A DNA stretch of 64,000 bases from a virus, in the IMG/VR virus record IMGVR_UViG_3300028284_000004, positions 1 through 64,000 of that record; one strand, written 5' to 3'. The notes below the pieces were generated by a model. The model searched no databases and was not told the origin of the DNA. It worked only from the letters and a program-made list of their open reading frames with translations. Made by a program: the position numbers and the translations under genes. Shown here one piece after another: positions 1 through 64,000 of this stretch (its first letter is position 1; every line of letters starts with the position of its first letter).

Positions 1-1
1 T

Positions 2-1102
2 AAGGAATCAGAGAAATGGTGTCGCGATAAATCAATCTATGCAGCAATCATGGAGTCTATTCAAATCATTGATGGTTCACATAAAGAGTTAAGAGATGAT
101 GCTATTCCTGAGATTCTTTCTGAAGCCCTTGGTGTAAACTTTGATCAAGCAATTGGTCATGACTATATTGATGATTCCGAAAAGCGTTTTGACTTCTATA
201 ATCTCAAAGAAGATCGTATTCCCTTTGACCTTGAATACTTTAACAAGATTACTAAAGGTGGTCTACCTAACAAGACTCTGAACATCTGTCTTGCTGGTAC
301 TGGTGTTGGTAAGTCATTGTTTATGTGTCATATGGCTGCTGCAACTCTTCAACAGAACAAGAATGTTTTATACATTACTATGGAAATGGCAGAAGAGAAG
401 ATCGCAGAACGTATCGATGCTAATCTAATGGATATACCAATCCAACAATTAGAAACATTACCTAAGAATGTGTTTGAAGGTAAGATTGCTAAGATCGCCA
501 AAAGCGGTGTTGGCAAATTGATTGTAAAAGAATATCCTACTGGTGCTGCCAATAGTGCTCACTTTAGAGCTCTATTGAATGAACTAAAGCTAAAGAAGAA
601 CTTTGAACCTGATATGATCTTTATTGATTATCTAAATATCTGTTCGTCTTCTCGTATGAAAGCGATGGGTGGTTCTATCAATTCATATACATATATTAAA
701 GCAATTGCTGAAGAATTGCGTGGTTTAGCTGTAGAGTTTAATGTTCCTATTATGTCTGCAACTCAAACTACTCGTGGTGGTTATGATAATAGTGACGTCT
801 CTCTAACTGATACTTCAGAATCATTTGGTCTACCAGCTACGGCTGACTTAATGTTCGCTCTTATTTCTACTGAAGAAATGGAAGAACTAGGTCAAGTCAT
901 GGTCAAGCAGTTAAAGAATCGATATAATGATGTAGGTCATTTAAAACGATTTGTCCTTGGTATCGATAGATCTCGTATGAAATTGTATGATGTTGAAGAA
1001 TCAGCTCAACAAAATATAATGAATGACTCATCACCAGATACTGGCCCTATTGCCACATGGGGCGACAACGAAAGAAAAGACTTCTCAGACTTTAAAATTT
1101 AA
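2..1102 (+). CDS. 41: Replicative DNA helicase, T4 gp41 / DnaB family (5' truncated by window edge)
   Basis: Hexameric 5'-3' helicase that unwinds the phage replication fork and partners with primase. The reading frame is open from base 2, so the N-terminal part lies outside the window; T4 gp41 is about 475 residues and roughly 366 are present. Walker A (GTGVGKS) lies at about 290-320 bp and the Walker B-like MIFIDYLN at about 610-640 bp, followed by a RecA-core segment with SATQTTRGG. The C-terminus is acidic. Counting from the first internal ATG (position 50) would cut off conserved residues just upstream, so that ATG is not the true start. The family call is secure; the start is unknown. 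Confidence 0.93.
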   Translation, partial: KESEKWCRDKSIYAAIMESIQIIDGSHKELRDDAIPEILSEALGVNFDQAIGHDYIDDSEKRFDFYNLKEDRIPFDLEYFNKITKGGLPNKTLNICLAGTGVGKSLFMCHMAAATLQQNKNVLYITMEMAEEKIAERIDANLMDIPIQQLETLPKNVFEGKIAKIAKSGVGKLIVKEYPTGAANSAHFRALLNELKLKKNFEPDMIFIDYLNICSSSRMKAMGGSINSYTYIKAIAEELRGLAVEFNVPIMSATQTTRGGYDNSDVSLTDTSESFGLPATADLMFALISTEEMEELGQVMVKQLKNRYNDVGHLKRFVLGIDRSRMKLYDVEESAQQNIMNDSSPDTGPIATWGDNERKDFSDFKI

Positions 1103-1114
1103 AAGGAAAATATT

Positions 1115-1276
1115 ATGAAAAATTGGCTTATTGAAAGATTTAACGAAAGATCAACGTATGATGGACTCGTGTTCATGGGTATTTGTGCATCAATCATTCT
1201 CTTTGGAGATTTCGCACAACTGCTTGCATGGGCGGGTCTTGGCATTGGTATTACATCTGTTGTAAGGAAAGACTAA
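1115..1276 (+). CDS. Small two-helix membrane protein (53 aa)
   Basis: Short ORF between the helicase and thyX, preceded by AAGGAAAATATT as ribosome-binding site. The protein starts MKNWLIERFNERSTYDG and then has two hydrophobic stretches (FMGICASIILFGDF and LLAWAGLGIGITSVV) before a charged end, so it is probably an inner-membrane protein. It stops two bases before the thyX start, which suggests translational coupling. Function unknown; the short length and double hairpin would also suit a holin-like or membrane-association role, but nothing proves it. Confidence 0.7.
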   Translation: MKNWLIERFNERSTYDGLVFMGICASIILFGDFAQLLAWAGLGIGITSVVRKD

Positions 1277-1278
1277 AC

Positions 1279-1950
1279 ATGAAAGTAAATCTTATCTCAT
1301 ATTCACAATTGCCGCCAGGTGAAGAATCTCCAATTAAAGATAATGATCTATTGCAGATGGTGGCTTATTGTGCTCGGGTATCGAATCCATCTAATCAGAA
1401 TAACCCCGAGACAGCAGAGAAACTTGTCAATTACTTGATCAAGCATAAGCATTGGTCACCGCTGGAAATGGTATCAGTTTGCCTAGAGATTGAAACTACT
1501 CGTGATATTGCTCGGCAGATCCTTCGTCATAGATCATTCTCTTTCCAAGAGTTTAGCCAACGGTATGCAGATCCTACTGATGACCTATCATTTGAGATTC
1601 GTGAAGCTCGTATGCAGGATACAAAGAATCGTCAGAACTCTATTGATCTGTCAGACCAAGATGAATCGATTAGATATATCTGGGAATCATACCAAGAGGT
1701 TATTATTGAACGAGCTAAGCAAGCGTACAAGTGGGCAATCGATGCTGGTATCGCAAAAGAACAAGCTCGAGCAGTATTACCTGAAGGGTTAACCAAGTCT
1801 CGTATGTACGTTAACGGTACTCTTAGATCGTGGGTTCATTACTGTGAACTGCGGATGGCCAATGGTACCCAAAAGGAACATATGGAGATTGCAAAGGTTT
1901 GTGCTGATGTAATCTATAAAGTATTTCCATTGGATGCAGTTGCCCCATAG
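1279..1950 (+). CDS. thyX: Flavin-dependent thymidylate synthase ThyX
   Basis: Makes dTMP from dUMP using methylene-tetrahydrofolate and NAD(P)H with FAD. The ThyX signature RHR-x7-S is present as RHRSFSFQEFS, followed by QRYADP; the C-terminal part has the typical LPEGLTKSRMYVNGTLRSW segment (dUMP site). Length 223 aa fits the family. The frame is open further upstream, but the ATG at 1279, 2 bp after the preceding stop and behind AAGGAAAGA, gives the standard N-terminus. Works with the SHMT at 27.5 kb, which supplies methylene-THF, and with NrdAB. T4 itself uses an unrelated Td enzyme. Confidence 0.95.
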   Translation: MKVNLISYSQLPPGEESPIKDNDLLQMVAYCARVSNPSNQNNPETAEKLVNYLIKHKHWSPLEMVSVCLEIETTRDIARQILRHRSFSFQEFSQRYADPTDDLSFEIREARMQDTKNRQNSIDLSDQDESIRYIWESYQEVIIERAKQAYKWAIDAGIAKEQARAVLPEGLTKSRMYVNGTLRSWVHYCELRMANGTQKEHMEIAKVCADVIYKVFPLDAVAP

Positions 1951-2017
1951 CCGCGAGATGTGGGGCTGGCAATGGGTGAAGTCTATAAGGATTGGAAGTA
2001 TCTGGTCGAAGATCCCG

Positions 2018-2053
2018 CTTATAACCAAAATGTGTGATATTTATGTCACATAT
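2018..2053 (+). repeat. Palindrome module, copy 1 (operator candidate)
   Basis: CTTATAACCAAAA followed by the near-perfect palindrome TGTGATATTTATGTCACA (2033-2050, one mismatch). Two other copies lie at 36453 and 37445. The palindrome centre is about 80 bp upstream of the expected start of the promoter at 2086-2115. Half-sites TGTGA/TCACA resemble CRP-family sites, but the spacer is 8 rather than 6. Confidence 0.75.
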
Positions 2054-2085
2054 AACAAAATAGTTTATAAAAAGCGCATTTTTTA

Positions 2086-2115
2086 GTGTACAAACGTTCT
2101 TTATTGAGGTATAAT
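2086..2115 (+). promoter_or_regulatory. Early-type promoter (GTGTAC - 18 - TATAAT)
   Basis: GTGTAC at 2086-2091 and TATAAT at 2110-2115, 18 bp apart. Same architecture as fourteen other sites here and close to the T4 early promoter consensus (GTTTAC/TATAAT). Drives the small-gene cluster starting at 2146. Confidence 0.85.
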
Positions 2116-2145
2116 GGTACCATAAATTGATAAGGAAGATATATT

Positions 2146-2487
2146 ATGAATGACTTGATGACTCACTGCGAAGCTCTTATTGATGCCATGGCTGATGACT
2201 ATGGTAAACAAGGTTTTACCCATGTTAACCGAATCTATTCTCTTTCTGAGGGTAGAAACTATATTAAAATTATTATGGCAGATGAATCCACTCCAGACCG
2301 CGCGTCTGTTGCTGGCTTCATTGTTAAAAAATCCCCTAAAAAAGCTATCGACAACAAAACAGGCGAACCTTTCTATGTTGGTGATATGTTGATGGCAGCT
2401 AGTTGGAAAGCACCTGCTACCAACTTTGCTCGTGGTAATGTGTTTAATTTTGATCCCCGCAACGTCCGTTGGACAGGAGTATTATAA
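2146..2487 (+). CDS. Conserved phage protein of unknown function (113 aa), early
   Basis: First gene of a run of short early ORFs, 31 bp after its -10 box and behind AAGGAAGA. Soluble, alpha/beta composition, no catalytic motif seen. The central segment (GRNYIKIIMAD, later GFIVKK) looks like beta strands and the end has GNVFNFDPRNVRWTGV. The close ends of this ORF and of the next one (both finish with a ...RWTG motif) are curious and may reflect a shared C-terminal tag or old duplication. Function not recognised. Confidence 0.8.
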   Translation: MNDLMTHCEALIDAMADDYGKQGFTHVNRIYSLSEGRNYIKIIMADESTPDRASVAGFIVKKSPKKAIDNKTGEPFYVGDMLMAASWKAPATNFARGNVFNFDPRNVRWTGVL

Positions 2488-2488
2488 T

Positions 2489-2761
2489 ATGATGTATGTA
2501 TGGCATGAATGGAGATCTCATCGCGCTCACTTGAAGAGTATTAAAGATGAGCGTAAAGCCGCGAATAAGCGTATCTGGAATAATCTGAATGAAGATCTGA
2601 GATTGGCACGGAAGAATAAAGACTGGCAGAAGGCTAACATGTTGAAGGTTGAGATTTCTAATTACAGATACCAGAAGAAGGGTCAATGGGGTGCAATCTC
2701 ACCATTCGATGCTCGACATGGGTTTGATAAGTGGGATGATAACCGTTGGACAGGATTATAA
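2489..2761 (+). CDS. Hypothetical basic early protein (90 aa)
   Basis: ATG at 2489 behind CAGGAGTATTATA; an upstream in-frame ATG at 2426 lies inside the preceding gene without a good binding site. Helical and basic (HRAHLKSIKDERKAANKR), so nucleic-acid or protein binding is possible. The end ...KWDDNRWTGL echoes ...NVRWTGVL of the previous gene, and the DNA CCGTTGGACAGGA recurs at both gene ends (about 2465 and 2744). Function unknown. Confidence 0.75.
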   Translation: MMYVWHEWRSHRAHLKSIKDERKAANKRIWNNLNEDLRLARKNKDWQKANMLKVEISNYRYQKKGQWGAISPFDARHGFDKWDDNRWTGL

Positions 2762-2762
2762 T

Positions 2763-2963
2763 ATGAGATTTAATAAATTTGACGCTAATATGGCTTTACT
2801 TGCAAAGCAATCAGTCCGAGACGGAGAGCAACGATACACGGAAGAGCAAATTCGTTCCATGGTTGGTGCTCCATCAATCGAGGAGTCCCAACATTGTATT
2901 TGTGGTGAGCCATTAAATAGTTCTCATATGGCATGTTATGAACACATGTCTTCGGGATATTAA
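2763..2963 (+). CDS. Small protein with Cys/His cluster (66 aa)
   Basis: Starts 1 bp after the previous stop; the ribosome-binding signal (ACAGGATT) lies in the upstream gene. The C-terminal half contains CICGEPLNSSHMACYEH, a Cys/His pattern that could bind one zinc ion. Otherwise helical and charged. No family recognised. Likely co-translated with its neighbours in the 2.1-3.7 kb early cluster. Confidence 0.7.
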   Translation: MRFNKFDANMALLAKQSVRDGEQRYTEEQIRSMVGAPSIEESQHCICGEPLNSSHMACYEHMSSGY

Positions 2964-2964
2964 T

Positions 2965-3177
2965 ATGGGACTAAGAGCTTTCAAAGAAATCACAAAGTGG
3001 GACGATGCCACTCCTAACCATACATACATCCTAAACCAGCAAGACCAATTGGTCGGATATAAGATATCTGGTGGAACGTACGTAGAATTTAAAAAGCCAA
3101 TGAAGCAGTTCTCAAAGGCTCGTCGTAAATTTATAGAACTGAAACCCGTTGAAAAGTATATTGGAGCTACACTATGA
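2965..3177 (+). CDS. Hypothetical early protein (70 aa)
   Basis: ATG at 2965 directly follows the stop of the previous ORF (TAATATG). Short, basic C-terminal half (KKPMKQFSKARRKFIELKPVEK) and a beta-rich middle (HTYILNQQDQLVGYKISGGTYVEF). It overlaps the next gene by ATGA, indicating coupled translation. Function unknown. Confidence 0.7.
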   Translation: MGLRAFKEITKWDDATPNHTYILNQQDQLVGYKISGGTYVEFKKPMKQFSKARRKFIELKPVEKYIGATL

Positions 3178-3509
3178 AAAACCGTACTGATAACTATCTT
3201 GGAACATATGATTACGCCGATGCAGGCGGAATGCTAGAGCTTGAAAAGATTCGTGATTCCATTAAAGCCGTAAACAAAATTGCAGCGCAGAAAGATAAAT
3301 GGGCACTTGCAAGAGCCAAGCATAATCCGGATAACGCTGATTACATTGCGACGTTCAGAAAGAGTCCTCGATACTATATTAAACTGCAGGGACGTGGTCC
3401 TCGTACAGTAAATGCTATTGAGGCAGGACGAAAGCCTAGGGCATTCGACCAATCACTTCCATTACAGTATGCGGAACGTGTTGATGCATACGTGTACGAG
3501 CGCCGATAA
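3174..3509 (+). CDS. Conserved basic phage protein (111 aa)
   Basis: Overlaps the preceding gene at ATGA. An N-terminal helical part is followed by a basic segment (YYIKLQGRGPRTVNAIEAG) and PRAFDQSLPLQYAERVDAYVY. I recall similar proteins with the LQGRGPR segment in other marine T4-like phages, without known function. The basic loop suggests RNA or DNA contact; this is inference only. Confidence 0.78.
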   Translation: MKNRTDNYLGTYDYADAGGMLELEKIRDSIKAVNKIAAQKDKWALARAKHNPDNADYIATFRKSPRYYIKLQGRGPRTVNAIEAGRKPRAFDQSLPLQYAERVDAYVYERR

Positions 3510-3697
3510 TGATCAACGATTATTATGGATATATTGTTATTGTCATATGTGCTATAGGATACGGCTGGAGTCAATATCACTCCGGTGTAAAATTTGGTGC
3601 TGAAAAGCTGCTAGAGATTCTAGAGCGGGAGAATATCATTTACATTGATCCAGAAACAGAAAAAGTAACTCCTTATTGTGGCGATTCTAAGGATTAA
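3509..3697 (+). CDS. Small membrane-anchored protein (62 aa)
   Basis: Starts on the last base of the preceding stop (TAATG). One N-terminal transmembrane helix (GYIVIVICAIGYGW) followed by a short charged soluble tail (KLLEILERENIIYIDPETEK). Last gene of the small early cluster before the late promoter at 3703. Function unknown. Confidence 0.72.
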   Translation: MINDYYGYIVIVICAIGYGWSQYHSGVKFGAEKLLEILERENIIYIDPETEKVTPYCGDSKD

Positions 3698-3702
3698 AAC
3701 TC

Positions 3703-3710
3703 TATAAATA
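3703..3710 (+). promoter_or_regulatory. Late promoter box TATAAATA
   Basis: Perfect T4-type late -10 octamer (TATAAATA) 25 bp upstream of the ATG at 3735, at the switch from early small genes to the capsid-targeted protein block. Confidence 0.8.
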
Positions 3711-3734
3711 GTATCATACGGGAGAAAATCTAAT

Positions 3735-5111
3735 ATGCTACGGTTCAATAATTTTAATAAGGTAGGTTTAACAGAAGAATTAGTTAAACTTACTCCTGCG
3801 CAATTGATTAAGCCTAATGGTAAAACCGGTGAAGCTAGAATTGATATTCTAAAGAGATTGATTCAGAGTGGTGAACCATTAGAACTTGCTAAAGGCGGAA
3901 CGTTCGTAGTTGTAGATAAAGAATCTGCTCTCGACCAAATTAAAAGCTGGAATGAAAAAACTCCTATTGCCCTTAAGGGTGATGGAGATAAATTCATTAC
4001 ATCAAATGATCTCGGTAAATCCAAGGTCTTCGGTGGTGCAATGGGTGGTGCCGGCGGCGGAACACTTAATACTAAAGTTACCGAATCTCACCAGTGTGTA
4101 TTACTACAAGCCATGTTAGATCATGGTATGCAGGCACAAGAATATTTTACTCCTGATATTTTAAAGAATGCTTATAAGCAAGTAGATGTAGATGCTACTC
4201 TTGAAGAAGTATTAAGTGTAGATGATCATTGGTTTACCTCGTCGTACCTATCGGCTGAACTAATCATTAAAAAAGGTTATGTGAATAAGAGTATGGTATT
4301 CCATCGTGGTTCTAAAACTATGATTGGTATCTACCTTGCTAAGAACCAAGCATTTAAGAATTCAGGCCTTTCAAAGTTCAGTGATGATAAGTGGAATCCA
4401 GGTGATATCTGGGCAGTCGATAAATCATTTAAGCTTTCTGATCTGAATGCTGAATCAATTAGATCGTTAAACAAGTCAATCCTTAAATTATTTACTGAAC
4501 GAAAGCTTGTTGGTATATCATTAAAGCTTGTAAAGAAAACCGCTAAGTCAGCCGAATATAACGTTGAAACACCCCCAGATACAGATGATCATAAGCTCGT
4601 AAAGGTCTTACTCCAAGGAGAAACCCGTGGCAATTTCTGGTCTTCGAAGGGTGGTACTATTGTCTATGATGATGGTAAACTAGGAATTAAAGATAACTCA
4701 TATCAAGGTACAAACAAGGTAGAAATTCAAGGTAAGACTGCACGTGGGGGTGGAGCATCTTGGGGTGTTATCGTAGATTCTTCAAGTCAAGTGTTTAGAA
4801 AGAAAATCCCAGAGCATAAAGCAATTAAAGATATGTCTAATAAGATTGCTAAGAAAAAGGACAAACGTGCTATCGCTGAAATGTGGAAGATGTATAATCA
4901 CTTCTATAAGGATATTTCAGAACAAGAATTTGAGGCTAACCTTGCAACTAAAGATGCTGGATGGGTATCTGCTAAGCTTGGAGCATTATATCTTTGCTAT
5001 GCTATAGATAAAAACACTGGCCCTAAAGCAAATCGCTTTATCACCAAACTAATTAATTACGCTGGATCAAAATCAGAAGATTCTAGTACATATGTAAAGG
5101 TATACGAATAA
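3735..5111 (+). CDS. Large protein of unknown function, probable virion/internal protein (458 aa)
   Basis: First gene behind the late box at 3703. The N-terminus MLRFNNFNKVGLTE is an imperfect version of the Met-x-x-Phe...L-x-E leader seen on its neighbours. A Gly-rich loop (GGAMGGAGGGT, about residues 101-111), then HQCVLLQAMLDHG, a KWNPGDIW motif near residue 220 and RKLVGISLKLVKK near 260 are the most conserved-looking parts. A second Gly-rich stretch (ARGGGASWGV) lies near 345. I do not recognise an enzyme family with confidence. Late timing and position argue for a packaged protein. It ends 1 bp into the next gene. Confidence 0.85.
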   Translation: MLRFNNFNKVGLTEELVKLTPAQLIKPNGKTGEARIDILKRLIQSGEPLELAKGGTFVVVDKESALDQIKSWNEKTPIALKGDGDKFITSNDLGKSKVFGGAMGGAGGGTLNTKVTESHQCVLLQAMLDHGMQAQEYFTPDILKNAYKQVDVDATLEEVLSVDDHWFTSSYLSAELIIKKGYVNKSMVFHRGSKTMIGIYLAKNQAFKNSGLSKFSDDKWNPGDIWAVDKSFKLSDLNAESIRSLNKSILKLFTERKLVGISLKLVKKTAKSAEYNVETPPDTDDHKLVKVLLQGETRGNFWSSKGGTIVYDDGKLGIKDNSYQGTNKVEIQGKTARGGGASWGVIVDSSSQVFRKKIPEHKAIKDMSNKIAKKKDKRAIAEMWKMYNHFYKDISEQEFEANLATKDAGWVSAKLGALYLCYAIDKNTGPKANRFITKLINYAGSKSEDSSTYVKVYE

Positions 5112-6355
5112 TGCTTAAATTCAAACAACATTTATCAGAGGCTGCAGCAAAGAATACGCACATGACTCACATCGAGGATTTGGTATTGGATGGTGGAGTC
5201 AAAGGTGCACGTCAAGCAATCAATGCATTACGATCATTACGTGATATGTTGGCTGGATCTTCTAAAGGTAAAGTTGATGTTACCGTAAAATGGGACGGTG
5301 CACCTGCAGTATTTGCTGGTATCGATCCTCGCGATGGAGAATTCTTTGTTTCTAAAAAAGGAGTATTCAACGCAGAGCCTAAAGTATATAAGAGCCATGC
5401 TGATATCGATGCCGATACTTCTGGCGATCTATCTAAAAAACTTAAGATGGCTTATGATAACCTAAAAGGTCTTGGTATTACTGGTGTAATTCAAGGTGAT
5501 TTTATGTTTGATAAAGCAGACCTAAAATCAGAAAAGATTGGTGATACAACATATACTACATTCCATCCGAATACAATCGTATATGCCGTACCTAAAGGTT
5601 CACCTATCGAAAAAGAAATCTCTGCTGCAAACATTGGTATTGTATGGCATACGATTTATTCTGGCGGTAGTTTTGAAACAATGAAAGCTGAGTTCGGTAG
5701 AGAGATTACTCCTAAGCTTAAATCAAGTAAGAATGTTTGGATGGTTGATGCAACATTACCTGATCTATCTGGTACTGCTACAATGACCGCTGCCGAAACC
5801 GCTGAAGTAACAAAGAGATTATCTGAAGCAGGTAAGATCTTTAATAAGATTGCTGGATCTACCCTCAAAGAGATTGAATCAAATAAAGAACTTAACCTAG
5901 TAATTAATACATATAATAATACTAAGGTAAGAGCCAACGAACGTATTACTGATACTACTAAACACGTAAAAGGTCTTATTGACTTTGTAAATGAAAGATA
6001 TGCTAAACAAGCTGATAAGTTAAAGTCAGACGCTGGTAAACAAAAGAAATTTGAGCAACGTGATGTATTATTGAAGTTCTTTTCAAAAGAAAATCAAAAA
6101 AACTTAAAAAATGTGTTCGATTTGCAAAATTTTATTGTAGATGCGAAGTTAATTATTATAAATAAACTAAACAGTCTTAATACGATCGGTACGTTCGTTA
6201 AGACTACATCCGGATTTAAAGTAACCAACCCTGAGGGTTTTGTTGCTATAGATCGTATGGAAGGTGGTGCTGTTAAGTTAGTTGATAGATTAGAGTTTTC
6301 TACAAACAACTTCAGTAAAGATATTATTAAAGGTTGGGACAGCCCAAGTCGCTAA
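5111..6355 (+). CDS. Ligase-like nucleotidyltransferase with capsid-targeting N-terminus (DUF6267-like, 414 aa)
   Basis: N-terminus MLKFKQHLSE/AAAK matches the T4 internal-protein targeting leader (IPIII: MKTYQEFIAE) with an L-x-E cleavage site for the prohead protease. The body shows covalent nucleotidyltransferase motifs in order: K60-WDG (motif I, K-x-D-G), FFVSKKG, IQGDFMF (about 135), EGFVAI (about 377, motif IV) and VKLVD (motif V). This resembles the DNA/RNA ligase fold; I recall the family as DUF6267, of unknown role. The substrate cannot be inferred. A long helical insert (about 225-340) separates the core motifs. Late expression and the leader suggest packaging into the head. Confidence 0.85.
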   Translation: MLKFKQHLSEAAAKNTHMTHIEDLVLDGGVKGARQAINALRSLRDMLAGSSKGKVDVTVKWDGAPAVFAGIDPRDGEFFVSKKGVFNAEPKVYKSHADIDADTSGDLSKKLKMAYDNLKGLGITGVIQGDFMFDKADLKSEKIGDTTYTTFHPNTIVYAVPKGSPIEKEISAANIGIVWHTIYSGGSFETMKAEFGREITPKLKSSKNVWMVDATLPDLSGTATMTAAETAEVTKRLSEAGKIFNKIAGSTLKEIESNKELNLVINTYNNTKVRANERITDTTKHVKGLIDFVNERYAKQADKLKSDAGKQKKFEQRDVLLKFFSKENQKNLKNVFDLQNFIVDAKLIIINKLNSLNTIGTFVKTTSGFKVTNPEGFVAIDRMEGGAVKLVDRLEFSTNNFSKDIIKGWDSPSR

Positions 6356-6385
6356 CCTTTACATGGGAACCAAGGATAAACCATA

Positions 6386-6856
6386 ATGTATTCATTTAAA
6401 GATTTTATTATCGCTAATCCAGGCCAAGAAGAAGATGAGCTTCTTGCCTACATTAGACAAAAGCGTAAGCGCAACGATGACATTGGCACGACCGTCGAAC
6501 AATTCGAAGAGATGGTAGATACAGACGAAGCTCTGACTACTGCTCAACGGATGAAGATGAAAGCCACTTTCCGTAAAAACAAAGCAAAGATTGCTCTTGG
6601 CAAAAAGAAAGCTGCTAAGAAACTTGCCTCTCCTGAAAAATTAAAGGCTCGTGCAGAAAAGCAAGCTAGAGAAATTCTTATTAAGAAAATCCTTAAGGAT
6701 AAAAGTAAGAGTGACTTAGGCTTTGCTGGTCGTACAGATCTTGAAAAGAAATTATCAAAGAAAAAAGGCGCAATCAAAAAGATCGCCAAGAAGCTCTTAC
6801 CCAAAGTTAAAGCTGCTGATAGAGAGAAGCTTAAAGGTAAGGGAGGAGCTGAGTAA
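6386..6856 (+). CDS. Highly basic protein, internal/packaged candidate (156 aa)
   Basis: Starts MYSFKDFIIANPGQEEDE, again similar to a capsid-targeting leader but without a clear L-x-E site. From residue about 60 on it is extremely Lys/Ala-rich (KKKAAKKLA, KKILKDKSK, KKLSKKKGAIKKIAKKLLPK), like a DNA-condensing or histone-like tail. T4 packages small basic internal proteins, so a role in DNA packaging or injection fits; this is inference. ATG behind AAGGATAAACCATA. Overlaps the next gene at TAATG. Confidence 0.82.
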   Translation: MYSFKDFIIANPGQEEDELLAYIRQKRKRNDDIGTTVEQFEEMVDTDEALTTAQRMKMKATFRKNKAKIALGKKKAAKKLASPEKLKARAEKQAREILIKKILKDKSKSDLGFAGRTDLEKKLSKKKGAIKKIAKKLLPKVKAADREKLKGKGGAE

Positions 6857-8250
6857 TGGGTTTTAAATCATTTGGTGAGTACCTCACAGAAGAAACCAAA
6901 GAAGTCACATTTGGTTGGGGAAGATATAATCCTCCAACGAGTGGTCACGAGAAGCTATTTGACACAATCAAAAAGGTAGCTCGTGGTGGTCAATTCAGAA
7001 TCTATGCATCAAAATCAAATGATCCTAAAAAGAATCCCCTGAATTTCAAAACTAAAATCAAATTCTTACGTAAAATGTTTCCTAAATATGCACGTAATAT
7101 TATGGGTGATAACGATATTCGTACCATCTTTGATATTGTCGTAAAGCTATATGACCAAGGATTCACTAAGGCAACTCTGGTTGCTGGATCAGACAGAGTA
7201 ACAGAATTTGAAACTCTCTTAAATAAGTATAACAATGTAGAAGGTCGTCATGGTTTTTATAACTTTGAAGGCGGAATTAGAGTAGTGAGTGCTGGGGATC
7301 GCGATCCGGATTCGGATGATGTCTCTGGTATGTCAGCATCTAAGCTCCGCGCTGCGGCTTATGCTAATGATCTTGAATCGTTTTCGAAAGGTATGCCAAA
7401 AGGCTTTACCGGAACACAAGATCTATTCAATGCAATTCGTACAGGTATGGGATTAAAAGAATCCTATAACCATCGTAAACATATCCAACTAGCTCCTGCC
7501 TCAAAAGAAAGAGAAGCCTATATTGAAGGCAAACTCTTCATAGAATCCGATATTGTAAAAATTAAAGAATCTGGTGACACGGGTGAAGTAATCATGTGTG
7601 GTACCAATCACGTTCTTGTTGAATTCGCTGATGGAACCTTAAAGAAATATTGGTTAGATGCAGTCGAGAAAGTTAATGAATATCTTGAAGAAGATTGCGG
7701 TGCTGGTGAAGAAGGTACTAACAAGCTAGTAAATAAATATAAAAAAGAAACCCCTGGAGAGCAGGCAACTACTCTGAGAATGAGTTTTAGAGATGTAGTT
7801 GAAGCAGATGATGTAAAGAAAAGCCTAATGGCTAAATCTGATAAATCAGGTATTTCTTATTCAATCCTTAAGCAAGTATTCGATCGAGGATACGGCGCTT
7901 GGAAAACTGGGCATCGTCCAGGAACAAATCCTACACAATGGGCACATGCACGTGTCAATTCCTTTATGTCCGGTGGAAAGACACGAACCACAGCAGATGC
8001 TGACCTATGGGCTAAACATAAAGGTAAATCTGAATCTGTCCAAGAAAAGAAAAGCGAAACTTGGGAAGACGGATTTAAACGTCGTGTTGTAAAAGTTACT
8101 GATGCTGAGCAATTAGATAACGGCAATAAGTGGAGAATCAAAGGTAAAGAACGTGATGAAGTCACGATCAAATACTATAAAGATAAACCAGACTTTGAAG
8201 AATTTACCAAGCAAATGAAGAGAGTTGCAGGGCATGAATTCGGTGGATAA
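6856..8250 (+). CDS. Nucleotidylyltransferase-like protein with DUF5824-like domain and capsid-targeting N-terminus (464 aa)
   Basis: Leader MGFKSFGEYLTE/E. Residues about 15-200 form a cytidylyl/adenylyltransferase Rossmann domain: GRYNPPTSGHEKLF (HxGH-type motif, here TSGH at 28-31) and GMSASKLRAAA near 160 (ISxTxxR-type motif). NMN adenylyltransferase and related enzymes share these. Further on, DKSGISYSILKQVFDRGY...HRPGTNP looks like the DUF5824 module common in phage structural proteins. The first His of HxGH is Thr, so activity is uncertain. Overlaps the next gene by 17 bp. A packaged NAD- or cofactor-modifying enzyme is possible. Confidence 0.82.
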   Translation: MGFKSFGEYLTEETKEVTFGWGRYNPPTSGHEKLFDTIKKVARGGQFRIYASKSNDPKKNPLNFKTKIKFLRKMFPKYARNIMGDNDIRTIFDIVVKLYDQGFTKATLVAGSDRVTEFETLLNKYNNVEGRHGFYNFEGGIRVVSAGDRDPDSDDVSGMSASKLRAAAYANDLESFSKGMPKGFTGTQDLFNAIRTGMGLKESYNHRKHIQLAPASKEREAYIEGKLFIESDIVKIKESGDTGEVIMCGTNHVLVEFADGTLKKYWLDAVEKVNEYLEEDCGAGEEGTNKLVNKYKKETPGEQATTLRMSFRDVVEADDVKKSLMAKSDKSGISYSILKQVFDRGYGAWKTGHRPGTNPTQWAHARVNSFMSGGKTRTTADADLWAKHKGKSESVQEKKSETWEDGFKRRVVKVTDAEQLDNGNKWRIKGKERDEVTIKYYKDKPDFEEFTKQMKRVAGHEFGG

Positions 8251-8923
8251 TTTTACTCAATGGTTAAACGAAGGCGTTAATGACCCTGGGATCTTTAAGG
8301 CAATATTTCTTGCCGGTGGCCCAGGATCAGGTAAGTCCTATGTCCAAAAACAAGTAGTTCCAAAATCTACTGGATTAAAAATAATTAATTCTGATGACTT
8401 ATTTGAATTAAAGATGTCAAAGGCTGACCTTGACTTAGATCCAGAAACAATTATGTCCCCAAAGGGCCAAGAGATACGGGCTAAAGCTAAAGCTCTTACA
8501 ATGAAAAGACAAAAGGTATACCTTCAAGGTAGACTTGGTTTAGTAATTGACGGTACCGGTAAAGATGTAGAAAAAGTTAAAAAGCAACTTATTGCCTTAA
8601 GAGCTTATGGATACGATTGTTATATGGTATTTGTAAACACTTCAGAAGAAGTTGCACAAGAAAGAAATGCTGCTAGGGCTAGATCATTAGATCCAACACT
8701 TGTTAAAAAAATGTGGATGGATGTACAAAAGAATATTGGTGCATTCCAAAATATGTTTGGTGCTCAAGATTTTACAATCGTTGATAATAGCTCCTCGGCA
8801 GATTCCGTTAAAATCATGACTGCAGTATATAAAGAAATACAGAAATTTTTAAAGAAACCATTGAGAAACTATTTAGCTAAGCAATGGATCGAAAACATGA
8901 AATCACTCGCCAGGAGAAAGTAA
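8234..8923 (+). CDS. P-loop kinase (zeta-toxin/polynucleotide kinase-like) with capsid-targeting N-terminus (229 aa)
   Basis: ATG at 8234 chosen over the TTG at 8225, because it places MNSVDNFTQWLNE/G as an L-x-E leader. Walker A GGPGSGKS at residues 28-35, then INSDDLFE (substrate Asp), a GLVIDGTG strand near 112 and an Arg-rich lid (AQERNAARARS, about 148-158). This order fits small-molecule or nucleic-acid kinases of the zeta-toxin/PNK type; the substrate is unknown. Located between the nucleotidyltransferase-like gene and another leader-bearing protein. Confidence 0.83.
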   Translation: MNSVDNFTQWLNEGVNDPGIFKAIFLAGGPGSGKSYVQKQVVPKSTGLKIINSDDLFELKMSKADLDLDPETIMSPKGQEIRAKAKALTMKRQKVYLQGRLGLVIDGTGKDVEKVKKQLIALRAYGYDCYMVFVNTSEEVAQERNAARARSLDPTLVKKMWMDVQKNIGAFQNMFGAQDFTIVDNSSSADSVKIMTAVYKEIQKFLKKPLRNYLAKQWIENMKSLARRK

Positions 8924-8927
8924 TAAA

Positions 8928-9710
8928 ATGATTAAGTTTAAAACATTAAGTGAGAGCCTACGTGGCGATATCGCAAAAGTTGCATCTAAGTATCCTGAAG
9001 GATCTAGTGTTAACGTCAAAGGTAAAGCTGCCAAAGTCATGAGCCATGGCAGTGACTTTTTAGTTGTCGCGATGGGTAACAAGACAATGAACGTTACGTT
9101 AAAGGACCTTGATGAGTCAGTAGAAGAAAGAAAATCAACTGTGCCTGAACTGATGCAAGTTAATATTGATGGCGAAGGTGGTGTAACTGTAAAAGCTAAA
9201 GATGAAAAAGAAGCTCTGAAGATTGCACTGAAGAAAATGAAGATTCAACCGCGCTTTGCTAATGATAAGAAGTTCATGGCTAAAGTACAAATCATGCCAG
9301 CAGAATCTGTCGAAGTTGATGAATCGTCAGCGTCATGGGCCAAATCTTTACAAGATATTGCTAAGAAAAAGCAACTTGATAAGATTTCAGATAAAGATAA
9401 AGCGCTACTTATTAAGCTAGCGGATATGATGAAAAACGCAAATGAGGCGTATAGTGATGTTCAAGAGAATTCTCTTGTTGAGGCAGTGAAGTCTACTGAT
9501 TCTATGGACAAATACAAAGGGCGAGATCAGTTAGTTGTTAACAAATACCTTAAACAAAAATTTAAGAAGAGAATCAAAGACTTTCTAGATGAACCATACT
9601 TTGATGGTCGAGATTATGTTTGTAAAGACAAGACCATTGTTAGTAGAGCTTTAGGTAATCCTGACATAAAAGTTTCTGATTTGGAAGCGGCACTGGATAA
9701 ATGCCTCTAA
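8928..9710 (+). CDS. Internal/packaged protein candidate (260 aa)
   Basis: Leader MIKFKTLSE/S, then a beta-rich domain (GSSVNVKGKAAKVMSHGSDFLVV split over 25-50, TMNVTLKDLDESVEE) and helical, charged middle parts. The C-terminal 75 residues (KYKGRDQLVVNKYLKQKFKK...) look like a separate helical domain. Several further L-x-E-like sites (DLDE, LVE/A) could be processed. No enzyme motif seen. Starts 5 bp after the kinase gene, with AGGAGAAAGTAATAAA as binding site. Confidence 0.8.
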   Translation: MIKFKTLSESLRGDIAKVASKYPEGSSVNVKGKAAKVMSHGSDFLVVAMGNKTMNVTLKDLDESVEERKSTVPELMQVNIDGEGGVTVKAKDEKEALKIALKKMKIQPRFANDKKFMAKVQIMPAESVEVDESSASWAKSLQDIAKKKQLDKISDKDKALLIKLADMMKNANEAYSDVQENSLVEAVKSTDSMDKYKGRDQLVVNKYLKQKFKKRIKDFLDEPYFDGRDYVCKDKTIVSRALGNPDIKVSDLEAALDKCL

Positions 9711-9757
9711 AAAGCACTGAATGAAAAACGCAAATAATTAATAAAGGTATATAGACA

Positions 9758-10240
9758 ATGTCAGAATATAAGCCATTAGCCCAAACTGCACGTGATGTAG
9801 TAGAAGCGGTTGATAAATCAAGCCCAGTGTATAAAGAATATCTTTCTTTAAAGAAAAAGTCTATTAAAGACTTACGACGCATGGTCGACCAACAGCATCG
9901 CGGTCCAGTAGACTTATCTCAATATGATAAACAGGGCGCAATATCGGACCTTCTCCGTAACAAGTTCGGCAATAAAGCAGTAGCCGCCGCAATGGGATTA
10001 GACGAATCTATTGATATTGAAGAAGAACATCTAGAAGAAGCACCATTGGTTACTGACTTTGATAAGTCAATTGATTATATGATTAAGCTGATGAAACGAG
10101 ATATCATGAAAGATCGTAATAACGAAAAGGGCATGATGAAACTGTCTCAACTTGCAAAGATGGTTGGCCTTGAAGTTACTGATAAGGGCCAAGAAAAAGG
10201 CAGAATATTCATGTATGATCTTGCTAAGAGAAAAGTATGA
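9758..10240 (+). CDS. Hypothetical virion-associated protein (160 aa)
   Basis: Helical, charged protein with a HLEE/A site near residue 90, after an acidic stretch (DIEEEHLEEAPLV), which separates an N-terminal region (LRRMVDQQHRGPVDLS) from a C-terminal domain (DYMIKLMKRDIMKDRN). The split suggests two modules or a proteolytically processed product. Overlaps the following leader-bearing gene at ATGA. Function unknown. Confidence 0.78.
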   Translation: MSEYKPLAQTARDVVEAVDKSSPVYKEYLSLKKKSIKDLRRMVDQQHRGPVDLSQYDKQGAISDLLRNKFGNKAVAAAMGLDESIDIEEEHLEEAPLVTDFDKSIDYMIKLMKRDIMKDRNNEKGMMKLSQLAKMVGLEVTDKGQEKGRIFMYDLAKRKV

Positions 10241-10605
10241 TCGACTTTAAGGATTACATTGTTGAAGCATTTGGAATTTATGAGGGCGTAACTGTTCCCT
10301 TAGAGTCTCCAATGATTGAAGCCTCTGAACCTGAACTGAACTCTCCAAAGAGATCAGATGGCAATAAGAAGTATGTGGTTTATGTAAAGAACCCAGCAAC
10401 CGGCAACGTAAAGAAGATCGAGTTCGGTGACGAAAAGGGTGGCCTTACTTCGAAGATTAATGATAAAGAAGCAGCAAAGAACTTTGCAGCAAGACACCAA
10501 TGTGATACTAAAACCGATAAATTAGCACCAGGATATTGGGCTTGTCGGTTACCTAAGTATGCAAAAGAACTAGGATTAAAGGGTGGCGGAAATTACTTCT
10601 GGTAA
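10237..10605 (+). CDS. Internal protein candidate with DUF5872-like C-terminal domain (122 aa)
   Basis: Leader MIDFKDYIVE/A is one of the best matches to T4 internal-protein targeting sequences. The remainder (KRSDGNKKYVVYVKNP...KKIEFGD, ...AARHQCDTK, ...GYWACRLPKY) resembles a small phage domain seen in other tailed phages, with two conserved Cys and aromatic residues; I associate it with DUF5872 but cannot verify. Overlaps the next ORF by 23 bp. Confidence 0.8.
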   Translation: MIDFKDYIVEAFGIYEGVTVPLESPMIEASEPELNSPKRSDGNKKYVVYVKNPATGNVKKIEFGDEKGGLTSKINDKEAAKNFAARHQCDTKTDKLAPGYWACRLPKYAKELGLKGGGNYFW

Positions 10606-10849
10606 TCCATACGCTGACCATGGGAATGTGAGAACCTTTGATGTAAAATCAAATGGTTATGTTTGGCATAAAGATAGAGAAGATAGAACTATAAAGGTTC
10701 TGGACAGTGAAGGTTGGCAATTGCAAATTGAAAATTGTTTACCCTTTTTATTAGTTAATGATTTAATTATTGATATACCTAATGGGACATATCATAGACT
10801 TATAAAAGGTTTGAATGACCTGAAACTGGAGATTACCAAGAATGGCTGA
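10583..10849 (+). CDS. Small cupin-like protein (88 aa), GTG start
   Basis: No ATG occurs in frame near the start; GTG at 10583 sits 8 bp behind AGGA. The sequence YVWHKDREDRTIKVL...GWQLQIEN and IPNGTYHRLIKG has the strand-turn pattern and His positions (WH, YH) of a single-domain cupin, so metal or small-ligand binding is possible. Similar short proteins occur in other marine T4-like phages. Overlaps both neighbours, which points to tight translational coupling. Confidence 0.72.
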   Translation: MAEITSGNPYADHGNVRTFDVKSNGYVWHKDREDRTIKVLDSEGWQLQIENCLPFLLVNDLIIDIPNGTYHRLIKGLNDLKLEITKNG

Positions 10850-11141
10850 TGCACTAAGCGCTGAGCACAAAGAGCAAAATAAAAGATTAGATCGCATAGA
10901 AGATAAACTTGATAAATTATCTGAGGCGGTTATTTCTTTGGCCCGTGCTGAAGAAAAAATATCGGTACTTATGACGACTTCACAAGTACAGAATGATTCA
11001 TTAGTTAGACTCAATAATCGTGTTGATCGATTAGAGAAAGATGTAGATGGAAATAAACTTACTATAAATATAATTAATAAAGTGTTTTGGCTAATTATGG
11101 CGGCAGCCGCTACGATAGTTGCTACAAATATTTTACAATAA
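10842..11141 (+). CDS. Coiled-coil protein with C-terminal membrane anchor (99 aa, XhlA-like)
   Basis: Residues 1-70 form a heptad-rich coiled coil (KRLDRIEDKLDKLSEAVISL, NNRVDRLEKDVDGNK), followed by one transmembrane helix (VFWLIMAAAATIVATNIL). This layout matches XhlA/haemolysin-type phage proteins associated with host lysis, but also tail-associated membrane proteins. Overlaps the upstream gene by 8 bp. Confidence 0.75.
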   Translation: MADALSAEHKEQNKRLDRIEDKLDKLSEAVISLARAEEKISVLMTTSQVQNDSLVRLNNRVDRLEKDVDGNKLTINIINKVFWLIMAAAATIVATNILQ

Positions 11142-11162
11142 AATAACCCCAGGAGAAACAAA

Positions 11163-12335
11163 ATGAGTTTGTTTAAAGATAAAGATTTGACCGTAGCTGC
11201 CGCCGTTACAGCCGTGCTAGAGGGCAAAGTTCAAAAAGAAGAAATGGATCCTAAGGATCATGTAAAAGAAATCGATGGTGGCGAATCATTCGTCGTCGTT
11301 GATAAAGATGGCAAAGCTGTAGCTAAGTTCAAAGATCGTAAAGAAGCTGATGACTATGCCAAAGAGAATCATACTGATCTAATGGCCGGAAGCGGTGATG
11401 ATGAAAAAGACGAAGTTGACGAAAGTGTTGATGTCAATGAAGCCATTGACGCTGGTGATTATACTGTTGGTGCTGAAAAAAGCAAAAAAGGTTATCGTCC
11501 TAAGGTTACTCATACTGAAAAAGGTCATACTATGTACCTTGCAGCAGTATCTTATAAAGATGAAAAAACTGCCCTTGCCCATGCACAAACTTATTTAGAT
11601 GTTTATGCACAAAGAGGCGACCGTGCATCTAATAATGCAGCCCTAGATTTTCAGAAAAAGAATGCTAAAAATGTTGCCGAAGTTGCAGAGCCAGAAGCTC
11701 AAGGCGAAAAAGATTTTAAAGATAAGCATGTAGTTAAGAAATCTGGTGCTGAGTCCGATGGTACTATCGTAAAAGAAGAAGTAACTATTACTATTGACGA
11801 AGCTAAGCTAAAAGCTGGTAAAGGTAAAGAAACGATTGATGTCGACTTTATTGGCGACAAAGATGATGCCAAAGCAGCTGAGAAAAAATTCAAGATTAAA
11901 ATCAAAATGAGCGGAGACACTGCTGACGTAACTGGTGAAAAGAAAAATATTATTGCATGGCTATCAAGCGATATGTATGGTATGGATTCAGAAGATATCG
12001 AAGATATCTTTCCAGAGTTACTAGAAGCTACAGATCTTGACGAAGGTATTATGTCAGAAATTGACGCGATGCTTCAAGACGGCAAGACTGCGGCTCAAAT
12101 CGCTAAAGCGCTCAAACTCAATTTAAAGGATGTTACGAAAATTATTAAGACATTCGGCGAAGCAGTAGAAATTCCTAAAGAAGAGTCTGATAAGCAAAAG
12201 AAATATCAAGCATTCTTTAAGAAAGCCCTAGCTAAGTTTGGTGTTAAGTCGCCATCTGAATTGGAAAAAGATAAGCGTGCAGAATTCTTTGATTACGTTG
12301 ATGCTAACTACGAAGCAGATAATGAAGAAGATTAA
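11163..12335 (+). CDS. Acidic, lysine-rich virion/head internal protein candidate (390 aa)
   Basis: Behind CAGGAGAAACAAA. Low-complexity, strongly charged protein (KDEVDESVDVNEAIDAG, KDFKDKHVVKK, EEVTITIDEAKLKAGKGKE) with several short folded blocks, for example SFVVVDKDGKAVAKFKDRKE near 40-60 and a helix-turn-helix-like KTAAQIAKALKLNLKDV near 305-320. Many L/I/V-x-E sites could be cut by the prohead protease. Composition is like T4 head core proteins; specific function unknown. Confidence 0.8.
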   Translation: MSLFKDKDLTVAAAVTAVLEGKVQKEEMDPKDHVKEIDGGESFVVVDKDGKAVAKFKDRKEADDYAKENHTDLMAGSGDDEKDEVDESVDVNEAIDAGDYTVGAEKSKKGYRPKVTHTEKGHTMYLAAVSYKDEKTALAHAQTYLDVYAQRGDRASNNAALDFQKKNAKNVAEVAEPEAQGEKDFKDKHVVKKSGAESDGTIVKEEVTITIDEAKLKAGKGKETIDVDFIGDKDDAKAAEKKFKIKIKMSGDTADVTGEKKNIIAWLSSDMYGMDSEDIEDIFPELLEATDLDEGIMSEIDAMLQDGKTAAQIAKALKLNLKDVTKIIKTFGEAVEIPKEESDKQKKYQAFFKKALAKFGVKSPSELEKDKRAEFFDYVDANYEADNEED

Positions 12336-12360
12336 CATTTAGCTGAGTGATATATAGTAT

Positions 12361-12732
12361 ATGATGAAAATATTTGATACACTCACAAGCAAAAACTTTG
12401 CTCTCTTCGCCGCTAATCATTATGATAATCCGGAATGCATAGACGTCGAAGAGTTTAAAGAAGATTTAAGCCGATTTAAGTATCTTAAAAGATTAATAGG
12501 AAGATACGAAACTGCTGGGGATCTACAGGAAAGACTTATTATCAATCACCTTATTGTGATCCATAATGTCTTTGGTATTGAAGCAGCAAATAAGATGATT
12601 CAATTTAAGATCGGAAAAGGCCATTTGAAATATATCAAACCTTTTCTGATCTTCTTGAATTATATAAAAGAAACAGATATGGTAGAAATACCATTGGATG
12701 ACAATATTGTTCAAAGATTGAGGAATCTATAA
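12361..12732 (+). CDS. Conserved phage protein (123 aa) of widespread unknown family
   Basis: Starts MMKIFDTLTSKNFALFAANHYDNPECIDVEE split over residues 1-30, then FKYLKRLIGRYETAGDL, RLIINHLIVIHNVFGIEAAN and KPFLIFLNYIKET. I recall near-identical patterns in many large tailed phages beyond the T4 group, where it is a domain of unknown function (DUF7207-like, number unverified). All-helical, soluble. Gene follows directly into the next one (stop then ATG). Confidence 0.83.
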   Translation: MMKIFDTLTSKNFALFAANHYDNPECIDVEEFKEDLSRFKYLKRLIGRYETAGDLQERLIINHLIVIHNVFGIEAANKMIQFKIGKGHLKYIKPFLIFLNYIKETDMVEIPLDDNIVQRLRNL

Positions 12733-13332
12733 ATGCAATTAAAAGAAGGTATAATCTCTGGTGCTGGTGATTTATTCTATGCCTTTAGATTCCTCAAACT
12801 ACTCACTACTAAATGGACAGATATGAAGGCCTATGAAGAAGGCGTCATTGATGAAAATGGTAATGTGATAGTCAAAGCCAATAGAACTCCTGCGCAAAAG
12901 AGTTCATTTACTGTATTCCATCGTTTAGTCTTTAATGTAAAAAGATTACTCGAAAAACTTCCGTTTGGTAAAACTAAACTAGCTAGTTATGCTGCTGCTC
13001 TATTCCTTATTAAAGAGCATACCGGAATGTCTGACATGTCAATTAGAAGAACCTTAGAAAAAGCCCTAGGATCTGAATTTGATGATGATTCGATGATCGC
13101 CGAGAATACCTGGTTTGAAACCGATGCTGGATTGTCTAAAGGTACCTATATGCTTATGTCAGACATTGCTTCTCCTGTAACTGGTGAAGTGATTGCATTA
13201 AAGAATAGCAAAGTTGTTGTTGAACAGGTTACTAAGCCATCAGCAACAATGTTCGGATGCAATGTATATGGTGTATATCATCCAAAAACAAATCAAAAGA
13301 TATATATTACAAATGGAGATATTTCACGATGA
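12733..13332 (+). CDS. Conserved phage protein, probable structural/internal (199 aa)
   Basis: Starts immediately after the preceding stop. N-terminal helix (GAGDLFYAFRFLKLLTTKW), a Lys-rich segment (LLEKLPFGKTKLASYAAALFL near 75-95), a helical HTGMSDMSIRRTLEKALG block and a C-terminal beta-rich half (GEVIALKNSKVVVEQV). It is paired with the 12361 gene as in other large phages that I recall, so the two may act together. Function not known. Overlaps the next gene at ATGA. Confidence 0.78.
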   Translation: MQLKEGIISGAGDLFYAFRFLKLLTTKWTDMKAYEEGVIDENGNVIVKANRTPAQKSSFTVFHRLVFNVKRLLEKLPFGKTKLASYAAALFLIKEHTGMSDMSIRRTLEKALGSEFDDDSMIAENTWFETDAGLSKGTYMLMSDIASPVTGEVIALKNSKVVVEQVTKPSATMFGCNVYGVYHPKTNQKIYITNGDISR

Positions 13333-13523
13333 GCGTAGATAACTTTAAACAGTGGGAAATGGCTGCTAATAATGCTGGCAATGGTCAAGTTTCGATGCCG
13401 GCAGATGTCCAACTGTCAAAAAAGAAAAAAGAAAAGAAATCATATGATGGAAGAACCAAAGAGGGTAGAAAATTCTTTGAGAGGCTTCTAGCACGCAGAG
13501 AAGCCAGACAAAATGTTAAGTAA
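13329..13523 (+). CDS. Small basic protein (64 aa)
   Basis: Begins MSVDNFKQWEMAANNAG, resembling a shortened targeting leader (NFKQW), then a Lys-rich core (SKKKKEKKSYDGRTKEGRKF) and a basic helix. Overlaps the spanin gene downstream by 11 bp. Could be another packaged basic peptide; no direct proof. Confidence 0.7.
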   Translation: MSVDNFKQWEMAANNAGNGQVSMPADVQLSKKKKEKKSYDGRTKEGRKFFERLLARREARQNVK

Positions 13524-13896
13524 AATTCTTATTGGTATGATGCTCATGATGGGTATTGGTGGTTATTTCTATTATACCACTACTCAGGCAGAGATGATCA
13601 CATTACGTGATATGAATAAAGCATACGAGCTAAAATTCGAAACCCAAGAGGATACAATTAATTCCCTACAAACATCTTATGCTACGCAGACCGAAGGCTT
13701 GAATGAAATGATTCTTAAGAATCAACAGATTCAAGGTGAAATGAATAGATATTTAGATATTTTTAAACGACATGATCTAGCACGATTAGCTGCTGCAAAG
13801 CCCGGACTAATTGAGCCTAGAGTTAACGGAGCAACAAAAGATGTATTCACCTCTCTTGAGAACGACAGCGCTTTTATCGACAATATTGATAATTAG
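13513..13896 (+). CDS. Inner-membrane spanin (Rz-like, 127 aa)
   Basis: One N-terminal transmembrane helix (ILIGMMLMMGIGGYFYY) then a periplasmic coiled-coil (ETQEDTINSLQTSYATQTEG, NEMILKNQQIQGEMNRYLD), the layout of i-spanins that fuse inner and outer membranes at the end of lysis. The next gene starts inside this one in another frame and encodes a lipoprotein, as in Rz/Rz1 and T4 PseT.2/PseT.3. The call rests on topology and context, not on sequence similarity. Confidence 0.75.
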   Translation: MLSKILIGMMLMMGIGGYFYYTTTQAEMITLRDMNKAYELKFETQEDTINSLQTSYATQTEGLNEMILKNQQIQGEMNRYLDIFKRHDLARLAAAKPGLIEPRVNGATKDVFTSLENDSAFIDNIDN

Positions 13897-14266
13897 TGGT
13901 TGTTCACTACTGAAACCCCAGCCGATTCCGGTTGAGATCAAAACAGTACCTATACAAATTCCCATTACACAACCTGTATTGCCTAGGGCCATCGACATGA
14001 AGGAGCCTTATTGGTATGTCGTGTCAGAAAAAAACCTAGATGAATTTTTAGAGAGAATCGAAAAAGAATCCGGCAATTTGGTGTTCTTTGCTATGTCACC
14101 GGCTGATTACGAATTAATGGCATACAACTTACAAGAAATAAAGAGGTATGTTAAAGAATTGAAGGAGGTAGTTGTATACTACAAGAAAGTTACAACGATA
14201 AATAATGCAAATGACAACACTAATACTGGAGATGATGGGAATGGCACCGAACAACCAAATAATTAA
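13841..14266 (+). CDS. Outer-membrane lipoprotein spanin (Rz1-like, 141 aa)
   Basis: The ATG at 13841 (behind GGAGCAACAAAAG) lies 56 bp inside the i-spanin gene. Signal sequence with lipobox: LLRTTALLSTILIISGC, Cys at about residue 21, followed by a Pro-rich stretch (KPQPIPVEIKTVPIQIP) typical of Rz1. The rest is longer than usual Rz1 proteins, with a helical domain (YVKELKEVVVYYKK) and an Asn/Gly-rich tail. Spans the periplasm from the outer membrane to contact the i-spanin. Confidence 0.76.
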   Translation: MYSPLLRTTALLSTILIISGCSLLKPQPIPVEIKTVPIQIPITQPVLPRAIDMKEPYWYVVSEKNLDEFLERIEKESGNLVFFAMSPADYELMAYNLQEIKRYVKELKEVVVYYKKVTTINNANDNTNTGDDGNGTEQPNN

Positions 14267-15020
14267 ATGCTCGCAATTGTCTTTAGGCGAAAGAGCACTG
14301 GTCGCAGCTAAGCTTGCACAACTAGCTTATGCACAGGCCGAACAAGCAGAGATTGCAGGCAAAGAATTAGGATTTGCCTCAGTTAAATTGTTAGCTAACG
14401 ATGGAGCTGAATGTTTAGTTCTTCGTAGTAGAGAAGATCTATGGCTTGCGTTCAGAGGAACTGAGCCAACTAAATTTAACGATATTATGGCTGATCTGAA
14501 AGTAGTTAAGCATTCAGCCCAAGCCGGCGGTAGAGTTCATGGTGGTTTCCAAGAAGAGATCAACGACCTATGGGTTCTCATCCTAAAAGAACTAGAACAA
14601 AACGATCAACTAAAGGCACGTAAAAATGTATACATTTGTGGTCATTCTCTCGGCGGTGCTATGGCTACTATTGCTGCATCACGCTATACGCCAACAGAGT
14701 TATTCACGTTCGGGTCGCCACGAGTCGGAGGTAAACGATTCATCAAGAATGTAGATTGTACTCATTACCGATTCGTTAACAATAATGATATTGTAACTAA
14801 AGTACCACCAGCGGTTTTACGCTTTAAACATCATGGTACACTTCAGTACTTTAATGCTTATGGTCAACTCAGAAAGCTTACTCCATGGCAACAAGTAAAA
14901 GATATCTTTAGAGGTATCTGGGCCGGCTGGAAAAGAGGTAAGTTCTTTGATGCACTGACTGATCACTCTATGGTTAACTATGTAGAGTATATTAAAAACA
15001 ATAAAGAGGATATAGTATAA
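14241..15020 (+). CDS. Class 3 lipase (alpha/beta hydrolase, 259 aa)
   Basis: ATG at 14241 is 9 bp behind GGAG; earlier in-frame ATGs at 14205, 14232 and 14235 are less well placed. The nucleophile elbow GHSLGG (Ser about 126), FRGTE (oxyanion-type segment, about 71-75), NNNDIVTKVP (acid) and TDHSMVNYV (His) give the full lipase_3 triad set. Expected to hydrolyse glycerolipid esters. Overlaps the lipoprotein spanin gene by 26 bp and has no own signal peptide, so it would reach membrane lipids from the cytosol or after holin/spanin action. Lipases are rare in T4-like phages; a lysis or lipid-remodelling role is inferred. Confidence 0.85.
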   Translation: MAPNNQIIKCSQLSLGERALVAAKLAQLAYAQAEQAEIAGKELGFASVKLLANDGAECLVLRSREDLWLAFRGTEPTKFNDIMADLKVVKHSAQAGGRVHGGFQEEINDLWVLILKELEQNDQLKARKNVYICGHSLGGAMATIAASRYTPTELFTFGSPRVGGKRFIKNVDCTHYRFVNNNDIVTKVPPAVLRFKHHGTLQYFNAYGQLRKLTPWQQVKDIFRGIWAGWKRGKFFDALTDHSMVNYVEYIKNNKEDIV

Positions 15021-15340
15021 TGTATTGGTTTATCCTCAAATCTATCCTTGGATCCGTCGTCGGTAGTTCATTCTACCAATGGTGGCAAGGTACTACTATG
15101 GGCATCTGGTTTCAAAAGCACCTAGATGCCTTTATGCAATACGTAGCAACTAAATACGATATTGACGTTGCAAAGAAAGATGCAAAATTCCAAAAGCAAT
15201 TTCCGCTTATAGCCGAAAGATTAAAAGAACTAGAAATTAATAGTCATCCTCCTATCTCTCCTGATGGAACAACTGAGATTATCGAGCGCATTAATGCTAT
15301 CACGGCACGACTCGATAAGATTGAAAAAAAGAAAAAATAG
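15020..15340 (+). CDS. Small protein with hydrophobic N-terminus and C-terminal coiled coil (106 aa)
   Basis: Starts on the last base of the lipase stop, behind AAAGAGGATATAGTA. Hydrophobic N-terminal stretch MYWFILKSILGSVVGSSFY, amphipathic middle, then GTTEIIERINAITARLDKIE coiled coil. Probably membrane-associated; its place after spanins and lipase would suit a lysis-cassette component, but I do not recognise a family. Confidence 0.7.
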   Translation: MYWFILKSILGSVVGSSFYQWWQGTTMGIWFQKHLDAFMQYVATKYDIDVAKKDAKFQKQFPLIAERLKELEINSHPPISPDGTTEIIERINAITARLDKIEKKKK

Positions 15341-15342
15341 TT

Positions 15343-15372
15343 GTGTACATATACCGCGTACTGTGGTATAAT
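15343..15372 (+). promoter_or_regulatory. Early-type promoter upstream of nrdA
   Basis: GTGTAC 15343-15348, TATAAT 15367-15372, 18 bp spacer. Leads into nrdA with a ~25-nt leader containing GATAGGAATAT. Confidence 0.87.
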
Positions 15373-15403
15373 ATATAATATTACAAGATAGGAATATATC
15401 ATT

Positions 15404-17707
15404 ATGAATTTTAACGTCACAAAAAGGGACGGGAGCATCCAACCCTTTGATTTAGAGAAGTTACACAAAGTTTTGGATTGGGCTACTGATGGAATCACCG
15501 GTGTCTCAATCTCTGAAATTGAATTAAAAGCAAATATCCAATTATACGATAAGATTCCAGCTTATGATATTCACGAGCTGCTTATTAAATCTGCAGCTGA
15601 GCAAATCTCAGAATACACCCCAAATTATCAGTATGTTGCCGCACGGCTTGTTAACTATAAACTTCGTAAAGAAGTATATGGTCAATATGAACCATGGGAT
15701 CTTGTAAGAGTCGTAATCAATAATATCGCTGAAGGTGTTTATGATGGCGATATCATGCAGAAATATACTCGTGAAGAACTACTAGAACTTGATTCATATA
15801 TCAAGCATGAACGAGATGATACATTTACCTATGTCGGTATGGAACAGTTCCGTGGTAAGTATCTGGTACAAAACCGTAAGACAAAACAAATCTATGAAAC
15901 CCCTCAGATTCTTTATATGATGGTTGCTGCCACGTTGTTTGGTAGTTACCCTAAAGAGACGAGACTACAATACGTTAAGGATTATTATGATGCTATCTCA
16001 CAATTCTATATCTCACTCCCAACACCAATTATGGCAGGAGTTCGAACATCGACTCGCCAGTTCAGTTCTTGTGTACTCATCGAATCTGGAGACTCCCTTG
16101 ACAGTATTAATGCTACTGCTACTTCGATTGTCAAGTACATAAGCAAAAAGGCTGGTATTGGTATTGGTGCAGGATCTATCCGTGCAGCTGGTGCTGAAGT
16201 CGGTGATGGTTCTATTGTGCACACAGGACTTATTCCGTTCCTTAAGTATTTCCAATCAGCAGTAAAATCGTGCTCCCAAGGTGGTGTACGTGGGGGTGCA
16301 GCTACTGTATACCTACCAATGTGGCATTATGAGTATGAAGATCTTGTAGTACTAAAGAACAATAAGGGTACTGAAGAAAACCGTGTACGCCATATGGATT
16401 ATGCATTCCAAGTCAACAAGCTTATGTATGAACGTCTATTGACTGGTGGCAGTATTACTTTCTTTGATCCGAACGATGTTCCTGGACTATATGAATCATT
16501 CTTTAATGATCAAGATAAGTTTAAAGAGCTATACGAAAAGTATGAAAAGACTCGTTCTATTCGTAAGAAAACGATGACAGCAGTTGAAGCATTCTCTTCT
16601 CTATTGAGTGAACGTAAAGATACTGGTAGGATCTATGTGCAGAACGTAGATCACGCAAATGATCATGGCGCATTTGATGCTAAAGTTGCTCCTATCCGTA
16701 TGAGTAACCTATGTGTAGAGATCAATCTACCAACTACTCCATTACAATCAGCTGATGATGAGAACGGCGAGATTTCTCTATGTACTCTTTCAGCAATCAA
16801 TTGGGGTCTTATTAATGATCCTTCTGAGTTTGAGAAGTATTGTACCTTAGCAGTACGTGGTTTAGATGAGTTGTTAGACTATCAAGACTATCCAGTTCCT
16901 GCTGCACATCGAGGCACTATGAACCGTAGACCATTAGGTATTGGTATCATTAACCTTGCATACTTCCTTGCAAAACGTGGTATGAAGTATGATTCATCTG
17001 CATATGAAACCGTAGATGAATATGCAGAGGCATGGTCGTATTATCTCATTAAAGCATCTGCCGATCTTGCGAAAGAAAAAGGTAAAATAAATGCAAATAA
17101 TGAGACAAAATACGCATCTGGAGTGTTTCCAAATAATACATATAAGAGTGCAGTAGATAATATTGTAGAGCACCGGGTACGCATGCCGTGGACTGAATTG
17201 GGCTGCCAACTCAGAGAAACAGGTATCCGTAATTCCACTCTCATGGCACTTATGCCAGCCGAAACATCTGCACAGATTAGTAATAGTACTAATGGTATTG
17301 AACCTCCTAGAGCTTTGGTATCGTATAAACAAAGTAAAGATGGGGTTATGGCTCAGGTTGTTCCTGGGTATCATCACCTTAAAAATAAATATGATCTCCT
17401 ATGGGACCAAGAATCTCCGGAGGGTTATCTTCACATTTGTGCTATTCTACAGAAATATGTTGACCAAGGGATAAGTGTTAATACATCGTATAACCCTGAG
17501 CACTTCGAAGACTCAAAGATCCCGATGTCAATCCTTATAAAGGACCTTGTAACTGCTTACAAATATGGTCTTAAGCAACTCTATTACTTCAACACTTTTG
17601 ACGGTGCTGGAGAAATGACAGATAATGAAACGCATCACGCATATGATGGTGCATCAACCCAAACAATTATTGACGACGAGGAAGATTGCGATTCATGCAA
17701 AATCTGA
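15404..17707 (+). CDS. nrdA: Ribonucleoside-diphosphate reductase alpha subunit (class Ia, 767 aa)
   Basis: Reduces ribonucleotides to deoxyribonucleotides with NrdB. An N-terminal ATP-cone (VTKRDGSIQPFDLEKLH, residues about 4-90) implies allosteric activity control. Catalytic-site features: FSSCVLIESGDS (first redox Cys), NLCVEI (active-site Cys region), MPAETSAQIS, and a C-terminal CDSC pair that shuttles electrons from glutaredoxin. Length agrees with class Ia. The final bases overlap nrdB. Operon with nrdB and a glutaredoxin under the promoter at 15343. Confidence 0.96.
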   Translation: MNFNVTKRDGSIQPFDLEKLHKVLDWATDGITGVSISEIELKANIQLYDKIPAYDIHELLIKSAAEQISEYTPNYQYVAARLVNYKLRKEVYGQYEPWDLVRVVINNIAEGVYDGDIMQKYTREELLELDSYIKHERDDTFTYVGMEQFRGKYLVQNRKTKQIYETPQILYMMVAATLFGSYPKETRLQYVKDYYDAISQFYISLPTPIMAGVRTSTRQFSSCVLIESGDSLDSINATATSIVKYISKKAGIGIGAGSIRAAGAEVGDGSIVHTGLIPFLKYFQSAVKSCSQGGVRGGAATVYLPMWHYEYEDLVVLKNNKGTEENRVRHMDYAFQVNKLMYERLLTGGSITFFDPNDVPGLYESFFNDQDKFKELYEKYEKTRSIRKKTMTAVEAFSSLLSERKDTGRIYVQNVDHANDHGAFDAKVAPIRMSNLCVEINLPTTPLQSADDENGEISLCTLSAINWGLINDPSEFEKYCTLAVRGLDELLDYQDYPVPAAHRGTMNRRPLGIGIINLAYFLAKRGMKYDSSAYETVDEYAEAWSYYLIKASADLAKEKGKINANNETKYASGVFPNNTYKSAVDNIVEHRVRMPWTELGCQLRETGIRNSTLMALMPAETSAQISNSTNGIEPPRALVSYKQSKDGVMAQVVPGYHHLKNKYDLLWDQESPEGYLHICAILQKYVDQGISVNTSYNPEHFEDSKIPMSILIKDLVTAYKYGLKQLYYFNTFDGAGEMTDNETHHAYDGASTQTIIDDEEDCDSCKI

Positions 17708-18768
17708 AAAAGAAATCCCACCTAGAAAAAAATATGTTTTTAGATGAAGCGGTAGATATCGCACGGTACGACCAATTAAAGTATCCATCTATTGAGAAGA
17801 TTACTGATAAGCAATTGGGATTCTTTTGGAGACCTGAAGAGGTAGACGTATCAAAAGACAAGAAAGACTTTAATAGTTGTACTGATCACGAAAAGCATAT
17901 CTTTACTTCTAACCTTAAGCGACAGATCTTATTGGATTCTGTTCAAGGTAGAGATCCGGCTATTGCGTTCTTGCCTATTAGTTCAATTCCTGAGATTGAG
18001 AATTGGGTCATGACGTGGACATTCTTTGAGACTATCCACTCAAGATCTTATACCCATATTATTCGTAATGTGTATGCTAATCCATCTGAAGTATTTGATA
18101 ACATTATGGATAGCAAAGAGATCAGTGATTGTGCTACTGATATTTCAAAGTATTACGATGATCTAGAACAACGTAACCAAATCTCTCCAGGATATGGTTC
18201 ATATGAACATAAGAAATCTTTATATATGGCTATGATGGCAGCAAATGCTTTAGAAGGTATTCGCTTCTATGTATCCTTTGCATGTTCATGGGCATTTGCT
18301 GAGCTTAAAAAAATGGAAGGCAACGCAAAGATTATTAAGTTTATTGCACGAGATGAGAATGTTCACTTAGCGGCTACCACTAATATCATTAAGAACTTTA
18401 CCAAAGAAGATCCTGATATGGTAAAGATTGCTGATGAGATGAAAGACGAAGTTGAAAAGTTATTTGTCGATGTAATTGAGCAAGAAAAAGCTTGGGCAAA
18501 ATACTTGTTTAAAGACGGAAGTATGATTGGTCTAAATGAAAGACTGTTAGGCGATTATGTTGAATTCATTGGATGTAAGAGAATGAGAGCCTTAGGAATC
18601 CATTGCCCATACACAGTATCTAAGACTAACCCATTACCATGGACTGAAAAATGGATCGGTGGCGGTAACGTACAAGTTGCACCACAAGAAACAGAAATTA
18701 CCTCATATGTAACAGGTGGAGTCAAACAAGACGTATCAGCCGAAACAATGGCTGGATTAAGTTTATAA
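17695..18768 (+). CDS. nrdB: Ribonucleoside-diphosphate reductase beta subunit (357 aa)
   Basis: Di-iron tyrosyl-radical subunit. Iron ligand motifs are visible: FETIHSRSYTHI (E-x-x-H) and RDENVHLA (second E-x-x-H), with LEGIRFYVSFAC between them. ATG at 17695 overlaps the nrdA stop by 13 bp; a TTG at 17686 is less likely. The C-terminal end contributes to NrdA binding. Followed after 15 bp by a glutaredoxin gene. Confidence 0.95.
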   Translation: MQNLKKKSHLEKNMFLDEAVDIARYDQLKYPSIEKITDKQLGFFWRPEEVDVSKDKKDFNSCTDHEKHIFTSNLKRQILLDSVQGRDPAIAFLPISSIPEIENWVMTWTFFETIHSRSYTHIIRNVYANPSEVFDNIMDSKEISDCATDISKYYDDLEQRNQISPGYGSYEHKKSLYMAMMAANALEGIRFYVSFACSWAFAELKKMEGNAKIIKFIARDENVHLAATTNIIKNFTKEDPDMVKIADEMKDEVEKLFVDVIEQEKAWAKYLFKDGSMIGLNERLLGDYVEFIGCKRMRALGIHCPYTVSKTNPLPWTEKWIGGGNVQVAPQETEITSYVTGGVKQDVSAETMAGLSL

Positions 18769-18783
18769 TAATAGGAGTATATT

Positions 18784-19020
18784 ATGCACATTGAAATTTA
18801 TAGTAAAGAAGATTGTCCCTATTGCCAGTATGCAATTCAGAAAGCCGAGAGCATGAGTTCATACATTGAGAAGGTAGTAACATATAAAAAATATATGCTG
18901 GGTGAAGATTTTACAAGAGAAGAATTGCTTGAAAAGTTTCCAACAGCTAGAACATTTCCACAAATCACTATTGATGGCAAATCAATTGGTGGTTGGAACG
19001 AATTCCAAAAGGTATCCTAA
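18784..19020 (+). CDS. Glutaredoxin (78 aa)
   Basis: Thioredoxin-fold protein with active site CPYC (residues 14-17) and the cis-proline loop TFPQITIDG. Likely reduces the C-terminal disulfide of NrdA, equivalent in role to T4 NrdC. Behind AATAGGAGTATATT; overlaps the next gene at TAATG. The CPYC site is the classical dithiol glutaredoxin type. Confidence 0.92.
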   Translation: MHIEIYSKEDCPYCQYAIQKAESMSSYIEKVVTYKKYMLGEDFTREELLEKFPTARTFPQITIDGKSIGGWNEFQKVS

Positions 19021-19175
19021 TGACTAAAAGAAGACTCGAAATAGATTGTGAAGCATGTTATACTAGAACTGATGTTATCTACGAAGAAGCTCCGCCAATC
19101 TATTGTCCAGTCTGCGGTGAAAAGCAAGAGGAATTAGCTTGGTCTGGTGAAGAACTCGATTTTGATGATGAATAA
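19020..19175 (+). CDS. Small zinc-ribbon protein (51 aa)
   Basis: Overlaps the glutaredoxin stop. Contains two CxxC knuckles (CEAC at 10-13 and CPVC around 29-32) that would bind zinc, and an acidic tail (ELAWSGEELDFDDE). Probably a nucleic-acid or protein-binding ribbon. Part of the nrd operon by spacing. Confidence 0.8.
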   Translation: MTKRRLEIDCEACYTRTDVIYEEAPPIYCPVCGEKQEELAWSGEELDFDDE

Positions 19176-19183
19176 ATATAGGT

Positions 19184-19615
19184 ATGACAAATAAATGGCT
19201 ATATCACGACAAAGAATACAAACTTCCAGAAGAGTGCAGTCCCAAAGAACTGTATGGTTTCGTTTATCTAATAACCAACAAGATAACGAATCAGCAGTAC
19301 GTAGGGAAGAAATGGTTTTGGAGCACCAAAACGTTACCAATAACCAAGACTCGAAAGAGACGAAAAAAGTTACTGGTTGAATCTAATTGGAAAGACTATT
19401 ATGGTTCTAATGATCGTCTGAATAAAGATGTAATAGAACACGGCGTTGATAACTTTAAACGTGAGATATTACATCTTTGCAAATCCAAGGGAGACTGTTC
19501 ATATATGGAAGCAAAGGAACAGTTTGATAGGGATGTCCTTTTATCTGAAAATTATTATAATGGGATTATTGCCTGTAAGATATCAGGTATGCATGTAAAA
19601 AATCTTATTAAATAG
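19184..19615 (+). CDS. GIY-YIG-like endonuclease (143 aa)
   Basis: N-terminal GFVYLITN and QYVGKK match the GIY-YIG signature with Phe-Val-Tyr for Ile-Tyr and Tyr-Val-Gly for Tyr-Ile-Gly; a YYGSNDRL segment (about 75) and a C-terminal MEAKEQF (Glu candidate) follow. Such nucleases in T4-like phages are often free-standing homing enzymes (Seg type) or DNA-processing enzymes. No intron is visible in neighbouring genes. Placed between the zinc-ribbon gene and a new promoter. Confidence 0.68.
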   Translation: MTNKWLYHDKEYKLPEECSPKELYGFVYLITNKITNQQYVGKKWFWSTKTLPITKTRKRRKKLLVESNWKDYYGSNDRLNKDVIEHGVDNFKREILHLCKSKGDCSYMEAKEQFDRDVLLSENYYNGIIACKISGMHVKNLIK

Positions 19616-19617
19616 TT

Positions 19618-19647
19618 GTGTACATCTCCTCTAAACTGTGGTATAAT
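19618..19647 (+). promoter_or_regulatory. Early-type promoter giving a possibly leaderless transcript
   Basis: GTGTAC 19618-19623, TATAAT 19642-19647, 18 bp spacer. The -10 box ends 7 bp before the ATG at 19655, so the predicted start nucleotide falls on or next to the A of the start codon. No Shine-Dalgarno is possible between them. Confidence 0.85.
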
Positions 19648-19654
19648 ACATGTT

Positions 19655-20044
19655 ATGAATAAAGATAATGTTATACAATTTCCAATAACGCCTCGTGTGC
19701 AACGCATGCAGGCCGATATTGAAGAGAAATACTATGAGGCTATGGTCGATCAAGATAATGCTGTGCAAATGGCACATTACATTTTTGATCTAATGACTGT
19801 TGGAATTGCCGAACAAGACTGGGTTCCCGAATATAGAGATATGGAATTTAAAAATCCTGATGCGTATGAAGCTAAGGACGTATTTGTTATCTTAAATTTA
19901 ATCAGCTCAATGCTATTAAGATACAAAGGTTATAGTCATATGATGCAGTATGACTTAGATGAACTATATGATAAACTTTGTGATGCATCACAAGGGGAAC
20001 ATTTACATTTTGATGATGAGGAAGAATACGATGATTTTGATTGA
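19655..20044 (+). CDS. Hypothetical acidic protein (129 aa), possibly leaderless
   Basis: ATG at 19655 is the first after the -10 box. N-terminus NKDNVIQFPITPRVQRMQ, then helices (MAHYIFDLMTVGIAEQDW), a hydrophobic helix (VFVILNLISSMLLRY) and a very acidic tail (FDDEEEYDDFD). I recall similar proteins in marine T4-like phages close to rnh, of unknown function. Overlaps rnh by 14 bp. Confidence 0.78.
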   Translation: MNKDNVIQFPITPRVQRMQADIEEKYYEAMVDQDNAVQMAHYIFDLMTVGIAEQDWVPEYRDMEFKNPDAYEAKDVFVILNLISSMLLRYKGYSHMMQYDLDELYDKLCDASQGEHLHFDDEEEYDDFD

Positions 20045-20891
20045 TTTTAACCAGATTGCACTGAGTAATATTTTTGTGCAAAAACTTAATGAAGAGAATA
20101 TGATCCGTCATATGATTCTAAACTCTCTTCGGATGTATAACAAGAAATACCGTAATGAATATGGCAACATGGTAATATGTTGTGATGCCCCAAATACATG
20201 GCGTAGAGACTACTTTCCTTACTACAAAGCTAATCGTAAAAAGAACCGTGATTCCTCTGATATGGATTGGCCTGAAATCTTCCGCATTCTAAACCTAGTA
20301 CGTGAAGAGATCTCCGAGAATCTTCCATACAAACTTCTTCAAATCGAAGGATGTGAAGCTGATGATATTATTGCTGGTCTTGCGCTAGAGACTCAAGAAT
20401 TTGGTAAAGACGAAAAGGTAATGATTATCTCTTCCGATAAGGATTATATCCAACTTCAGAGATTTAACAATGTCCAACAGTTTTCTCCGATGCAAAAGAA
20501 AGTTGTAACAGATAAGAACCCTCGTAAGTATCTATTTGAACATGTTATCAAGGGTGATACTGGTGACGGTATTCCAAATATTCTTTCTAGTGATGATTGT
20601 TTGGCATCTGATGGTAAACGACAAACCCCTGTTACAAAGAAAAAGATCGAGATGTGGTTAGAAAATGCTGAAGATCTAAAATCTGTTATGGATGATGAGA
20701 CCTATAGGAATTACCAACGTAACAAAACACTCATTGATTTGACCGAAATCCCTGAGTCTGTAAAAAAAGAAATTATAAATACTTTTAATGAGACCAAAGT
20801 ACCAATGAAGATGAAAGTATTAAACTATTTAATTAAAAAACGATGTAACCTATTGATTGACAGTGTTGAGGAATTTTATACATATGGCTAA
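20031..20891 (+). CDS. rnh: RNase H / 5'-3' exonuclease (T4 Rnh, FEN family, 286 aa)
   Basis: Removes RNA primers from lagging-strand fragments. Typical motifs: ILIDFN at the N-terminus (first metal Asp), CCDAPNTWRRDYFPYYKANR (conserved Arg/Lys), EGCEADDIIAGLA (acidic metal cluster), SSDKDYIQLQ and KGDTGDGIPN (helix-hairpin-helix with Asp). ATG at 20031 gives the expected MILIDFN start; upstream ATGs lie in the preceding gene. Length is close to the 305 aa of T4 Rnh. Confidence 0.93.
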   Translation: MILIDFNQIALSNIFVQKLNEENMIRHMILNSLRMYNKKYRNEYGNMVICCDAPNTWRRDYFPYYKANRKKNRDSSDMDWPEIFRILNLVREEISENLPYKLLQIEGCEADDIIAGLALETQEFGKDEKVMIISSDKDYIQLQRFNNVQQFSPMQKKVVTDKNPRKYLFEHVIKGDTGDGIPNILSSDDCLASDGKRQTPVTKKKIEMWLENAEDLKSVMDDETYRNYQRNKTLIDLTEIPESVKKEIINTFNETKVPMKMKVLNYLIKKRCNLLIDSVEEFYTYG

Positions 20892-21330
20892 GAAACTAAT
20901 ATCAGAAGTATTCGAATACGCAGCAAAACTAAAGACCAAAGAAGAAAAGAAAAAGTTCTTATTGGCAAATTCATCGTTACCCTTAAGAGATATTATTAAG
21001 GGTGGCTTCGACGAATCCATCAAATTTAACATTCCAGATGGAACTCCCCCATATACGAAAGACGATGCTCCTATTGGACACCAGCCATCTACGCTGTATA
21101 ACCAGACTCGTAAATTCAAGTATTTTGTGAAAGGCGGAATCGGAGATAGAATTCTTCCTGCCCGACGTGAAAAAATGTTCATCGATTTACTAGAATCAAT
21201 TCATTCAAATGAAGCAGATCTAGTGATCGCAATGAAAGATAAAAAGCTCAAAGGAAAATATAGTGGCATTACTAAGAAATTATGTGCCGAGACATTCCCT
21301 AGCCTTTTCCCTGAAGAAAATAAACAGTAA
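20884..21330 (+). CDS. Conserved T4-like phage protein (148 aa, DUF6433-like)
   Basis: Overlaps rnh by 8 bp. Conserved-looking blocks: PLRDIIKGGFDESIKF, DGTPPYTKDDAPIGHQPSTL, GDRILPARREKMFIDLLESI and GITKKLCAETFPSLFP. I recall this family (DUF6433) next to rnh in marine T4-like phages, so a replication link is plausible. No catalytic motif recognised. A TATAAATA at 20774 inside rnh might give extra late expression. Confidence 0.85.
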   Translation: MAKKLISEVFEYAAKLKTKEEKKKFLLANSSLPLRDIIKGGFDESIKFNIPDGTPPYTKDDAPIGHQPSTLYNQTRKFKYFVKGGIGDRILPARREKMFIDLLESIHSNEADLVIAMKDKKLKGKYSGITKKLCAETFPSLFPEENKQ

Positions 21331-21414
21331 CGATTATTGACTCAACTTAAAGGAGGTTAATCCCTAATCTATATAATGATCTTATACAAACAATAACTTT
21401 AACGGAGTACAACC

Positions 21415-21576
21415 ATGAGGTTACATGAGATCGAAAGACTTAAACGAGATAGAAAAGAAACACAACACTATCAACGGAGTTTGCAGAAAAAGGGTAAAGA
21501 CACGCATGTTTATAAGATGCAAAAGAAAATTGAGTATCTTTCCGATTATATTAACGAACTATCGAGGGTCTCATAG
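21415..21576 (+). CDS. Small basic helical protein (53 aa)
   Basis: ATG behind AACGGAGTACAACC. Fully helical and basic (RLKRDRKETQHYQRSLQKKG, MQKKIEYLSDYINEL). Ends just before a long hairpin. No family recognised; a small DNA- or RNA-binding early protein is possible. Confidence 0.7.
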   Translation: MRLHEIERLKRDRKETQHYQRSLQKKGKDTHVYKMQKKIEYLSDYINELSRVS

Positions 21577-21588
21577 ATAGAAAATAAT

Positions 21589-21621
21589 GAAAGTAAACCT
21601 CGCATTTAGGGGTTTACTTTC
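21589..21621 (+). terminator. Hairpin terminator overlapping the next promoter
   Basis: Perfect 11-bp stem GAAAGTAAACC / GGTTTACTTTC with an 11-nt loop, followed by TCTTT. Its right arm contains the GTTTAC -35 box of the promoter at 21612-21641. Confidence 0.72.
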
Positions 21622-21641
21622 TCTTTATACTATGATATAAT
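21612..21641 (+). promoter_or_regulatory. Early-type promoter giving a possibly leaderless transcript
   Basis: GTTTAC 21612-21617, TATAAT 21636-21641, 18 bp spacer. The ATG at 21649 begins 7 bp after the -10 box, so transcription should start at or next to the start codon. Confidence 0.85.
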
Positions 21642-21648
21642 ACACATT

Positions 21649-22194
21649 ATGAATATATTTGTACTTGACAATAATCCAATAACCGCAGCTCAATATCATA
21701 ACAACAAGCATGTTGTAAAGATGATACTCGAGGCTGCACAAATGCTATCAACTGCACATAGAATTCTAGACGGTGAAGAATATGCCGATAAGTCTAGATC
21801 TGGTCGCAATATCAAACGATGGAAGCTAGAAGAGAATAATGATCTCATCTATAAAGCTGTCCATGTTAACCATCCTTGTACTATCTGGACAAGAGAATCT
21901 TTAGAAAATTATCAATGGCATTATGACCTATTCGTTGCATTATGTGATGAGTATACATATAGGTATGGTAAAGTTCATGAAACTGATACAAAACTGAGAG
22001 ATGTATTAAAACATCCACCAAAAAATATCGAAACTACTAAAGGCCTAACTCCATTTGCTCAAGCAATGCCAGATTATTGCAAGAATCCAGATGGAGTTAC
22101 TGCCTATAGAAACTATTACATACACGAAAAAACAGAGTTATGTGTATGGAAGCAACGAGCCATTCCCGAATGGTTTAATGTACTAACGGCGTAG
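21649..22194 (+). CDS. Conserved phage protein (181 aa) of unknown function
   Basis: Starts MNIFVLDNNPITAAQYHNNK, followed by HVVKMILEAAQMLSTAHRIL, VNHPCTIWTRES and PFAQAMPDYCK. The N-terminal Asp and His pattern is highly conserved in many phages that I recall, and has been loosely linked to DNA-repair glycosylases, but I cannot support that link. Predicted to be made from a leaderless mRNA. Ends 9 bp before the next ORF. Confidence 0.82.
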   Translation: MNIFVLDNNPITAAQYHNNKHVVKMILEAAQMLSTAHRILDGEEYADKSRSGRNIKRWKLEENNDLIYKAVHVNHPCTIWTRESLENYQWHYDLFVALCDEYTYRYGKVHETDTKLRDVLKHPPKNIETTKGLTPFAQAMPDYCKNPDGVTAYRNYYIHEKTELCVWKQRAIPEWFNVLTA

Positions 22195-22203
22195 GAGTAT
22201 TCA

Positions 22204-22455
22204 ATGCCAATTTATAGCGTAAGAGATAACGATACTGGAGAGGTTGAGGAGATGATGATGTCTTATTCTTCCCTTACAGAGTATCTAAAAGAACATCCGA
22301 ATAAAGAGAGTATCATCACTAAAGCCCCTGGGATCTCCAGCGGTGGTGTTACTCGAGGTGCTTTGACCCAAGCCGGTGATGGTTGGAAAGAAGTGCAAGA
22401 TCGGGTTCGAAGCGGAATGCCACCTAAAGATAGACACTTAGTGAGAACAAAATAA
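22204..22455 (+). CDS. FmdB-like small protein lacking its zinc cysteines (83 aa)
   Basis: The frame MPIYSVRDNDTGEVEEMM, EYLKEHPN, PGISSGGV and GDGWKEVQDRVRS has the layout of short FmdB-type zinc-ribbon phage proteins, but there is no Cys at all, so the ribbon cannot bind zinc. Behind TAGGAGTATTCA and directly followed by phoH. Probably a conserved phage regulator-like protein; function not known. Confidence 0.78.
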   Translation: MPIYSVRDNDTGEVEEMMMSYSSLTEYLKEHPNKESIITKAPGISSGGVTRGALTQAGDGWKEVQDRVRSGMPPKDRHLVRTK

Positions 22456-23139
22456 ATGGGTACAATTAAACCTACTCGACTTAGGCTTGAACACCTAATA
22501 AAATTAGAACCAATGACGTCAAATCAAGAGATTGTATTTAACCATTGGGACAAAAATGACGGAATGGTTTTATCAGGTTCTGCAGGAACTGGTAAGACTT
22601 TTATATCGCTGTACCATGCAATGAGGAATGTGTTAGATAAAAACACTCCTTATCAAAAGGTACTTATTGTAAGATCTGCAGTTCCTACTCGTGATATGGG
22701 TTTCCTACCAGGAACTCAAGAGGAGAAAGAAGCTGCATATACAATTCCTTACCAAATTATAATAAATGATTTGTTTGGAGACAGGGAAGCATGGAGTAAG
22801 TTTATACAACTTAAGCAAGTGGAATTTTGCACAACATCGTACCTACGTGGTATGACATTCAATAATACTATTATCATTGTTGATGAAGCCCAAAACTGTA
22901 ACTACCACGAGCTATGTTCTATCATTACTCGTGTTGGTCATGATTGTAAATTTGTTCTTTGTGGCGATTATTACCAGTCTGATTTTACTCGTGAGAGTGA
23001 TAAAGATGGTATTAATAACTTCCTTGAAATTCTAGATAATATGAATCGATTCGAATCGGTAGAATTTATCTGGAAAGATATTGTTCGATCAGGTATGGTT
23101 AGGGACTTCATTATGACTAAGGAAATGATGGGGAAATAA
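22456..23139 (+). CDS. phoH: PhoH-like P-loop ATPase (227 aa)
   Basis: Walker A GSAGTGKT (about 36-43), IIIVDEAQN Walker B (about 136-144), the sensor-like LCGDYYQSD and RSAVPTRDMGFLPG are diagnostic of PhoH. ATP-dependent RNA-related helicase/ATPase, very common in marine phages and often discussed as a phosphate-stress gene, with no settled role. Starts right after the stop of the FmdB-like gene. Confidence 0.94.
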   Translation: MGTIKPTRLRLEHLIKLEPMTSNQEIVFNHWDKNDGMVLSGSAGTGKTFISLYHAMRNVLDKNTPYQKVLIVRSAVPTRDMGFLPGTQEEKEAAYTIPYQIIINDLFGDREAWSKFIQLKQVEFCTTSYLRGMTFNNTIIIVDEAQNCNYHELCSIITRVGHDCKFVLCGDYYQSDFTRESDKDGINNFLEILDNMNRFESVEFIWKDIVRSGMVRDFIMTKEMMGK

Positions 23140-23140
23140 C

Positions 23141-23317
23141 ATGAAATCTAAATGGCACGGCGGCAAGGGTTCGGATCGACGTCAAGGATCTAACCTTAAG
23201 CAATACGAAGATAACTGGGAAAAGATCTTCGGGAAGAAAAAGAAAGAGGAGCAGGCAAAAACGGATGATGATCCTGACCCTCCTCGAGAAGCAGAACCTT
23301 GGCATAACAGACCATGA
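23141..23317 (+). CDS. Small conserved basic protein (58 aa)
   Basis: Starts 1 bp after phoH. Sequence WHGGKGSDRRQGSNLKQYED, then a Lys-rich run (FGKKKKEEQ) and an acidic/Pro tail (DDDPDPPREAEP). I recall the WHGGKGS...NYDKIFG pattern from other T4-like marine phages. Function unknown. Confidence 0.78.
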   Translation: MKSKWHGGKGSDRRQGSNLKQYEDNWEKIFGKKKKEEQAKTDDDPDPPREAEPWHNRP

Positions 23318-23322
23318 TTAAT

Positions 23323-23358
23323 AAAATGTACACATTTTGAAAATAAATGTGTACATTT
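23323..23358 (+). terminator. Hairpin terminator overlapping the next promoter
   Basis: Inverted repeat AAATGTACACATTT / AAATGTGTACATTT around a short A-rich loop, followed by TTCTTTTTTT. The right arm includes the GTGTAC -35 box at 23349. AT-rich, so strength is uncertain. Confidence 0.65.
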
Positions 23359-23378
23359 TTCTTTTTTTGTGTTATAAT
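23349..23378 (+). promoter_or_regulatory. Early-type promoter
   Basis: GTGTAC 23349-23354, TATAAT 23373-23378, 18 bp spacer; serves the small-gene operon starting at 23407. Confidence 0.85.
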
Positions 23379-23406
23379 ATAATCTATTATCAATGAGGCG
23401 ACATAT

Positions 23407-23946
23407 ATGAAAGTCAAGATAGGACCATATCCTACACATCGACGGTACCATAATTGGTTGTTTGAGAAGCTAGGTTGGAAGAATTTGCAGAAAGTATCAG
23501 TTCGTATAGATGATTATGATACTTGGAACATGGACACCACGCTTGCACACATAGTGTTACCTATGTTGATACAACTAAAGACTGGCATGCATGGTTCTCC
23601 GAATGTCGATTTACAAGATGTGCCAGAGAACCTGCATCCAACAAAGGAAGATCAAGCTGCATACACTAAAAATGGTAAGACTGATCCTAAGTTCTTTGAA
23701 CGTTGGGATTGGGTAATAGACGAGATGATCTTTGCCTTTCAGAGCAAGACAGAAGACTGGGAAGATCAATTTTATTCCGGTGAACATGATTTTAACTACA
23801 TACCACGAGAAGATGGTATGACAGAGTTAGTTAAAGGGCCTAATGATACATTTAAAATCGATGGGGAAGGTCGGAAGGCATATCAAGAAAGAATCTCAAA
23901 CGGATTCAGATTATTTGGAAGATACTATGAAAATCTCTGGGACTAA
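23407..23946 (+). CDS. Conserved phage protein (179 aa)
   Basis: Blocks such as KIGPYPTHRRYHNWLFEKLG, DTTLAHIVLPMLIQLK, FFERWDWVIDEMIFAFQSK and NGFRLFGRYYENLWD. I recall this protein as conserved in many T4-like phages without known function. Soluble, Trp-rich. First gene of an early operon with tightly overlapping short ORFs. Confidence 0.85.
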   Translation: MKVKIGPYPTHRRYHNWLFEKLGWKNLQKVSVRIDDYDTWNMDTTLAHIVLPMLIQLKTGMHGSPNVDLQDVPENLHPTKEDQAAYTKNGKTDPKFFERWDWVIDEMIFAFQSKTEDWEDQFYSGEHDFNYIPREDGMTELVKGPNDTFKIDGEGRKAYQERISNGFRLFGRYYENLWD

Positions 23947-24100
23947 ATCGCATCGGCGGATTACACCTATAAATCCTGTAGCAAAAAATATGGAAAAGTA
24001 TAATAGACCTGCTACCCATAAAGATAAGAAAAAAGAGTCTAAAGTTAAAGGCTATAAAATTGATAAAGCGGAGATAGATGATTATGACAATGAACTATGA
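23927..24100 (+). CDS. Small basic conserved protein (57 aa)
   Basis: ATG at 23927 starts inside the previous gene. Sequence KSHRRITPINPVAKNMEKYN, then RPATHKDKKKESKVKGYK. The NPVAKNMEK...R-A-T-H block is familiar from other marine T4-like phages. An earlier in-frame ATG (23843) is inside the upstream gene and unlikely. Function unknown. Confidence 0.78.
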   Translation: MKISGTKSHRRITPINPVAKNMEKYNRPATHKDKKKESKVKGYKIDKAEIDDYDNEL

Positions 24101-24299
24101 ACGCCGGTGGGCTGTAAATAACACAAGGCAATTTTTAGTAGATCTAATGAATCCTAAGAAGACACCCCGTGTACCCAAAGCAGTAAGAACCGAAGCATAC
24201 CGCTGCCTTAAACATTATCCTGGTGAGTACTATATGGAAGAGGCAGCAAAGCAGGCCCCAGAAATATTTGGTGAATGGGTTGGTGCCGAAGAGCGATGA
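24084..24299 (+). CDS. Conserved small protein (71 aa)
   Basis: ATG at 24084 is 10 bp behind GGAG. Contains PRVPKAVRTEAYRCLKHYPG and MEEAAKQAPEIFGEW, a pattern that I recall from other T4-like phages, unknown role. Overlaps the ORFs on both sides. Confidence 0.78.
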   Translation: MTMNYERRWAVNNTRQFLVDLMNPKKTPRVPKAVRTEAYRCLKHYPGEYYMEEAAKQAPEIFGEWVGAEER

Positions 24300-24514
24300 A
24301 AGAAATTACAGATAAAGAATACGCGCTGTTTCAGAAACTCGCAAAGGTTTGGTATCATACTCAACCTGATAAGAGTGGTTCGTTCTTTATCTGCGGTGAA
24401 GGTGGTGAATCTGATGAACACGGATTACCTGAAATGATTTTGGTGTGTCCTCAGATGGGTACGAATATCACCGCAGTATATAAAAGAGATTTAGTAGGCA
24501 AGAGCGGACAATGA
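24296..24514 (+). CDS. Hypothetical protein (72 aa)
   Basis: ATG at 24296 overlaps the previous stop. Mixed alpha/beta with two Cys (FFICGEG, LVCPQMG). ITDKEYALFQKLAKVWYHTQ at the N-terminus is helical. Sits in the 23.4-24.9 kb operon and overlaps the next gene at ATGA. No family recognised. Confidence 0.72.
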   Translation: MKEITDKEYALFQKLAKVWYHTQPDKSGSFFICGEGGESDEHGLPEMILVCPQMGTNITAVYKRDLVGKSGQ

Positions 24515-24885
24515 TTTCATATAGTACAAACTTCATGGGTCCTATATCGATGAACTGGTTTCGCGAACGTGGGCTTACACGCAAGGTCAGTAAGGTTCTT
24601 GAAGAAGGTAGGAAATTCTATCCTAAAGGCCTTGGACCAGGTGACGTGTGGGAGTATGATGAAATCACTACACATTATTCTGGCGGACGTATTGACATTC
24701 GTGATAGTAGTAAACAAGGTTATGACGGTTGGGACGAATACGGTGTAGCACCAATGCATGAAGAAGATTGGAATGCACTTGGAGATTTCCTATGGGACTT
24801 AGAAACTGACGTACAGTTGAGTTATGAACAACTCATCGAGCGTTTTGAACTTTGGCACGGTAAAGAGATAAAGTGGGCAGATTAA
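24511..24885 (+). CDS. Hypothetical acidic protein (124 aa)
   Basis: Overlaps its neighbour by 4 bp. Aromatic-rich, acidic C-terminal half (EEDWNALGDFLWDLETDVQL, QLIERFELWHGKEIKW). Last gene of the operon before the promoter at 24895. Function unknown. Confidence 0.75.
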   Translation: MISYSTNFMGPISMNWFRERGLTRKVSKVLEEGRKFYPKGLGPGDVWEYDEITTHYSGGRIDIRDSSKQGYDGWDEYGVAPMHEEDWNALGDFLWDLETDVQLSYEQLIERFELWHGKEIKWAD

Positions 24886-24894
24886 ATAATATGT

Positions 24895-24924
24895 GTGTAC
24901 ATATTTAATAAAACGTGTTATAAT
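24895..24924 (+). promoter_or_regulatory. Early-type promoter
   Basis: GTGTAC 24895-24900, TATAAT 24919-24924, 18 bp spacer. The following ATG at 24937 leaves only about a 6-nt leader, so the AGGA element at 24927 may lie upstream of the transcript start. Confidence 0.84.
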
Positions 24925-24936
24925 ATAGGATAAGTT

Positions 24937-25098
24937 ATGAATTACAAAATAGCAGAATTTGACAACGACTATGATAGTTTAATACGAACGTTTTACGAAA
25001 CGTTTGACACTCGCGAGAAAGCGGATGAATGGTGTACTAAAAACTCATGGTCAGGGTCTGACTATATGGTATTAAAGGAGATACCCGATGAAGAGTAA
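24937..25098 (+). CDS. Short acidic protein (53 aa)
   Basis: Short ORF directly behind the promoter at 24895. Sequence KIAEFDNDYDSLIRTFYETF, then REKADEWCTKNS and a DYMVLKEIPDEE tail. The FDTREKADEWC arrangement resembles short phage proteins that follow a strand-helix-strand fold. Overlaps the next ORF by 11 bp. Function unknown. Confidence 0.7.
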   Translation: MNYKIAEFDNDYDSLIRTFYETFDTREKADEWCTKNSWSGSDYMVLKEIPDEE

Positions 25099-25315
25099 AC
25101 TAGATAAATATTATGACAAGATAACTGCAGATATGGATAAGTTACAAGAATGCATGGAAACTAACTTACATCTTGTCGACCCTGAAACTGTAATTGCCTT
25201 AGTCGAAACTGCTAGATTTAAGTGGAATTTCTTAAATGATGAAGATAAAGATTATGTACATGCATGTGAGATGGCAATTAACGAAAGAATAACCTGGAAT
25301 ATAAATGAAGATTGA
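25088..25315 (+). CDS. Hypothetical helical protein (75 aa)
   Basis: Behind AAGGAGATACCCG. All-helical, acidic (KLDKYYDKITADMDKLQECM, HLVDPETVIALVETARFKW). Overlaps both neighbours. No family recognised. Confidence 0.72.
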   Translation: MKSKLDKYYDKITADMDKLQECMETNLHLVDPETVIALVETARFKWNFLNDEDKDYVHACEMAINERITWNINED

Positions 25316-25427
25316 AATTAACTTCTCAATAGATACTGAGAAAGATAAGCAAGAAGCTGAAGAATTATTAGAGATTTTGAAAGCATTAAAAGAATTAATA
25401 CAGGATTTAAAGTACGATGACGTTTAA
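25305..25427 (+). CDS. Very short helical protein (40 aa)
   Basis: Overlaps its neighbours on both sides (11 bp each). KIEINFSIDTEKDKQEAEEL then EILKALKELIQDLKYDDV, an amphipathic helix. Keeping reading frame in a fully overlapping operon supports it as real, although it is short. Confidence 0.55.
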   Translation: MKIEINFSIDTEKDKQEAEELLEILKALKELIQDLKYDDV

Positions 25428-26091
25428 ACATGAACCAGTTGCCCTAGGGTATGATGACTTAAACACTGAAACAGGTAAAGGCGGCCGCTTCTATCAAGCG
25501 CCTACGGGTAAAAAATACCCCTCCGTTACGACTGTCCTTAGCATTTTAAGCGAAGATCATATCCGTGAGTGGAGAGCCCGTGTTGGAGAAGAGGAAGCGA
25601 ATAAGATTTCTCACCGGGCATCCACTCGGGGCACAGCTGTTCATGAAATACTTGAAAAGTATGTGGATAATGACGAAGACTTTGACAAAGACGTAATGCC
25701 ACATATTATGGAAACATTCAAGCAAGCTAAACCAGTACTAGATGAAAGGTTATCTTTAGTCTATGCACAGGAAGCTGCTCTGTATTCTGATCATCTTGGT
25801 CTTGCAGGCCGAGTCGATTTAGTTGGCGTATGGGATGGAAAAATCTCTATCATTGACTATAAGACTTCTGCTAAGACTAAGAGGAGAGAATGGTGTGAAG
25901 GTTACTTTGTTCAGGAAGCTGCATATGCAATTATGTGGGAAGAACGGACTGGCATGCCTATTACACAACTTGTCACCGTTATAGCAGGTGACGAAGGGAA
26001 TCAGGTGTTTATCGAACACCGAGACAATTGGACGTCTAAATTGCTAGAAACTATTGCAGAATATAACCGAAGGAAGTTATTTGGACGATGA
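25417..26091 (+). CDS. PD-(D/E)XK nuclease (RecB/Cas4-like exonuclease, 224 aa)
   Basis: Nuclease core visible: RGTAVHEILEKYV (motif with conserved His), GRVDLVGVWDGKISIIDYKT (Asp and the E/D-x-K strand), then EGYFVQEAAYAIMWEERTG (QxxxY motif). This is the RecB-family arrangement in phage recombination or host-DNA degrading exonucleases. N-terminal GGRFYQAPTGKKYPSVTTVL is typical of phage members. Co-transcribed with the small ORFs upstream. Confidence 0.88.
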   Translation: MTFKHEPVALGYDDLNTETGKGGRFYQAPTGKKYPSVTTVLSILSEDHIREWRARVGEEEANKISHRASTRGTAVHEILEKYVDNDEDFDKDVMPHIMETFKQAKPVLDERLSLVYAQEAALYSDHLGLAGRVDLVGVWDGKISIIDYKTSAKTKRREWCEGYFVQEAAYAIMWEERTGMPITQLVTVIAGDEGNQVFIEHRDNWTSKLLETIAEYNRRKLFGR

Positions 26092-26639
26092 AAACTAAAT
26101 ATATTATGGCCATGGTATTGGCCGCAACGATACCAACAACAGCTCAAGCCAAAACAATCTTAAGTGTCGGTATGACCGAAGAGACCATTAATGATGTACC
26201 ATATGTCGGAACTTTAAATGGTAATGGATACGGTATTAAACTTAAGCGTGAGTTTGGTAAACTTAATGCATCAGTATATCATCGAAGCATCGATTTCGAT
26301 GTACCGTTCTTAGATGAACAAACTGTTACTCAACTACAAGTTGGAACTAATCTAAGACTTAATTATATGGATGTATATGGCTCAACTGGTGTGAGTATTG
26401 ATCAGGATAATGATAAATCACATATTATTGAAGGAGGGGCATTTGTTCCACTGACTAATAATATGTTTACTCACGTAAATCTAAAGTACATTAATGCTGA
26501 TGACAAAACCATTAGGCAAACGATATACCTAGGGTATAAGTTGTCTACTGAGTATATTATACAAGCTGGCATCGGTAAGACCACGGGTAGTGATTATCCA
26601 ATGGAGCATGTCGCAGTAACTATGTCATACGTATTTTAA
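26088..26639 (+). CDS. Exported outer-membrane beta-barrel candidate (183 aa)
   Basis: Sec signal peptide MKTKYIMAMVLAATIPTTAQ-A with AQA cleavage, then alternating amphipathic strands (KLNASVYHRSIDFDV, QLQVGTNLRLNYMDVYGSTG, FTHVNLKYINA, QTIYLGYKLSTEYIIQAGIG) and a terminal aromatic strand ending ...VTMSYVF; a C-terminal Phe is the recognition signal for BAM-inserted porins. The size suits an eight-stranded barrel of OmpX/Lom type. It may alter the infected cell surface. Overlaps the nuclease gene by 4 bp. Confidence 0.7.
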   Translation: MKTKYIMAMVLAATIPTTAQAKTILSVGMTEETINDVPYVGTLNGNGYGIKLKREFGKLNASVYHRSIDFDVPFLDEQTVTQLQVGTNLRLNYMDVYGSTGVSIDQDNDKSHIIEGGAFVPLTNNMFTHVNLKYINADDKTIRQTIYLGYKLSTEYIIQAGIGKTTGSDYPMEHVAVTMSYVF

Positions 26640-26641
26640 CT

Positions 26642-26671
26642 GTGTACATTTGATGTTAACTATGTTATAAT
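26642..26671 (+). promoter_or_regulatory. Early-type promoter
   Basis: GTGTAC 26642-26647, TATAAT 26666-26671, 18 bp spacer, upstream of the ORF at 26711. Confidence 0.85.
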
Positions 26672-26710
26672 GGTATCGTTAATCGTTATTGTGTAAAGAG
26701 GTATAATATT

Positions 26711-27028
26711 ATGTCAACATATAATCCGGATTCTTGGATAGTATTAAAAGTGTTGGGCGATAATCCGTTCTATAAAGTACTTGGCGGTTGGTCAGGTGGT
26801 TACCTCGATGGTGACCACTGGCGAATCAATAGCGGTATCAAATCAGTAACATTCGATGGCCAATACTTTTGCTTCGAAGGTTTTAGCGGCAGTGTATACC
26901 AATGTCATAAAGACGGTTACGGTATTCGTATGAGTATTGCCGGGGTTTACAATAAATTATCTAGTGCGAATCTAGTCGAACTCATGCCTGAAACTACAGT
27001 ATGGGAAGAGTTGGACTATGGTTCATAG
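26711..27028 (+). CDS. Conserved phage protein (105 aa)
   Basis: Beta-rich sequence: SWIVLKVLGDNPFYKVLGGW, GGYLDGDHWRINSGI, YFCFEGFSGSVYQCHKDGYG. I recall similar SWxVL...YKVLGGWSGGYL...WRxNSGI proteins in marine phages; role unknown. Overlaps the next small ORF by 11 bp. Confidence 0.82.
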   Translation: MSTYNPDSWIVLKVLGDNPFYKVLGGWSGGYLDGDHWRINSGIKSVTFDGQYFCFEGFSGSVYQCHKDGYGIRMSIAGVYNKLSSANLVELMPETTVWEELDYGS

Positions 27029-27194
27029 GGATATATCTTTAGAAACAGAAGCAAAACAGCAGATTAGTATTTGTTGTCAAACCTTGTGTGACTCATCAGT
27101 AGTCACGGAATATATTAAATTTTTAGAAGAAAGAATTGATCAGTTGGAGAGTAAATGTGAACAACTTAATAAGAAATGCAATAAGAACACCTGA
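27018..27194 (+). CDS. Small cysteine-rich coiled-coil protein (58 aa)
   Basis: Five Cys in 58 residues (SICCQTLC in the N-terminal half, KCEQLNKKC at the end) around a heptad segment (EYIKFLEERIDQLESK). Overlaps the upstream and downstream ORFs. May be a dimerising peptide or metal binder; no family recognised. Confidence 0.62.
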   Translation: MVHRDISLETEAKQQISICCQTLCDSSVVTEYIKFLEERIDQLESKCEQLNKKCNKNT

Positions 27195-27540
27195 TGGTAC
27201 GGTATTAGAATCTACTCATCGTCACGACTATAAGACACATACTGATGCAAACGGCAAAGAGTATATGATTGATGGTGGACGTGATTATGTGAGACGTTCT
27301 GCGAATGGTGATGAGGTTGATTTGTGTCTACATGATGACGAACCCCACGCCGTTCAACGGCATATAATTAAATGGGGCAGCCGTGGCATTAATGGTGATC
27401 AACCAGTAACATTTAAATCTGTTGCAGATATGGATACTGATCATATTGATGCAGTATTGACAAATTGTATGGCGGCACCGGTTATTAGAAATTGCATGGT
27501 AAAAGAATTAACTGATAGAGGCTTTTATGAAGAAGATTAG
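27157..27540 (+). CDS. Conserved phage protein (127 aa), GTG start
   Basis: No ATG is well placed; GTG at 27157 is behind TTGGAGAGTAAAT and yields MNNLIRNAIRTPDGTVLEST. Further block HRHDYKTHTDANGKEYMIDG, then GGRDYVRRS and VAD-MDTDHIDAVL. I recall this RNAIRTPDGTxLxSxHxHDY pattern from many T4-like and other phages; function unknown. Overlaps the glyA ORF by 14 bp. Confidence 0.82.
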   Translation: MNNLIRNAIRTPDGTVLESTHRHDYKTHTDANGKEYMIDGGRDYVRRSANGDEVDLCLHDDEPHAVQRHIIKWGSRGINGDQPVTFKSVADMDTDHIDAVLTNCMAAPVIRNCMVKELTDRGFYEED

Positions 27541-28861
27541 GATCGTAAGCTGTAATGATTCAATGAAATGGTATTGGAATAGCATTGGTCAAGAAGTGGA
27601 ATACAACGGAACAGTTATAGGTCCAGACAATAACGGCGGTATAGAATACCGTTGTAGGGATAATTACGGTTATATTAATTTTGTTTCCGGCAATGATGCA
27701 GTAGTAGTTGGTAAAGGGGACATTGATTCACGATTAGAAAAAATGGTAGCTGATGAAACGTTTCGCCAAGTAAGTACAATAGAACTTATTGCTAGTGAGA
27801 ACTTTGCTAGTGAAGCTGTTATGAAACTTGCTGGTAGTGTTCTTACGAATAAGTATGCTGAAGGTTATCCAGGTAAGCGTTACTATAATGGATGCGACCA
27901 TATGGATTCTATTGAGCAACTTGCTATCGATACATTATGTGATTTGTTTGGTTCTAACTATGCGAATGTCCAACCACATTGTGGAGCAAATGCTAATACT
28001 GCGGTGTATCAAGCATTCCTAAAACCAGGTGATAAGATCCTTGGTATGGATTTGGCTAGCGGCGGACACTTGAGTCATGGTAGTCCACCAAATATCTCAG
28101 GTAAAGTATATGATGCATATACCTATGGTGTTGATGCTAATGGATTATTAGATTACGATGAGATTAGAGCTAAGGCCATTGAAGTCCAACCTAAGATGAT
28201 TGTTGCTGGAGCAAGCGCATATCCGAGAAGAATTAATTGGAAACTTTTTAGAGAAATTGCAGATGAAGTCGGGGCATTGTTATTAGTTGATATGGCTCAT
28301 TACTCGGGCCTTATTGCTGGTGGAGTATATCCTAATCCTGTACCGCATGCTCATGTGGTTACATCTACTACACACAAGACTTTGCGAGGCCCAAGAGGCG
28401 GAGTAATACTTTGGAACGAAGAAGCATTTAGTAAACGTATTAATGGGGCAATCTTTCCTGGTACTCAGGGTGGTCCACTGATGCATATCATTGCAGCTAA
28501 GGCACAATGTTTCATTGAAGCTAATACTCTAGAGTTTAGAGATTATGCTTATAATGTTGTACAGAATGCTAAAGCTATGTGTAAAGTATTTGAGGAAAAT
28601 GGGTTTCCAGTCCAGACTGGTGGAACGGATAGTCATGTTATCTTAATGGATTTGAGCAATAGTAAGTACAGTGGAAGAGAAGCTGCAGACCTATTAGAAG
28701 AGAACGGGATTACTGTCAATAAGAATGGTATACCAAATGACCCACGTTCATTCATGGAAACCAGTGGTATTCGTATTGGAACAGCAGCAGAAACAACACG
28801 GAAGATGTCTAATCCAGCGTTCAAGGAGCTGGCAAAAAAGATTGTAAATATATTAAAATAA
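27527..28861 (+). CDS. glyA: Serine hydroxymethyltransferase with extra N-terminal SH3-like domain (444 aa)
   Basis: PLP enzyme that converts serine and THF to glycine and methylene-THF, the cofactor used by ThyX. Catalytic lysine in STTHKTLRGPRGG, plus LIASENFAS, YAEGYPGKRYYNGC and SGIRIGTAA motifs. SHMT sequence starts only around residue 65 (DIDSRLEKMVADETF). The first ~63 residues (IVSCNDSMKWYWNSIGQEVE, GYINFVSGNDAVVV) resemble a separate small beta-barrel phage protein. No in-frame ATG follows before the SHMT part, so the two look fused. It overlaps the previous gene by 14 bp. Confidence 0.9.
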   Translation: MKKIRIVSCNDSMKWYWNSIGQEVEYNGTVIGPDNNGGIEYRCRDNYGYINFVSGNDAVVVGKGDIDSRLEKMVADETFRQVSTIELIASENFASEAVMKLAGSVLTNKYAEGYPGKRYYNGCDHMDSIEQLAIDTLCDLFGSNYANVQPHCGANANTAVYQAFLKPGDKILGMDLASGGHLSHGSPPNISGKVYDAYTYGVDANGLLDYDEIRAKAIEVQPKMIVAGASAYPRRINWKLFREIADEVGALLLVDMAHYSGLIAGGVYPNPVPHAHVVTSTTHKTLRGPRGGVILWNEEAFSKRINGAIFPGTQGGPLMHIIAAKAQCFIEANTLEFRDYAYNVVQNAKAMCKVFEENGFPVQTGGTDSHVILMDLSNSKYSGREAADLLEENGITVNKNGIPNDPRSFMETSGIRIGTAAETTRKMSNPAFKELAKKIVNILK

Positions 28862-28863
28862 CT

Positions 28864-28893
28864 GTGTACAAGGATGTATTTCTATGGTATAAT
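28864..28893 (+). promoter_or_regulatory. Early-type promoter
   Basis: GTGTAC 28864-28869, TATAAT 28888-28893, 18 bp spacer; immediately after the glyA stop. Confidence 0.86.
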
Positions 28894-28925
28894 ACCTATA
28901 TAAATTGTTAAAGATTAGGAATATA

Positions 28926-29504
28926 ATGAAAGATAATATAATATTGGTAGATTGTGATGGTGTTTTGTGTGATTGGGAATATAGCTTTACTCAATGGATG
29001 CACCATCAAGGTATTATGACTGTAGATGACATGCAGTATGACATTGCAAAACGTTTTCAGATCGAAAGAAAATATGCTAAAACCTTAGTAAAGTTATTCA
29101 ACGAGTCAGCAGCAATTGCTTTCTTACCTCCCCTGCGTGATGCAGTATATTACATGAAACGACTTAATATGTTACATGGATATAAGTTCCACTGCATCAC
29201 TTCATTAAGTACTAACCGTTATGCCCAAAAGTTACGTCAACAGAACCTGACTCTATTGTTTGGTGATATCTTTGATGATATGATTTTCTTGGGTTGTGGT
29301 GATGATAAAGATGAAGCATTAGAACCATACAAAGATACTGGTTGCTGGTGGATTGAAGATAAACCAGACAATGCTCGTGTCGGAGCTAGTCTTGGATTAA
29401 AGCCTATCTTGGTTGCCCACGACCACAACTCTGAAGAAGTTAACAGTGAGCTTCCACGCTATTGGAAATGGAAAGAAATCTATAAGCACATTGTAGGCGA
29501 ATAA
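28926..29504 (+). CDS. HAD-superfamily phosphatase, 5'-nucleotidase-like (192 aa)
   Basis: HAD motif I DCDGVLCDW near the N-terminus (ILVDCDGVLCD; Asp nucleophile and Asp+2), motif II TSLSTN near residue 98 and the acidic IEDKPDNARVG (motif IV-like). Short cap region with KRFQIERKYAKTLVKLF. Similar to deoxyribonucleotidases in large phages, which would adjust dNTP pools; substrate unproven. ATG at 28926 behind TTAGGAATATA. Shares a start/stop base with the oxygenase gene. Confidence 0.86.
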   Translation: MKDNIILVDCDGVLCDWEYSFTQWMHHQGIMTVDDMQYDIAKRFQIERKYAKTLVKLFNESAAIAFLPPLRDAVYYMKRLNMLHGYKFHCITSLSTNRYAQKLRQQNLTLLFGDIFDDMIFLGCGDDKDEALEPYKDTGCWWIEDKPDNARVGASLGLKPILVAHDHNSEEVNSELPRYWKWKEIYKHIVGE

Positions 29505-30082
29505 TGTCAGGTACACAACTATTTTTTGGTACTCCAATATATCATCAAAGCTTAGATCTGGGTGTTACTACATCCCTAGAAGAATTAGAGCTTAAAGGCG
29601 TATACAACAACGATTATCATCAAGATAACGATATGCAGTTTAGTACTTTTAACGAGCATACAAATATTATTCAACGTGAGGAAGTCACTGACCTATCAAA
29701 TTTGTTTATCGAGCATGCTCAAGCATATGTTAAAAGTCTAAATAAAGATATTGATGTTTCTCAAATGAGAATTATAGATTCGTGGTTTAACAAGTATGGT
29801 AAAGATGGATTTGTTGGTTGGCACGATCACGGATATATCCCCAATACTATAGCTATGGTTTACTATATCGATATTCATGATGGCGACTTACACTTTAAGT
29901 CACCAAATCCGTTTGATATTGGATTCCCGGTATTTCAAACAAGTCCAATGACTGATAACGAGATAATCATTAAGCCGAACCCTCGAGATTTGTTTATGTT
30001 TCCATCATGGCTTAGACATAAATCAACACGAAATACATCAGGGTTAAAGCGTAAAATATTTTCAGCTAATTTGCGTTTTTAG
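29504..30082 (+). CDS. 2-oxoglutarate/Fe(II)-dependent oxygenase (192 aa)
   Basis: Double-stranded beta-helix enzyme with WHDHGY (His-x-Asp iron ligands, about residues 107-109) and distal FPSWLRHKSTRN (third His), then GLKRKIFSANLRF (Arg for 2OG). N-terminus QLFFGTPIYHQSLDL fits the phage 2OG-FeII_Oxy_5 type, frequent in marine T4-like phages. Substrate unknown; DNA, protein and small-molecule hydroxylation are all conceivable. Confidence 0.9.
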   Translation: MSGTQLFFGTPIYHQSLDLGVTTSLEELELKGVYNNDYHQDNDMQFSTFNEHTNIIQREEVTDLSNLFIEHAQAYVKSLNKDIDVSQMRIIDSWFNKYGKDGFVGWHDHGYIPNTIAMVYYIDIHDGDLHFKSPNPFDIGFPVFQTSPMTDNEIIIKPNPRDLFMFPSWLRHKSTRNTSGLKRKIFSANLRF

Positions 30083-30112
30083 ATGTACAACCGATATAAA
30101 GTATGTTATAAT
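30083..30112 (+). promoter_or_regulatory. Early-type promoter upstream of the tRNA
   Basis: ATGTAC 30083-30088, TATAAT 30107-30112, 18 bp spacer. Start expected about 6 bp before the tRNA 5' end. Confidence 0.83.
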
Positions 30113-30124
30113 ACATACATTAAT

Positions 30125-30201
<77 letters not shown>

Positions 30202-30221
30202 AATTTTAGAAAGGAAGTATT

Positions 30222-30374
30222 ATGGAAGATACTCAAAAAGAAGTTGTGTGTGAAGTCTTAGCCCGAGCAGTAGAAGCTGCAAAGGCACACACGGAAGAAT
30301 TGAATAGTGGTCCGATGAAGCATACGCTTGCCAAACGGGCTCGGTTAGAAAAGTCAAAAGGTAAACGTCGATAG
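30222..30374 (+). CDS. Small basic protein (50 aa)
   Basis: Behind AAGGAAGTATT, 20 bp after the tRNA. N-terminal helix DTQKEVVCEVLARAVEAAKA, C-terminal basic tail KHTLAKRARLEKSKGKRR. May bind nucleic acid; function unknown. Confidence 0.65.
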   Translation: MEDTQKEVVCEVLARAVEAAKAHTEELNSGPMKHTLAKRARLEKSKGKRR

Positions 30375-30388
30375 AAGAGGTATATGGT

Positions 30389-30562
30389 ATGAAATTTGAT
30401 AGACATGATGTATATGAATACGTAAAGAAAGTTGCGTTTAATCCAATTACACCTATAGTAATTGGTATAGCAAACCTTGTAGTTGCTGACAGCCTCGCTG
30501 GTGCGACCCTTGGCTGCATTCTTATTGTAGCTGGTATCTCTGATTGGTATGAAAATCAATGA
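30389..30562 (+). CDS. Small membrane protein (57 aa)
   Basis: Behind AAGAGGTATATGGT. Two hydrophobic segments (PITPIVIGIANLVVADSLAG and ATLGCILIVAGIS), so probably a two-helix inner-membrane protein. Overlaps the glycosyltransferase start by 4 bp; may anchor it or be an independent holin-size protein. Confidence 0.68.
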   Translation: MKFDRHDVYEYVKKVAFNPITPIVIGIANLVVADSLAGATLGCILIVAGISDWYENQ

Positions 30563-31278
30563 TTATCCATGCTGCGATTTTAACTTCAGGTCAATTGGGT
30601 AAACTACAACGTGCAGTCGAAAGTTGTACCGGTAAGTTTCAAGAGATTACGGTGGTCATTAATACAATGAATCCGTACTACCGTGATAGTGCTATGGCAT
30701 GGTGTCAAGAAAACTGTATTGACTATGTTGTAACTGAATCAAATGGAACTCCCTCGAAGGGAAAGAATAGTATGATTCAGTACCTTAAATCGTGTGAAGC
30801 AGATTATTACTTTATGCTTGATGGTGATGATACGGTACATGAAAAGGTAGAACAATATCTAGAGTTATATACAACGTACTATGAACCAGATATCTTATCG
30901 GTACAAATTCCTGATGAATTATCTGCAAAGATGTATGCTGATAATTGTATAGGTAATAGACATTATGCCGAATTACGAGATGCTCAATTGCGTCATGCAA
31001 CAAACTTTAGAGTTGTTCTTGCAAACAAAAAAGGATTAGACTACATTAACTACAATGAAGATCTACATACCTTAGAGGATATACATCTGCAGTTTAGGTT
31101 GTTACAAGACCAGAAGACTTTGTGGGCAGGTAAAATGTATCACGCAAAGGCTTCTGATAGTGGAGTATACATATATGATATGACTACTCGAGGCAATTTT
31201 ATTGCTTCAGCATCTAGTATGAGTGATAAAGAACATAATGATTTTTTCGAAAGGTTTTGGCATGGCATTCAAATTTAA
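30559..31278 (+). CDS. GT-A type glycosyltransferase-like protein (239 aa)
   Basis: An N-terminal nucleotide-sugar fold (HAAILTSGQLGKLQRAVESC) and ESNGTPSKGKNSMIQYL, then YYFMLDGDDTVHE, with a DxDD metal site at about residue 88-91. This is the pattern of family-2 like glycosyltransferases. The acceptor is unknown: phage DNA, host surface glycans or a virion protein are possible. No hydroxymethylase is visible in the window to support DNA modification. Confidence 0.8.
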   Translation: MIIHAAILTSGQLGKLQRAVESCTGKFQEITVVINTMNPYYRDSAMAWCQENCIDYVVTESNGTPSKGKNSMIQYLKSCEADYYFMLDGDDTVHEKVEQYLELYTTYYEPDILSVQIPDELSAKMYADNCIGNRHYAELRDAQLRHATNFRVVLANKKGLDYINYNEDLHTLEDIHLQFRLLQDQKTLWAGKMYHAKASDSGVYIYDMTTRGNFIASASSMSDKEHNDFFERFWHGIQI

Positions 31279-31489
31279 ATGGAACTTTCCGATCCTTCGG
31301 AAGATATCCTCAAAATATAAAGAGCTAGGATTTATTAAGTTTGCTGTATGGTTCTTTATTATATGGTTTGGTACCAAGGTTCTTATTCTTAATGTTATAG
31401 GACCAATATTTTTTGATATGGAACCATTCCCGGTATTAAACTTGGTTTACGACGGCTTAAAAGGTAGCCTTAATTACCTTTTCAATTGA
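31262..31489 (+). CDS. Single-pass membrane protein (75 aa)
   Basis: ATG at 31262 overlaps the glycosyltransferase end by 17 bp. Basic N-terminus (MAFKFKWNFPILRKISSKYK) and a hydrophobic helix (FAVWFFIIWFGTKVLILNVI). Could serve as membrane anchor for the upstream enzyme. No family known. Confidence 0.7.
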   Translation: MAFKFKWNFPILRKISSKYKELGFIKFAVWFFIIWFGTKVLILNVIGPIFFDMEPFPVLNLVYDGLKGSLNYLFN

Positions 31490-31522
31490 ACTTTAACATT
31501 AACTATATAAGTGAGAAATACA

Positions 31523-31780
31523 ATGAGTGGAATTATTATCCCGTCAAGTGACAAAGATCGTCAAGCAATCAAAGGCGCTATGTCTGAAATTAGTAATGCA
31601 TATACCCGAATGGAAGCTGAACGCGAATTTGTTCGTGAGGCTCTTAAAGAGCTTGAAGATAAAGTTGGTATTAAGGCTAAGTATCTTCGTAAAATGTCAC
31701 GAATTTATCATAAGCAAAACCTAGTTGAATTGACTGCTGAGATGGAAGATCTCGAAGGTCTTTACGAAGCGATTAAATAG
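31523..31780 (+). CDS. dsbA: DsbA-like double-stranded DNA binding protein (85 aa)
   Basis: Resembles T4 DsbA, an 89-residue protein that binds DNA at late promoters. Shared layout: charged helical N-terminus, ALKELEDKVGIKAKYLRKMS, then IYHKQNLVELTAEMEDLEGL (T4: ...LYHKDN...EAETEEVVELYD). ATG at 31523 fits a ribosome-binding signal in AAGTGAG; GTG at 31511 is an alternative. Located just before late-promoter genes. Confidence 0.78.
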   Translation: MSGIIIPSSDKDRQAIKGAMSEISNAYTRMEAEREFVREALKELEDKVGIKAKYLRKMSRIYHKQNLVELTAEMEDLEGLYEAIK

Positions 31781-31788
31781 TATAAATA
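31781..31788 (+). promoter_or_regulatory. Late promoter box TATAAATA
   Basis: Perfect TATAAATA directly after the dsbA stop and 22 bp upstream of the ATG at 31811. Confidence 0.82.
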
Positions 31789-31810
31789 ACTATTATTAAG
31801 AGGAAATAGA

Positions 31811-32080
31811 ATGGCAATTGATATAGACGAGTTTGACTTTGGTTTTACAGCAGTTGATGAAACAGAGCTAGAAGCTGTACAACAATCCGCTGAGTCCGTT
31901 AATAGTGCACAGTCAGCAGCGCTAGACAACGAAGAAAAGTTGAATAAGCTATATAATGCCATTCAACCTTTGTTATCTAACCTCAAGAAAAATCCTGAAA
32001 AGGAATATATTCTTTGGCCTAATCGTACTGAAAAGATCGAGCAGTTCGAAGATCTCATTCGGAAAATCATTTCCGACTAG
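31811..32080 (+). CDS. Conserved small late protein (89 aa)
   Basis: Behind AAGAGGAAATAGA and the late box at 31781. Acidic N-terminus DIDEFDFGFTAVDETELEAV, then KLYNAIQPLLSNLKKNPEKE and YILWPNRTEKIEQFE. The block NAIQPLLxNLKKNPEKEYIxWPNR is familiar to me from many T4-like phages, with no settled role. Followed by a strong terminator. Confidence 0.84.
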   Translation: MAIDIDEFDFGFTAVDETELEAVQQSAESVNSAQSAALDNEEKLNKLYNAIQPLLSNLKKNPEKEYILWPNRTEKIEQFEDLIRKIISD

Positions 32081-32134
32081 TATAATAATAAGAGTGTAGT
32101 TCATACACCGTATCTCAATAATAAAAAACTTTAA

Positions 32135-32169
32135 GGGCTTCTATGTATTATATAGGAGCCCTTTTTTTT
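32135..32169 (+). terminator. Rho-independent terminator
   Basis: GGGCTTCTATGT / ATATAGGAGCCC stem (about 11-12 bp with G-U pairs) followed by eight T. Ends the dsbA-31811 unit. Confidence 0.88.
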
Positions 32170-32187
32170 ATATAGAGTTTTTATTTG

Positions 32188-32195
32188 TATAAATA
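32188..32195 (+). promoter_or_regulatory. Late promoter box TATAAATA upstream of endolysin
   Basis: TATAAATA 35 bp before the lysozyme ATG, inside a palindrome TTTTTATTT-GTAT-AAATAAAAA. Confidence 0.8.
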
Positions 32196-32230
32196 AAAAC
32201 AGTAATACATTATTTTAAAGGATAAAACAA

Positions 32231-32674
32231 ATGAATCGTGAATCTATCTATGAACAATTGAAAATTGATGAAGGCGTAGTCTATGAAATCTATGAAGATC
32301 ACCTTGGATACGCAACGTTCGGTGTTGGCCACCTTGTATTGGAAAGTGACCCTGAGTTTGGTCAAGATGTTGGTACCCCAATCTCCGAAGATCGAGTCAG
32401 AGAGTGCTTTGAAAAAGACCTTGACACAGCAATCTCAGAATGTGTTGTACTATACAGTGACGCATGGGAAGATTTCCCTGGTGAAGTCAAAGAAGTACTC
32501 GTCAACATGCTCTTCAACCTTGGACGTCCACGTTTAACAAAGTTCAAGAATTTTAATAAAAATATTTTAGAAGGAAATTGGGCTGGTGCTGCTCCCGAAG
32601 GTAGAGACAGTATTTGGTATCGTCAAGTAGGTAATAGGGCTGAAAGACTTATGGAGAGATTAGAAAATCTCTAA
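32231..32674 (+). CDS. e: Endolysin, T4 lysozyme-like (GH24, 147 aa)
   Basis: Muramidase that cuts peptidoglycan at lysis. Catalytic arrangement: KIDEGVVYEIYEDHLGYATFG gives Glu (DEG), the Asp of EDHLG and the Thr of ATFGVGH, matching T4 lysozyme E11-D20-T26; later NMLFNLGRPRLTKFKNF is the typical GH24 block. Slightly shorter than T4 gpe (164 aa). Own late promoter. No signal peptide, so a holin is needed, but none is certain in the window. Confidence 0.92.
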   Translation: MNRESIYEQLKIDEGVVYEIYEDHLGYATFGVGHLVLESDPEFGQDVGTPISEDRVRECFEKDLDTAISECVVLYSDAWEDFPGEVKEVLVNMLFNLGRPRLTKFKNFNKNILEGNWAGAAPEGRDSIWYRQVGNRAERLMERLENL

Positions 32675-32694
32675 TTTATGAAATGAGGAATATT

Positions 32695-33270
32695 ATGTGT
32701 ATATCATATAACAAAGTTGGATTGGTACTGCTATGGATTGTGATGTTAAGTGCATCAACAGCATTTGCACAAGAAGAAGCTTCTGATGTAATTACTACAG
32801 ATTCTACTACACGAAGTACAGTAGATAGTAGAAGCAATTCGACTACTACTTTAAAGTCGCCCCCGGCTTCAGCAATTACACCAACGATTAATACGTCTAA
32901 CTCAGACCTATGTACGTTTGGTGTAGCTGGTGCGATTCAAACGCAGATCCTAGGTATCTCAACGGGTACCCAGGTAACAGATGATAACTGTGAGAGACTT
33001 AAGCTTTCAAAAACCCTATATGATATGGGTATGAAAGTAGCTGCAGTATCAACTATGTGTCAGGACCCAAGAGTCTTTAATGCAATGATGATGGCCGGAA
33101 CACCATGTCCATATGATGGAATGATTGGTGCAGAGGCTAAAGCTGCTTGGGAAGTAAATGCTGAACAAAAACCAAATGCTGAAAAAGAAAAAGAAGGATT
33201 AGAAGATGGTACGAAGACCCTCTTGGGTGGTGCTGGCGTTGCTAGCCTGCTCCTCCTACTCCTACTCTGA
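32695..33270 (+). CDS. Exported protein with C-terminal hydrophobic tail (191 aa)
   Basis: ATG at 32695 behind GAGGAATATT (another ATG at 32683 is inside that binding site). Sec signal KVGLVLLWIVMLSASTAFAQ with AFA cleavage, then a Ser/Thr-rich linker, a Cys-containing domain (SDLCTFG, DDNCERL, STMCQDP, GTPCPYD; four Cys, possibly two disulfides), and a C-terminal LLGGAGVASLLLLLLL helix. Probably periplasmic with a membrane anchor. The last 65 bp overlap the next gene. Confidence 0.78.
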   Translation: MCISYNKVGLVLLWIVMLSASTAFAQEEASDVITTDSTTRSTVDSRSNSTTTLKSPPASAITPTINTSNSDLCTFGVAGAIQTQILGISTGTQVTDDNCERLKLSKTLYDMGMKVAAVSTMCQDPRVFNAMMMAGTPCPYDGMIGAEAKAAWEVNAEQKPNAEKEKEGLEDGTKTLLGGAGVASLLLLLLL

Positions 33271-34081
33271 CGAAACAGTATTTGGTACTACTGGTAATGC
33301 TGCCAGTGATGGCTACAATTGGGTAATGACCAATATATTACCTCAACAAGCCGGATTAGCAGTAAACGGTGTAATCTATCAATACACAACTGTTAAGAAT
33401 ACTGAAGATGATATGGTGGTCAGTGTGCAGAATGAAAACGCACGTGGTAGTGGTTATATCTTTAGAGAAGTAGATGATTGGTCTGGTATACCTGGAAATA
33501 CGATTAATAAGGTTATACCGGTAAACAATATTGATATATCATATTGGGGCAGAGGTTCTATCGATTGGACAGGAACCGGAAATGTTGAAGATGCTAAGGT
33601 TATTTACACGTATCAGTATGATCCGTGTTTTGACCCACAAACAGATCCAACGTGCCCAGGATACATTGATCAATTTGTTGTAGACTTACAGTCAGAACAA
33701 GTTGAGATAGTGGATCCATTAGATGATGATGTTATACAGGATGAACTTGATCGTAAAGGTGTTGATACCGAAGATGATGATCAGGAAGAACGTGATAATA
33801 AAAAAATGAAGTCCGAGAAAAAGATTGAAGAACGATTAGAAAAGATTTTAGGCATTGTTAATACTACACTGCTAGCAGCTGATGCTGTGGCAAAACATGA
33901 AGAGTTAATTTCAATTGCTGCAATACCTACATCTTATTATTCTACTATTCCTGGAGGAGTAATTGATGATGCCCCTAAATTGGCTGATTCAAATCTTCCG
34001 GAAAATAAAAATGCGTTAAGAGTTGGTTTAGCCCAACAAGTGAAGCATGAAAAATTGGTAGATCTACAGTATGAAAAATAA
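33206..34081 (+). CDS. Exported protein (291 aa)
   Basis: Signal sequence VRRPSWVVLALLACSSYSYS; LLAC-S could be a weak lipobox. Then beta-rich, Tyr/Trp-containing domain (QQAGLAVNGVIYQYTTV, GSGYIFREVDDWSGIPG, NNIDISYWGRGSIDW), with a Cys pair (PCFDPQTDPTCPG), an acidic middle and a helical C-terminal region. The start is inside the upstream gene in another frame, so one DNA stretch encodes both a C-terminal membrane helix and this signal peptide. Function unknown. Confidence 0.75.
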   Translation: MVRRPSWVVLALLACSSYSYSDETVFGTTGNAASDGYNWVMTNILPQQAGLAVNGVIYQYTTVKNTEDDMVVSVQNENARGSGYIFREVDDWSGIPGNTINKVIPVNNIDISYWGRGSIDWTGTGNVEDAKVIYTYQYDPCFDPQTDPTCPGYIDQFVVDLQSEQVEIVDPLDDDVIQDELDRKGVDTEDDDQEERDNKKMKSEKKIEERLEKILGIVNTTLLAADAVAKHEELISIAAIPTSYYSTIPGGVIDDAPKLADSNLPENKNALRVGLAQQVKHEKLVDLQYEK

Positions 34082-34102
34082 CTTATAATAGGAGAACATA
34101 AA

Positions 34103-34621
34103 ATGTTCATCAAGAATAAAATTAAATTGTTCACTGCACTTACTGTAGCTTTTGCCGGCATTAATGCTATAGCTTCAGCCGAAGAAGTTCCGATTTCCGG
34201 AACGGTATCTTCTAAGTGTGTAGTGACAACTGATACCGTTGGTGTGTTTGGTAACCCTGCACCTAGCGTATTAAGTACTGCTCAAGTCGATGGTGGTGTA
34301 CAACCAAGCATTCGATACGATGTAATTCAAGCTAACTTCTATAAAGCTAGGATAATCGCTCCAAATAATTTCTCTGAAAGCCCTTCGCTTAATGATGTAA
34401 TTAATTGGACCGGCAATGTTAGTGTTGGTGAAGTATCTGATGCAGCTATGTCAGCATATGATACTAACAAGATCCAATATGATAACGTAACTGAAGTTGA
34501 TTTGACTGTTGCTGGTAGTACATGGTTTACTGTTGACTCAACTGCTACTTATGGATATGATAAAGCTCTACCTGCTGGTTCATACCGTGCAGTTGTTGGT
34601 GCAGAGTGTATTGCTAACTAA
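34103..34621 (+). CDS. Exported beta-rich, pilin-like protein (172 aa)
   Basis: Signal peptide ending GINAIASA, then PISGTVSSKCVVTTDTVGVF and a beta-strand rich body with NWTGNVSVGEVSD and a second Cys near the end (VGAECIAN). The SGTVSSKC-V start with two Cys is reminiscent of fimbrial or surface-layer beta proteins, not a firm homology. Behind ATAGGAGAACATAAA. Overlaps the following gene by one base. Confidence 0.75.
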   Translation: MFIKNKIKLFTALTVAFAGINAIASAEEVPISGTVSSKCVVTTDTVGVFGNPAPSVLSTAQVDGGVQPSIRYDVIQANFYKARIIAPNNFSESPSLNDVINWTGNVSVGEVSDAAMSAYDTNKIQYDNVTEVDLTVAGSTWFTVDSTATYGYDKALPAGSYRAVVGAECIAN

Positions 34622-34995
34622 TGTTACGCTTTATTATGGTATTAACAATGTTTCTGAGTGGGCCAGCAATGGCCCACCAGTTTACTCCGACGTATCCTAA
34701 ATTAGATAGGTCATATGTTCCGGGTGTAATGAAAACGGTGATGGAATTATTTAATCTTCGAAGCGATGTTGAATACTATGAAATAGCAGTATTTGATAAA
34801 GATTGGAATAAAGTTCCCTTTGCCACACCAGCAAAGATCATTAATGTAAAACATCTTAAAACCAAAAGGTTTGATGTGTTTATTCGAGATAAAGATATCT
34901 CAAGGGCTCTGTATGTGTGTACAAAGTCTAAACTGATTGTGAACGGATCAGCAATAACTTCAGTATCTTCGAGGATCTGTTCAAAATTTAAATGA
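34621..34995 (+). CDS. Exported protein, periplasmic chaperone-like (124 aa)
   Basis: Signal MLRFIMVLTMFLSGPAMA with AMA cleavage. Mature part FTPTYPKLDRSYVPGVMKTV, then EYYEIAVFDKDWNKVPFATP and KTKRFDVFIRDKDISRALY. The strand pattern and the FDVFIRDKD...LYVCTK end look like the N-terminal Ig-like domain of pilus-type chaperones, but too short for a full one. Follows the pilin-like gene, which makes the pairing attractive but unproven. Confidence 0.7.
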   Translation: MLRFIMVLTMFLSGPAMAHQFTPTYPKLDRSYVPGVMKTVMELFNLRSDVEYYEIAVFDKDWNKVPFATPAKIINVKHLKTKRFDVFIRDKDISRALYVCTKSKLIVNGSAITSVSSRICSKFK

Positions 34996-35447
34996 GTAAT
35001 ATAATGAGAATTAAGTTAACTATATTTATGTTGATGATGACGGTAGGTAAAGTATATGCCGATTCGAGTTCTTTGAATCTTAATATACCTAGCTCGCCAC
35101 AGAGTTATCAATCAGATCGTATTAGAGCCGATAACGTAGAATGTTCTATGGCTATTGGTTCATCTACAAACGTCGAATTTGGTGTTGTAGGTATTATAAA
35201 TCAGAATGATCCCTTTAATAATATGAACGGGAATTCAATGGATTCATCGTTATATAATAATAATAATGATCTGGTAAAAGATGTTGGTGTATATGCAAAG
35301 ATTACTATTCCAATCGGTGCACCAAAAGAAAGACTTAATTGTAATACATTGTACCAACTAGAGCTCGAGAAGAAGCGTCTAGAAGTAATGAAACTAAAAC
35401 AAGAAATACAAAATCTACGAACCTTAAAGTTCGAGAATGACGGATAA
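34992..35447 (+). CDS. Exported protein with C-terminal coiled coil (151 aa)
   Basis: Signal KLTIFMLMMTVGKVYA, mature part starting DSSSLNLNIPSSPQSYQSDR, a conserved-looking NVECSMAIGSSTNVEFGVVG, an Asn-rich stretch and a C-terminal KKRLEVMKLKQEIQNL coiled coil. Overlaps the upstream gene at ATGA; ATG at 35004 is an equally good start. The same ECSMAIG-type segment is known to me from other marine T4-like phages. Confidence 0.75.
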   Translation: MSNIMRIKLTIFMLMMTVGKVYADSSSLNLNIPSSPQSYQSDRIRADNVECSMAIGSSTNVEFGVVGIINQNDPFNNMNGNSMDSSLYNNNNDLVKDVGVYAKITIPIGAPKERLNCNTLYQLELEKKRLEVMKLKQEIQNLRTLKFENDG

Positions 35448-35456
35448 GGAATTAAC

Positions 35457-35951
35457 ATGGCAGAGTTTGAATTTGCGGGGATGAAGTTTAAAGGCGGTAA
35501 GATGATGATCGTCTTGACAGCACTTTCCACGTTGGGCGGAGCTACATGGGCCGGTTTTGAGTTCTATAATGACTATAGGAACATGAAAGAGGTCGTAGAG
35601 AATATCGATGTAGGAGCTATTGAGGCTCGTAATGAAGTTATTGAAACCAAACTTAATAATGCAATTGAATATACTCGAGACATTAAGTCCGGACTACGTG
35701 ACGACATTATGGGTATCGAGAAGCAGGCAGATCGCGTAGAAGACATGGTTCGTGAATCAGAAGAAAAAGTACGAGATATGATAGATAAAGCCAATGGGCG
35801 ATTTGATACAAAAAGAGATATGTTACAATCTGACTATGATGCCAAAGCCGCTGCCCTACGCAACAACTCAGATGCTAAGATCAAAGATCTAGAAGATCGA
35901 TTGAACGCTAAACTCCAAAGAGCCTTGGATAATCCTCTATCGGATCAGTAA
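35457..35951 (+). CDS. Membrane-anchored coiled-coil protein (164 aa)
   Basis: Starts AEFEFAGMKFKGGKMMIVLT, with a transmembrane helix (MMIVLTALSTLGGATWAGF) and then a long coiled coil (EDMVRESEEKVRDMIDKANG, KIKDLEDRLNAKLQRALDNP). I recall a close relative in cyano- and other marine T4-like phages, unknown function. Last gene of the exported cassette. Confidence 0.8.
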   Translation: MAEFEFAGMKFKGGKMMIVLTALSTLGGATWAGFEFYNDYRNMKEVVENIDVGAIEARNEVIETKLNNAIEYTRDIKSGLRDDIMGIEKQADRVEDMVRESEEKVRDMIDKANGRFDTKRDMLQSDYDAKAAALRNNSDAKIKDLEDRLNAKLQRALDNPLSDQ

Positions 35952-35968
35952 AATAAATGAAAATAACT

Positions 35969-35998
35969 GTGTACAAAAGCTAATTTATATGTTATAAT
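35969..35998 (+). promoter_or_regulatory. Early-type promoter
   Basis: GTGTAC 35969-35974, TATAAT 35993-35998, 18 bp spacer, upstream of the metallopeptidase-like ORF. Confidence 0.85.
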
Positions 35999-36031
35999 AT
36001 AAGAGTTAAGCCGGAGGGGCAGAGGTATACC

Positions 36032-36445
36032 ATGTTATTCTTTATCAAAGGTCACACCAAGAATCGATCAGTGGTCGATCAATATATCATTAACCTAATG
36101 AAGCACTATCGGATGCATACTCGTAAGAGTGGTAAGATAACCGTCAGATTCACAAAGAATATGGGAGATGGATGTGAACAGTATCTAGCCTCATGTATTG
36201 GTGATAAACGTAATGCATATATACTTATAAACAAAAATCAATCCTTCATGTCTCAGATGAGAGCCTTAGCTCATGAGATGGTTCATGCTAAGCAATTCCT
36301 CAGGGGAGAGTTAGATGAATCAGGTATAGTCTGGAAGGGTATCGATTGTGGCCACATGAAATATGGTACCGAACCATACGAAGTAGAGGCATATGGCTAT
36401 GAAGATGACCTATTTATGGCTACTTTCCCCTTCCACCTCATATAA
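36032..36445 (+). CDS. Zinc metallopeptidase-like protein (137 aa)
   Basis: HEMVH at residues 81-85 inside RALAHEMVHAKQFLRGEL, plus a downstream Glu-rich YEVEAYGYEDD that could give the third zinc ligand: a gluzincin or SprT-like fold. Small, no signal peptide, so it acts in the cytosol. Early promoter directly upstream. It may act on host proteins, or be a SprT-like DNA-protein crosslink protease; I cannot tell which. Confidence 0.75.
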   Translation: MLFFIKGHTKNRSVVDQYIINLMKHYRMHTRKSGKITVRFTKNMGDGCEQYLASCIGDKRNAYILINKNQSFMSQMRALAHEMVHAKQFLRGELDESGIVWKGIDCGHMKYGTEPYEVEAYGYEDDLFMATFPFHLI

Positions 36446-36452
36446 AACCCCC

Positions 36453-36491
36453 CTTATAACCAAAAAGTGTGACATTTATGTCACATATTCC
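36453..36491 (+). repeat. Palindrome module, copy 2 (operator candidate)
   Basis: CTTATAACCAAAAAG and the perfect palindrome TGTGACATTTATGTCACA (36468-36485), then ATATTCC. Centre about 90 bp upstream of the expected start of the promoter at 36531. Confidence 0.8.
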
Positions 36492-36530
36492 ATAAAAGTA
36501 TAAAAAAAGTGCAAATAACCGCATTTTTTA

Positions 36531-36560
36531 GTGTACATACCTTTCTAACTGTCGTATAAT
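36531..36560 (+). promoter_or_regulatory. Early-type promoter
   Basis: GTGTAC 36531-36536, TATAAT 36555-36560, 18 bp spacer, preceded by a GCATTTTTTA run shared with the promoter at 2086. Confidence 0.86.
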
Positions 36561-36591
36561 GGTTACATAAATTGTTGAGAGGATATACATT

Positions 36592-37140
36592 ATGGATCGA
36601 ATCACTATGAAGAAGAAAGAAGCCCTCGGGTTCTTTGATACTAAACCATCTTATGAAGATTGGAGTCGTATCGGTTCTTTCTCTAAGCTTCAAGTTTGGA
36701 TCGATGATTCTCAAGATGAATCAATATGGGTCGAAGTGGTTGATACTAGTGTGGTCCACGGTAGAAGCCCTCAGCGTGTCAAGCGAGTCCTCGAGATTCA
36801 GTTGACTAAGACTGAGTTCAAAGCTTACCATGTTGATATCACTCGTTTAGACCACAAGTATGCTGGTCGTGGTATTGCTGCTAAAGCTTACCGTTATCTG
36901 ATCAAGAAGCTCGGTATCACTCTTCAAGCTGGTTCTTGTCAATCAGCTGGTGGTCGTAAAGTATGGTTCGATCTCGCACAACGTCGTGATCTGAATGTCT
37001 ATGCTAAGACTAAATACGGCAAGCCACAAGTTGTTGGTATTGACTGTGAGGAGCGTGAAGTGTGGCTCCCGAAGAAAGAAATCTATGATGGAAACAAAGA
37101 AGTTTATGTCTTTGCTTCTGTGTATAATCCTGGTGAATAA
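36592..37140 (+). CDS. GNAT-like acetyltransferase (182 aa), early
   Basis: Central DITRLDHKYAGRGIAAKAYRY contains the acetyl-CoA loop type R/Q-x-x-G-x-G/A (AGRGIA) followed by the alpha-helix AKAYRYLIKK, as in GNAT enzymes. N- and C-terminal regions are phage-specific. Expressed from a palindrome-controlled early promoter, so acetylation of a host protein (as in T4 takeover enzymes) is a possible use; target unknown. Behind GAGAGGATATACATT. Confidence 0.66.
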   Translation: MDRITMKKKEALGFFDTKPSYEDWSRIGSFSKLQVWIDDSQDESIWVEVVDTSVVHGRSPQRVKRVLEIQLTKTEFKAYHVDITRLDHKYAGRGIAAKAYRYLIKKLGITLQAGSCQSAGGRKVWFDLAQRRDLNVYAKTKYGKPQVVGIDCEEREVWLPKKEIYDGNKEVYVFASVYNPGE

Positions 37141-37159
37141 TCACTATTCGCCAAATAAA

Positions 37160-37188
37160 TTGTACTTTGTCTAGAAACTTGGTATAAT
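37160..37188 (+). promoter_or_regulatory. Early-type promoter (17-bp spacer)
   Basis: TTGTAC 37160-37165 and TATAAT 37183-37188; the only member with 17 bp instead of 18. Drives the ORF at 37218. Confidence 0.75.
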
Positions 37189-37217
37189 GGTATCATAAAC
37201 TGTTGAGAGGAAACATT

Positions 37218-37451
37218 ATGAAATTTCAAATCGGACAAACCATCAAATCTTATGACTTCCCTAGCCATGACGATTGTTACATGACTGGAGAGATCGTTTC
37301 AATCGAGTGTGGAATTATCGAGGCTAAGATCGTTGAGTGGATATCTCTGGGTGAGAACATCGAGTTTCAACCAGACGAAACTTTCACGACTCCGGTCGAG
37401 ATGATGTTTGAAGACCTGTATCGTGACCATCCACGAATTGAAGTCTTATAA
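37218..37451 (+). CDS. Small beta-barrel-like early protein (77 aa)
   Basis: ATG at 37218 behind GAGAGGAAACATT. KFQIGQTIKSYDFP, MTGEIVSIECGIIEAKIVEW and a short acidic end (FEDLYRDHPRIEVL) suggest an SH3-like fold. Its stop codon lies within palindrome copy 3. Function unknown. Confidence 0.75.
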   Translation: MKFQIGQTIKSYDFPSHDDCYMTGEIVSIECGIIEAKIVEWISLGENIEFQPDETFTTPVEMMFEDLYRDHPRIEVL

Positions 37452-37483
37452 CCAAAAAGTGTGACATTTATGTCACATATTCC
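37445..37483 (+). repeat. Palindrome module, copy 3 (operator candidate)
   Basis: CTTATAACCAAAAAG, then the perfect palindrome TGTGACATTTATGTCACA (37460-37477), then ATATTCC. Centre about 80 bp upstream of the expected start of the promoter at 37513. Overlaps the end of the preceding gene. Confidence 0.8.
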
Positions 37484-37512
37484 AAAAAAGTATAAAAATA
37501 GCGAAAATAGTT

Positions 37513-37542
37513 ATGTACATACTTTAAGAACCTTGGTATAAT
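37513..37542 (+). promoter_or_regulatory. Early-type promoter
   Basis: ATGTAC 37513-37518, TATAAT 37537-37542, 18 bp spacer. Leads the operon 37573-39016. Confidence 0.83.
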
Positions 37543-37572
37543 ACCTATATAAATTGATGAGGAAGCTATATT

Positions 37573-37845
37573 ATGAAAAAATCTATTATGAACGCGATCA
37601 ACTCAATCTCTTCTACCGAAGAAATGAATGAAGTAATTACTCTGATCAAAGCAAAGCAAAAGCAGATTAGAGCAATTAAAATTGCTGAGACTAAGGGCAC
37701 TTTAAAAGTTGGTCAACGCGTCAAAGTGAATGGACGTAGAGGTGTTCAGTTCGGAAGCATTAACGTGATTAATCGGACTAAAGCAATCGTCAATATCGAT
37801 GGAACACAGTGGACTTGCCCAATCGCAATCTTGGAGGTAGCATAA
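37573..37845 (+). CDS. KOW/SH3-like small protein (90 aa)
   Basis: N-terminal helices (TEEMNEVITLIKAKQKQIRA) and a C-terminal LKVGQRVKVNGRRGVQFGSI, RTKAIVNIDGTQWTCPI that fits a KOW/SH3 barrel, often found in nucleic-acid binding proteins. Behind TGAGGAAGCTATATT. Overlaps the next ATG at TAATG. A role in transcription or translation control in early infection is possible. Confidence 0.78.
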   Translation: MKKSIMNAINSISSTEEMNEVITLIKAKQKQIRAIKIAETKGTLKVGQRVKVNGRRGVQFGSINVINRTKAIVNIDGTQWTCPIAILEVA

Positions 37846-38051
37846 TGTTAGTATTTAAAAAATCTATTTTAAGTGGTGAGGTTAGCAACATGGTGCTTGA
37901 CGTCACTCAAGAGCAGCTCGATCAATATGCTGCTGGTAACGGTCTAATTCAAGAGGTATTTCCTAACCTCAACCACGATGAACGTGAGTTCCTCATGACT
38001 GGTATCACTCCTAGTGAGTGGGAAACAACTTTCTCTGAGGATGATGAATAA
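37845..38051 (+). CDS. Hypothetical small acidic protein (68 aa)
   Basis: Coupled to the upstream gene (TTGGAGGTAGCATAATG). LVFKKSILSGEVSNMVLDVT then EQLDQYAAGNGLIQEVFPNL and an acidic C-terminus. The layout LDVTxEQLxxYxxGxxIQxVFPxL recurs in other phages that I recall. Function unknown. Confidence 0.75.
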   Translation: MLVFKKSILSGEVSNMVLDVTQEQLDQYAAGNGLIQEVFPNLNHDEREFLMTGITPSEWETTFSEDDE

Positions 38052-38206
38052 TGATTAGATTACTTATTGGTATATTTTTAATGATGGGTTCTGTTGGTGC
38101 TATCGAGCAAGATACTATGAGCTTCGGAGCCGCACTCTTTATTGCTATCCTTGGCGGTCTTATCGCTGGATCTGCCTTACCTAAATTAAACGAGCAATAC
38201 AAATGA
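38051..38206 (+). CDS. Small two-helix membrane protein (51 aa)
   Basis: Starts on the last base of the previous stop. MIRLLIGIFLMMGSVGAIEQ and AALFIAILGGLIAGSALP are two transmembrane helices. Overlaps the next gene at ATGA. Holin-size, but in an early operon, so another membrane role is also possible. Confidence 0.68.
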   Translation: MIRLLIGIFLMMGSVGAIEQDTMSFGAALFIAILGGLIAGSALPKLNEQYK

Positions 38207-38418
38207 AACTAGCATATTGTGACTACCTTGCCCATACTGTTATTCGTCCAGCATTACTTGCTGATCGCGATCATCACCACGAACACCGTATAGTGCAGGA
38301 AGTTAGCTTTGTCAAGATGGACTTAGCTGAAGAGGGATACATGGTATCCACGACTAAATACATTAATGTCACAGACGTTAATGGTAAAATGTATAAAGTA
38401 ACAATTGAGGAATTATAG
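38203..38418 (+). CDS. Hypothetical protein (71 aa) with His cluster
   Basis: Contains ALLADRDHHHEHRIVQEV, five His in short range, which might bind a metal, and a C-terminal beta part VTDVNGKMYKVTIEEL. Overlaps its neighbour by 4 bp. No family recognised. Confidence 0.7.
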   Translation: MKLAYCDYLAHTVIRPALLADRDHHHEHRIVQEVSFVKMDLAEEGYMVSTTKYINVTDVNGKMYKVTIEEL

Positions 38419-38419
38419 A

Positions 38420-38701
38420 ATGGCATTAACTGAAAAACAAATGGCAGACCGTCTTGCAATGATCAAGAAAGCCGCAAAGAAAGTGGCAAAAGGTACTAAT
38501 GTACAAGCAAAGAGCGTAAAGAAAGAACATAGTCGATTGACTAAGGCAGTAAAGAAAGCTGGTCACCAATCTCCAAGCTCTTTGGATGCTTTCTCTGAGA
38601 AGAATATGTACTATTCAGAACGCGAGTTGAGTACATATCTTCGTGGTACTTCTTATATTGATACATATAATTCAATGAAGAGTTCAGACGAATGGAACTA
38701 A
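38420..38701 (+). CDS. Basic hypothetical protein (93 aa)
   Basis: ATG at 38420 follows the upstream stop. Lys-rich N-terminal half (AMIKKAAKKVAKGTNVQAKS, VKKEHSRLTKAVKKAG), and an acidic, Tyr-rich end (SEKNMYYSERELSTYLRG). Could bind nucleic acid. No family recognised. Confidence 0.7.
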   Translation: MALTEKQMADRLAMIKKAAKKVAKGTNVQAKSVKKEHSRLTKAVKKAGHQSPSSLDAFSEKNMYYSERELSTYLRGTSYIDTYNSMKSSDEWN

Positions 38702-38859
38702 GTGAAAAAGAGGTACTCGGTGCCCGGAAATACTATGCCCTGATCAGAGCAGCTGCTAATGCTCAAAATCCTGAGTTTAAAGCACTCTGGAAAAATAAGT
38801 TAAGGGATCTAATTAAACAAGATAAAGAAGAGGTTGCTTCATATGTTAAGCATAGATAA
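38692..38859 (+). CDS. Small helical protein (55 aa)
   Basis: Overlaps the previous gene by 10 bp and the next one by 17 bp. ELSEKEVLGARKYYALIRAA then FKALWKNKLRDLIKQDKEEV, entirely helical and basic. Unknown function. Confidence 0.65.
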   Translation: MELSEKEVLGARKYYALIRAAANAQNPEFKALWKNKLRDLIKQDKEEVASYVKHR

Positions 38860-39016
38860 ATTGTCACAAGAATATAACGAGGCATGGTTAGATTATTGTA
38901 AACAGATGTATGAGAAAAATCGTCAAGAGCGGTTACTGTGGAAAGAAGCAGCAATATCATATGACGAGTACGTAAGCAATAATTGCCAATTCTTAAAAGA
39001 AACATTTAATAATTGA
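38843..39016 (+). CDS. Small helical protein (57 aa)
   Basis: ATG at 38843 behind AAGAGGTTGCTTCAT. KLSQEYNEAWLDYCKQMYEK, ERLLWKEAAISYDEYVS. Amphipathic helices, one or two Cys. Last ORF of the operon from 37513. Function unknown. Confidence 0.66.
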   Translation: MLSIDKLSQEYNEAWLDYCKQMYEKNRQERLLWKEAAISYDEYVSNNCQFLKETFNN

Positions 39017-39024
39017 AAATAGTT

Positions 39025-39054
39025 GTGTACATTCATGCCAAACTGTGGTATAAT
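39025..39054 (+). promoter_or_regulatory. Early-type promoter
   Basis: GTGTAC 39025-39030, TATAAT 39049-39054, 18 bp spacer. Upstream of 39082; the last six bases before the ATG include GGAGGACTAG. Confidence 0.87.
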
Positions 39055-39081
39055 GTATGTATTATATTCGAGGAGGACTAG

Positions 39082-39396
39082 ATGGCTACAGTTAATTATT
39101 CAGGATCACTGCGATACGATATGCATGGTCGGAAGCGTAAGCAATCACGAACTTCGATACGAAAAGTAAAGAGTGTTGAAGTGTCAGGTATTCATAATAT
39201 TCCTGATTACGATACACATCGTTCTGTATCTCATAGGGAAAAATATCCATCTCTCCCAATGACTGCAGGATATAAAGCTGCACCAGATACTTCTTATAAG
39301 AAAGAAATATCATCCCAATACACAGTTGCTATTGCCTATAATAAGGGTGCATATCAGGTAGTATCAAATAGCGACATCAAACACATCGGTAAATGA
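39082..39396 (+). CDS. Conserved basic phage protein (104 aa)
   Basis: ATVNYSGSLRYDMHGRKRKQ at the start and YTVAIAYNKGAYQVVSNSD near the end form a familiar pattern of T4-like marine phages (VEYSGS...HGKKR...TVGIAxNKGAYQ). Basic, Tyr-rich, probably nucleic-acid binding or a structural small protein. Function not established. Confidence 0.83.
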   Translation: MATVNYSGSLRYDMHGRKRKQSRTSIRKVKSVEVSGIHNIPDYDTHRSVSHREKYPSLPMTAGYKAAPDTSYKKEISSQYTVAIAYNKGAYQVVSNSDIKHIGK

Positions 39397-39418
39397 TTAG
39401 ACAAAGGATAAATTTACA

Positions 39419-39616
39419 ATGGCAACCTATTATACGGTTATGCAATCTCAATTCACCAAAGGTAAAGTTACTACCGAGGTCGTACGCGAAATCAGACCAG
39501 GAACCAATTTCGGTGTCCGTGGCTGGTTCGAAAATTCGTATCTCGGTGTTGACTGGTTTAAATCAGAAAAAGAGGCACGACAAGAAGCCCGCAGGCTTGT
39601 TAACCTCAATAAGTAA
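39419..39616 (+). CDS. Small conserved protein (65 aa)
   Basis: ATG at 39419 behind AAAGGATAAATTTACA. YYTVMQSQFTKGKVTTEVVR, IRPGTNFGVRGWFENSYLG, then a basic helix. The longer shifted frame across the same region starts without a suitable ribosome-binding site. No function known. Confidence 0.75.
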   Translation: MATYYTVMQSQFTKGKVTTEVVREIRPGTNFGVRGWFENSYLGVDWFKSEKEARQEARRLVNLNK

Positions 39617-39627
39617 GGAGTATATCT

Positions 39628-40815
39628 ATGGCAACAGCTAGAGCCAAAGAACAAGCCGCTGATACACGTCGAGCTAATAAGAAAACCATTGACAGCATGT
39701 ACATGGGACCAGAACCAGTATTTTCAAAGGGTGATGTTCCTGAAGACACCAAAACCCAAGATCGTATGTGGGCTAAAGCTGCTAATTGGTATAACTATTA
39801 TTATGCTCCAAAGGACTATGTACCATATGTACTTAAGTATGGTATTGATGTTTTAGGTTGGACAAAGGATCAAGCACGCCGTGTTAAATCTTTAAAGGAC
39901 TTTGAGATCTCAATGACTATTGGTCCAGGCAAGGCATGTGTTATTTGGGCTCGTGGCTTTGAGTACAATAAATCTTGGAAAAAGAAGATCAAAGATCGAA
40001 TGAAAGCGTTATTAGCTTTGGCTATGTCACGTGAAGAGCAGATCGAAGAGCAGGATACTAAACCAAAGGTAACACCTATTAGTCCTTCGGTTCGTACGCG
40101 TGCTAAGATGATGGACACTATCTATGGTGACTTTGATGATCATATTATTGAAGGCTGGATCGAAGGCGACTTTAAACGCAAGCTAGATGTGTACGGCTTA
40201 TGTAAGAAGTATGATATCAAGGGTGCTGGAGTTAATATGTTCCAGGCTCGTATTCAAGAGTTCCTAGATGAATACAATGATGCTTACAATAAAACGTGTG
40301 AGCAAGCCGTTGAGGGTTATAGTCACATCAAACGCACTGATCAGAAGAAAGCCATTAATCAACTTCAAGCAATTATAAATGATTGCGATGCACTCAAACA
40401 GTCAGCTAAAGCAGCTCGACTGCCACGTGCCAAGAAGCCAAAAGCCTCAGATAAACAAGTTGAAAAGATGCAATATATGAAAGACCATATCGAATCTAAA
40501 CTGACTTCGATTAATCCTATCATGATCCCTACTGCATTTAGACTATATGTCTATAACACTAAGCAGAAGAAACTATTCGAATATGTTACGAATAGTACTA
40601 AAGGTTTTGAGGTCAAAGGAACTACGCTACAAAACTTTGATGATAAACTAAGTAGGTGTACTACCCTACGCAAACCAGATGATATCTTGCCAGGTATCCT
40701 TAAGAAGACTCCAAAACAAATCGATAATATTTGGAGTTCATTAACCACCAAAACAGGTCCATGTAATGGACGTATCAATAAAGATTGTATTTTACTAAGA
40801 GTTATGGAGAAATAA
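39628..40815 (+). CDS. Conserved phage protein (395 aa) of unknown function
   Basis: Behind AAGGAGTATATCT. Long, helical and charged: WNYYYAPKDYVPYVLKYG-like block near 55, DVLGWTKDQARRVKSLKDFE, a KVTPISPSVRTRAKMMDTIY linker and a C-terminal INPIMIPTAFRLYVYNTKQ, VTNSTKGFEVKGTTLQNFDD. I recall close relatives in many T4-like marine phages in the same position before the gp33-59-32 block, so a replication or transcription role is likely. Confidence 0.85.
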   Translation: MATARAKEQAADTRRANKKTIDSMYMGPEPVFSKGDVPEDTKTQDRMWAKAANWYNYYYAPKDYVPYVLKYGIDVLGWTKDQARRVKSLKDFEISMTIGPGKACVIWARGFEYNKSWKKKIKDRMKALLALAMSREEQIEEQDTKPKVTPISPSVRTRAKMMDTIYGDFDDHIIEGWIEGDFKRKLDVYGLCKKYDIKGAGVNMFQARIQEFLDEYNDAYNKTCEQAVEGYSHIKRTDQKKAINQLQAIINDCDALKQSAKAARLPRAKKPKASDKQVEKMQYMKDHIESKLTSINPIMIPTAFRLYVYNTKQKKLFEYVTNSTKGFEVKGTTLQNFDDKLSRCTTLRKPDDILPGILKKTPKQIDNIWSSLTTKTGPCNGRINKDCILLRVMEK

Positions 40816-41379
40816 ATGTACGACAGCGATGACCATTCAGAACTTCGACCGTCAGTGATTCCGGCAGTCACATTCAAGACCCGGGTTAGGGATTCAGAAG
40901 ACAGTGGACCTAATCCTTATAAATGGAAAGACGTGAATAGTTACGATCTTTTTGCAAACAAGAAGGTAGTATTATTTTCTTTACCTGGAGCTTTTACCCC
41001 GACATGTTCGACTATGCAACTGCCAGGATTTGAGAAGAAATATGGTAGCTTTCGTGATCTAGGTATCGATGAAATCTATTGTGTATCTGTAAATGATTCC
41101 TTTGTCATGAACAAGTGGGCTAAAGATCAAGGACTACTTAATGTTAATGTGATTCCGGATGGTTCCGGCCGGCTTACTTCAGAGATGCATATGCTAGTAG
41201 CTAAAGATAACCTTGGGTTTGGCTGGCGGTCTTGGCGTTATGCGGTTGTAGTCGATAATGGTAATATCGAGAAATGGTTTATTGAACCAGGAATTGGCCA
41301 TGACGTTGAAGATGATCCATATGGAGAAACCTCTCCGGAAAATATCCTAGAATACTTAAGCTCCAGAGGAGAAAAATGA
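40816..41379 (+). CDS. Peroxiredoxin (Prx5/type II, 187 aa)
   Basis: Thioredoxin-fold peroxidase. Active-site LPGAFTPTCSTMQLPGF with peroxidatic Cys at about residue 64, and IDEIYCVSVNDSFVMNKWAK, matching Prx5-type enzymes that detoxify hydroperoxides, with glutaredoxin or thioredoxin as reductant; the phage glutaredoxin at 18.8 kb could serve. A ~20 aa N-terminal extension precedes it. Overlaps the gp33 gene by 4 bp, so it is co-expressed with replication and late-transcription genes. Confidence 0.9.
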   Translation: MYDSDDHSELRPSVIPAVTFKTRVRDSEDSGPNPYKWKDVNSYDLFANKKVVLFSLPGAFTPTCSTMQLPGFEKKYGSFRDLGIDEIYCVSVNDSFVMNKWAKDQGLLNVNVIPDGSGRLTSEMHMLVAKDNLGFGWRSWRYAVVVDNGNIEKWFIEPGIGHDVEDDPYGETSPENILEYLSSRGEK

Positions 41380-41618
41380 TTGACGAACTAGAAACTAAAA
41401 TTATGACCAAGAAAAGGTTTTCGACAGCAGTAGAAAATTTAGTATTAAGCAATACTTTTACCTACATCGATGCTATTACTTTTATTGTTGAGGAACGTGG
41501 CATGGATTACTCTAATGTAAAGAAACTATTGAGTGATTCACTTATGGCTAAGCTTGAAGCAGAAGCTAGTGGCCTTCGATTAATCGATAAAGAGCAAGGT
41601 AATACATTACCTCTATGA
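41376..41618 (+). CDS. 33: Late promoter transcription accessory protein, gp33 (80 aa)
   Basis: Links the sliding clamp to RNA polymerase at late TATAAATA promoters. KKRFSTAVENLVLSNTFTYI, EERGMDYSNVKKLLSDSLMA and KLEAEASGLRLIDK match marine T4-like gp33 (T4 gp33 is 112 aa). Overlaps the peroxiredoxin and gp59 genes. Its presence, with DsbA, agrees with the late boxes seen here. Confidence 0.88.
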   Translation: MIDELETKIMTKKRFSTAVENLVLSNTFTYIDAITFIVEERGMDYSNVKKLLSDSLMAKLEAEASGLRLIDKEQGNTLPL

Positions 41619-42220
41619 TGACAATGATGGATAGCAAAGCACCTTTTGAAGCTTATAAATTATACAACGCATTAAAGTTACACTTTGAGTCTGATTATGA
41701 TGCGGTGAAGTACCAGTTTAAAACTAGGGCAACACCGCAGTCATTCTTTAAACGCAAGGATAAGTACTTCTTTGCCAAGCTCGCTAAGAAGCATGGCGAT
41801 AACTTGATGAAGTACTATGTTGCTAACTTTATCAATGATGTTAAATATGTAGGAGATATGTTAGACTCAGATGGTGAGACTAACTATAGGGACATGTTAA
41901 AGAAACACGAATCTATCTCATATGTGTTTAAAAACGATATAAATACTTTATCTCAGAAGTTTAATAGCTTCGATGAACTATTCGAGATGAGTGATAATTC
42001 GCATCCGCCTATTATTACTGCATACTTGGAGAGAGATATCTGCCTGGAAACAGTGGTCATTCTCAATAAGCTTATTGGCTTTATGAGACGAGCAGACGTT
42101 CAAATAACAGAAACCATTGTCTGGCCAGAGTTAAGTCGGAAGATAAAAAAGTACGATCATTTTATTTTGATTAATGAAGAAAAAATGAAAGAAATCGTAA
42201 TAAAAGTGTTTACAAACTGA
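41615..42220 (+). CDS. 59: Helicase loader, gp59 family (201 aa)
   Basis: Loads gp41 onto gp32-covered forks. FEAYKLYNALKLHFESDYDA near the N-terminus, FFKRKDKYFFAKLAKKHGDN, a DICLETVVILNKLIGFMRR block and PELSRKIKKYDHFI fit T4 gp59 (217 aa). Start ATG at 41615; a second Met follows. It sits with gp33 and gp32, as in T4. A TATAAATA inside the gene (41938) is probably fortuitous. Confidence 0.88.
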   Translation: MMTMMDSKAPFEAYKLYNALKLHFESDYDAVKYQFKTRATPQSFFKRKDKYFFAKLAKKHGDNLMKYYVANFINDVKYVGDMLDSDGETNYRDMLKKHESISYVFKNDINTLSQKFNSFDELFEMSDNSHPPIITAYLERDICLETVVILNKLIGFMRRADVQITETIVWPELSRKIKKYDHFILINEEKMKEIVIKVFTN

Positions 42221-42237
42221 CAAAACTGTGGTATAAT
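42208..42237 (+). promoter_or_regulatory. Early-type promoter of gene 32
   Basis: GTTTAC 42208-42213, TATAAT 42232-42237, 18 bp spacer, inside the end of gene 59. Gives a leader of about 64 nt before the gp32 ATG. Confidence 0.87.
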
Positions 42238-42307
42238 ACTACTTCTATATTATGAAATAACGTGGATCATTCAGAAATACAACGCATATACAATCGGAGA
42301 AATACAT

Positions 42308-43219
42308 ATGTCTTTTGCAAATTTAAAAACAAACCGTTCAGCCGCAATCTCAAAACTTGTGCAAGCCGCAGAACAAGCCAATCCAAGTGAAACCAAATCT
42401 TACGGCGATGACCGTTTTTGGAAACCTACTCGTGATAAAGCAGGTAATGGTTATGCCGTTATCCGTTTTCTCCCAGCTAAAGAAGGTGAAGATCTTCCTT
42501 GGGTAAAATACTGGGACCACGGATTTAAAGGTCCAACTGGTCTTTGGTATATCGAAAACTCTTTGACTTCTATCGGTCAAGACGATCCTGTTTCAGAGAT
42601 GAACTCAGCACTATGGAACAGTGGTCGTGATGAAGACAAAGCTACTGCACGTGATCGTAAGCGTCGACTACATTACGCAAGTAATATTTTAGTCGTAAGC
42701 GATCCAGGTAATCCAGCTAATGAAGGTAAAGTATTCCTTTATAAGTTCGGCAAGAAAATCTTTGACAAAATCATGGATGTTATGCAGCCGCAGTTTGCTG
42801 ATGAAAATCCAGTAAATCCATACGACTTCTGGGAAGGCGCTGATTTTAAAATTAAAATCCGTCAAGTAGAAGGTTGGGTTAACTACGACAAGTCAGAGTT
42901 TGCACCAGCGAGCGCATTGCATGGTGGTGACGAAGAGCGTCTTGAAAAAGTATATAATGAACTATATTCTCTACAAGACTTCCTTGATCCTAAGAACTAC
43001 AAATCTTATGCTGAACTAAAAGCTAAGATGAATAAGGTTCTTGGTGTATCGGGTGGCGTTGAAGCAGCGGCTCCTTCTTATGAAGAAGTTCAAGCTCCGG
43101 TGCAGAGACAAGTATCATCAGCCTATGAAGCATCTGACGATGTAGAAGTAGTTGCTGATACTAGTACTGATAGTGAAGAAGATACTCTCAGCTACTTTGC
43201 AAAACTAGCAAAAGAGTAA
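42308..43219 (+). CDS. 32: Single-stranded DNA binding protein gp32 (303 aa)
   Basis: OB-fold protein coating replication intermediates. GKVFLYKFGKKIFDKIMDVM, RKRRLHYASNILVVSDPGNP and YDFWEGADFKIKIRQVEGWV are gp32 hallmarks; the C-terminus is acidic for partner binding. T4 gp32 has a zinc site (His64, Cys77, Cys87, Cys90); here the corresponding stretch is WYIENSLTSIGQDDPVSEMN and the whole protein has no Cys, so no zinc is bound there. Leader about 64 nt long; ends in a strong terminator. Confidence 0.95.
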   Translation: MSFANLKTNRSAAISKLVQAAEQANPSETKSYGDDRFWKPTRDKAGNGYAVIRFLPAKEGEDLPWVKYWDHGFKGPTGLWYIENSLTSIGQDDPVSEMNSALWNSGRDEDKATARDRKRRLHYASNILVVSDPGNPANEGKVFLYKFGKKIFDKIMDVMQPQFADENPVNPYDFWEGADFKIKIRQVEGWVNYDKSEFAPASALHGGDEERLEKVYNELYSLQDFLDPKNYKSYAELKAKMNKVLGVSGGVEAAAPSYEEVQAPVQRQVSSAYEASDDVEVVADTSTDSEEDTLSYFAKLAKE

Positions 43220-43261
43220 TACAGAATCCTGCTACCTTAGGATAAAACCTTAACGGTTTAT

Positions 43262-43287
43262 GGGGCTCTTCGGAGCCCCTTTTTTTA
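43262..43287 (+). terminator. Rho-independent terminator after gene 32
   Basis: GGGGCTC-TTCG-GAGCCCC (7-bp stem with a TTCG tetraloop) followed by seven T, in the plus direction. Its T run overlaps the stop codon of the convergent gene. Confidence 0.95.
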
Positions 43288-44991
43288 TACCGCTACAGCA
43301 GAAGAGAGATAGTAACCACGTCTCTCTCTACGTGATGATTGGACAATTGTAGTGTTTGTGCTTGTATCACCTTGTTTAACATTTGATACAATAGGAGCAG
43401 CAGCCGGCGTACCAAAGCCCATTTCTTGGACCATCGCATCGTTCTCTTTAGATGTACCCATAATCAAGTCAGCAGTCGTAAGATCGGTAGTAGATAATCC
43501 TTCAGGAGCAACTGATGGTGGATTAAGCCTTTCTTCTTCAGCTTTAAGTTCATTTTTTGTTCTAAGCTCTTCAGCTGCTCTTGCACCACGGTTAGTATCA
43601 AGACCTTCAGCCATTTTCTCTATTGCCGATGTATCGAAATCGTCACCGAATAAGAACTTAGCAGCCGTAGGACCTAATAGTCCGATAAGCTTCCTTGGAA
43701 TGAATGTAATACCATTGACCAGCATTGACAAGAAGTCAACTAGATATAATCCAGCGACTTTAAGCGTATCCAAGATACCTGCACCAGGGCCCAGGCTTTC
43801 TCGTAATTTCTGAAACCCAAGATACAATCCACCAAGCAACAGAGCAATACCTGCACCTATCGCAATGATTGGTAACATTGGTACTAATGCAGCACTGATC
43901 GATGTAATCATACCACTAAAGAATGCACCGATTGCAGGGAATGCAGTCGTCATCATAAATGCCTGGAATATCTTTAATCCGGTCATGACCGTTTGAATTC
44001 CTTTGAATAATGCACCAACCTTGGCAATAATAGCACCACCAAATTGTAAGGCAATACCAGCAAAGATAGCAGCAACCGTTCCTAAGTTATCACCGAATAT
44101 AGCAAACGCACCTTCGACATCACCTTGGAACAGTTTGACGATACCATTAATAACATTAGTAATACCGGTGATTGCATCATTAATAAATTTACCAAGAGTC
44201 TCGGGGCTAAAAATAGCAAGTGCCAAACCAGTAAGACCTGCAAGGAATCCACCAGTACCTTTTACACCATCAGCAAAGCTATCAAACTTTCCACCTAGCC
44301 CCTGGAGGTTATCACCAATTCTATTCAAAGACGATTGTTGAGCATCAAGAGCAGCAGCAGCTTCCCTACGGGCTTCTTCTTGTCCTGCGGAATCACCTAC
44401 TGCAGCTAGTTGTTTCATTGCAATTTCAGCAGCTTGATTATCGCCTTCTTCAATAGCTCTTAATAACGCAGATTGACCTTCAGCAAATGATTCTTCAATT
44501 TGCATACGGGCTTCTTCATTATCATATAGTCTACCAACACCGGTGTTCAATTTAGAAATCTGATCACCTAACTTATTCATATCCAATTGGCTATTAATAA
44601 TAGCATTCTGGTTTTTAATTGAATCAGTTAGTTGTTGTAGTCCTTGTGTACTTTTATCAGCAGCAAGGTCAGCAGCTTGAGCTCGAGAAGCTTCTAAGGC
44701 ATTAGACTCGGCAACAAGATTATCCAAATTGGCTAAAGCTGTTCTCATTCCCGATTCGGTGGTTTTTGGATTAGACAATCTATCCATAATAGCCTGCAGA
44801 GTATAATCAAGCTTTTGGGTACCGAGATCTTCAGATTTAAGTTTAAGCTCATTAATCTTATTACCAGCAATAAGAAGTTGCTGCTGCGTTTTATTCGAAT
44901 CATTCTCGTTTTTTATATTTGCAGCAATTTCTTTAATACTTTTAGTTTCCTGAGGAATAAACTTGCCGGTTTTTTCATCTCTTAGTGCCAT
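43285..44991 (-). CDS. Tail length tape-measure / baseplate hub protein candidate (gp29-like, 568 aa)
   Basis: Helical, Ala/Gln/Glu-rich N-terminal 200 residues with coiled-coil features, then a long hydrophobic region (GGFLAGLTGLALAIFSPETL, FAGIALQFGGAIIAKVGALF, MLPIIAIGAGIALLLGGLYL). Length is close to T4 gp29 (590 aa), and a coiled-coil part plus hydrophobic helices is typical of tape measures. Position next to gp51/gp26 and a tube-like protein supports this. If so, a tail about as long as T4's is expected. Sequence identity to gp29 is not evident. Confidence 0.65.
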   Translation of the reverse strand: MALRDEKTGKFIPQETKSIKEIAANIKNENDSNKTQQQLLIAGNKINELKLKSEDLGTQKLDYTLQAIMDRLSNPKTTESGMRTALANLDNLVAESNALEASRAQAADLAADKSTQGLQQLTDSIKNQNAIINSQLDMNKLGDQISKLNTGVGRLYDNEEARMQIEESFAEGQSALLRAIEEGDNQAAEIAMKQLAAVGDSAGQEEARREAAAALDAQQSSLNRIGDNLQGLGGKFDSFADGVKGTGGFLAGLTGLALAIFSPETLGKFINDAITGITNVINGIVKLFQGDVEGAFAIFGDNLGTVAAIFAGIALQFGGAIIAKVGALFKGIQTVMTGLKIFQAFMMTTAFPAIGAFFSGMITSISAALVPMLPIIAIGAGIALLLGGLYLGFQKLRESLGPGAGILDTLKVAGLYLVDFLSMLVNGITFIPRKLIGLLGPTAAKFLFGDDFDTSAIEKMAEGLDTNRGARAAEELRTKNELKAEEERLNPPSVAPEGLSTTDLTTADLIMGTSKENDAMVQEMGFGTPAAAPIVSNVKQGDTSTNTTIVQSSRRERRGYYLSSAVAV

Positions 44992-45002
44992 GACCTATAA
45001 TC

Positions 45003-45338
45003 CTATTTCTTGTTATTGAACGCTTGTGCGCCAAAGAATGCCGCAACGATACCAGCAACAGCAACAAAATATGTAGGTGCCATATCGCCTAGTGTTTTAG
45101 CAGCATTGTCTAAACCAATAAGTGAAGCAATTACCACAGCAAATGGGTATAACAATAAGCCAAACAAAGCAAACCATGTCATATTACGTTGTGCATCACG
45201 CATAGCATCTTCATCATCAAGACGCTTACGTTTTGCATCAAGCATAAGCTCGTATTCTTCTTTACTAATATGACCATCACCATTCAAGTCATATTCTGAC
45301 AAGTCGTCACACGTCATTTTCTTTTCTTCTTCAGCCAT
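45003..45338 (-). CDS. EF-hand protein with two membrane helices (111 aa)
   Basis: A canonical EF-hand loop DLNGDGHISKEE (residues 17-28; Asp, Asn, Asp, Gly, Ile, Glu at the key positions) preceded by a helix and followed by another, then two hydrophobic segments (WFALFGLLLYPFAVVIASLI and FVAVAGIVAAFFGAQAF). Calcium binding is likely. A Ca-binding membrane protein inside the tail gene block suggests a virion part or membrane contact during infection. Read 2 bp after gp51 stop. Confidence 0.82.
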   Translation of the reverse strand: MAEEEKKMTCDDLSEYDLNGDGHISKEEYELMLDAKRKRLDDEDAMRDAQRNMTWFALFGLLLYPFAVVIASLIGLDNAAKTLGDMAPTYFVAVAGIVAAFFGAQAFNNKK

Positions 45339-45340
45339 CT

Positions 45341-45535
45341 TTATCTCCGCCTTTGAGCTTCTTGTTTTTTAAGTCTATCATTTTCTTCTTTGATAAAATC
45401 TTGTAGAAGAGATACATAGATTTCCCTCTCCCACGGCACCATCTCGTTTAGCTCGGTTAAGCTATAACTGTGGTGCTGCATCATCGCGAAGTTAGTCTTA
45501 AAATGATTGACTAAACTTTCATGAGAGAGGCCTAC
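45341..45535 (-). CDS. 51: gp51-like baseplate hub assembly protein, -1 frame extension of gp26
   Basis: The open stretch (about 64 codons) reads VGLSHESLVNHFKTNFAMMQ, then HHSYSLTELNEMVPWEREIY and a basic end. This matches the SLTEL-NEM-PWEREIY pattern that I associate with gp51-type hub assembly chaperones. The frame has no ATG until a pair at 45479-45484, without a decent ribosome-binding site, and a TGA just upstream of the slip site. The likely route is a -1 frameshift at T TTT TTT at the end of gp26, giving a gp26-gp51 fusion. An internal start would leave 47 residues. Confidence 0.75.
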   Translation of the reverse strand, partial: VGLSHESLVNHFKTNFAMMQHHSYSLTELNEMVPWEREIYVSLLQDFIKEENDRLKKQEAQRRR

Positions 45536-46227
45536 GAAAAAAAACTTTGAATACCTTTTAATTCAATGCTGTTTTCGTGTTCACATTTAGTACATACAAA
45601 TTCTATATTATGAACTAATGCCGGTAAGTCTTGGAAGAACTTTGCTAACTTTTGGAATTGACCACTGTTTAAGCTATCAATAAAATCAGTTAAACTCTTT
45701 CTTGTTTCGTCTTTACACGGATATACATTATCATTATCAAAGATATTAACCATGCACTTGGTCATTAGTTGCAAAATAGCTTCCGTTCCTTCCGTGCCAG
45801 CTTCGAAATCTCCAATAGTTGGATATCGCATAGTGACACCAATAGTATCAGTGACCTGAATAATCTTTGAATCTTCATCGACTCCAGTCACTTCAATCTC
45901 TTCAAGATTTACTTGTGTCTCATGCGGATGTTCGCACTCTGAGCACTTAGCATTTAGGTCAGCAGTTTCACCAACTGATTTTGATCTAAGCTTTAAAAAC
46001 AAAGTCTCGATATCAAAAACCGCAAGCTCATCTACATTAATATCATCAAAGACACATGCCTCGATAACATCCTTTACTGCCTTCATGATTTGTCTTTGAT
46101 CTTTCGATTCAAGAGCAATCATAAGAATCTTTTCTTCTTTGACCAAATAAGGTCTATAATCTACTTCAACACCGGTTGAAGGAATAACTGTACTGTATTT
46201 CGAGCTATTCACTACTGGTAATGCCAT
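45532..46227 (-). CDS. 26: Baseplate hub assembly protein gp26 family (231 aa)
   Basis: Matches the T4 gp26 type: STVIPSTGVEVDYRPYLVKE, EEKILMIALESKDQRQIMKA and DIETLFLKLRSKSVGET. Two CxxC knuckles (CSECEH near 95, CTKCEHE near 217) could bind zinc. Part of the tail hub assembly apparatus; not expected to be abundant in virions. ATG behind TTAGGAGAAGATT. The frame ends three codons after the start of an eight-T run, which is the slip site toward gp51. Similar in layout to the lambda G/GT tail chaperones. Confidence 0.86.
   Translation of the reverse strand: MALPVVNSSKYSTVIPSTGVEVDYRPYLVKEEKILMIALESKDQRQIMKAVKDVIEACVFDDINVDELAVFDIETLFLKLRSKSVGETADLNAKCSECEHPHETQVNLEEIEVTGVDEDSKIIQVTDTIGVTMRYPTIGDFEAGTEGTEAILQLMTKCMVNIFDNDNVYPCKDETRKSLTDFIDSLNSGQFQKLAKFFQDLPALVHNIEFVCTKCEHENSIELKGIQSFFS
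45537..45544 (-). promoter_or_regulatory. Slippery site T TTT TTT (-1 frameshift candidate)
   Basis: Eight consecutive T on the minus strand, three codons before the gp26 stop. In the gp26 frame this reads AGT TTT TTT TCG TAG, so the canonical heptamer X XXY YYZ is met as T TTT TTT. Slipping by -1 reads TTC GTA GGC and enters the gp51 frame. Confidence 0.72.
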
Positions 46228-46262
46228 AATCTTCTCCTAATAATATATTATGTCAAATAATT

Positions 46263-46895
46263 TTAAATTCCAAGTCCTGCTATAATAGCCGAACCTGTAC
46301 TTGATACTGGTCCTTCCGGAACGTATCGGTCATATGCAAAGGTCACATTCAATTTCTGTACGCCATTTTCCTGTGTATTATCTAATGTTATCGCGTTCAT
46401 ATTAATCGGATAAGCATTCTCTAATTTAACACCATATACTGGAATGTTTTGTTGATTCAATTGTTGGATCACTACATCCACAGCATAATCTTTCTTATAA
46501 CCCACTTTATATTTATCCATGTCAATGATACTCGACATCCAATTGTCAAATAGGGTTTTCATATAATAATCATTCGTAAGTAGGAAGGTCATTTCCACAT
46601 CGCTATCAATAACAGTGTATGGTATTTTGACACCTTGTTTCTCTGACATTTTATCTAGTGTGCTAATACCTCTTCCTGGAAGAGTAACGTTTTCACATAG
46701 AAAAGAAATGTCTCTTGGATCAGCAATAAGGTTACGTGGATCAGCATTGCCTGAAAGCAACGATCCAACTAAAGCTTCGGGGTTAACATTCAACAAAGAT
46801 CCGGTAGGTGGCATAAAGAATACATTGAATCTATTCGTAGGAGCCAATCCACCTTTCTTTGAAATTACTGCTTTCATATTATCTATTGCTGACAT
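46263..46895 (-). CDS. Tail tube-like protein (gp54/gp19-like, 210 aa)
   Basis: ATG at 46895 behind AGGAAAATAAAA; the frame is open upstream (46934) but the N-terminus there overlaps the next gene. Features: NRFNVFFMPPTGSLLNVNPE, FLCENVTLPGRGISTLDK and TVIDSDVEMTFLLTNDYYMK, then FAYDRYVPEGP near the end. This is the tail tube fold shared by gp19 and gp54. Because gp19 is usually elsewhere and this lies in the hub block, tail-tube initiator gp54 is likelier. Confidence 0.75.
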   Translation of the reverse strand: MSAIDNMKAVISKKGGLAPTNRFNVFFMPPTGSLLNVNPEALVGSLLSGNADPRNLIADPRDISFLCENVTLPGRGISTLDKMSEKQGVKIPYTVIDSDVEMTFLLTNDYYMKTLFDNWMSSIIDMDKYKVGYKKDYAVDVVIQQLNQQNIPVYGVKLENAYPINMNAITLDNTQENGVQKLNVTFAYDRYVPEGPVSSTGSAIIAGLGI

Positions 46896-46897
46896 TT

Positions 46898-47488
46898 TTA
46901 TTTTCCTGAGTACTGTTTGCGAGAATATCTCCAAACACTTTCGGCTTTTACCTTGGCAAATTGTTCAGTCGGTAAGAATATTGCAATATCCCATTCCGTC
47001 ATTGGAACTTTTACCATTTGTGATTTAATTTGACTGGACAAATAACGCTTAAAGCAAGGTTCAAACTCTTTAAACTTTCGGACACCTTTTAATAAATCAT
47101 ATCTAAGTTTAAGGCGTGACGTATCTGTTATATTCTTTGGTGCTGTTTGCATTAATGCATCTAAGAATCTAGCTCTGACTCCTGGGGGAAGATAATGGAG
47201 ATTTAGTCCATAAAACCCACCCTCGGCTGGCTCAACCATAATTACTAATGGGAACCTATCATAGTATGGCAATGTAGCTTTATGCTTTGGATCATAAAAA
47301 TACATGTACATACTACCAGCAATATTTTGTGAAGTCTTTTGTAATGCACTGTCTTTTAAAAGACTACGGCGGTTTACATCCCCAAGATCTTTTACTTTCT
47401 TGCGGAACCAGTTTTGAGCCTGTTTAGTTCTTGGAGTAATTCCAGCCCTAAATGCTTGTGCTTGTAGTGTGTCGAATAACGATGCCAT
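46898..47488 (-). CDS. Conserved T4-like virion protein (196 aa)
   Basis: Basic protein with QAQNWFRKKVKDLGDVNRRS, MYMYFYDPKHKATLPYYDRF, GGFYGLNLHYLPPGVRARFL and KSQMVKVPMTEWDIAIFLPT. I know a close relative in marine T4-like phages next to gp4. A DNA end protector (gp2) role would fit the T4 gene order (2 next to 4), but I cannot support it from sequence. A late box lies 6 bp before the ATG. Confidence 0.78.
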   Translation of the reverse strand: MASLFDTLQAQAFRAGITPRTKQAQNWFRKKVKDLGDVNRRSLLKDSALQKTSQNIAGSMYMYFYDPKHKATLPYYDRFPLVIMVEPAEGGFYGLNLHYLPPGVRARFLDALMQTAPKNITDTSRLKLRYDLLKGVRKFKEFEPCFKRYLSSQIKSQMVKVPMTEWDIAIFLPTEQFAKVKAESVWRYSRKQYSGK

Positions 47489-47493
47489 ATACT

Positions 47494-47501
47494 TATTTAT
47501 A
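47494..47501 (-). promoter_or_regulatory. Late promoter box, minus strand, close to start codon
   Basis: TATAAATA on the minus strand ends 5 bp before the ATG at 47488, so the predicted transcript would start almost at the start codon. Could be chance in an AT-rich gap of 13 bp. Confidence 0.5.
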
Positions 47502-47948
47502 TCAAAACTTTAACAGTTTGATTCCTTTATTTTTTAAAGTTTCTTCCGTCCAGATCTCAAATCTCCAGCCCCGAGCATGTGCATAATGTTTGGCAGCTTC
47601 CCATTTGTCACTGTTTTTAATATAGGTTGTGACCTCATTAATATACCGTTTAGTCTTTCGTGTTGGTTCTTTTGGCGGAGCAGTTTCTTTCTTTGGCTTG
47701 ATCTCTACAAGTACCTTTTCACCGTTGTTCCATTCAATGTATAGATCCATATAGTATCGATGAACCTTCTTGTCTACTTTCCATCGATACGGAATAACAA
47801 TCTCTTCACTACTCCATTTAACAACATTTGGATTAGCATCAAGCCATCTAAAGGCGTTTCTTTCCCATAATGACCTATACTTTACCTTCGTATAGTCCCC
47901 AGCGTACTTTTCTTTTTTCTTTACGGTGTATTTACCCGAATAAGCCAT
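47502..47948 (-). CDS. 4: Head completion protein gp4 (148 aa)
   Basis: Completes filled heads before tail joining. AYSGKYTVKKKEKYAGDYTK, VKYRSLWERNAFRWLD, NVVKWSSEEIVIPYRWKVDK, HRYYMDLYIEWNNGEKVLVE and IKPKKET match gp4; YYMDLYIEW...VLVEIKPK has a nuclease-fold like (D...ExK) arrangement as known in T4 gp4 (50). Length nearly equals the 150 aa of T4. Driven by the minus late box at 47982-47989. Confidence 0.92.
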   Translation of the reverse strand: MAYSGKYTVKKKEKYAGDYTKVKYRSLWERNAFRWLDANPNVVKWSSEEIVIPYRWKVDKKVHRYYMDLYIEWNNGEKVLVEIKPKKETAPPKEPTRKTKRYINEVTTYIKNSDKWEAAKHYAHARGWRFEIWTEETLKNKGIKLLKF

Positions 47949-47955
47949 ATAAATA
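47948..47955 (+). promoter_or_regulatory. Late promoter box, plus strand (gp48 operon)
   Basis: TATAAATA 45 bp before the gp48 ATG. It abuts the start codon of the oppositely oriented gp4 gene. Confidence 0.82.
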
Positions 47956-47981
47956 CTTCTATAAGATGATTAATTTATATC

Positions 47982-47989
47982 TATTTATA
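47982..47989 (-). promoter_or_regulatory. Late promoter box, minus strand (gp4 operon)
   Basis: TATAAATA on the minus strand, 34 bp before the gp4 ATG. It faces the plus box at 47948, so the two late transcripts should overlap by about 15-20 nt. Confidence 0.8.
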
Positions 47990-47999
47990 GGGCTTAGAA

Positions 48000-48773
48000 A
48001 TGATACTAGTTTACCCAGAAGGGTTGAGAGAAAAAGCAGAGGGTACATTCCCTCATGTTTGCTTTGAATTGGCAGACACAAAAAATAACCAATTCGAGAG
48101 GATTCATTTATATGTACCTCAAGGCTTTGCTATTCCCGATGCAGCAGCATATAATAATGTTGATCTAGGTGTAATTGGTGCTAACCAAATAGGCCAATCA
48201 GGAGGCGGTGGTGTTACTGAAGCCGATACTACTGCTAAAGCCGCGAATCTTGCTGGTGCACTTCCTGGAGGTGATACTCTTGGTATGGCCGCACAAGCTA
48301 AAGCAATGAAAGACGGGGTTGCAAGTAATCCATTTACAAATTTAGCGTTTACCGGAACTCAAGTTCGTAGCTTCAACTTCTCGTTTAAACTTGTTTCTGA
48401 ATCTGCTAAGGAAGCTCAAACTGGCCGTAAAATAGAACAGTTATTTAGAAAGTTTTTATATCCAGAAATTTCCGGTTCTATGTCTCTTAAGTATCCTCCC
48501 CAGTTTAAAATTACATTTTATAACGGGGAAGAAGTAAATCAGTTTATGCCTAAGTTAATGCCATGTTATCTAGTATCGTTATCTACTACATATAATTCTT
48601 CAACGAATAGTTTTCACGCTGATGGATCACCTACTGAAATCGATTTGGCATTGGCGTTCCAAGAAACGAAAGCCTTGACCCGAGGAGATCTATTTGACCT
48701 CGACGATACTGCTGCTGATTCAGATCTAAATTATAAGGCTGATACAGTCAAAACAAATAAGAAGGTAGGTTAA
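48000..48773 (+). CDS. 48: Baseplate tail-tube cap gp48 (257 aa)
   Basis: Caps the baseplate hub and starts tube polymerisation. N-terminus MILVYPEGLREKAEGTFPHV, an internal Gly/Ala-rich loop, then FTGTQVRSFNFSFKLVSESA and KIEQLFRKFLYPEISGSMSL, YPPQFKITFYNGEEVNQFMP. These blocks fit marine T4-like gp48 (T4: 364 aa). First gene of the plus-strand baseplate operon under the late box at 47948. Confidence 0.86.
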   Translation: MILVYPEGLREKAEGTFPHVCFELADTKNNQFERIHLYVPQGFAIPDAAAYNNVDLGVIGANQIGQSGGGGVTEADTTAKAANLAGALPGGDTLGMAAQAKAMKDGVASNPFTNLAFTGTQVRSFNFSFKLVSESAKEAQTGRKIEQLFRKFLYPEISGSMSLKYPPQFKITFYNGEEVNQFMPKLMPCYLVSLSTTYNSSTNSFHADGSPTEIDLALAFQETKALTRGDLFDLDDTAADSDLNYKADTVKTNKKVG

Positions 48774-48777
48774 TCAT

Positions 48778-49587
48778 ATGTCATTCTTTTCGCAATTCCC
48801 TAAAATTGAATATGATTATACCGGCCAAGGGTCATATCTTAAAGTAGCAGACTTATTTAGAAGTGCTCGACCACAAGGCAGCTTTATCGATAATCCAGCA
48901 TTGTACAAAAAGTATAGTGTGTTAAATGGTGATCGACCTGACGTCGTATCATACAAGCTATATGGCACAAGCCAATACTATTGGACATTCTTTGTTATCA
49001 ACGATTTTCTTCATGACGGAATCGCCGCTTGGCCGATGAGTCAAGAAGATCTAAGCGAGTACCTTGCAAATAATTATTCAGGTCAAGTAATTGAAACACG
49101 ACCAACTGTAGTCCGTAATTCTGATGGACTTGTTTCAGATTATCGCGATTCTCTTTCAGGTAGATTTAATATTGGTGAAACTCTTAATGCATCTACATCA
49201 TCAGCATCTGGTACTCTAGTACGTAAGGATGCAGATTTATCTCAATTAGTAATTAGAGATATTACTGGTGGAACATTCAAAGGTGATTATCTTTCACAGG
49301 TTACTGAATTTATTACTGGTGCTACTTCAGGCGACCAGGTTGGTTCGTATCAGGTATATGATTACGCAGAAGCTCCTGCTTGGTGGTACAAAATTGGTGA
49401 TAAGACTCAAGCACCGGTGACGATTGATACAGTTATCCCTGATGGTGAGCCTAGACATACATGTGAGTATGTGTCAAACCGACAATCTATTGTTGACGAA
49501 AACGATAGAAAATCTCAGATTAGAGTGTTAGATCCAAAGTACGTAGAACAATTTGCTGAAGAATTCGAGGCAGTGATTAATGGCTAA
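48778..49587 (+). CDS. 53: Baseplate wedge protein gp53 (269 aa)
   Basis: FFSQFPKIEYDYTGQGSYLK, then NGDRPDVVSYKLYGTSQYYW and FFVINDFLHDGIAAWPMSQE match gp53, a LysM-like wedge protein. Longer than T4 gp53 (196 aa) due to an insert (SSASGTLVRKDADLSQLVIR region). C-terminal RKSQIRVLDPKYVEQFAEEF. Overlaps gp27 by 8 bp. Confidence 0.88.
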   Translation: MSFFSQFPKIEYDYTGQGSYLKVADLFRSARPQGSFIDNPALYKKYSVLNGDRPDVVSYKLYGTSQYYWTFFVINDFLHDGIAAWPMSQEDLSEYLANNYSGQVIETRPTVVRNSDGLVSDYRDSLSGRFNIGETLNASTSSASGTLVRKDADLSQLVIRDITGGTFKGDYLSQVTEFITGATSGDQVGSYQVYDYAEAPAWWYKIGDKTQAPVTIDTVIPDGEPRHTCEYVSNRQSIVDENDRKSQIRVLDPKYVEQFAEEFEAVING

Positions 49588-50875
49588 TCTAAGCTCATCT
49601 AGACTTAATGCTGCAGGTGAACCAGTATCACCGGCATCTTATGAATTATATTCTGTAAAGTTATATACTAACTACGAAACGGATTATGAAATAAGAGGCA
49701 TTGTTACAGATATTGTAGTAAATGAATCTATTTTTAATACTTCGATTCAAACCGAATTGACATTAGTTGATGGTATTAACTTTTTAGAAAAGGCTAAATT
49801 GACTGGTAGTGAAAAGATAGAAATTCTAATCAAACGTAACGATGAAAAATATAACATTGAATGCTATATAGCAAATATCGAAAGTTATAGTAAATCAAGA
49901 CCTGGAGTTCAAGTTTATAAATTTAAATGTGTAAGTAGACATGCATATTATAATACGTTTATGAGATTAAATAGAGCATTCAAAGGTGGGATTGGCGCAC
50001 TCGTAAAAAACGTCTGTGAAAAGGATTTAGATGCAAAAGTTGCTAAATTAAACACAGATACAAAGGGGATTATCCATGGGATATATCCTCATCTTAAACC
50101 CTTGGATGCAATTGTTTGGTTACTTAGAAATAGTACAGATAACTCAACTCCATTTTATTTTTATGAAACATTAAAAGATGGATTAATTTTTGATTCGTAT
50201 GAATCAATGGTAGACTCAGAGGTATATCGTAAATATAAACATAAACCTTTTATGGATGATATTGTAAGTACTGAAGAAAATTATGCAGAAGCTCAAACAA
50301 AGATTATTAAATTATCTTCTGAGTTTGATGTAGGTAAATACTTTGCTATCCATGATGGCGCGTATGCTTCTTCAGTTAAGACAGTTGATGTTGCAACTAA
50401 GTCGTACAAAACATCTAAGTTTAATTATAAAAAGATTAAAACCTTAAACGATAACAAACCATTTTCTGATAATATAAAGTTTAACGATACAACATTAAAT
50501 GGTTTAACTGAGTCAAAGATTCATCATATTTCTTTAAACTCAAAGGCGTATGGCAAACTAACTAATTACCATACACCTATTGCTGATTCTATTTCAAGCA
50601 AGCAGGCATATCATGTTAACCTAGGTTACATGGGTCAAGACTTACAAGTGTATGGAGACTTTGATCTTTCGGTTGGTATGGTTGTTGAATTAGAAATTTA
50701 TAAATCGAGTGATGAAAAGATACTAGAAGAAGATCGCAAAAACATGATTGATAAAATGACTTCTGGTAAATATTTAATTACTGATATTGCACACATATTT
50801 AATGGTGAAGAATACATTATCGACATGGGTCTTCAAAAAGATTCGAGTGCAACTGACTTAACGGAAATATTATAA
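49580..50875 (+). CDS. 27: Baseplate hub protein gp27-like (431 aa)
   Basis: Trimeric ring at the baseplate centre that connects gp5 to the tube. N-terminal domain YELYSVKLYTNYETDYEIRG, FNTSIQTELTLVDGINFLEK and CYIANIESYSKSRPGVQVYK, later VSRHAYYNTFMRLNRAFKGG. The layout (beta domain, middle helical, LQVYGDFDLSVGMVVELEIY near the end) fits T4 gp27 (391 aa). It lies between gp53 and gp5 and shares a base with gp5. Confidence 0.84.
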   Translation: MANLSSSRLNAAGEPVSPASYELYSVKLYTNYETDYEIRGIVTDIVVNESIFNTSIQTELTLVDGINFLEKAKLTGSEKIEILIKRNDEKYNIECYIANIESYSKSRPGVQVYKFKCVSRHAYYNTFMRLNRAFKGGIGALVKNVCEKDLDAKVAKLNTDTKGIIHGIYPHLKPLDAIVWLLRNSTDNSTPFYFYETLKDGLIFDSYESMVDSEVYRKYKHKPFMDDIVSTEENYAEAQTKIIKLSSEFDVGKYFAIHDGAYASSVKTVDVATKSYKTSKFNYKKIKTLNDNKPFSDNIKFNDTTLNGLTESKIHHISLNSKAYGKLTNYHTPIADSISSKQAYHVNLGYMGQDLQVYGDFDLSVGMVVELEIYKSSDEKILEEDRKNMIDKMTSGKYLITDIAHIFNGEEYIIDMGLQKDSSATDLTEIL

Positions 50876-51828
50876 TGAATAGAATTGATGATCAATTTTT
50901 AGGTGGCCAGTTTTCATGGTTCACTGGAGTAGTTGAGGATATTAACGATCCTGAGCAATTAAATAGAGCACGTGTAAGATGCTTCGGATACCATACCGAG
51001 GACTTAGGTAAAATCAAGACGACTGATTTACCTTGGGCTACGGTAATGATGCCAACAACTTCTGGAAGTATTTCAGGTATTGGTATAAACCATGGATTAA
51101 AACCTGGCTCATGGGTTATCGGATTCTTTAGAGATGGACCATCAGCACAAGATCCTGTTGTTATGGGTTCTATTGCTTCTATGTATGATAAACTCCCTAC
51201 GGAAACAAAGGGTTTTAGAGATCCAGCCGGGTATTATCCGTATAAACAACAAGATAGTACATATAACGATACGAACTTTAGAGCAAGAGGAATCGCAGAA
51301 GATCCTGCTAGAACTCCTGATGCTATAATTGCTGAACCTGAATCTCCCTATGCTGCAGTATATCCAAATAATCAAGTGATTGAAACTGAAGGAGGTCATG
51401 TCATTGAATTAGACGATACTCCGGAGGCTGAACGTATTCGCATTAAGCATAGTAGTGGTACTTTTGTTGAGATGCATCCGAATGGTGATATTGTTACTGC
51501 GCATGCAAATGGTTGGAGAGTCGTAACTGGCAATGATGCACTTCATGTTACTGGCAATATGACAGTTTTTGTTGATGGTGATGCTGAAGTGAATGTCGGT
51601 GGTAATTCTGTGACTAATATTACTGGCACTGCTGATATAACTGTTGGTAAAAATACTACTGTTAATTGTCCTACCACTAATTGGACCGGGAACATTAACC
51701 TAGCTGGTAATATTAATATCACCGGAACAAGTACTGCATCAGTCGATCATGTTTCTGCTGGTATTTCCGGTAAGAATCACGTCCATACCGAGCAAGGTGA
51801 TGGGGCAGATGTTAGCAAACCAAAATAA
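50875..51828 (+). CDS. 5: Baseplate central spike gp5 without lysozyme domain (317 aa)
   Basis: N-terminal OB-fold (FSWFTGVVEDINDPEQLNRA, RVRCFGYHTEDL, GSWVIGFFRDG) and a C-terminal triple beta-helix (VTGNMTVFVDGDAEVNVGG, TDITVGKNTTV-like repeats, NINLAGNINITG) ending in HVHTEQGDGA; the H-x-H tip could bind iron. T4 gp5 has a lysozyme domain between these parts (575 aa); it is missing here. Confidence 0.9.
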   Translation: MNRIDDQFLGGQFSWFTGVVEDINDPEQLNRARVRCFGYHTEDLGKIKTTDLPWATVMMPTTSGSISGIGINHGLKPGSWVIGFFRDGPSAQDPVVMGSIASMYDKLPTETKGFRDPAGYYPYKQQDSTYNDTNFRARGIAEDPARTPDAIIAEPESPYAAVYPNNQVIETEGGHVIELDDTPEAERIRIKHSSGTFVEMHPNGDIVTAHANGWRVVTGNDALHVTGNMTVFVDGDAEVNVGGNSVTNITGTADITVGKNTTVNCPTTNWTGNINLAGNINITGTSTASVDHVSAGISGKNHVHTEQGDGADVSKPK

Positions 51829-51848
51829 CCAAAGTGTGATTAAAGAGG

Positions 51849-51856
51849 TATAAATA
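51849..51856 (+). promoter_or_regulatory. Late promoter box upstream of gene 25
   Basis: TATAAATA 5 bp before the ATG at 51862. AAAGAGG just upstream would serve as the ribosome-binding site only for longer transcripts. Confidence 0.6.
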
Positions 51857-51861
51857 TAAGT

Positions 51862-52302
51862 ATGGCAACTAATATATTCAATAGTTCAAGTAAAACCGGT
51901 AATGTGTCTGTCACAAGTAGACGCAAGGGCTATACTGACTTAGATTTATCTCTGCAACTACATCCAATTCGGCTGGATATTATTCCGTTGAAAGACGATG
52001 CCGCAGTAAGAAATGCAGTAAAGAATTTAATTTTAACTAATACATATGAGAGACCTTTTCACCCTGAATTAGGTGGTAATCTTAGAGGTCTTTTATTCGA
52101 ACCGGCTGATGTAATTACTCGAATTGCAATCAAAGATTCTATTGAGTCTATATTGGCAGATCACGAACCACGAATTAATAAAGTAAAAGTATTCGTAGAA
52201 AACTTTGACGAGAAAAACGCATTTAGAATTACGGTAAGCTTTAATATCAAACAAGACGATTCTCAAACCGAAGTTGAAATCTTACTTCGTAGACTTAGGT
52301 AA
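51862..52302 (+). CDS. 25: Baseplate wedge protein gp25 (146 aa)
   Basis: Lysozyme-like fold wedge protein found in all contractile systems. RKGYTDLDLSLQLHPIRLDI, VKNLILTNTYERPFHPELGG, NLRGLLFEPADVITRIAIKD and SILADHEPRINKVKVFVENF match gp25/VgrG-system GpW-like proteins. T4 length is 132. Followed by gp6 after 5 bp. Confidence 0.94.
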   Translation: MATNIFNSSSKTGNVSVTSRRKGYTDLDLSLQLHPIRLDIIPLKDDAAVRNAVKNLILTNTYERPFHPELGGNLRGLLFEPADVITRIAIKDSIESILADHEPRINKVKVFVENFDEKNAFRITVSFNIKQDDSQTEVEILLRRLR

Positions 52303-52307
52303 TAAAC

Positions 52308-54173
52308 ATGGCAGCAAATAATTTAAACGTAACTGAATTAGATTTTGATCAAATTAAACAGAATCTAAAAAACTATCTTAAGACTCAAGCTGAGTTTAAC
52401 GATTATGATTTTAACGGATCGGGTCTTAGTGTCCTACTAGATGTGTTATCATATAACACTCATTATAATGCTATGGTTGCCCACTTTGCTTTGAATGAAG
52501 CATTCTTAGATTCGGCACAGATTAGAGGTAATGTTGTTACCCGTGCTAAGTTGCTGGGTTATACTCCTAGATCTATCTTGGCTCCGAGGGCAACGGTTAC
52601 TATTACAGTAGATGTTTCTGATGAAGTCGGAACGATCCCTGGTAATTTGACAGTATCACGCGGTACCAAACTAACTACAAATGTTGATGGTCAAGAATAT
52701 ACCTATACCGTATTAGAAGCTATGACTGCAGCATATGACGCATTATTGCAGAATTTTGTATTCCCTAACGTTTTTATTGCACAAGGGATTTATAAGACCG
52801 TTCAATACAGAGTTGATAACGATATTGAGAACCAGAAATTCCAACTACTAGATCAAACTGCTGACACTTCAACCGCTCGTGTGCGTGTACGTCAGAATCA
52901 AGAATCAAGTAGATACGACATCTATACTCGTTTTGACACAATTCAGAATATTAAATCAGATAGCCAAGTTTATCACCTCCAAGAAAACTCTGCTGGATAC
53001 TATGAAGTATATTTCGGCGATGGTATTATTGGTAAAAAACCAATTGACAATAATGTAATTAATATCGATTATGTTGTGACTGATGGTACTGAATCTAATG
53101 GTGCAAACGTATTTACGGTTGTAAATAATATTGGTGGCTTTGCTGCTATCAGTGTTGCAACAAATACAGCAGCATCTGGTGGTGCGATCAGAGAAACCTC
53201 TGAATCAATTCGCTTTAATGCTCCATTGACCTTTATTGCTCAGAACCGAGCTGTTACTTCAGATGATTATAGAGCAATTATCCAAAAGAACTTTGCCAAT
53301 ATCGAATCTATTTCGACTTGGGGTGGTGAAGATAATGATCCACCGGATTATGGTACAGTGTATCTTTCAATCAAGCCATTGGTTGGAACATCTATTACTC
53401 AAGAAGAGAAAACAGAAATTACTTTAAATATCCTGAAAGGTAAGAACGTAGTATCCATTCTTCCTAAGATCGTTGATCCAGACTTTACGAGTCTTGAGCT
53501 TGATGTATTTTTTAAATACAATCCTAACCTTACTGATCGAACTAAGGTTGAGATTGAATCATTAGTCCGAGATACTATTGCTGATTATAACTATAATAAC
53601 CTTAATAAGTTTGATGGTGTATTTAGACACTCTGCATTGTTACGAGCAATCGATAACGCTGATTCTTCGGTTACAAGTTCTACTGTTCGTCCTTACATGT
53701 TTAAGAACATATCGGCAGGAACTACTGTGGGCGTAAATAACTTCGAATTGAATTATGCCGGAACATTCCTCGCAAATGATTCTACGACAGCTTATAGTAT
53801 TACGAGTTCTGCATTTAAGATTCCTGGTTCTACTGAAGATCATTTCTTTGGTGACCTACCTATTGCTGGTGAATCAAATAGAAAAGTTATTGTATATAAA
53901 GTTGTTAACGGTATTAAAATTATTGTATTAAACGATTGTGGTACGGTGTATATTAATACTGGTAAAATCGTATTGAACTCATTCGCTTGTACTACAGCTA
54001 CTACGATTCGAATCATGATTACGCCTGACTCATTGGATATCGCACCTAAGCGTAATCAGCTGATCAATATTGATTCTACTCGTTTGAATGTTACCGCTTC
54101 TGTAGATAGAATTGCTCTATCCGGATCTACCGGTACTATATCCTATACTACAACTTCTAGAATGAGATCATAA
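52308..54173 (+). CDS. 6: Baseplate wedge protein gp6 (621 aa)
   Basis: N-terminal LNVTELDFDQIKQNLKNYLK, TQAEFNDYDFNGSGLSVLLD and VLSYNTHYNAMVAHFALNEA are the gp6/GpJ-type wedge signature; later EYTYTVLEAM, RFNAPLTFIAQNRAVTSDDY and ISTWGGEDNDPPDYGTVYLS. T4 gp6 is 660 aa. Forms the wedge ring with gp25 and gp53. Confidence 0.93.
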   Translation: MAANNLNVTELDFDQIKQNLKNYLKTQAEFNDYDFNGSGLSVLLDVLSYNTHYNAMVAHFALNEAFLDSAQIRGNVVTRAKLLGYTPRSILAPRATVTITVDVSDEVGTIPGNLTVSRGTKLTTNVDGQEYTYTVLEAMTAAYDALLQNFVFPNVFIAQGIYKTVQYRVDNDIENQKFQLLDQTADTSTARVRVRQNQESSRYDIYTRFDTIQNIKSDSQVYHLQENSAGYYEVYFGDGIIGKKPIDNNVINIDYVVTDGTESNGANVFTVVNNIGGFAAISVATNTAASGGAIRETSESIRFNAPLTFIAQNRAVTSDDYRAIIQKNFANIESISTWGGEDNDPPDYGTVYLSIKPLVGTSITQEEKTEITLNILKGKNVVSILPKIVDPDFTSLELDVFFKYNPNLTDRTKVEIESLVRDTIADYNYNNLNKFDGVFRHSALLRAIDNADSSVTSSTVRPYMFKNISAGTTVGVNNFELNYAGTFLANDSTTAYSITSSAFKIPGSTEDHFFGDLPIAGESNRKVIVYKVVNGIKIIVLNDCGTVYINTGKIVLNSFACTTATTIRIMITPDSLDIAPKRNQLINIDSTRLNVTASVDRIALSGSTGTISYTTTSRMRS

Positions 54174-54176
54174 GAT

Positions 54177-56066
54177 ATGAGAAATTTGGAATCATTTTCT
54201 AAAGGATATGTAGAGTCTATTGGCTCTACTAAGCGCCGCTCGAAAGAAGACATTAGGGTAGATCAACTCATCCCTTCAGAGATTCTTGCCGATACTGAGG
54301 ATGGTGGATCCAAGCAGCGTGGTATTAAGCAACTACTCGATGCTTATTATAGATTTAATAATATGGATGAATTCATCTATACCGATACCGATACCTTAGA
54401 AGATATCGTTATTAACGGTGTTGCAACGTTTAGAATTTCAGATCCAGATAATACTAATGATGAGTTTTTTACTGACGATCAATTTTCAGAATCAACATTG
54501 AAAGATGCAGATGGCAATAACATTTCTATTAGTTCTAGCAACGTTTTTATCTCTAATGGCAATAATCTACCTGGGTCGTTAGCCGAGGCTACTTCTCCAA
54601 TCGGAAAGACTATTCGTATATCTGGATTGGCGGCATATAATAATTTAAAGGTAACACTTACTACTCCAATTAAATACTGGGTTGGTCCAGGACCTTCGTA
54701 TATTTTAAATAGTATTGAAGATGCTATGAATATCGATCATGCGTCAGAGGATTACTTAGCAATGATTCAAAGGGAAATTGCTGCTGCAATTCCAAAGAAT
54801 CTTACTGTAAATAAAAGAACTCTATATAAGCGCATTGTAGATTATTATAAAATTAGAGGTTCAGCAGATTCTATTGAAACGTTCTTTAGACTTTTGTTTA
54901 ATGATACTGTTGAAGTTGAATATCCGTATGAGTCGACACTTATTCCATCCTCTGGTAACTGGGATGAATCGCAAGATCGTTATCTAGATCATAAAGGTTT
55001 TGTATCAGATAATATTAAGATTCATGATTCATATTTTTATCAAAAGTTTTCGTATGTTATTAAGTCAGCTCATAATATTAGTGAGTGGAAAGACACATTT
55101 AGTAAACTAGTTCATCCATCTGGATTTATATTCTTTGGTGAAATTCTTATTATTACTGATCTGGTCCGTAAGGCTCTTGGCGATAGTATCAAAAATACTA
55201 ATGGAGTATATCCAAGAACAGGTCGATTTACATTGTCGTCTATGCCAGGTGAACAACCAGGATTGATTGGCGCTGAAGATCTACCGGTACTTGTTGAAAT
55301 GTTTGCATCAATGTTTATGCCTACATTTGCTGCTAAGATCGATAAGTCAGCGTACCTATCTACGACATCAACCGCTGGTGTAGTGACATCAATTGAAGTT
55401 GCGGACGGCGGATATGGTTATCAAACTGTACCAGCAATTACTATTGTTGATGCTACAGGCGGATCTGGTGCAGCAGCGACTGCAGTATTAGACGAACATG
55501 GTCAGATCGAATCAATAACGATTGATAACGGTGGTTCTGGTTATACTAACGCGTTTGCGACTGTTGCAGCTAATCCATTGGCTGGCCAGCTAGAAGAAGT
55601 TTACTTACGAAATCTTGCAAATAAGATTTATAAGATAGCACCAATCATTACGTTTGATGCGCCAACATCTAAGGGCGAAGATGGATTACCATTAGCGACA
55701 AATATCACTGCAACAGCTGAAGTTATACTAGATAGTGAAGGTGAAATTACTGGTATAAATATAACAGAACCTGGATTTGGATATGTGCTCGATCCAAAAG
55801 TTAAGGTATCAAGTTCAACATCAAATGAGTACAGAGCCAAAGATATGAGGCCAGTATTAATATTGGCATTGAATCATTTGGACAACCTATCAAGGACTAT
55901 CCCATCAAATGGATACTTTGCTAGAAAAGGAACAGGAACCTTCGAATCCGAAAAACTATTCAATGGTGGGTATCCCATATATAAATTTAATGGGCAAACC
56001 ATCGAAAGCATTAATGCAAACTCTATAAATAATAGTAATACAAGTTCATTTATTTATATAGAATAA
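54177..56066 (+). CDS. 7: Baseplate wedge protein gp7-like (629 aa)
   Basis: Follows gp6 by 3 bp. N-terminal SKGYVESIGSTKRRSKEDIR, ending in VDQLIPSEILA; the middle has AIPKNLTVNKRTLYKRIVDY, YKIRGSADSIETFFRLLFND and DSYFYQKFSYVIKSAHNISE. The C-terminal third carries several short beta repeats (GGYGYQTVPAITIV, GGSGYTNAF, PGFGYVLDPKVKV). Much shorter than T4 gp7 (1032 aa). Position and the shared start segment of wedge proteins support gp7; the assignment is by synteny more than similarity. Confidence 0.72.
   Translation: MRNLESFSKGYVESIGSTKRRSKEDIRVDQLIPSEILADTEDGGSKQRGIKQLLDAYYRFNNMDEFIYTDTDTLEDIVINGVATFRISDPDNTNDEFFTDDQFSESTLKDADGNNISISSSNVFISNGNNLPGSLAEATSPIGKTIRISGLAAYNNLKVTLTTPIKYWVGPGPSYILNSIEDAMNIDHASEDYLAMIQREIAAAIPKNLTVNKRTLYKRIVDYYKIRGSADSIETFFRLLFNDTVEVEYPYESTLIPSSGNWDESQDRYLDHKGFVSDNIKIHDSYFYQKFSYVIKSAHNISEWKDTFSKLVHPSGFIFFGEILIITDLVRKALGDSIKNTNGVYPRTGRFTLSSMPGEQPGLIGAEDLPVLVEMFASMFMPTFAAKIDKSAYLSTTSTAGVVTSIEVADGGYGYQTVPAITIVDATGGSGAAATAVLDEHGQIESITIDNGGSGYTNAFATVAANPLAGQLEEVYLRNLANKIYKIAPIITFDAPTSKGEDGLPLATNITATAEVILDSEGEITGINITEPGFGYVLDPKVKVSSSTSNEYRAKDMRPVLILALNHLDNLSRTIPSNGYFARKGTGTFESEKLFNGGYPIYKFNGQTIESINANSINNSNTSSFIYIE
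56024..56031 (+). promoter_or_regulatory. Late promoter box upstream of gp8-like gene
   Basis: TATAAATA inside the 3' end of the gp7-like gene, 56 bp before the ATG at 56088. Confidence 0.7.
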
Positions 56067-56087
56067 CTTTATAACAGGGCAAAAATT

Positions 56088-57452
56088 ATGGCAGCAATTA
56101 TTTCAACTCAATTTAGAGTCTTGAATGCATTTAACTTCAAAGAAGAAGTTGGGCAATCGGGAGTCTCACTGTATCTTGGTATCGGCAAACCAGATGCATG
56201 GTCAAATTCACTTAGTGATCTCACAGACACTATCCCATTTGTACCTTATGACAATTTCGATCACGCGAACGAAGCTAAGCAAAATCTTATTGGTCTCAAA
56301 AAGATCACCACCGCTGATGTTTCTCACGTAATCCCACGATATAATTGGGCATTAGGCAGTACATATACTCCTTGGGATTCTGATGATTCTGATATCTATG
56401 ACAAATCTTTCTATATTATCACTGACGAATTTAAAGTCTATAAGTGTATTGTTGCAGGAACATCTGGTTCAACAATTAAACCAACTCAAACTCAAATATC
56501 TCCTTTGGCCGAAGCTGATGGTTATACTTGGAAGTATATGTACACTTTGGCTGTTGCTGATGCTGAAAAATTCTTAACAACTTCTTACGTTCCAGTAAAG
56601 TCCGTATCTGAAGACTTTGTTGATGATGCTGCCGCCGAAGCTGCATTGTCCGAAGCAGATTACGCACAATATCTGAACCAAAAAGCTTCTCGAGCTTCTG
56701 CCGCCGCTGCCGGCATTGAAAGAATTGAGATCGTAGATGGTTCAACTGGTTACAGTTCTGCTCCTACTATTACTATTACCGGTGACGGTACTGGTGCTAC
56801 TGCAACTTGTACTATTTCAGGTGGTGTAGTAAATAACATTACTGTTACAAATAAAGGAACTGGATATACTGTAGCTCATATCGCTTTCTCAAGCGGTGAC
56901 GCATCTGCCCGATGTGTTATTGCTCCGAAGGGCGGTCATGGTACAGATCCTCGTGGTGAGCTTGGAGCATTCTTTGTCGGTATTAATACTACACTTGACG
57001 GTCTTGAAGGTCAAGATATTACTGTTGATAATGACTTTAGGCAAGTTACACTTATTAAAAATCCTACCTTAGGCGGATCACTTATTACTTCTGCAACGAT
57101 TAATCCATTGAAGTATCTTGATATTACTTCAGCTGGTATTACTGGTACAATCAATGTTGATGAAGTTATTGTTGGTGGAACATCTAATGCGAAAGCTTTG
57201 ATTGCTAATGTTGATACTTCGCTTGGTAGAATCTATTATACACAAAATAGTAAAACTGGTTATACAGCTTTCCAAGGATCGGAAGCCGTAACGTCTTCTA
57301 TTAACGGTGGATCAGCAGTGCTTGAAGCTACTCCTTCTGTGAATGGCGAAATGGATTTGACTAGTGGTGAACTTCTATTCTTAGAAAATAGAGAATCAAT
57401 TAACCGCAGTCTTTCGCAGATTGAAGATCTTAAAATGATTGTTGAATTCTAA
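56088..57452 (+). CDS. 8: Baseplate wedge protein gp8-like (454 aa)
   Basis: N-terminal IISTQFRVLNAFNFKEEVGQ, LYLGIGKPDAWSNSLSDLTD, SHVIPRYNWALGSTYTPWDS, and GYTWKYMYTLAVADAEKFLT are typical of gp8 wedge proteins. A C-terminal extension has the repeat type GSTGYSSAPTITITGDGTGA also seen in the preceding gene, and NKGTGYTVAHIAF. T4 gp8 is 334 aa, so about 120 residues are extra. Joins gp7 and gp10 at the outer wedge. Confidence 0.84.
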   Translation: MAAIISTQFRVLNAFNFKEEVGQSGVSLYLGIGKPDAWSNSLSDLTDTIPFVPYDNFDHANEAKQNLIGLKKITTADVSHVIPRYNWALGSTYTPWDSDDSDIYDKSFYIITDEFKVYKCIVAGTSGSTIKPTQTQISPLAEADGYTWKYMYTLAVADAEKFLTTSYVPVKSVSEDFVDDAAAEAALSEADYAQYLNQKASRASAAAAGIERIEIVDGSTGYSSAPTITITGDGTGATATCTISGGVVNNITVTNKGTGYTVAHIAFSSGDASARCVIAPKGGHGTDPRGELGAFFVGINTTLDGLEGQDITVDNDFRQVTLIKNPTLGGSLITSATINPLKYLDITSAGITGTINVDEVIVGGTSNAKALIANVDTSLGRIYYTQNSKTGYTAFQGSEAVTSSINGGSAVLEATPSVNGEMDLTSGELLFLENRESINRSLSQIEDLKMIVEF

Positions 57453-57459
57453 AATTGGT

Positions 57460-57467
57460 TATAAATA
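57460..57467 (+). promoter_or_regulatory. Late promoter box upstream of the large tail gene
   Basis: TATAAATA 33 bp before the ATG at 57501, in the gap after the gp8-like gene. Confidence 0.8.
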
Positions 57468-57500
57468 CAATTATAACATTGGAGACACAAGAGAGATAAA

Positions 57501-60500
57501 ATGACTATATCCAAAGTAAAAAAATATAATGTTGCACCATATTATGATGACTTCGATGAAACTAAAAATTATCTTCGGATTCAGTTTCGCCCTGGTGTCT
57601 CTGTACAAGCCCGTGAGCTTACGCAAATGCAAACTGCGTTACAAGCTCAAATCGATAAGCTTGGACAATATAACTTCCAAGACGGTTCTAGAGCAGTTGG
57701 CGGTAAAGTTACCTTAGATATTAATTATGCATATATTAAATTAGAAGATACAGTTTCTGCATATGCTAGTGAATTCCTCGGTACAACTATTACTGGTGCT
57801 ACTAATGGAGTGCAGGCTGAAGTATTAAAAGTAGTTGCTGCTACTGCCTCTGATCCAGCTACATTATATGTAAAATATATTAGCACCGGTACAGATAATG
57901 CAACTAAGATTTTTGTTGCAGGTGAAACTATTACTTCTGATGCTGATATTGTTCGAACAGGAACAATCGGTGGTGGAGTATCTTCTACTATCCTAAATCC
58001 TATCGGTGAAGGTTCAGCTATTCACGTTGAAGAAGGTGTATACTTTATCTCTGGCAACTTCGTATACGTTCCGGCAGAAACCCTTATTCTAGACAAATAT
58101 ATAAACACTCCAAGTTACATTGTTGGATTTAGTATTACTGAATCTATTGTGACTTCTGCTACTGATGTTTCATTGGTAGATAACGCATTGGGAACTCCTA
58201 ACGAGTCAGCCCCGGGTGCACATCGTTATTCAATCTCTACAACTTTAATTAAAGAACCACTATCTCTTGCATCTAGAACTGTTGATAATTACATTCTTCT
58301 TATGACAATTGAGAATGGTGTTATTCGTAAGCTTGATACTGACAAATTAGATACTGAACTTACTGCTAGACTTGCTCGTCGAACTTTAGAAGAATCTGGA
58401 AATTATGCTTTAGGTCCATTCATCCTTGATATCAAAGAACACCTCAATGATGAAGCTGGTAATAACGGTTACCTTACTGCAGCTCAAGGTGGTAATGCCA
58501 CTAAGATCGCGATCGGTATTGATCCAGAAATTGCTTATGTTGAAGGTTATAGAGTACAAAAAATCTCTACTGAACATGTTGAATTAGACAAGCCTCGATC
58601 TACTTCTGATAAGAAACAAGTCACCGGTGTATCAACTTCTACTGGTTTTGGTAACTATGTCAAATTGACATTAGCTTCAACTATTGGTATTCCAGACGTT
58701 AATGACTTCACTTCACTTGAACTTAAAAATACTGGTGGTACTGTAATTGGTACTGCACGTGCACGTGGGTTTGAGTATGATAGTTTTGCTCCTGCACACT
58801 TTAGATTATACCTGTTTGATATTTCAATGAATGTTGGTCAAGTATTTGCATCTGTTGCAAAAGCTGCTCAAACTGCAACTGGATTCTCGGCTGATCTATT
58901 GAATGTTGGCACTAGGTTCGATGCTGGTAATAACCAATTGGTTTATAAACTACCTGCCGAAGCTATTGAAACTCTTACCAATGGTAACGATCATAGTGCT
59001 GATTATGTCGTAAGAATTAAAAGAACTGGTTCTACTATTTCAAGTGGATCTTCGAACTTCACTATGCCTTCTGGTACTCAATTAAACGATGACGATGATA
59101 TCGTATTATTCGCGTCGGGTACAACTATTAACATTGCTGATAGCCAAGTGTCTGGTGTTGGTACAAGTACAGTAACGATTACTGGTCTTGGTACTTATAA
59201 CGGTGATACTCCTGTCGCAGTATTTAATATTAAGAAAACAAATGTTTTACCTAGAAGTAAAACCTTACGTTCTGCCGTAACTTCTACGATTTCATATTCT
59301 CCAGGAACTAATACATATAACCTTGGTAGATACGATATCCTAAATGTTACTTCTATTGTTGATTCGAATGGTACTGATGTAACCTCAAACTTTATTGTTG
59401 ATAACGGGCAACGAACTAGTTACTATGAAAATGGTAGTGTTACTCTCATCGGTGGTGCTACTCTTCCTACTGGTAACTTTGTAGTAACTTTCGACCACTT
59501 TGAACATAACCAAGGTGACTACTTCTCTGTCGATTCATATCCGGATTACGATAACATTCCTACTTTTAGTACTCCTGAGGGAACAGTGGAACTTCGTGAT
59601 TGTATTGACTTTAGACCTACTAAGGCTGAAGCTGGCGCAACCACTGGATCTGAATTTAGTAGTGGTGATAATGCTTCTCGTGGTGATATGATTCAACCTG
59701 TTGGATTGGTATCTACTGATATTACTTTCTATATGCCACGAATTGATAAGATCTTCTTGTCAAAAGATGGTACGTATAAAGTAATTAAAGGTGCAGCTGC
59801 TACAGTTCCTCAAGAACCAGAAAATATCTCAGAGGCTTTACACCTTTATACGATTAGAATTAATCCATATGTATTCGATGTTGGTGATATTATTCCGATC
59901 AATGTTGATAACAAACGATATACTATGCGAGATATTGGTAAGCTAGATAAGAGAATTAAAACTCTTGAATACTATACTTCTTTATCTTTGCTCGAAAAAT
60001 CTGCTCAAGATGCACAATTGTATGATGGTGCGGGTGCCCTAAGATTCAAAAATGGATTTGTTGTTGATGGATTCTATGGCCATAACGTTGGTGATGGATC
60101 GCATCCAGATTATGGAGTATCAATCGATAAATCTGCTGGTATCCTAAGACCACAATTTGATGAGCGTGATGTTAACCTCATTCGTAAAGTTGGTGATACT
60201 GGTACTGCGGTTAAATCTGCATCTGGCGGTATTATTACCTTACCATATACAACTGTAACTGAAATTGATCAACCATACTCTTCGTACGCTGAATTCGTCA
60301 ATCCATACAATGTTGTTATCTGGGAAGGTATTGTACAACTCTCTCCTGAATCTGATAACTGGAAAGAAGTTGACCAAAGACCTGATATTATCATCGATGA
60401 TAATTCAATCTATGATCAGTTTGTAGCTCTTGCTGAAGCCGATGGCATCCTTGGTACCGTATGGAATGAGTGGGAACAGAACTGGACTGGCACTTCTGTT

Positions 60501-62762
60501 GCATCTGTAACTACTGACAGATTAAATGTCGGTGGAGCTGAAGGTTCTAGATTGACCGGTACGCGAAAAGGCGGTGGTCGCGCTGTTGTAAATAAGGTTG
60601 TAACTACTACTAACTTTACTGGTGAGTCTACGAGATCTGGTTTAAGAACAGAAGTTACTTCTGATATCCAATATAAAGAAATTGGTAACTATATCGTCGA
60701 AGTTAACTTTATCCCATTCATGAGATCAAGAGAAGTATTCTTTAAAGCTGAATTACTTAAGCCTAATACTCGTGTTTGGCCATTCTTTAATGGAACTGAT
60801 ATTTCAAATTATGCTAAACAAAAGACCTTTGTTGAGTTTACTGATGGTGCAGCCTTTGATACCTATGAGGGAACTACTGTTCACCCTGACGGATCATCTA
60901 GTTTGATTACTGATGCATCTGGTAAGGTTGAGGGATCATTTATTATCCCAAGGAACTCTGTGCTTAAGTTTAAGACTGGTAATCGTGAATTTAAACTTAC
61001 GGATTCTAATACTAATGTCGATGATGATTCATCTACTAAGGCTTCTGGAAACTTCCATGCTCAAGGTATTCTTGAGACCGTACAGAAAACGATTGTTGCT
61101 ACTAAAGTTCCTAGACTTTCAAGAACTCAGGTTACTGATAGTACTACTATTACAAAGACTGAACGCACTACTCGACATGATCTTGTTAAGTACTATGATC
61201 CATTGGCCGAAACCTTCGTAATTAAAACTAAGGGCGGAGTATTTACTACTGCACTGGACCTCTTCTTTGAAGGAAAACCTGCGGCTGGTGGTGTACCGGT
61301 TTTGGTATCTATTCGTGAAGTTGAAAACGGTACTCCGACCCAAAGAGAGATTCCTGGAGCCTCTGCTGTCGTATATCCGGCATCAATCACTACATCGACT
61401 GATGCATCGGTTGCTACTACTATCAACTGGCAATATCCTGTATATTTACAAGAAGGTGTAGAATACGCAATGGTCCTCATTAGTAACTCTGACAAATATA
61501 AAGTATTTGTTGCTGAGACTGGTGGATTTGACCTTACTAATACTACATACAGAATTATTAAACAACCATTTGATGGCGTGTTCTTTACTTCTGCTAATGC
61601 CTCTACCTGGACTCCGGAGCAAACTAAAGATCTTAAGTTTAAACTGAAAAGAGCTTCATTTACTGGATCTTCTGCTGAGATTAACTTGACTAATGATATC
61701 ATTCCGGCTCGTAGATTATCGGCTGATCCGTTTGAATTCGTTGCTAATCCTTCGGCTACAACTTGTAAGATTAAGGTTATTCATAGAAACCATGGTATGT
61801 ACAATCCTGATAACTCTACAAGTGAGCACTCTGTCACAATTAGTGGAGCTACAGGAACAATCAATGGTGTTGCATCTTCATTGATTAATGGTACTCATAC
61901 GATTAGTGAAACTGAACTTGATTCATACCACATCGTGATTGGTTCAGTAGGAACTCCAGCACAAGCAACTACATTAAACGTACGAGCTGGTGGAGTGTCT
62001 ATTAGAGCTACTGAGAACCAAATTTATAACGTATTGAACGTGAATGCTTCAACCTTAGAGTTCACTGGTCAAACTATTGATTACTTCCTTAGTGCAAGAA
62101 CTGGTGGATGTACAGATCCTTCTTCGAATGTTGTTAACTATAATAACGTTAGTGAGCAAGCAATCTTGGCTAACTCTAATGTGTATACTCCAGTCCCATA
62201 TGTTATTGCATCTGGAACAAATGAAACGGCTAGAAGTATTGGTAAGTCATTCAATCTAAGATGTGTACTGAATAATGGCGGTATTGAAAACCTATCTCCT
62301 GTAATTGATTTAAATAGGACTTCAGCAATTACTGTTATGAATAGAGTTAATGATGCGACTGGTAATAGTGCTCAATATAGTGCACGCGGAACATTAGTTG
62401 CTGAAACTGCTGCCCAAAGTACTAGTAATAAAGCTAAATATATAACTAAGAAAATTCAGTTGAACGAAGAAGCTGATCTAATTGATGTGTACATTAATGC
62501 TAACAAGCCTGATGGTGCAAACATTGATGTTTACTATAAAGTGACTGATGACAGTGCTAGTGACTTTGACTTGATTGGTTGGACTTTAGCAACATCTGAT
62601 AAAGTTATTCCTACGAATAACAACGGTGTTTATTCTGATGTTCATTATGCGATTTCTCCTGGACTATCATTTGATGCATTTGCTATAAAGATAGTATTGA
62701 GATCAAGAAATAGTTCAAGCGTTTCAACTGTTAAAGACTTTAGAGCTATTGCGACTATTTAA
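57501..62762 (+). CDS. Very large tail/baseplate structural protein with DUF4815-like N-terminus (1753 aa)
   Basis: N-terminus ISKVKKYNVAPYYDDFDETK, LRIQFRPGVSVQARELTQMQ, TALQAQIDKLGQYNFQDGSR is the DUF4815 type known in marine T4-like tail proteins. The rest is beta-rich, with many Thr/Ser/Gly repeats, an IGKLDKRIKTLEYYTSLSLL helix near 815, and FIPFMRSREVFFKAELLKPN near 1080. The final 600 residues alternate Ig-like beta segments. Probably a peripheral baseplate or short-fibre scaffold (in place of gp9/gp10). Late box directly upstream. Confidence 0.83.
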   Translation: MTISKVKKYNVAPYYDDFDETKNYLRIQFRPGVSVQARELTQMQTALQAQIDKLGQYNFQDGSRAVGGKVTLDINYAYIKLEDTVSAYASEFLGTTITGATNGVQAEVLKVVAATASDPATLYVKYISTGTDNATKIFVAGETITSDADIVRTGTIGGGVSSTILNPIGEGSAIHVEEGVYFISGNFVYVPAETLILDKYINTPSYIVGFSITESIVTSATDVSLVDNALGTPNESAPGAHRYSISTTLIKEPLSLASRTVDNYILLMTIENGVIRKLDTDKLDTELTARLARRTLEESGNYALGPFILDIKEHLNDEAGNNGYLTAAQGGNATKIAIGIDPEIAYVEGYRVQKISTEHVELDKPRSTSDKKQVTGVSTSTGFGNYVKLTLASTIGIPDVNDFTSLELKNTGGTVIGTARARGFEYDSFAPAHFRLYLFDISMNVGQVFASVAKAAQTATGFSADLLNVGTRFDAGNNQLVYKLPAEAIETLTNGNDHSADYVVRIKRTGSTISSGSSNFTMPSGTQLNDDDDIVLFASGTTINIADSQVSGVGTSTVTITGLGTYNGDTPVAVFNIKKTNVLPRSKTLRSAVTSTISYSPGTNTYNLGRYDILNVTSIVDSNGTDVTSNFIVDNGQRTSYYENGSVTLIGGATLPTGNFVVTFDHFEHNQGDYFSVDSYPDYDNIPTFSTPEGTVELRDCIDFRPTKAEAGATTGSEFSSGDNASRGDMIQPVGLVSTDITFYMPRIDKIFLSKDGTYKVIKGAAATVPQEPENISEALHLYTIRINPYVFDVGDIIPINVDNKRYTMRDIGKLDKRIKTLEYYTSLSLLEKSAQDAQLYDGAGALRFKNGFVVDGFYGHNVGDGSHPDYGVSIDKSAGILRPQFDERDVNLIRKVGDTGTAVKSASGGIITLPYTTVTEIDQPYSSYAEFVNPYNVVIWEGIVQLSPESDNWKEVDQRPDIIIDDNSIYDQFVALAEADGILGTVWNEWEQNWTGTSVASVTTDRLNVGGAEGSRLTGTRKGGGRAVVNKVVTTTNFTGESTRSGLRTEVTSDIQYKEIGNYIVEVNFIPFMRSREVFFKAELLKPNTRVWPFFNGTDISNYAKQKTFVEFTDGAAFDTYEGTTVHPDGSSSLITDASGKVEGSFIIPRNSVLKFKTGNREFKLTDSNTNVDDDSSTKASGNFHAQGILETVQKTIVATKVPRLSRTQVTDSTTITKTERTTRHDLVKYYDPLAETFVIKTKGGVFTTALDLFFEGKPAAGGVPVLVSIREVENGTPTQREIPGASAVVYPASITTSTDASVATTINWQYPVYLQEGVEYAMVLISNSDKYKVFVAETGGFDLTNTTYRIIKQPFDGVFFTSANASTWTPEQTKDLKFKLKRASFTGSSAEINLTNDIIPARRLSADPFEFVANPSATTCKIKVIHRNHGMYNPDNSTSEHSVTISGATGTINGVASSLINGTHTISETELDSYHIVIGSVGTPAQATTLNVRAGGVSIRATENQIYNVLNVNASTLEFTGQTIDYFLSARTGGCTDPSSNVVNYNNVSEQAILANSNVYTPVPYVIASGTNETARSIGKSFNLRCVLNNGGIENLSPVIDLNRTSAITVMNRVNDATGNSAQYSARGTLVAETAAQSTSNKAKYITKKIQLNEEADLIDVYINANKPDGANIDVYYKVTDDSASDFDLIGWTLATSDKVIPTNNNGVYSDVHYAISPGLSFDAFAIKIVLRSRNSSSVSTVKDFRAIATI

Positions 62763-62965
62763 TGAAACATATACAAATTAAAGATAATATAGACCTTCAA
62801 AGGGATTTGTCGTCTAAAGCTGTTATAAATAATAATAGATCTGCTTATGAAGCACGGTTAAAACAAAAAGAGATTAATGCATCTAAAGATAGAGAAATTG
62901 AAAACATTAAAAGCGATATCTCTGAAATTAAAAGCATGTTAAAACAAATTATTGGTGGAATGTAA
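62762..62965 (+). CDS. Small coiled-coil structural protein (67 aa)
   Basis: Shares one base with the stop of the large gene. KHIQIKDNIDLQRDLSSKAV, then YEARLKQKEINASKDREIEN and KSDISEIKSMLKQIIGG, a trimeric or dimeric coiled coil. Similar short proteins follow large tail genes in other marine T4-like phages that I recall. A linker or fibre-attachment role is likely. Confidence 0.8.
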   Translation: MKHIQIKDNIDLQRDLSSKAVINNNRSAYEARLKQKEINASKDREIENIKSDISEIKSMLKQIIGGM

Positions 62966-64000
62966 ATGGCTCATACAAAAGAAACTACAGTACTTAGAGG
63001 TAATACCTTAGAGCAATGGAGACAACGTACAAATAAGATCTCTTATGATCTAGGTGCGGTGAATGAACTGCATTCAGATTTTACTGATAGTATTTTAAAC
63101 TTTACTGCAACTGCAGATCAAACTAATTTTTACGATGCTGGCTTATCAATTGGCTTAGCTGCTGAAGTAACTTTAGATAATACCGCAGGGTCTATTATTC
63201 TGGCCGGCGATCATACTGCACTAGATGCTTCAATTGTAGCTGGCGAAAAGCTTTTCCAAGGTATCCTAGCTGCGAAAACCTGGGAAGCAACCATTGTAGC
63301 TGTTACTGATAGAAAAATCTTAGTTACTCAATCCACCGGCGTGTTCGATGCTGCTGAAGAATTAGTACTTACTAGCGATACTAATGTTACTATTGCTGCC
63401 TCTAATATCTCTTCTCTTATAGCCGAATCTTATGAAGTTGGATATGTAGAACTATATACGAATGGAGTTGAACGTGCACAGGCTTTAACTACTGTTGGAT
63501 TTCACCTTCCTCCTTATGTTTCAAGAATCAACCTGACTGGAAGCCCTACAGTTCCAGCATCCTTCGTTGAAGGCGCTACAATTTATCAGGGGACACTTGG
63601 ATCTGAAACATTTATTGGTAAAATACTATATGTTGAAGGCAGTACTGCCATCCATATTAAATCAGTAACTTCGGGATCCTTTAGTACTTCTGTAATGGTT
63701 AAGGTTGGAAGCGGCGATACAAATAATCGTGTCCTTGCTGCTAACTTGGACACTTATTCTACCATTGACCAAGATCATGCTAGTATGATTGAACTACATT
63801 CACCTGCTGATGCTGGTGATATTATTAAGCTTGCCTATTATAATACTATAAGAGCTTTAAATGAGCTAGCAGATGATATTGGTACTATTGAAAGTCTTAC
63901 GACTACTGCAACAAATCTTGTTGCTGGCGTAAATGAGCTTGATGCTGAAATCGGTAATACTACTGAATTCTCTTCAGTATCAACAACAAATGATACCGTA
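62966..64000 (+). CDS. Tail/baseplate structural protein, truncated by the right window edge
   Basis: Open from ATG at 62966 through the last base; 345 codons visible, no stop. N-terminal HTKETTVLRGNTLEQWRQRT, NKISYDLGAVNELHSDFTDS. Later beta-rich stretches (GYVELYTNGVERAQALTTVG) and repeated ALNELADDIG, VAGVNELDAEIG segments near the edge, typical of fibre or baseplate proteins with coiled-coil linkers. Starts immediately after the previous stop (TAAATG). Confidence 0.85.
   Translation, partial: MAHTKETTVLRGNTLEQWRQRTNKISYDLGAVNELHSDFTDSILNFTATADQTNFYDAGLSIGLAAEVTLDNTAGSIILAGDHTALDASIVAGEKLFQGILAAKTWEATIVAVTDRKILVTQSTGVFDAAEELVLTSDTNVTIAASNISSLIAESYEVGYVELYTNGVERAQALTTVGFHLPPYVSRINLTGSPTVPASFVEGATIYQGTLGSETFIGKILYVEGSTAIHIKSVTSGSFSTSVMVKVGSGDTNNRVLAANLDTYSTIDQDHASMIELHSPADAGDIIKLAYYNTIRALNELADDIGTIESLTTTATNLVAGVNELDAEIGNTTEFSSVSTTNDTV

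Follow-up and report, generated by a model that had tools for sequence, protein, structure and literature searches.

Probable -1 frameshifting joins gp26 and gp51 in one tail assembly chaperone gene of a marine T4-like phage

Introduction

Extension of a tail assembly chaperone (TAC) by -1 frameshifting is already known in tailed phages. The slip site of lambda gpG/gpGT is a G-rich heptamer. In that system a short form is accompanied by a low-level -1 frameshift extension, both encoded beside the tube and tape-measure genes, and a 2016 review sets T4 apart as the long-tailed phage that departs from this G/GT frameshift rule (PMC5009743).

The same device is apparently already known in the T4-like group too. 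Later papers trace the identification of the T4-like TAC genes to Vladimirov, Gautam and Davidson 2022 (Virology 566:9-15), together with the observation that in some T4-like phages a short gene and a longer fusion gene replace frameshifting (PMC12846349, PMC10885494); one of them also credits to that work poly-T as a known -1 signal in T4-like TAC-N genes (PMC12846349). By these citing accounts, the genes are of the same kind as those treated here. A conserved poly-T -1 site (GTTTTT) likewise lies at the TAC-N end in the Vandenendeviridae and Andersonviridae, which are other phage families, and the available parts of the account given for phage Adele describe neither an SD-like motif nor an RNA helix (PMC12846349). 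The E. coli dnaX and IS911 cassettes combine an upstream SD-like motif, a slippery heptamer and a downstream structure. Their slip sites are A-rich heptamers.

Here we describe the gp26/gp51 junction on the minus strand of a 64,000-nucleotide stretch of viral DNA, which we call the window (IMG/VR record IMGVR_UViG_3300028284_000004, positions 1 to 64,000). We hold with high confidence that gp26 and 'gp51' are one TAC gene, in which a -1 slip on T_TTT_TTT yields a fusion protein, and the data strongly support this marine T4-like phage as a further case of an already known kind of frameshift. The locus shares with lambda gpG/gpGT a short form, a predicted -1 extension and the neighbouring tail genes, but its gp26, a member of PF12322, is larger. 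It shares with dnaX and IS911 the three elements of the cassette, although the genes are unrelated and the downstream structure here spans about 106 nt.

Results

The gp26 gene (45532..46227, minus strand; 231 aa, PF12322) ends on the minus strand in GGT ATT CAA AGT TTT TTT TCG TAG. This sequence contains the slippery heptamer T_TTT_TTT in the gp26 phase (45538..45544, minus strand), inside a T8 run at 45537-45544, and the stop codon TAG (45532..45534, minus strand) lies one codon past the slip site. The -1 frame is open between an upstream TGA (45563..45565, minus strand) and a TAA at 45341-45343, and from the slip onward it encodes 65 residues beginning FVGLSHESLVNHFKTNFAMMQHHSYSLTELNEMVPWEREIYVSLL (45344..45538, minus strand; 65 codons). 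The first residue in this frame is F (TTC) and the junction reads ...GIQSFF-FVGLSHES..., the product from the slip being F-VGLSHESLVNHFKTNFA-MMQHHSYSLTELNEMVPWEREIY... and the predicted junction peptide of the gp26-gp51 fusion GIQSFFFVGLSHESLVNHFK. The predicted fusion has 295 residues and a mass of about 33 kDa. The first ATG of the -1 frame (45482..45484, minus strand) is not a credible start: the window sequence has no Shine-Dalgarno motif 5' of it. No ATG, GTG or TTG precedes it in that frame. The preliminary description had read from the window the gp26 ending and the phase of its heptamer, the TGA just upstream of the slip, the open frame into a gp51-like segment, and an ATG at 45484 that is first in its frame and lacks a good binding site; each of these readings holds in the minus-strand sequence.

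T8 runs are avoided in the window, with 2 found against 14.4 expected, and one of them falls exactly at the slip site; the only other is at 32162-32169 on the plus strand. We also scanned the window for ends of ORFs of at least 100 codons beyond which the -1 frame stays open over a long distance (n=21). Here gp26/gp51 was the only short overlap with an in-phase slippery heptamer, and the one other heptamer match came from two long open frames that overlap over 1,248 codons. The avoidance of T8 and the single short overlap with an in-phase heptamer together indicate that the layout is more than chance.

The gp26 protein matches PF12322 with E 9.9e-63 (212 bits against a curated cut-off of 24.5) and phrog_150 with E 1.5e-65. 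For the -1-frame extension the match is to phrog_634, 'baseplate hub assembly catalyst' (E 3e-27). For the AlphaFold model of gp26 (pLDDT 87.7), the PDB match of best probability in Foldseek was the HK97 TAC 2ob9, with a probability of 0.89 but an E of 0.35; matches in BFVD were to T4-like hub proteins, and no chaperone turned up when the sequences of solved structures were searched by profile. The gene lies, as is seen in lambda, between a tail-tube-like gene upstream (phrog_45, E 4.9e-36) and a tape-measure-like gene downstream (phrog_305, a weak match with E 0.0012). A short and a long isoform with a common N-terminal domain are predicted from sequence by the same layout in 148/148 related junctions. 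The best account of these data is that gp26 is TAC-N (lambda gpG-like) and the fusion TAC-NC, with the gp51-like segment as a C-terminal extension (lambda T-like). The lambda G/GT-type arrangement proposed in the preliminary description is thus in keeping with the model's likeness to the HK97 TAC and with the neighbouring genes, and we infer a chaperone role for gp26 and the fusion in the present phage.

Between gp51 and the tape-measure-like gene lies a small protein gene (45003-45338, minus strand). Its product carries a single EF-hand (DLNGDGHISKEE), which falls slightly short of the PF13202 cut-off (E 6.9e-6), and after it apparent membrane segments. ORFs of similar size occupy this place in Melnitz and HTVC008M.

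Relatives were collected by searching IMG/VR with gp26 and gp51 profiles and by adding annotated phages. We examined 159 junctions, of which 148 were non-redundant after duplicates were dropped. Relative to gp26, gp51 is in the -1 frame in 159/159, and all 148 non-redundant junctions carry an in-phase T_TTT_TTN, where N is C in 69, T in 59, A in 19 and G in 1. An in-phase X_XXY_YYZ heptamer within the overlap of the two frames, as expected for -1 programmed frameshifting, is therefore found throughout the set. Cultured phages with this layout include the Pelagibacter phages Mosig and HTVC008M and the Methylophilales phage Melnitz. The codon preceding FF is one for Ser, Asp, Asn, Ala or Gly, yet it ends in T in 148/148 (background 79%), and the first Phe codon is TTT in 148/148 (background 76%). 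The gp26 stop lies one codon past the slip in 102/148 and zero codons past it in 31/148. The alignment of homologous junctions that had been proposed as a check thus shows the T-run, the phase and the -1 relation kept in 148/148, and the opposing case, of relatives with no T-run or a different phase, is seen in 0/148. Judged by this conservation, the slip site is very probably real.

The stretch between the slip and the first Met was then considered by frame. In the -1 frame 69% of single-base codon differences are synonymous, whereas the other two frames give 17% and 10%. Stop codons interrupt the -1 frame in 0/148 junctions, one of the other frames in 148/148 and the remaining one in 140/148. 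By these comparative measures the stretch evolves as a -1-frame protein. The -1 frame also lacks a start of its own, in that 140/148 junctions have no ATG, GTG or TTG from the upstream -1 stop to the slip. These data bear on the possibility that gp51 is a separate short protein, translated either from ATG 45484 as an internal start or after reinitiation past the gp26 stop. Public records do annotate short CDSs starting past that stop, and Met is common at the position of ATG 45484. However, an SD-like motif precedes only 3/140 of the internal Met codons, compared to 111/144 starts of gp26; in the -1 frame, selection acts at the protein level on the stretch of about 17 residues ahead of the Met, and no stop breaks this stretch; and the equivalent residues lie inside the single ORF of T4 gp51. 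We therefore consider a separately started gp51 very unlikely. The suggestion that the ~17 residues ahead of the ATG are real protein is borne out by the same synonymous pattern, and a conserved gp51 ATG with its own binding site, which would have spoken against the fusion, was not seen in the relatives.

Upstream of the slip site, an SD-like motif is present at -18..-5 in 129/148 junctions, compared to 12% in the gene body, and its distance from the heptamer is about 9 nt. The window has a weaker form of the GGAGGG that occurs in relatives, AAAGG (45554..45558, minus strand), likewise 9 nt 5' of the heptamer. Part of this enrichment stems from an invariant Gly codon, so the cleaner evidence for the motif is the choice of Glu codon at -4, which is GAG in 51/73 (70%) versus 24% in the gene body.

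Downstream of the slip site, the RNA at this place in the window has an MFE of -40.9 kcal/mol (z -4.94), and 0/200 shuffles are as stable. The MFE structure is multi-branched and is closed by an outer helix, which is also supported by covariation. Its 5' arm, CCUCUCUCAUG (45520..45530, minus strand), is separated from the heptamer by a 7-nt spacer (45531..45537, minus strand; alignment columns 26-32), and its 3' arm is CGUGGGAGAGG (45425..45435, minus strand). This helix, CCUCUC/GAGAGG, was proposed from five sequences and then tested. The top two covarying pairs among 14,877 position pairs are adjacent outer-helix pairs, both at third codon positions, and after thinning to 82 sequences with <60% identity they gave Fisher p values of about 1e-5 and 2e-6. 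The observed level of outer-helix pairing was reached in 0/500 shuffles, and every slid register was lower. In single-sequence ensembles the outer helix has a mean pair probability near 0.6, the highest of all helices. Compared to codon-shuffled sequences with protein and codon usage fixed, the post-slip RNA has a mean z of -2.46 over the junction set, versus -0.5 to -0.6 for three gp26 body segments.

We do not see one structure in every relative. RNAalifold gave zero pairs and no consensus structure on the full 132-sequence alignment, so a single universal post-slip structure was rejected and the outer helix rests on the pair-specific tests. All nine pairs can form in 41/132 sequences, and a run of six or more in 74. 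In some lineages, P-SSM2 and L105/L108-type contigs among them, the outer helix gives way to local hairpins of 7-12 bp; these are lineage-specific, and their sequences vary while the pairing is kept. Such hairpins lie directly 3' of the slip in L097, L100, L105, L108, L119, L121, L134, L002, L083, L084, L039 and L149. Taken together, the pairing statistics indicate that RNA structure is under selection. The stimulatory elements typical of -1 programmed frameshifting, here an SD-like motif and an RNA helix, are present at sequence level, and would be expected to stimulate slippage.

A fusion could also arise by transcriptional slippage on the T-run and not by ribosomal frameshifting. The window has a T8 and some relatives have T7-8, but in 89/148 junctions the run has only six T's, with the phase of the heptamer kept. 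Bacterial transcriptional slippage has been described on runs of 9 (PMC5009743), which are longer than those found here. The SD-like and RNA-structure elements moreover suit ribosomal slippage, and we rate the transcriptional route as even less likely than a separate gp51. That a sequencing error or a recent homopolymer mutation has broken up a gene that is intact in the living phage is refuted by the comparative data, since, although homopolymers are error-prone and gp51 is continuous in T4 relatives, the same -1 relation recurs in 159/159 junctions from independent contigs and isolates, and runs of 6, 7 and 8 T's all leave gp51 in the -1 frame.

Finally, the junction was compared with T4 and other T4-like outgroups. 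The alignment of T4 gp26 with the fusion stops at the slip site (hhalign E 2.5e-19), whereas T4 gp51, which is one ORF, aligns to the whole fusion including the slip-to-Met residues (hhalign E 1.3e-17). The two T4 proteins are related to each other (E 6.7e-10), and each matches PF12322 over its full length. T4 gp26 is therefore like the short form and T4 gp51 like the whole fusion, but T4 differs in that genes 26 and 51 are separate and divergently transcribed, with a continuous gp51 ORF and no frameshift. By these alignments the two forms appear to come from two genes in T4. One PF12322 copy was found in the 67,303-base record of the present phage, which is possibly a fragment.

When Ackermannviridae and in-frame fusions are excluded, the heptamer is present in 8/8 T4-like outgroups, namely PVA8, phiM9, Moby, V45v66, Bakedbeans, phiAS5, Cr30 and Milchi. 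The gp51 gene is continuous in T4, JS98 and avDM4. In Campylobacter phage CJLB-13 (L165 2453-3193), gp26-gp51 is one continuous ORF. Three Ackermannviridae (L168, L169 and L173) keep the -1 relation without an X_XXY_YYZ heptamer, with endings such as ATT TTC ATT TAA; two of the three, LIMEstone1 and YC, have a TAATG overlap, and the third, SH19, lacks an ATG at this place. A frame relation kept in the absence of the classic heptamer suggests that a different mechanism can serve these genes.

Discussion

We infer both the occurrence and the rate of slippage in this phage, and the following steps would account for the two products. Most ribosomes would read gp26 to its TAG and release the short form, TAC-N. 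A minority, with two Phe-tRNAs in the P and A sites, would slip by -1 on T_TTT_TTT, helped by the SD-like motif about 9 nt 5' and by the multi-branch RNA whose outer helix begins 7 nt 3', and would go on to complete TAC-NC. By analogy with lambda gpG/gpGT, the short form would coat the tape measure and the extra segment of the fusion would recruit tail-tube subunits; both forms would depart before the tail is completed.

What may be undescribed is the set of stimulators. We did not find it in the literature searched, in which the content of Vladimirov et al. 2022 is represented by citing papers. A broader proposal is that the frameshift is driven by a composite signal undescribed for tail genes, in which the T6-T8 heptamer is flanked by an SD-like motif inside the gene and by a ~106-nt multi-branch structure whose outer helix covaries or, in some lineages, gives way to local hairpins, and that the T4 lineage later swapped frameshifting for two genes. 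We see the case for and against this proposal as evenly balanced.

The phage records examined split the gp26/gp51 gene. In public records gp51 is annotated as a short CDS starting past the gp26 stop (the L001, L003 and L004 regions). Such a start is annotated in 3/4 close relatives, and it truncates the coding region of the -1 frame, and gp51 with it. The tail annotation of cyanophages and Pelagibacter phages could be corrected in this respect. This group of phages also offers a natural comparison between a protein ratio set by recoding and one set by two separate genes.
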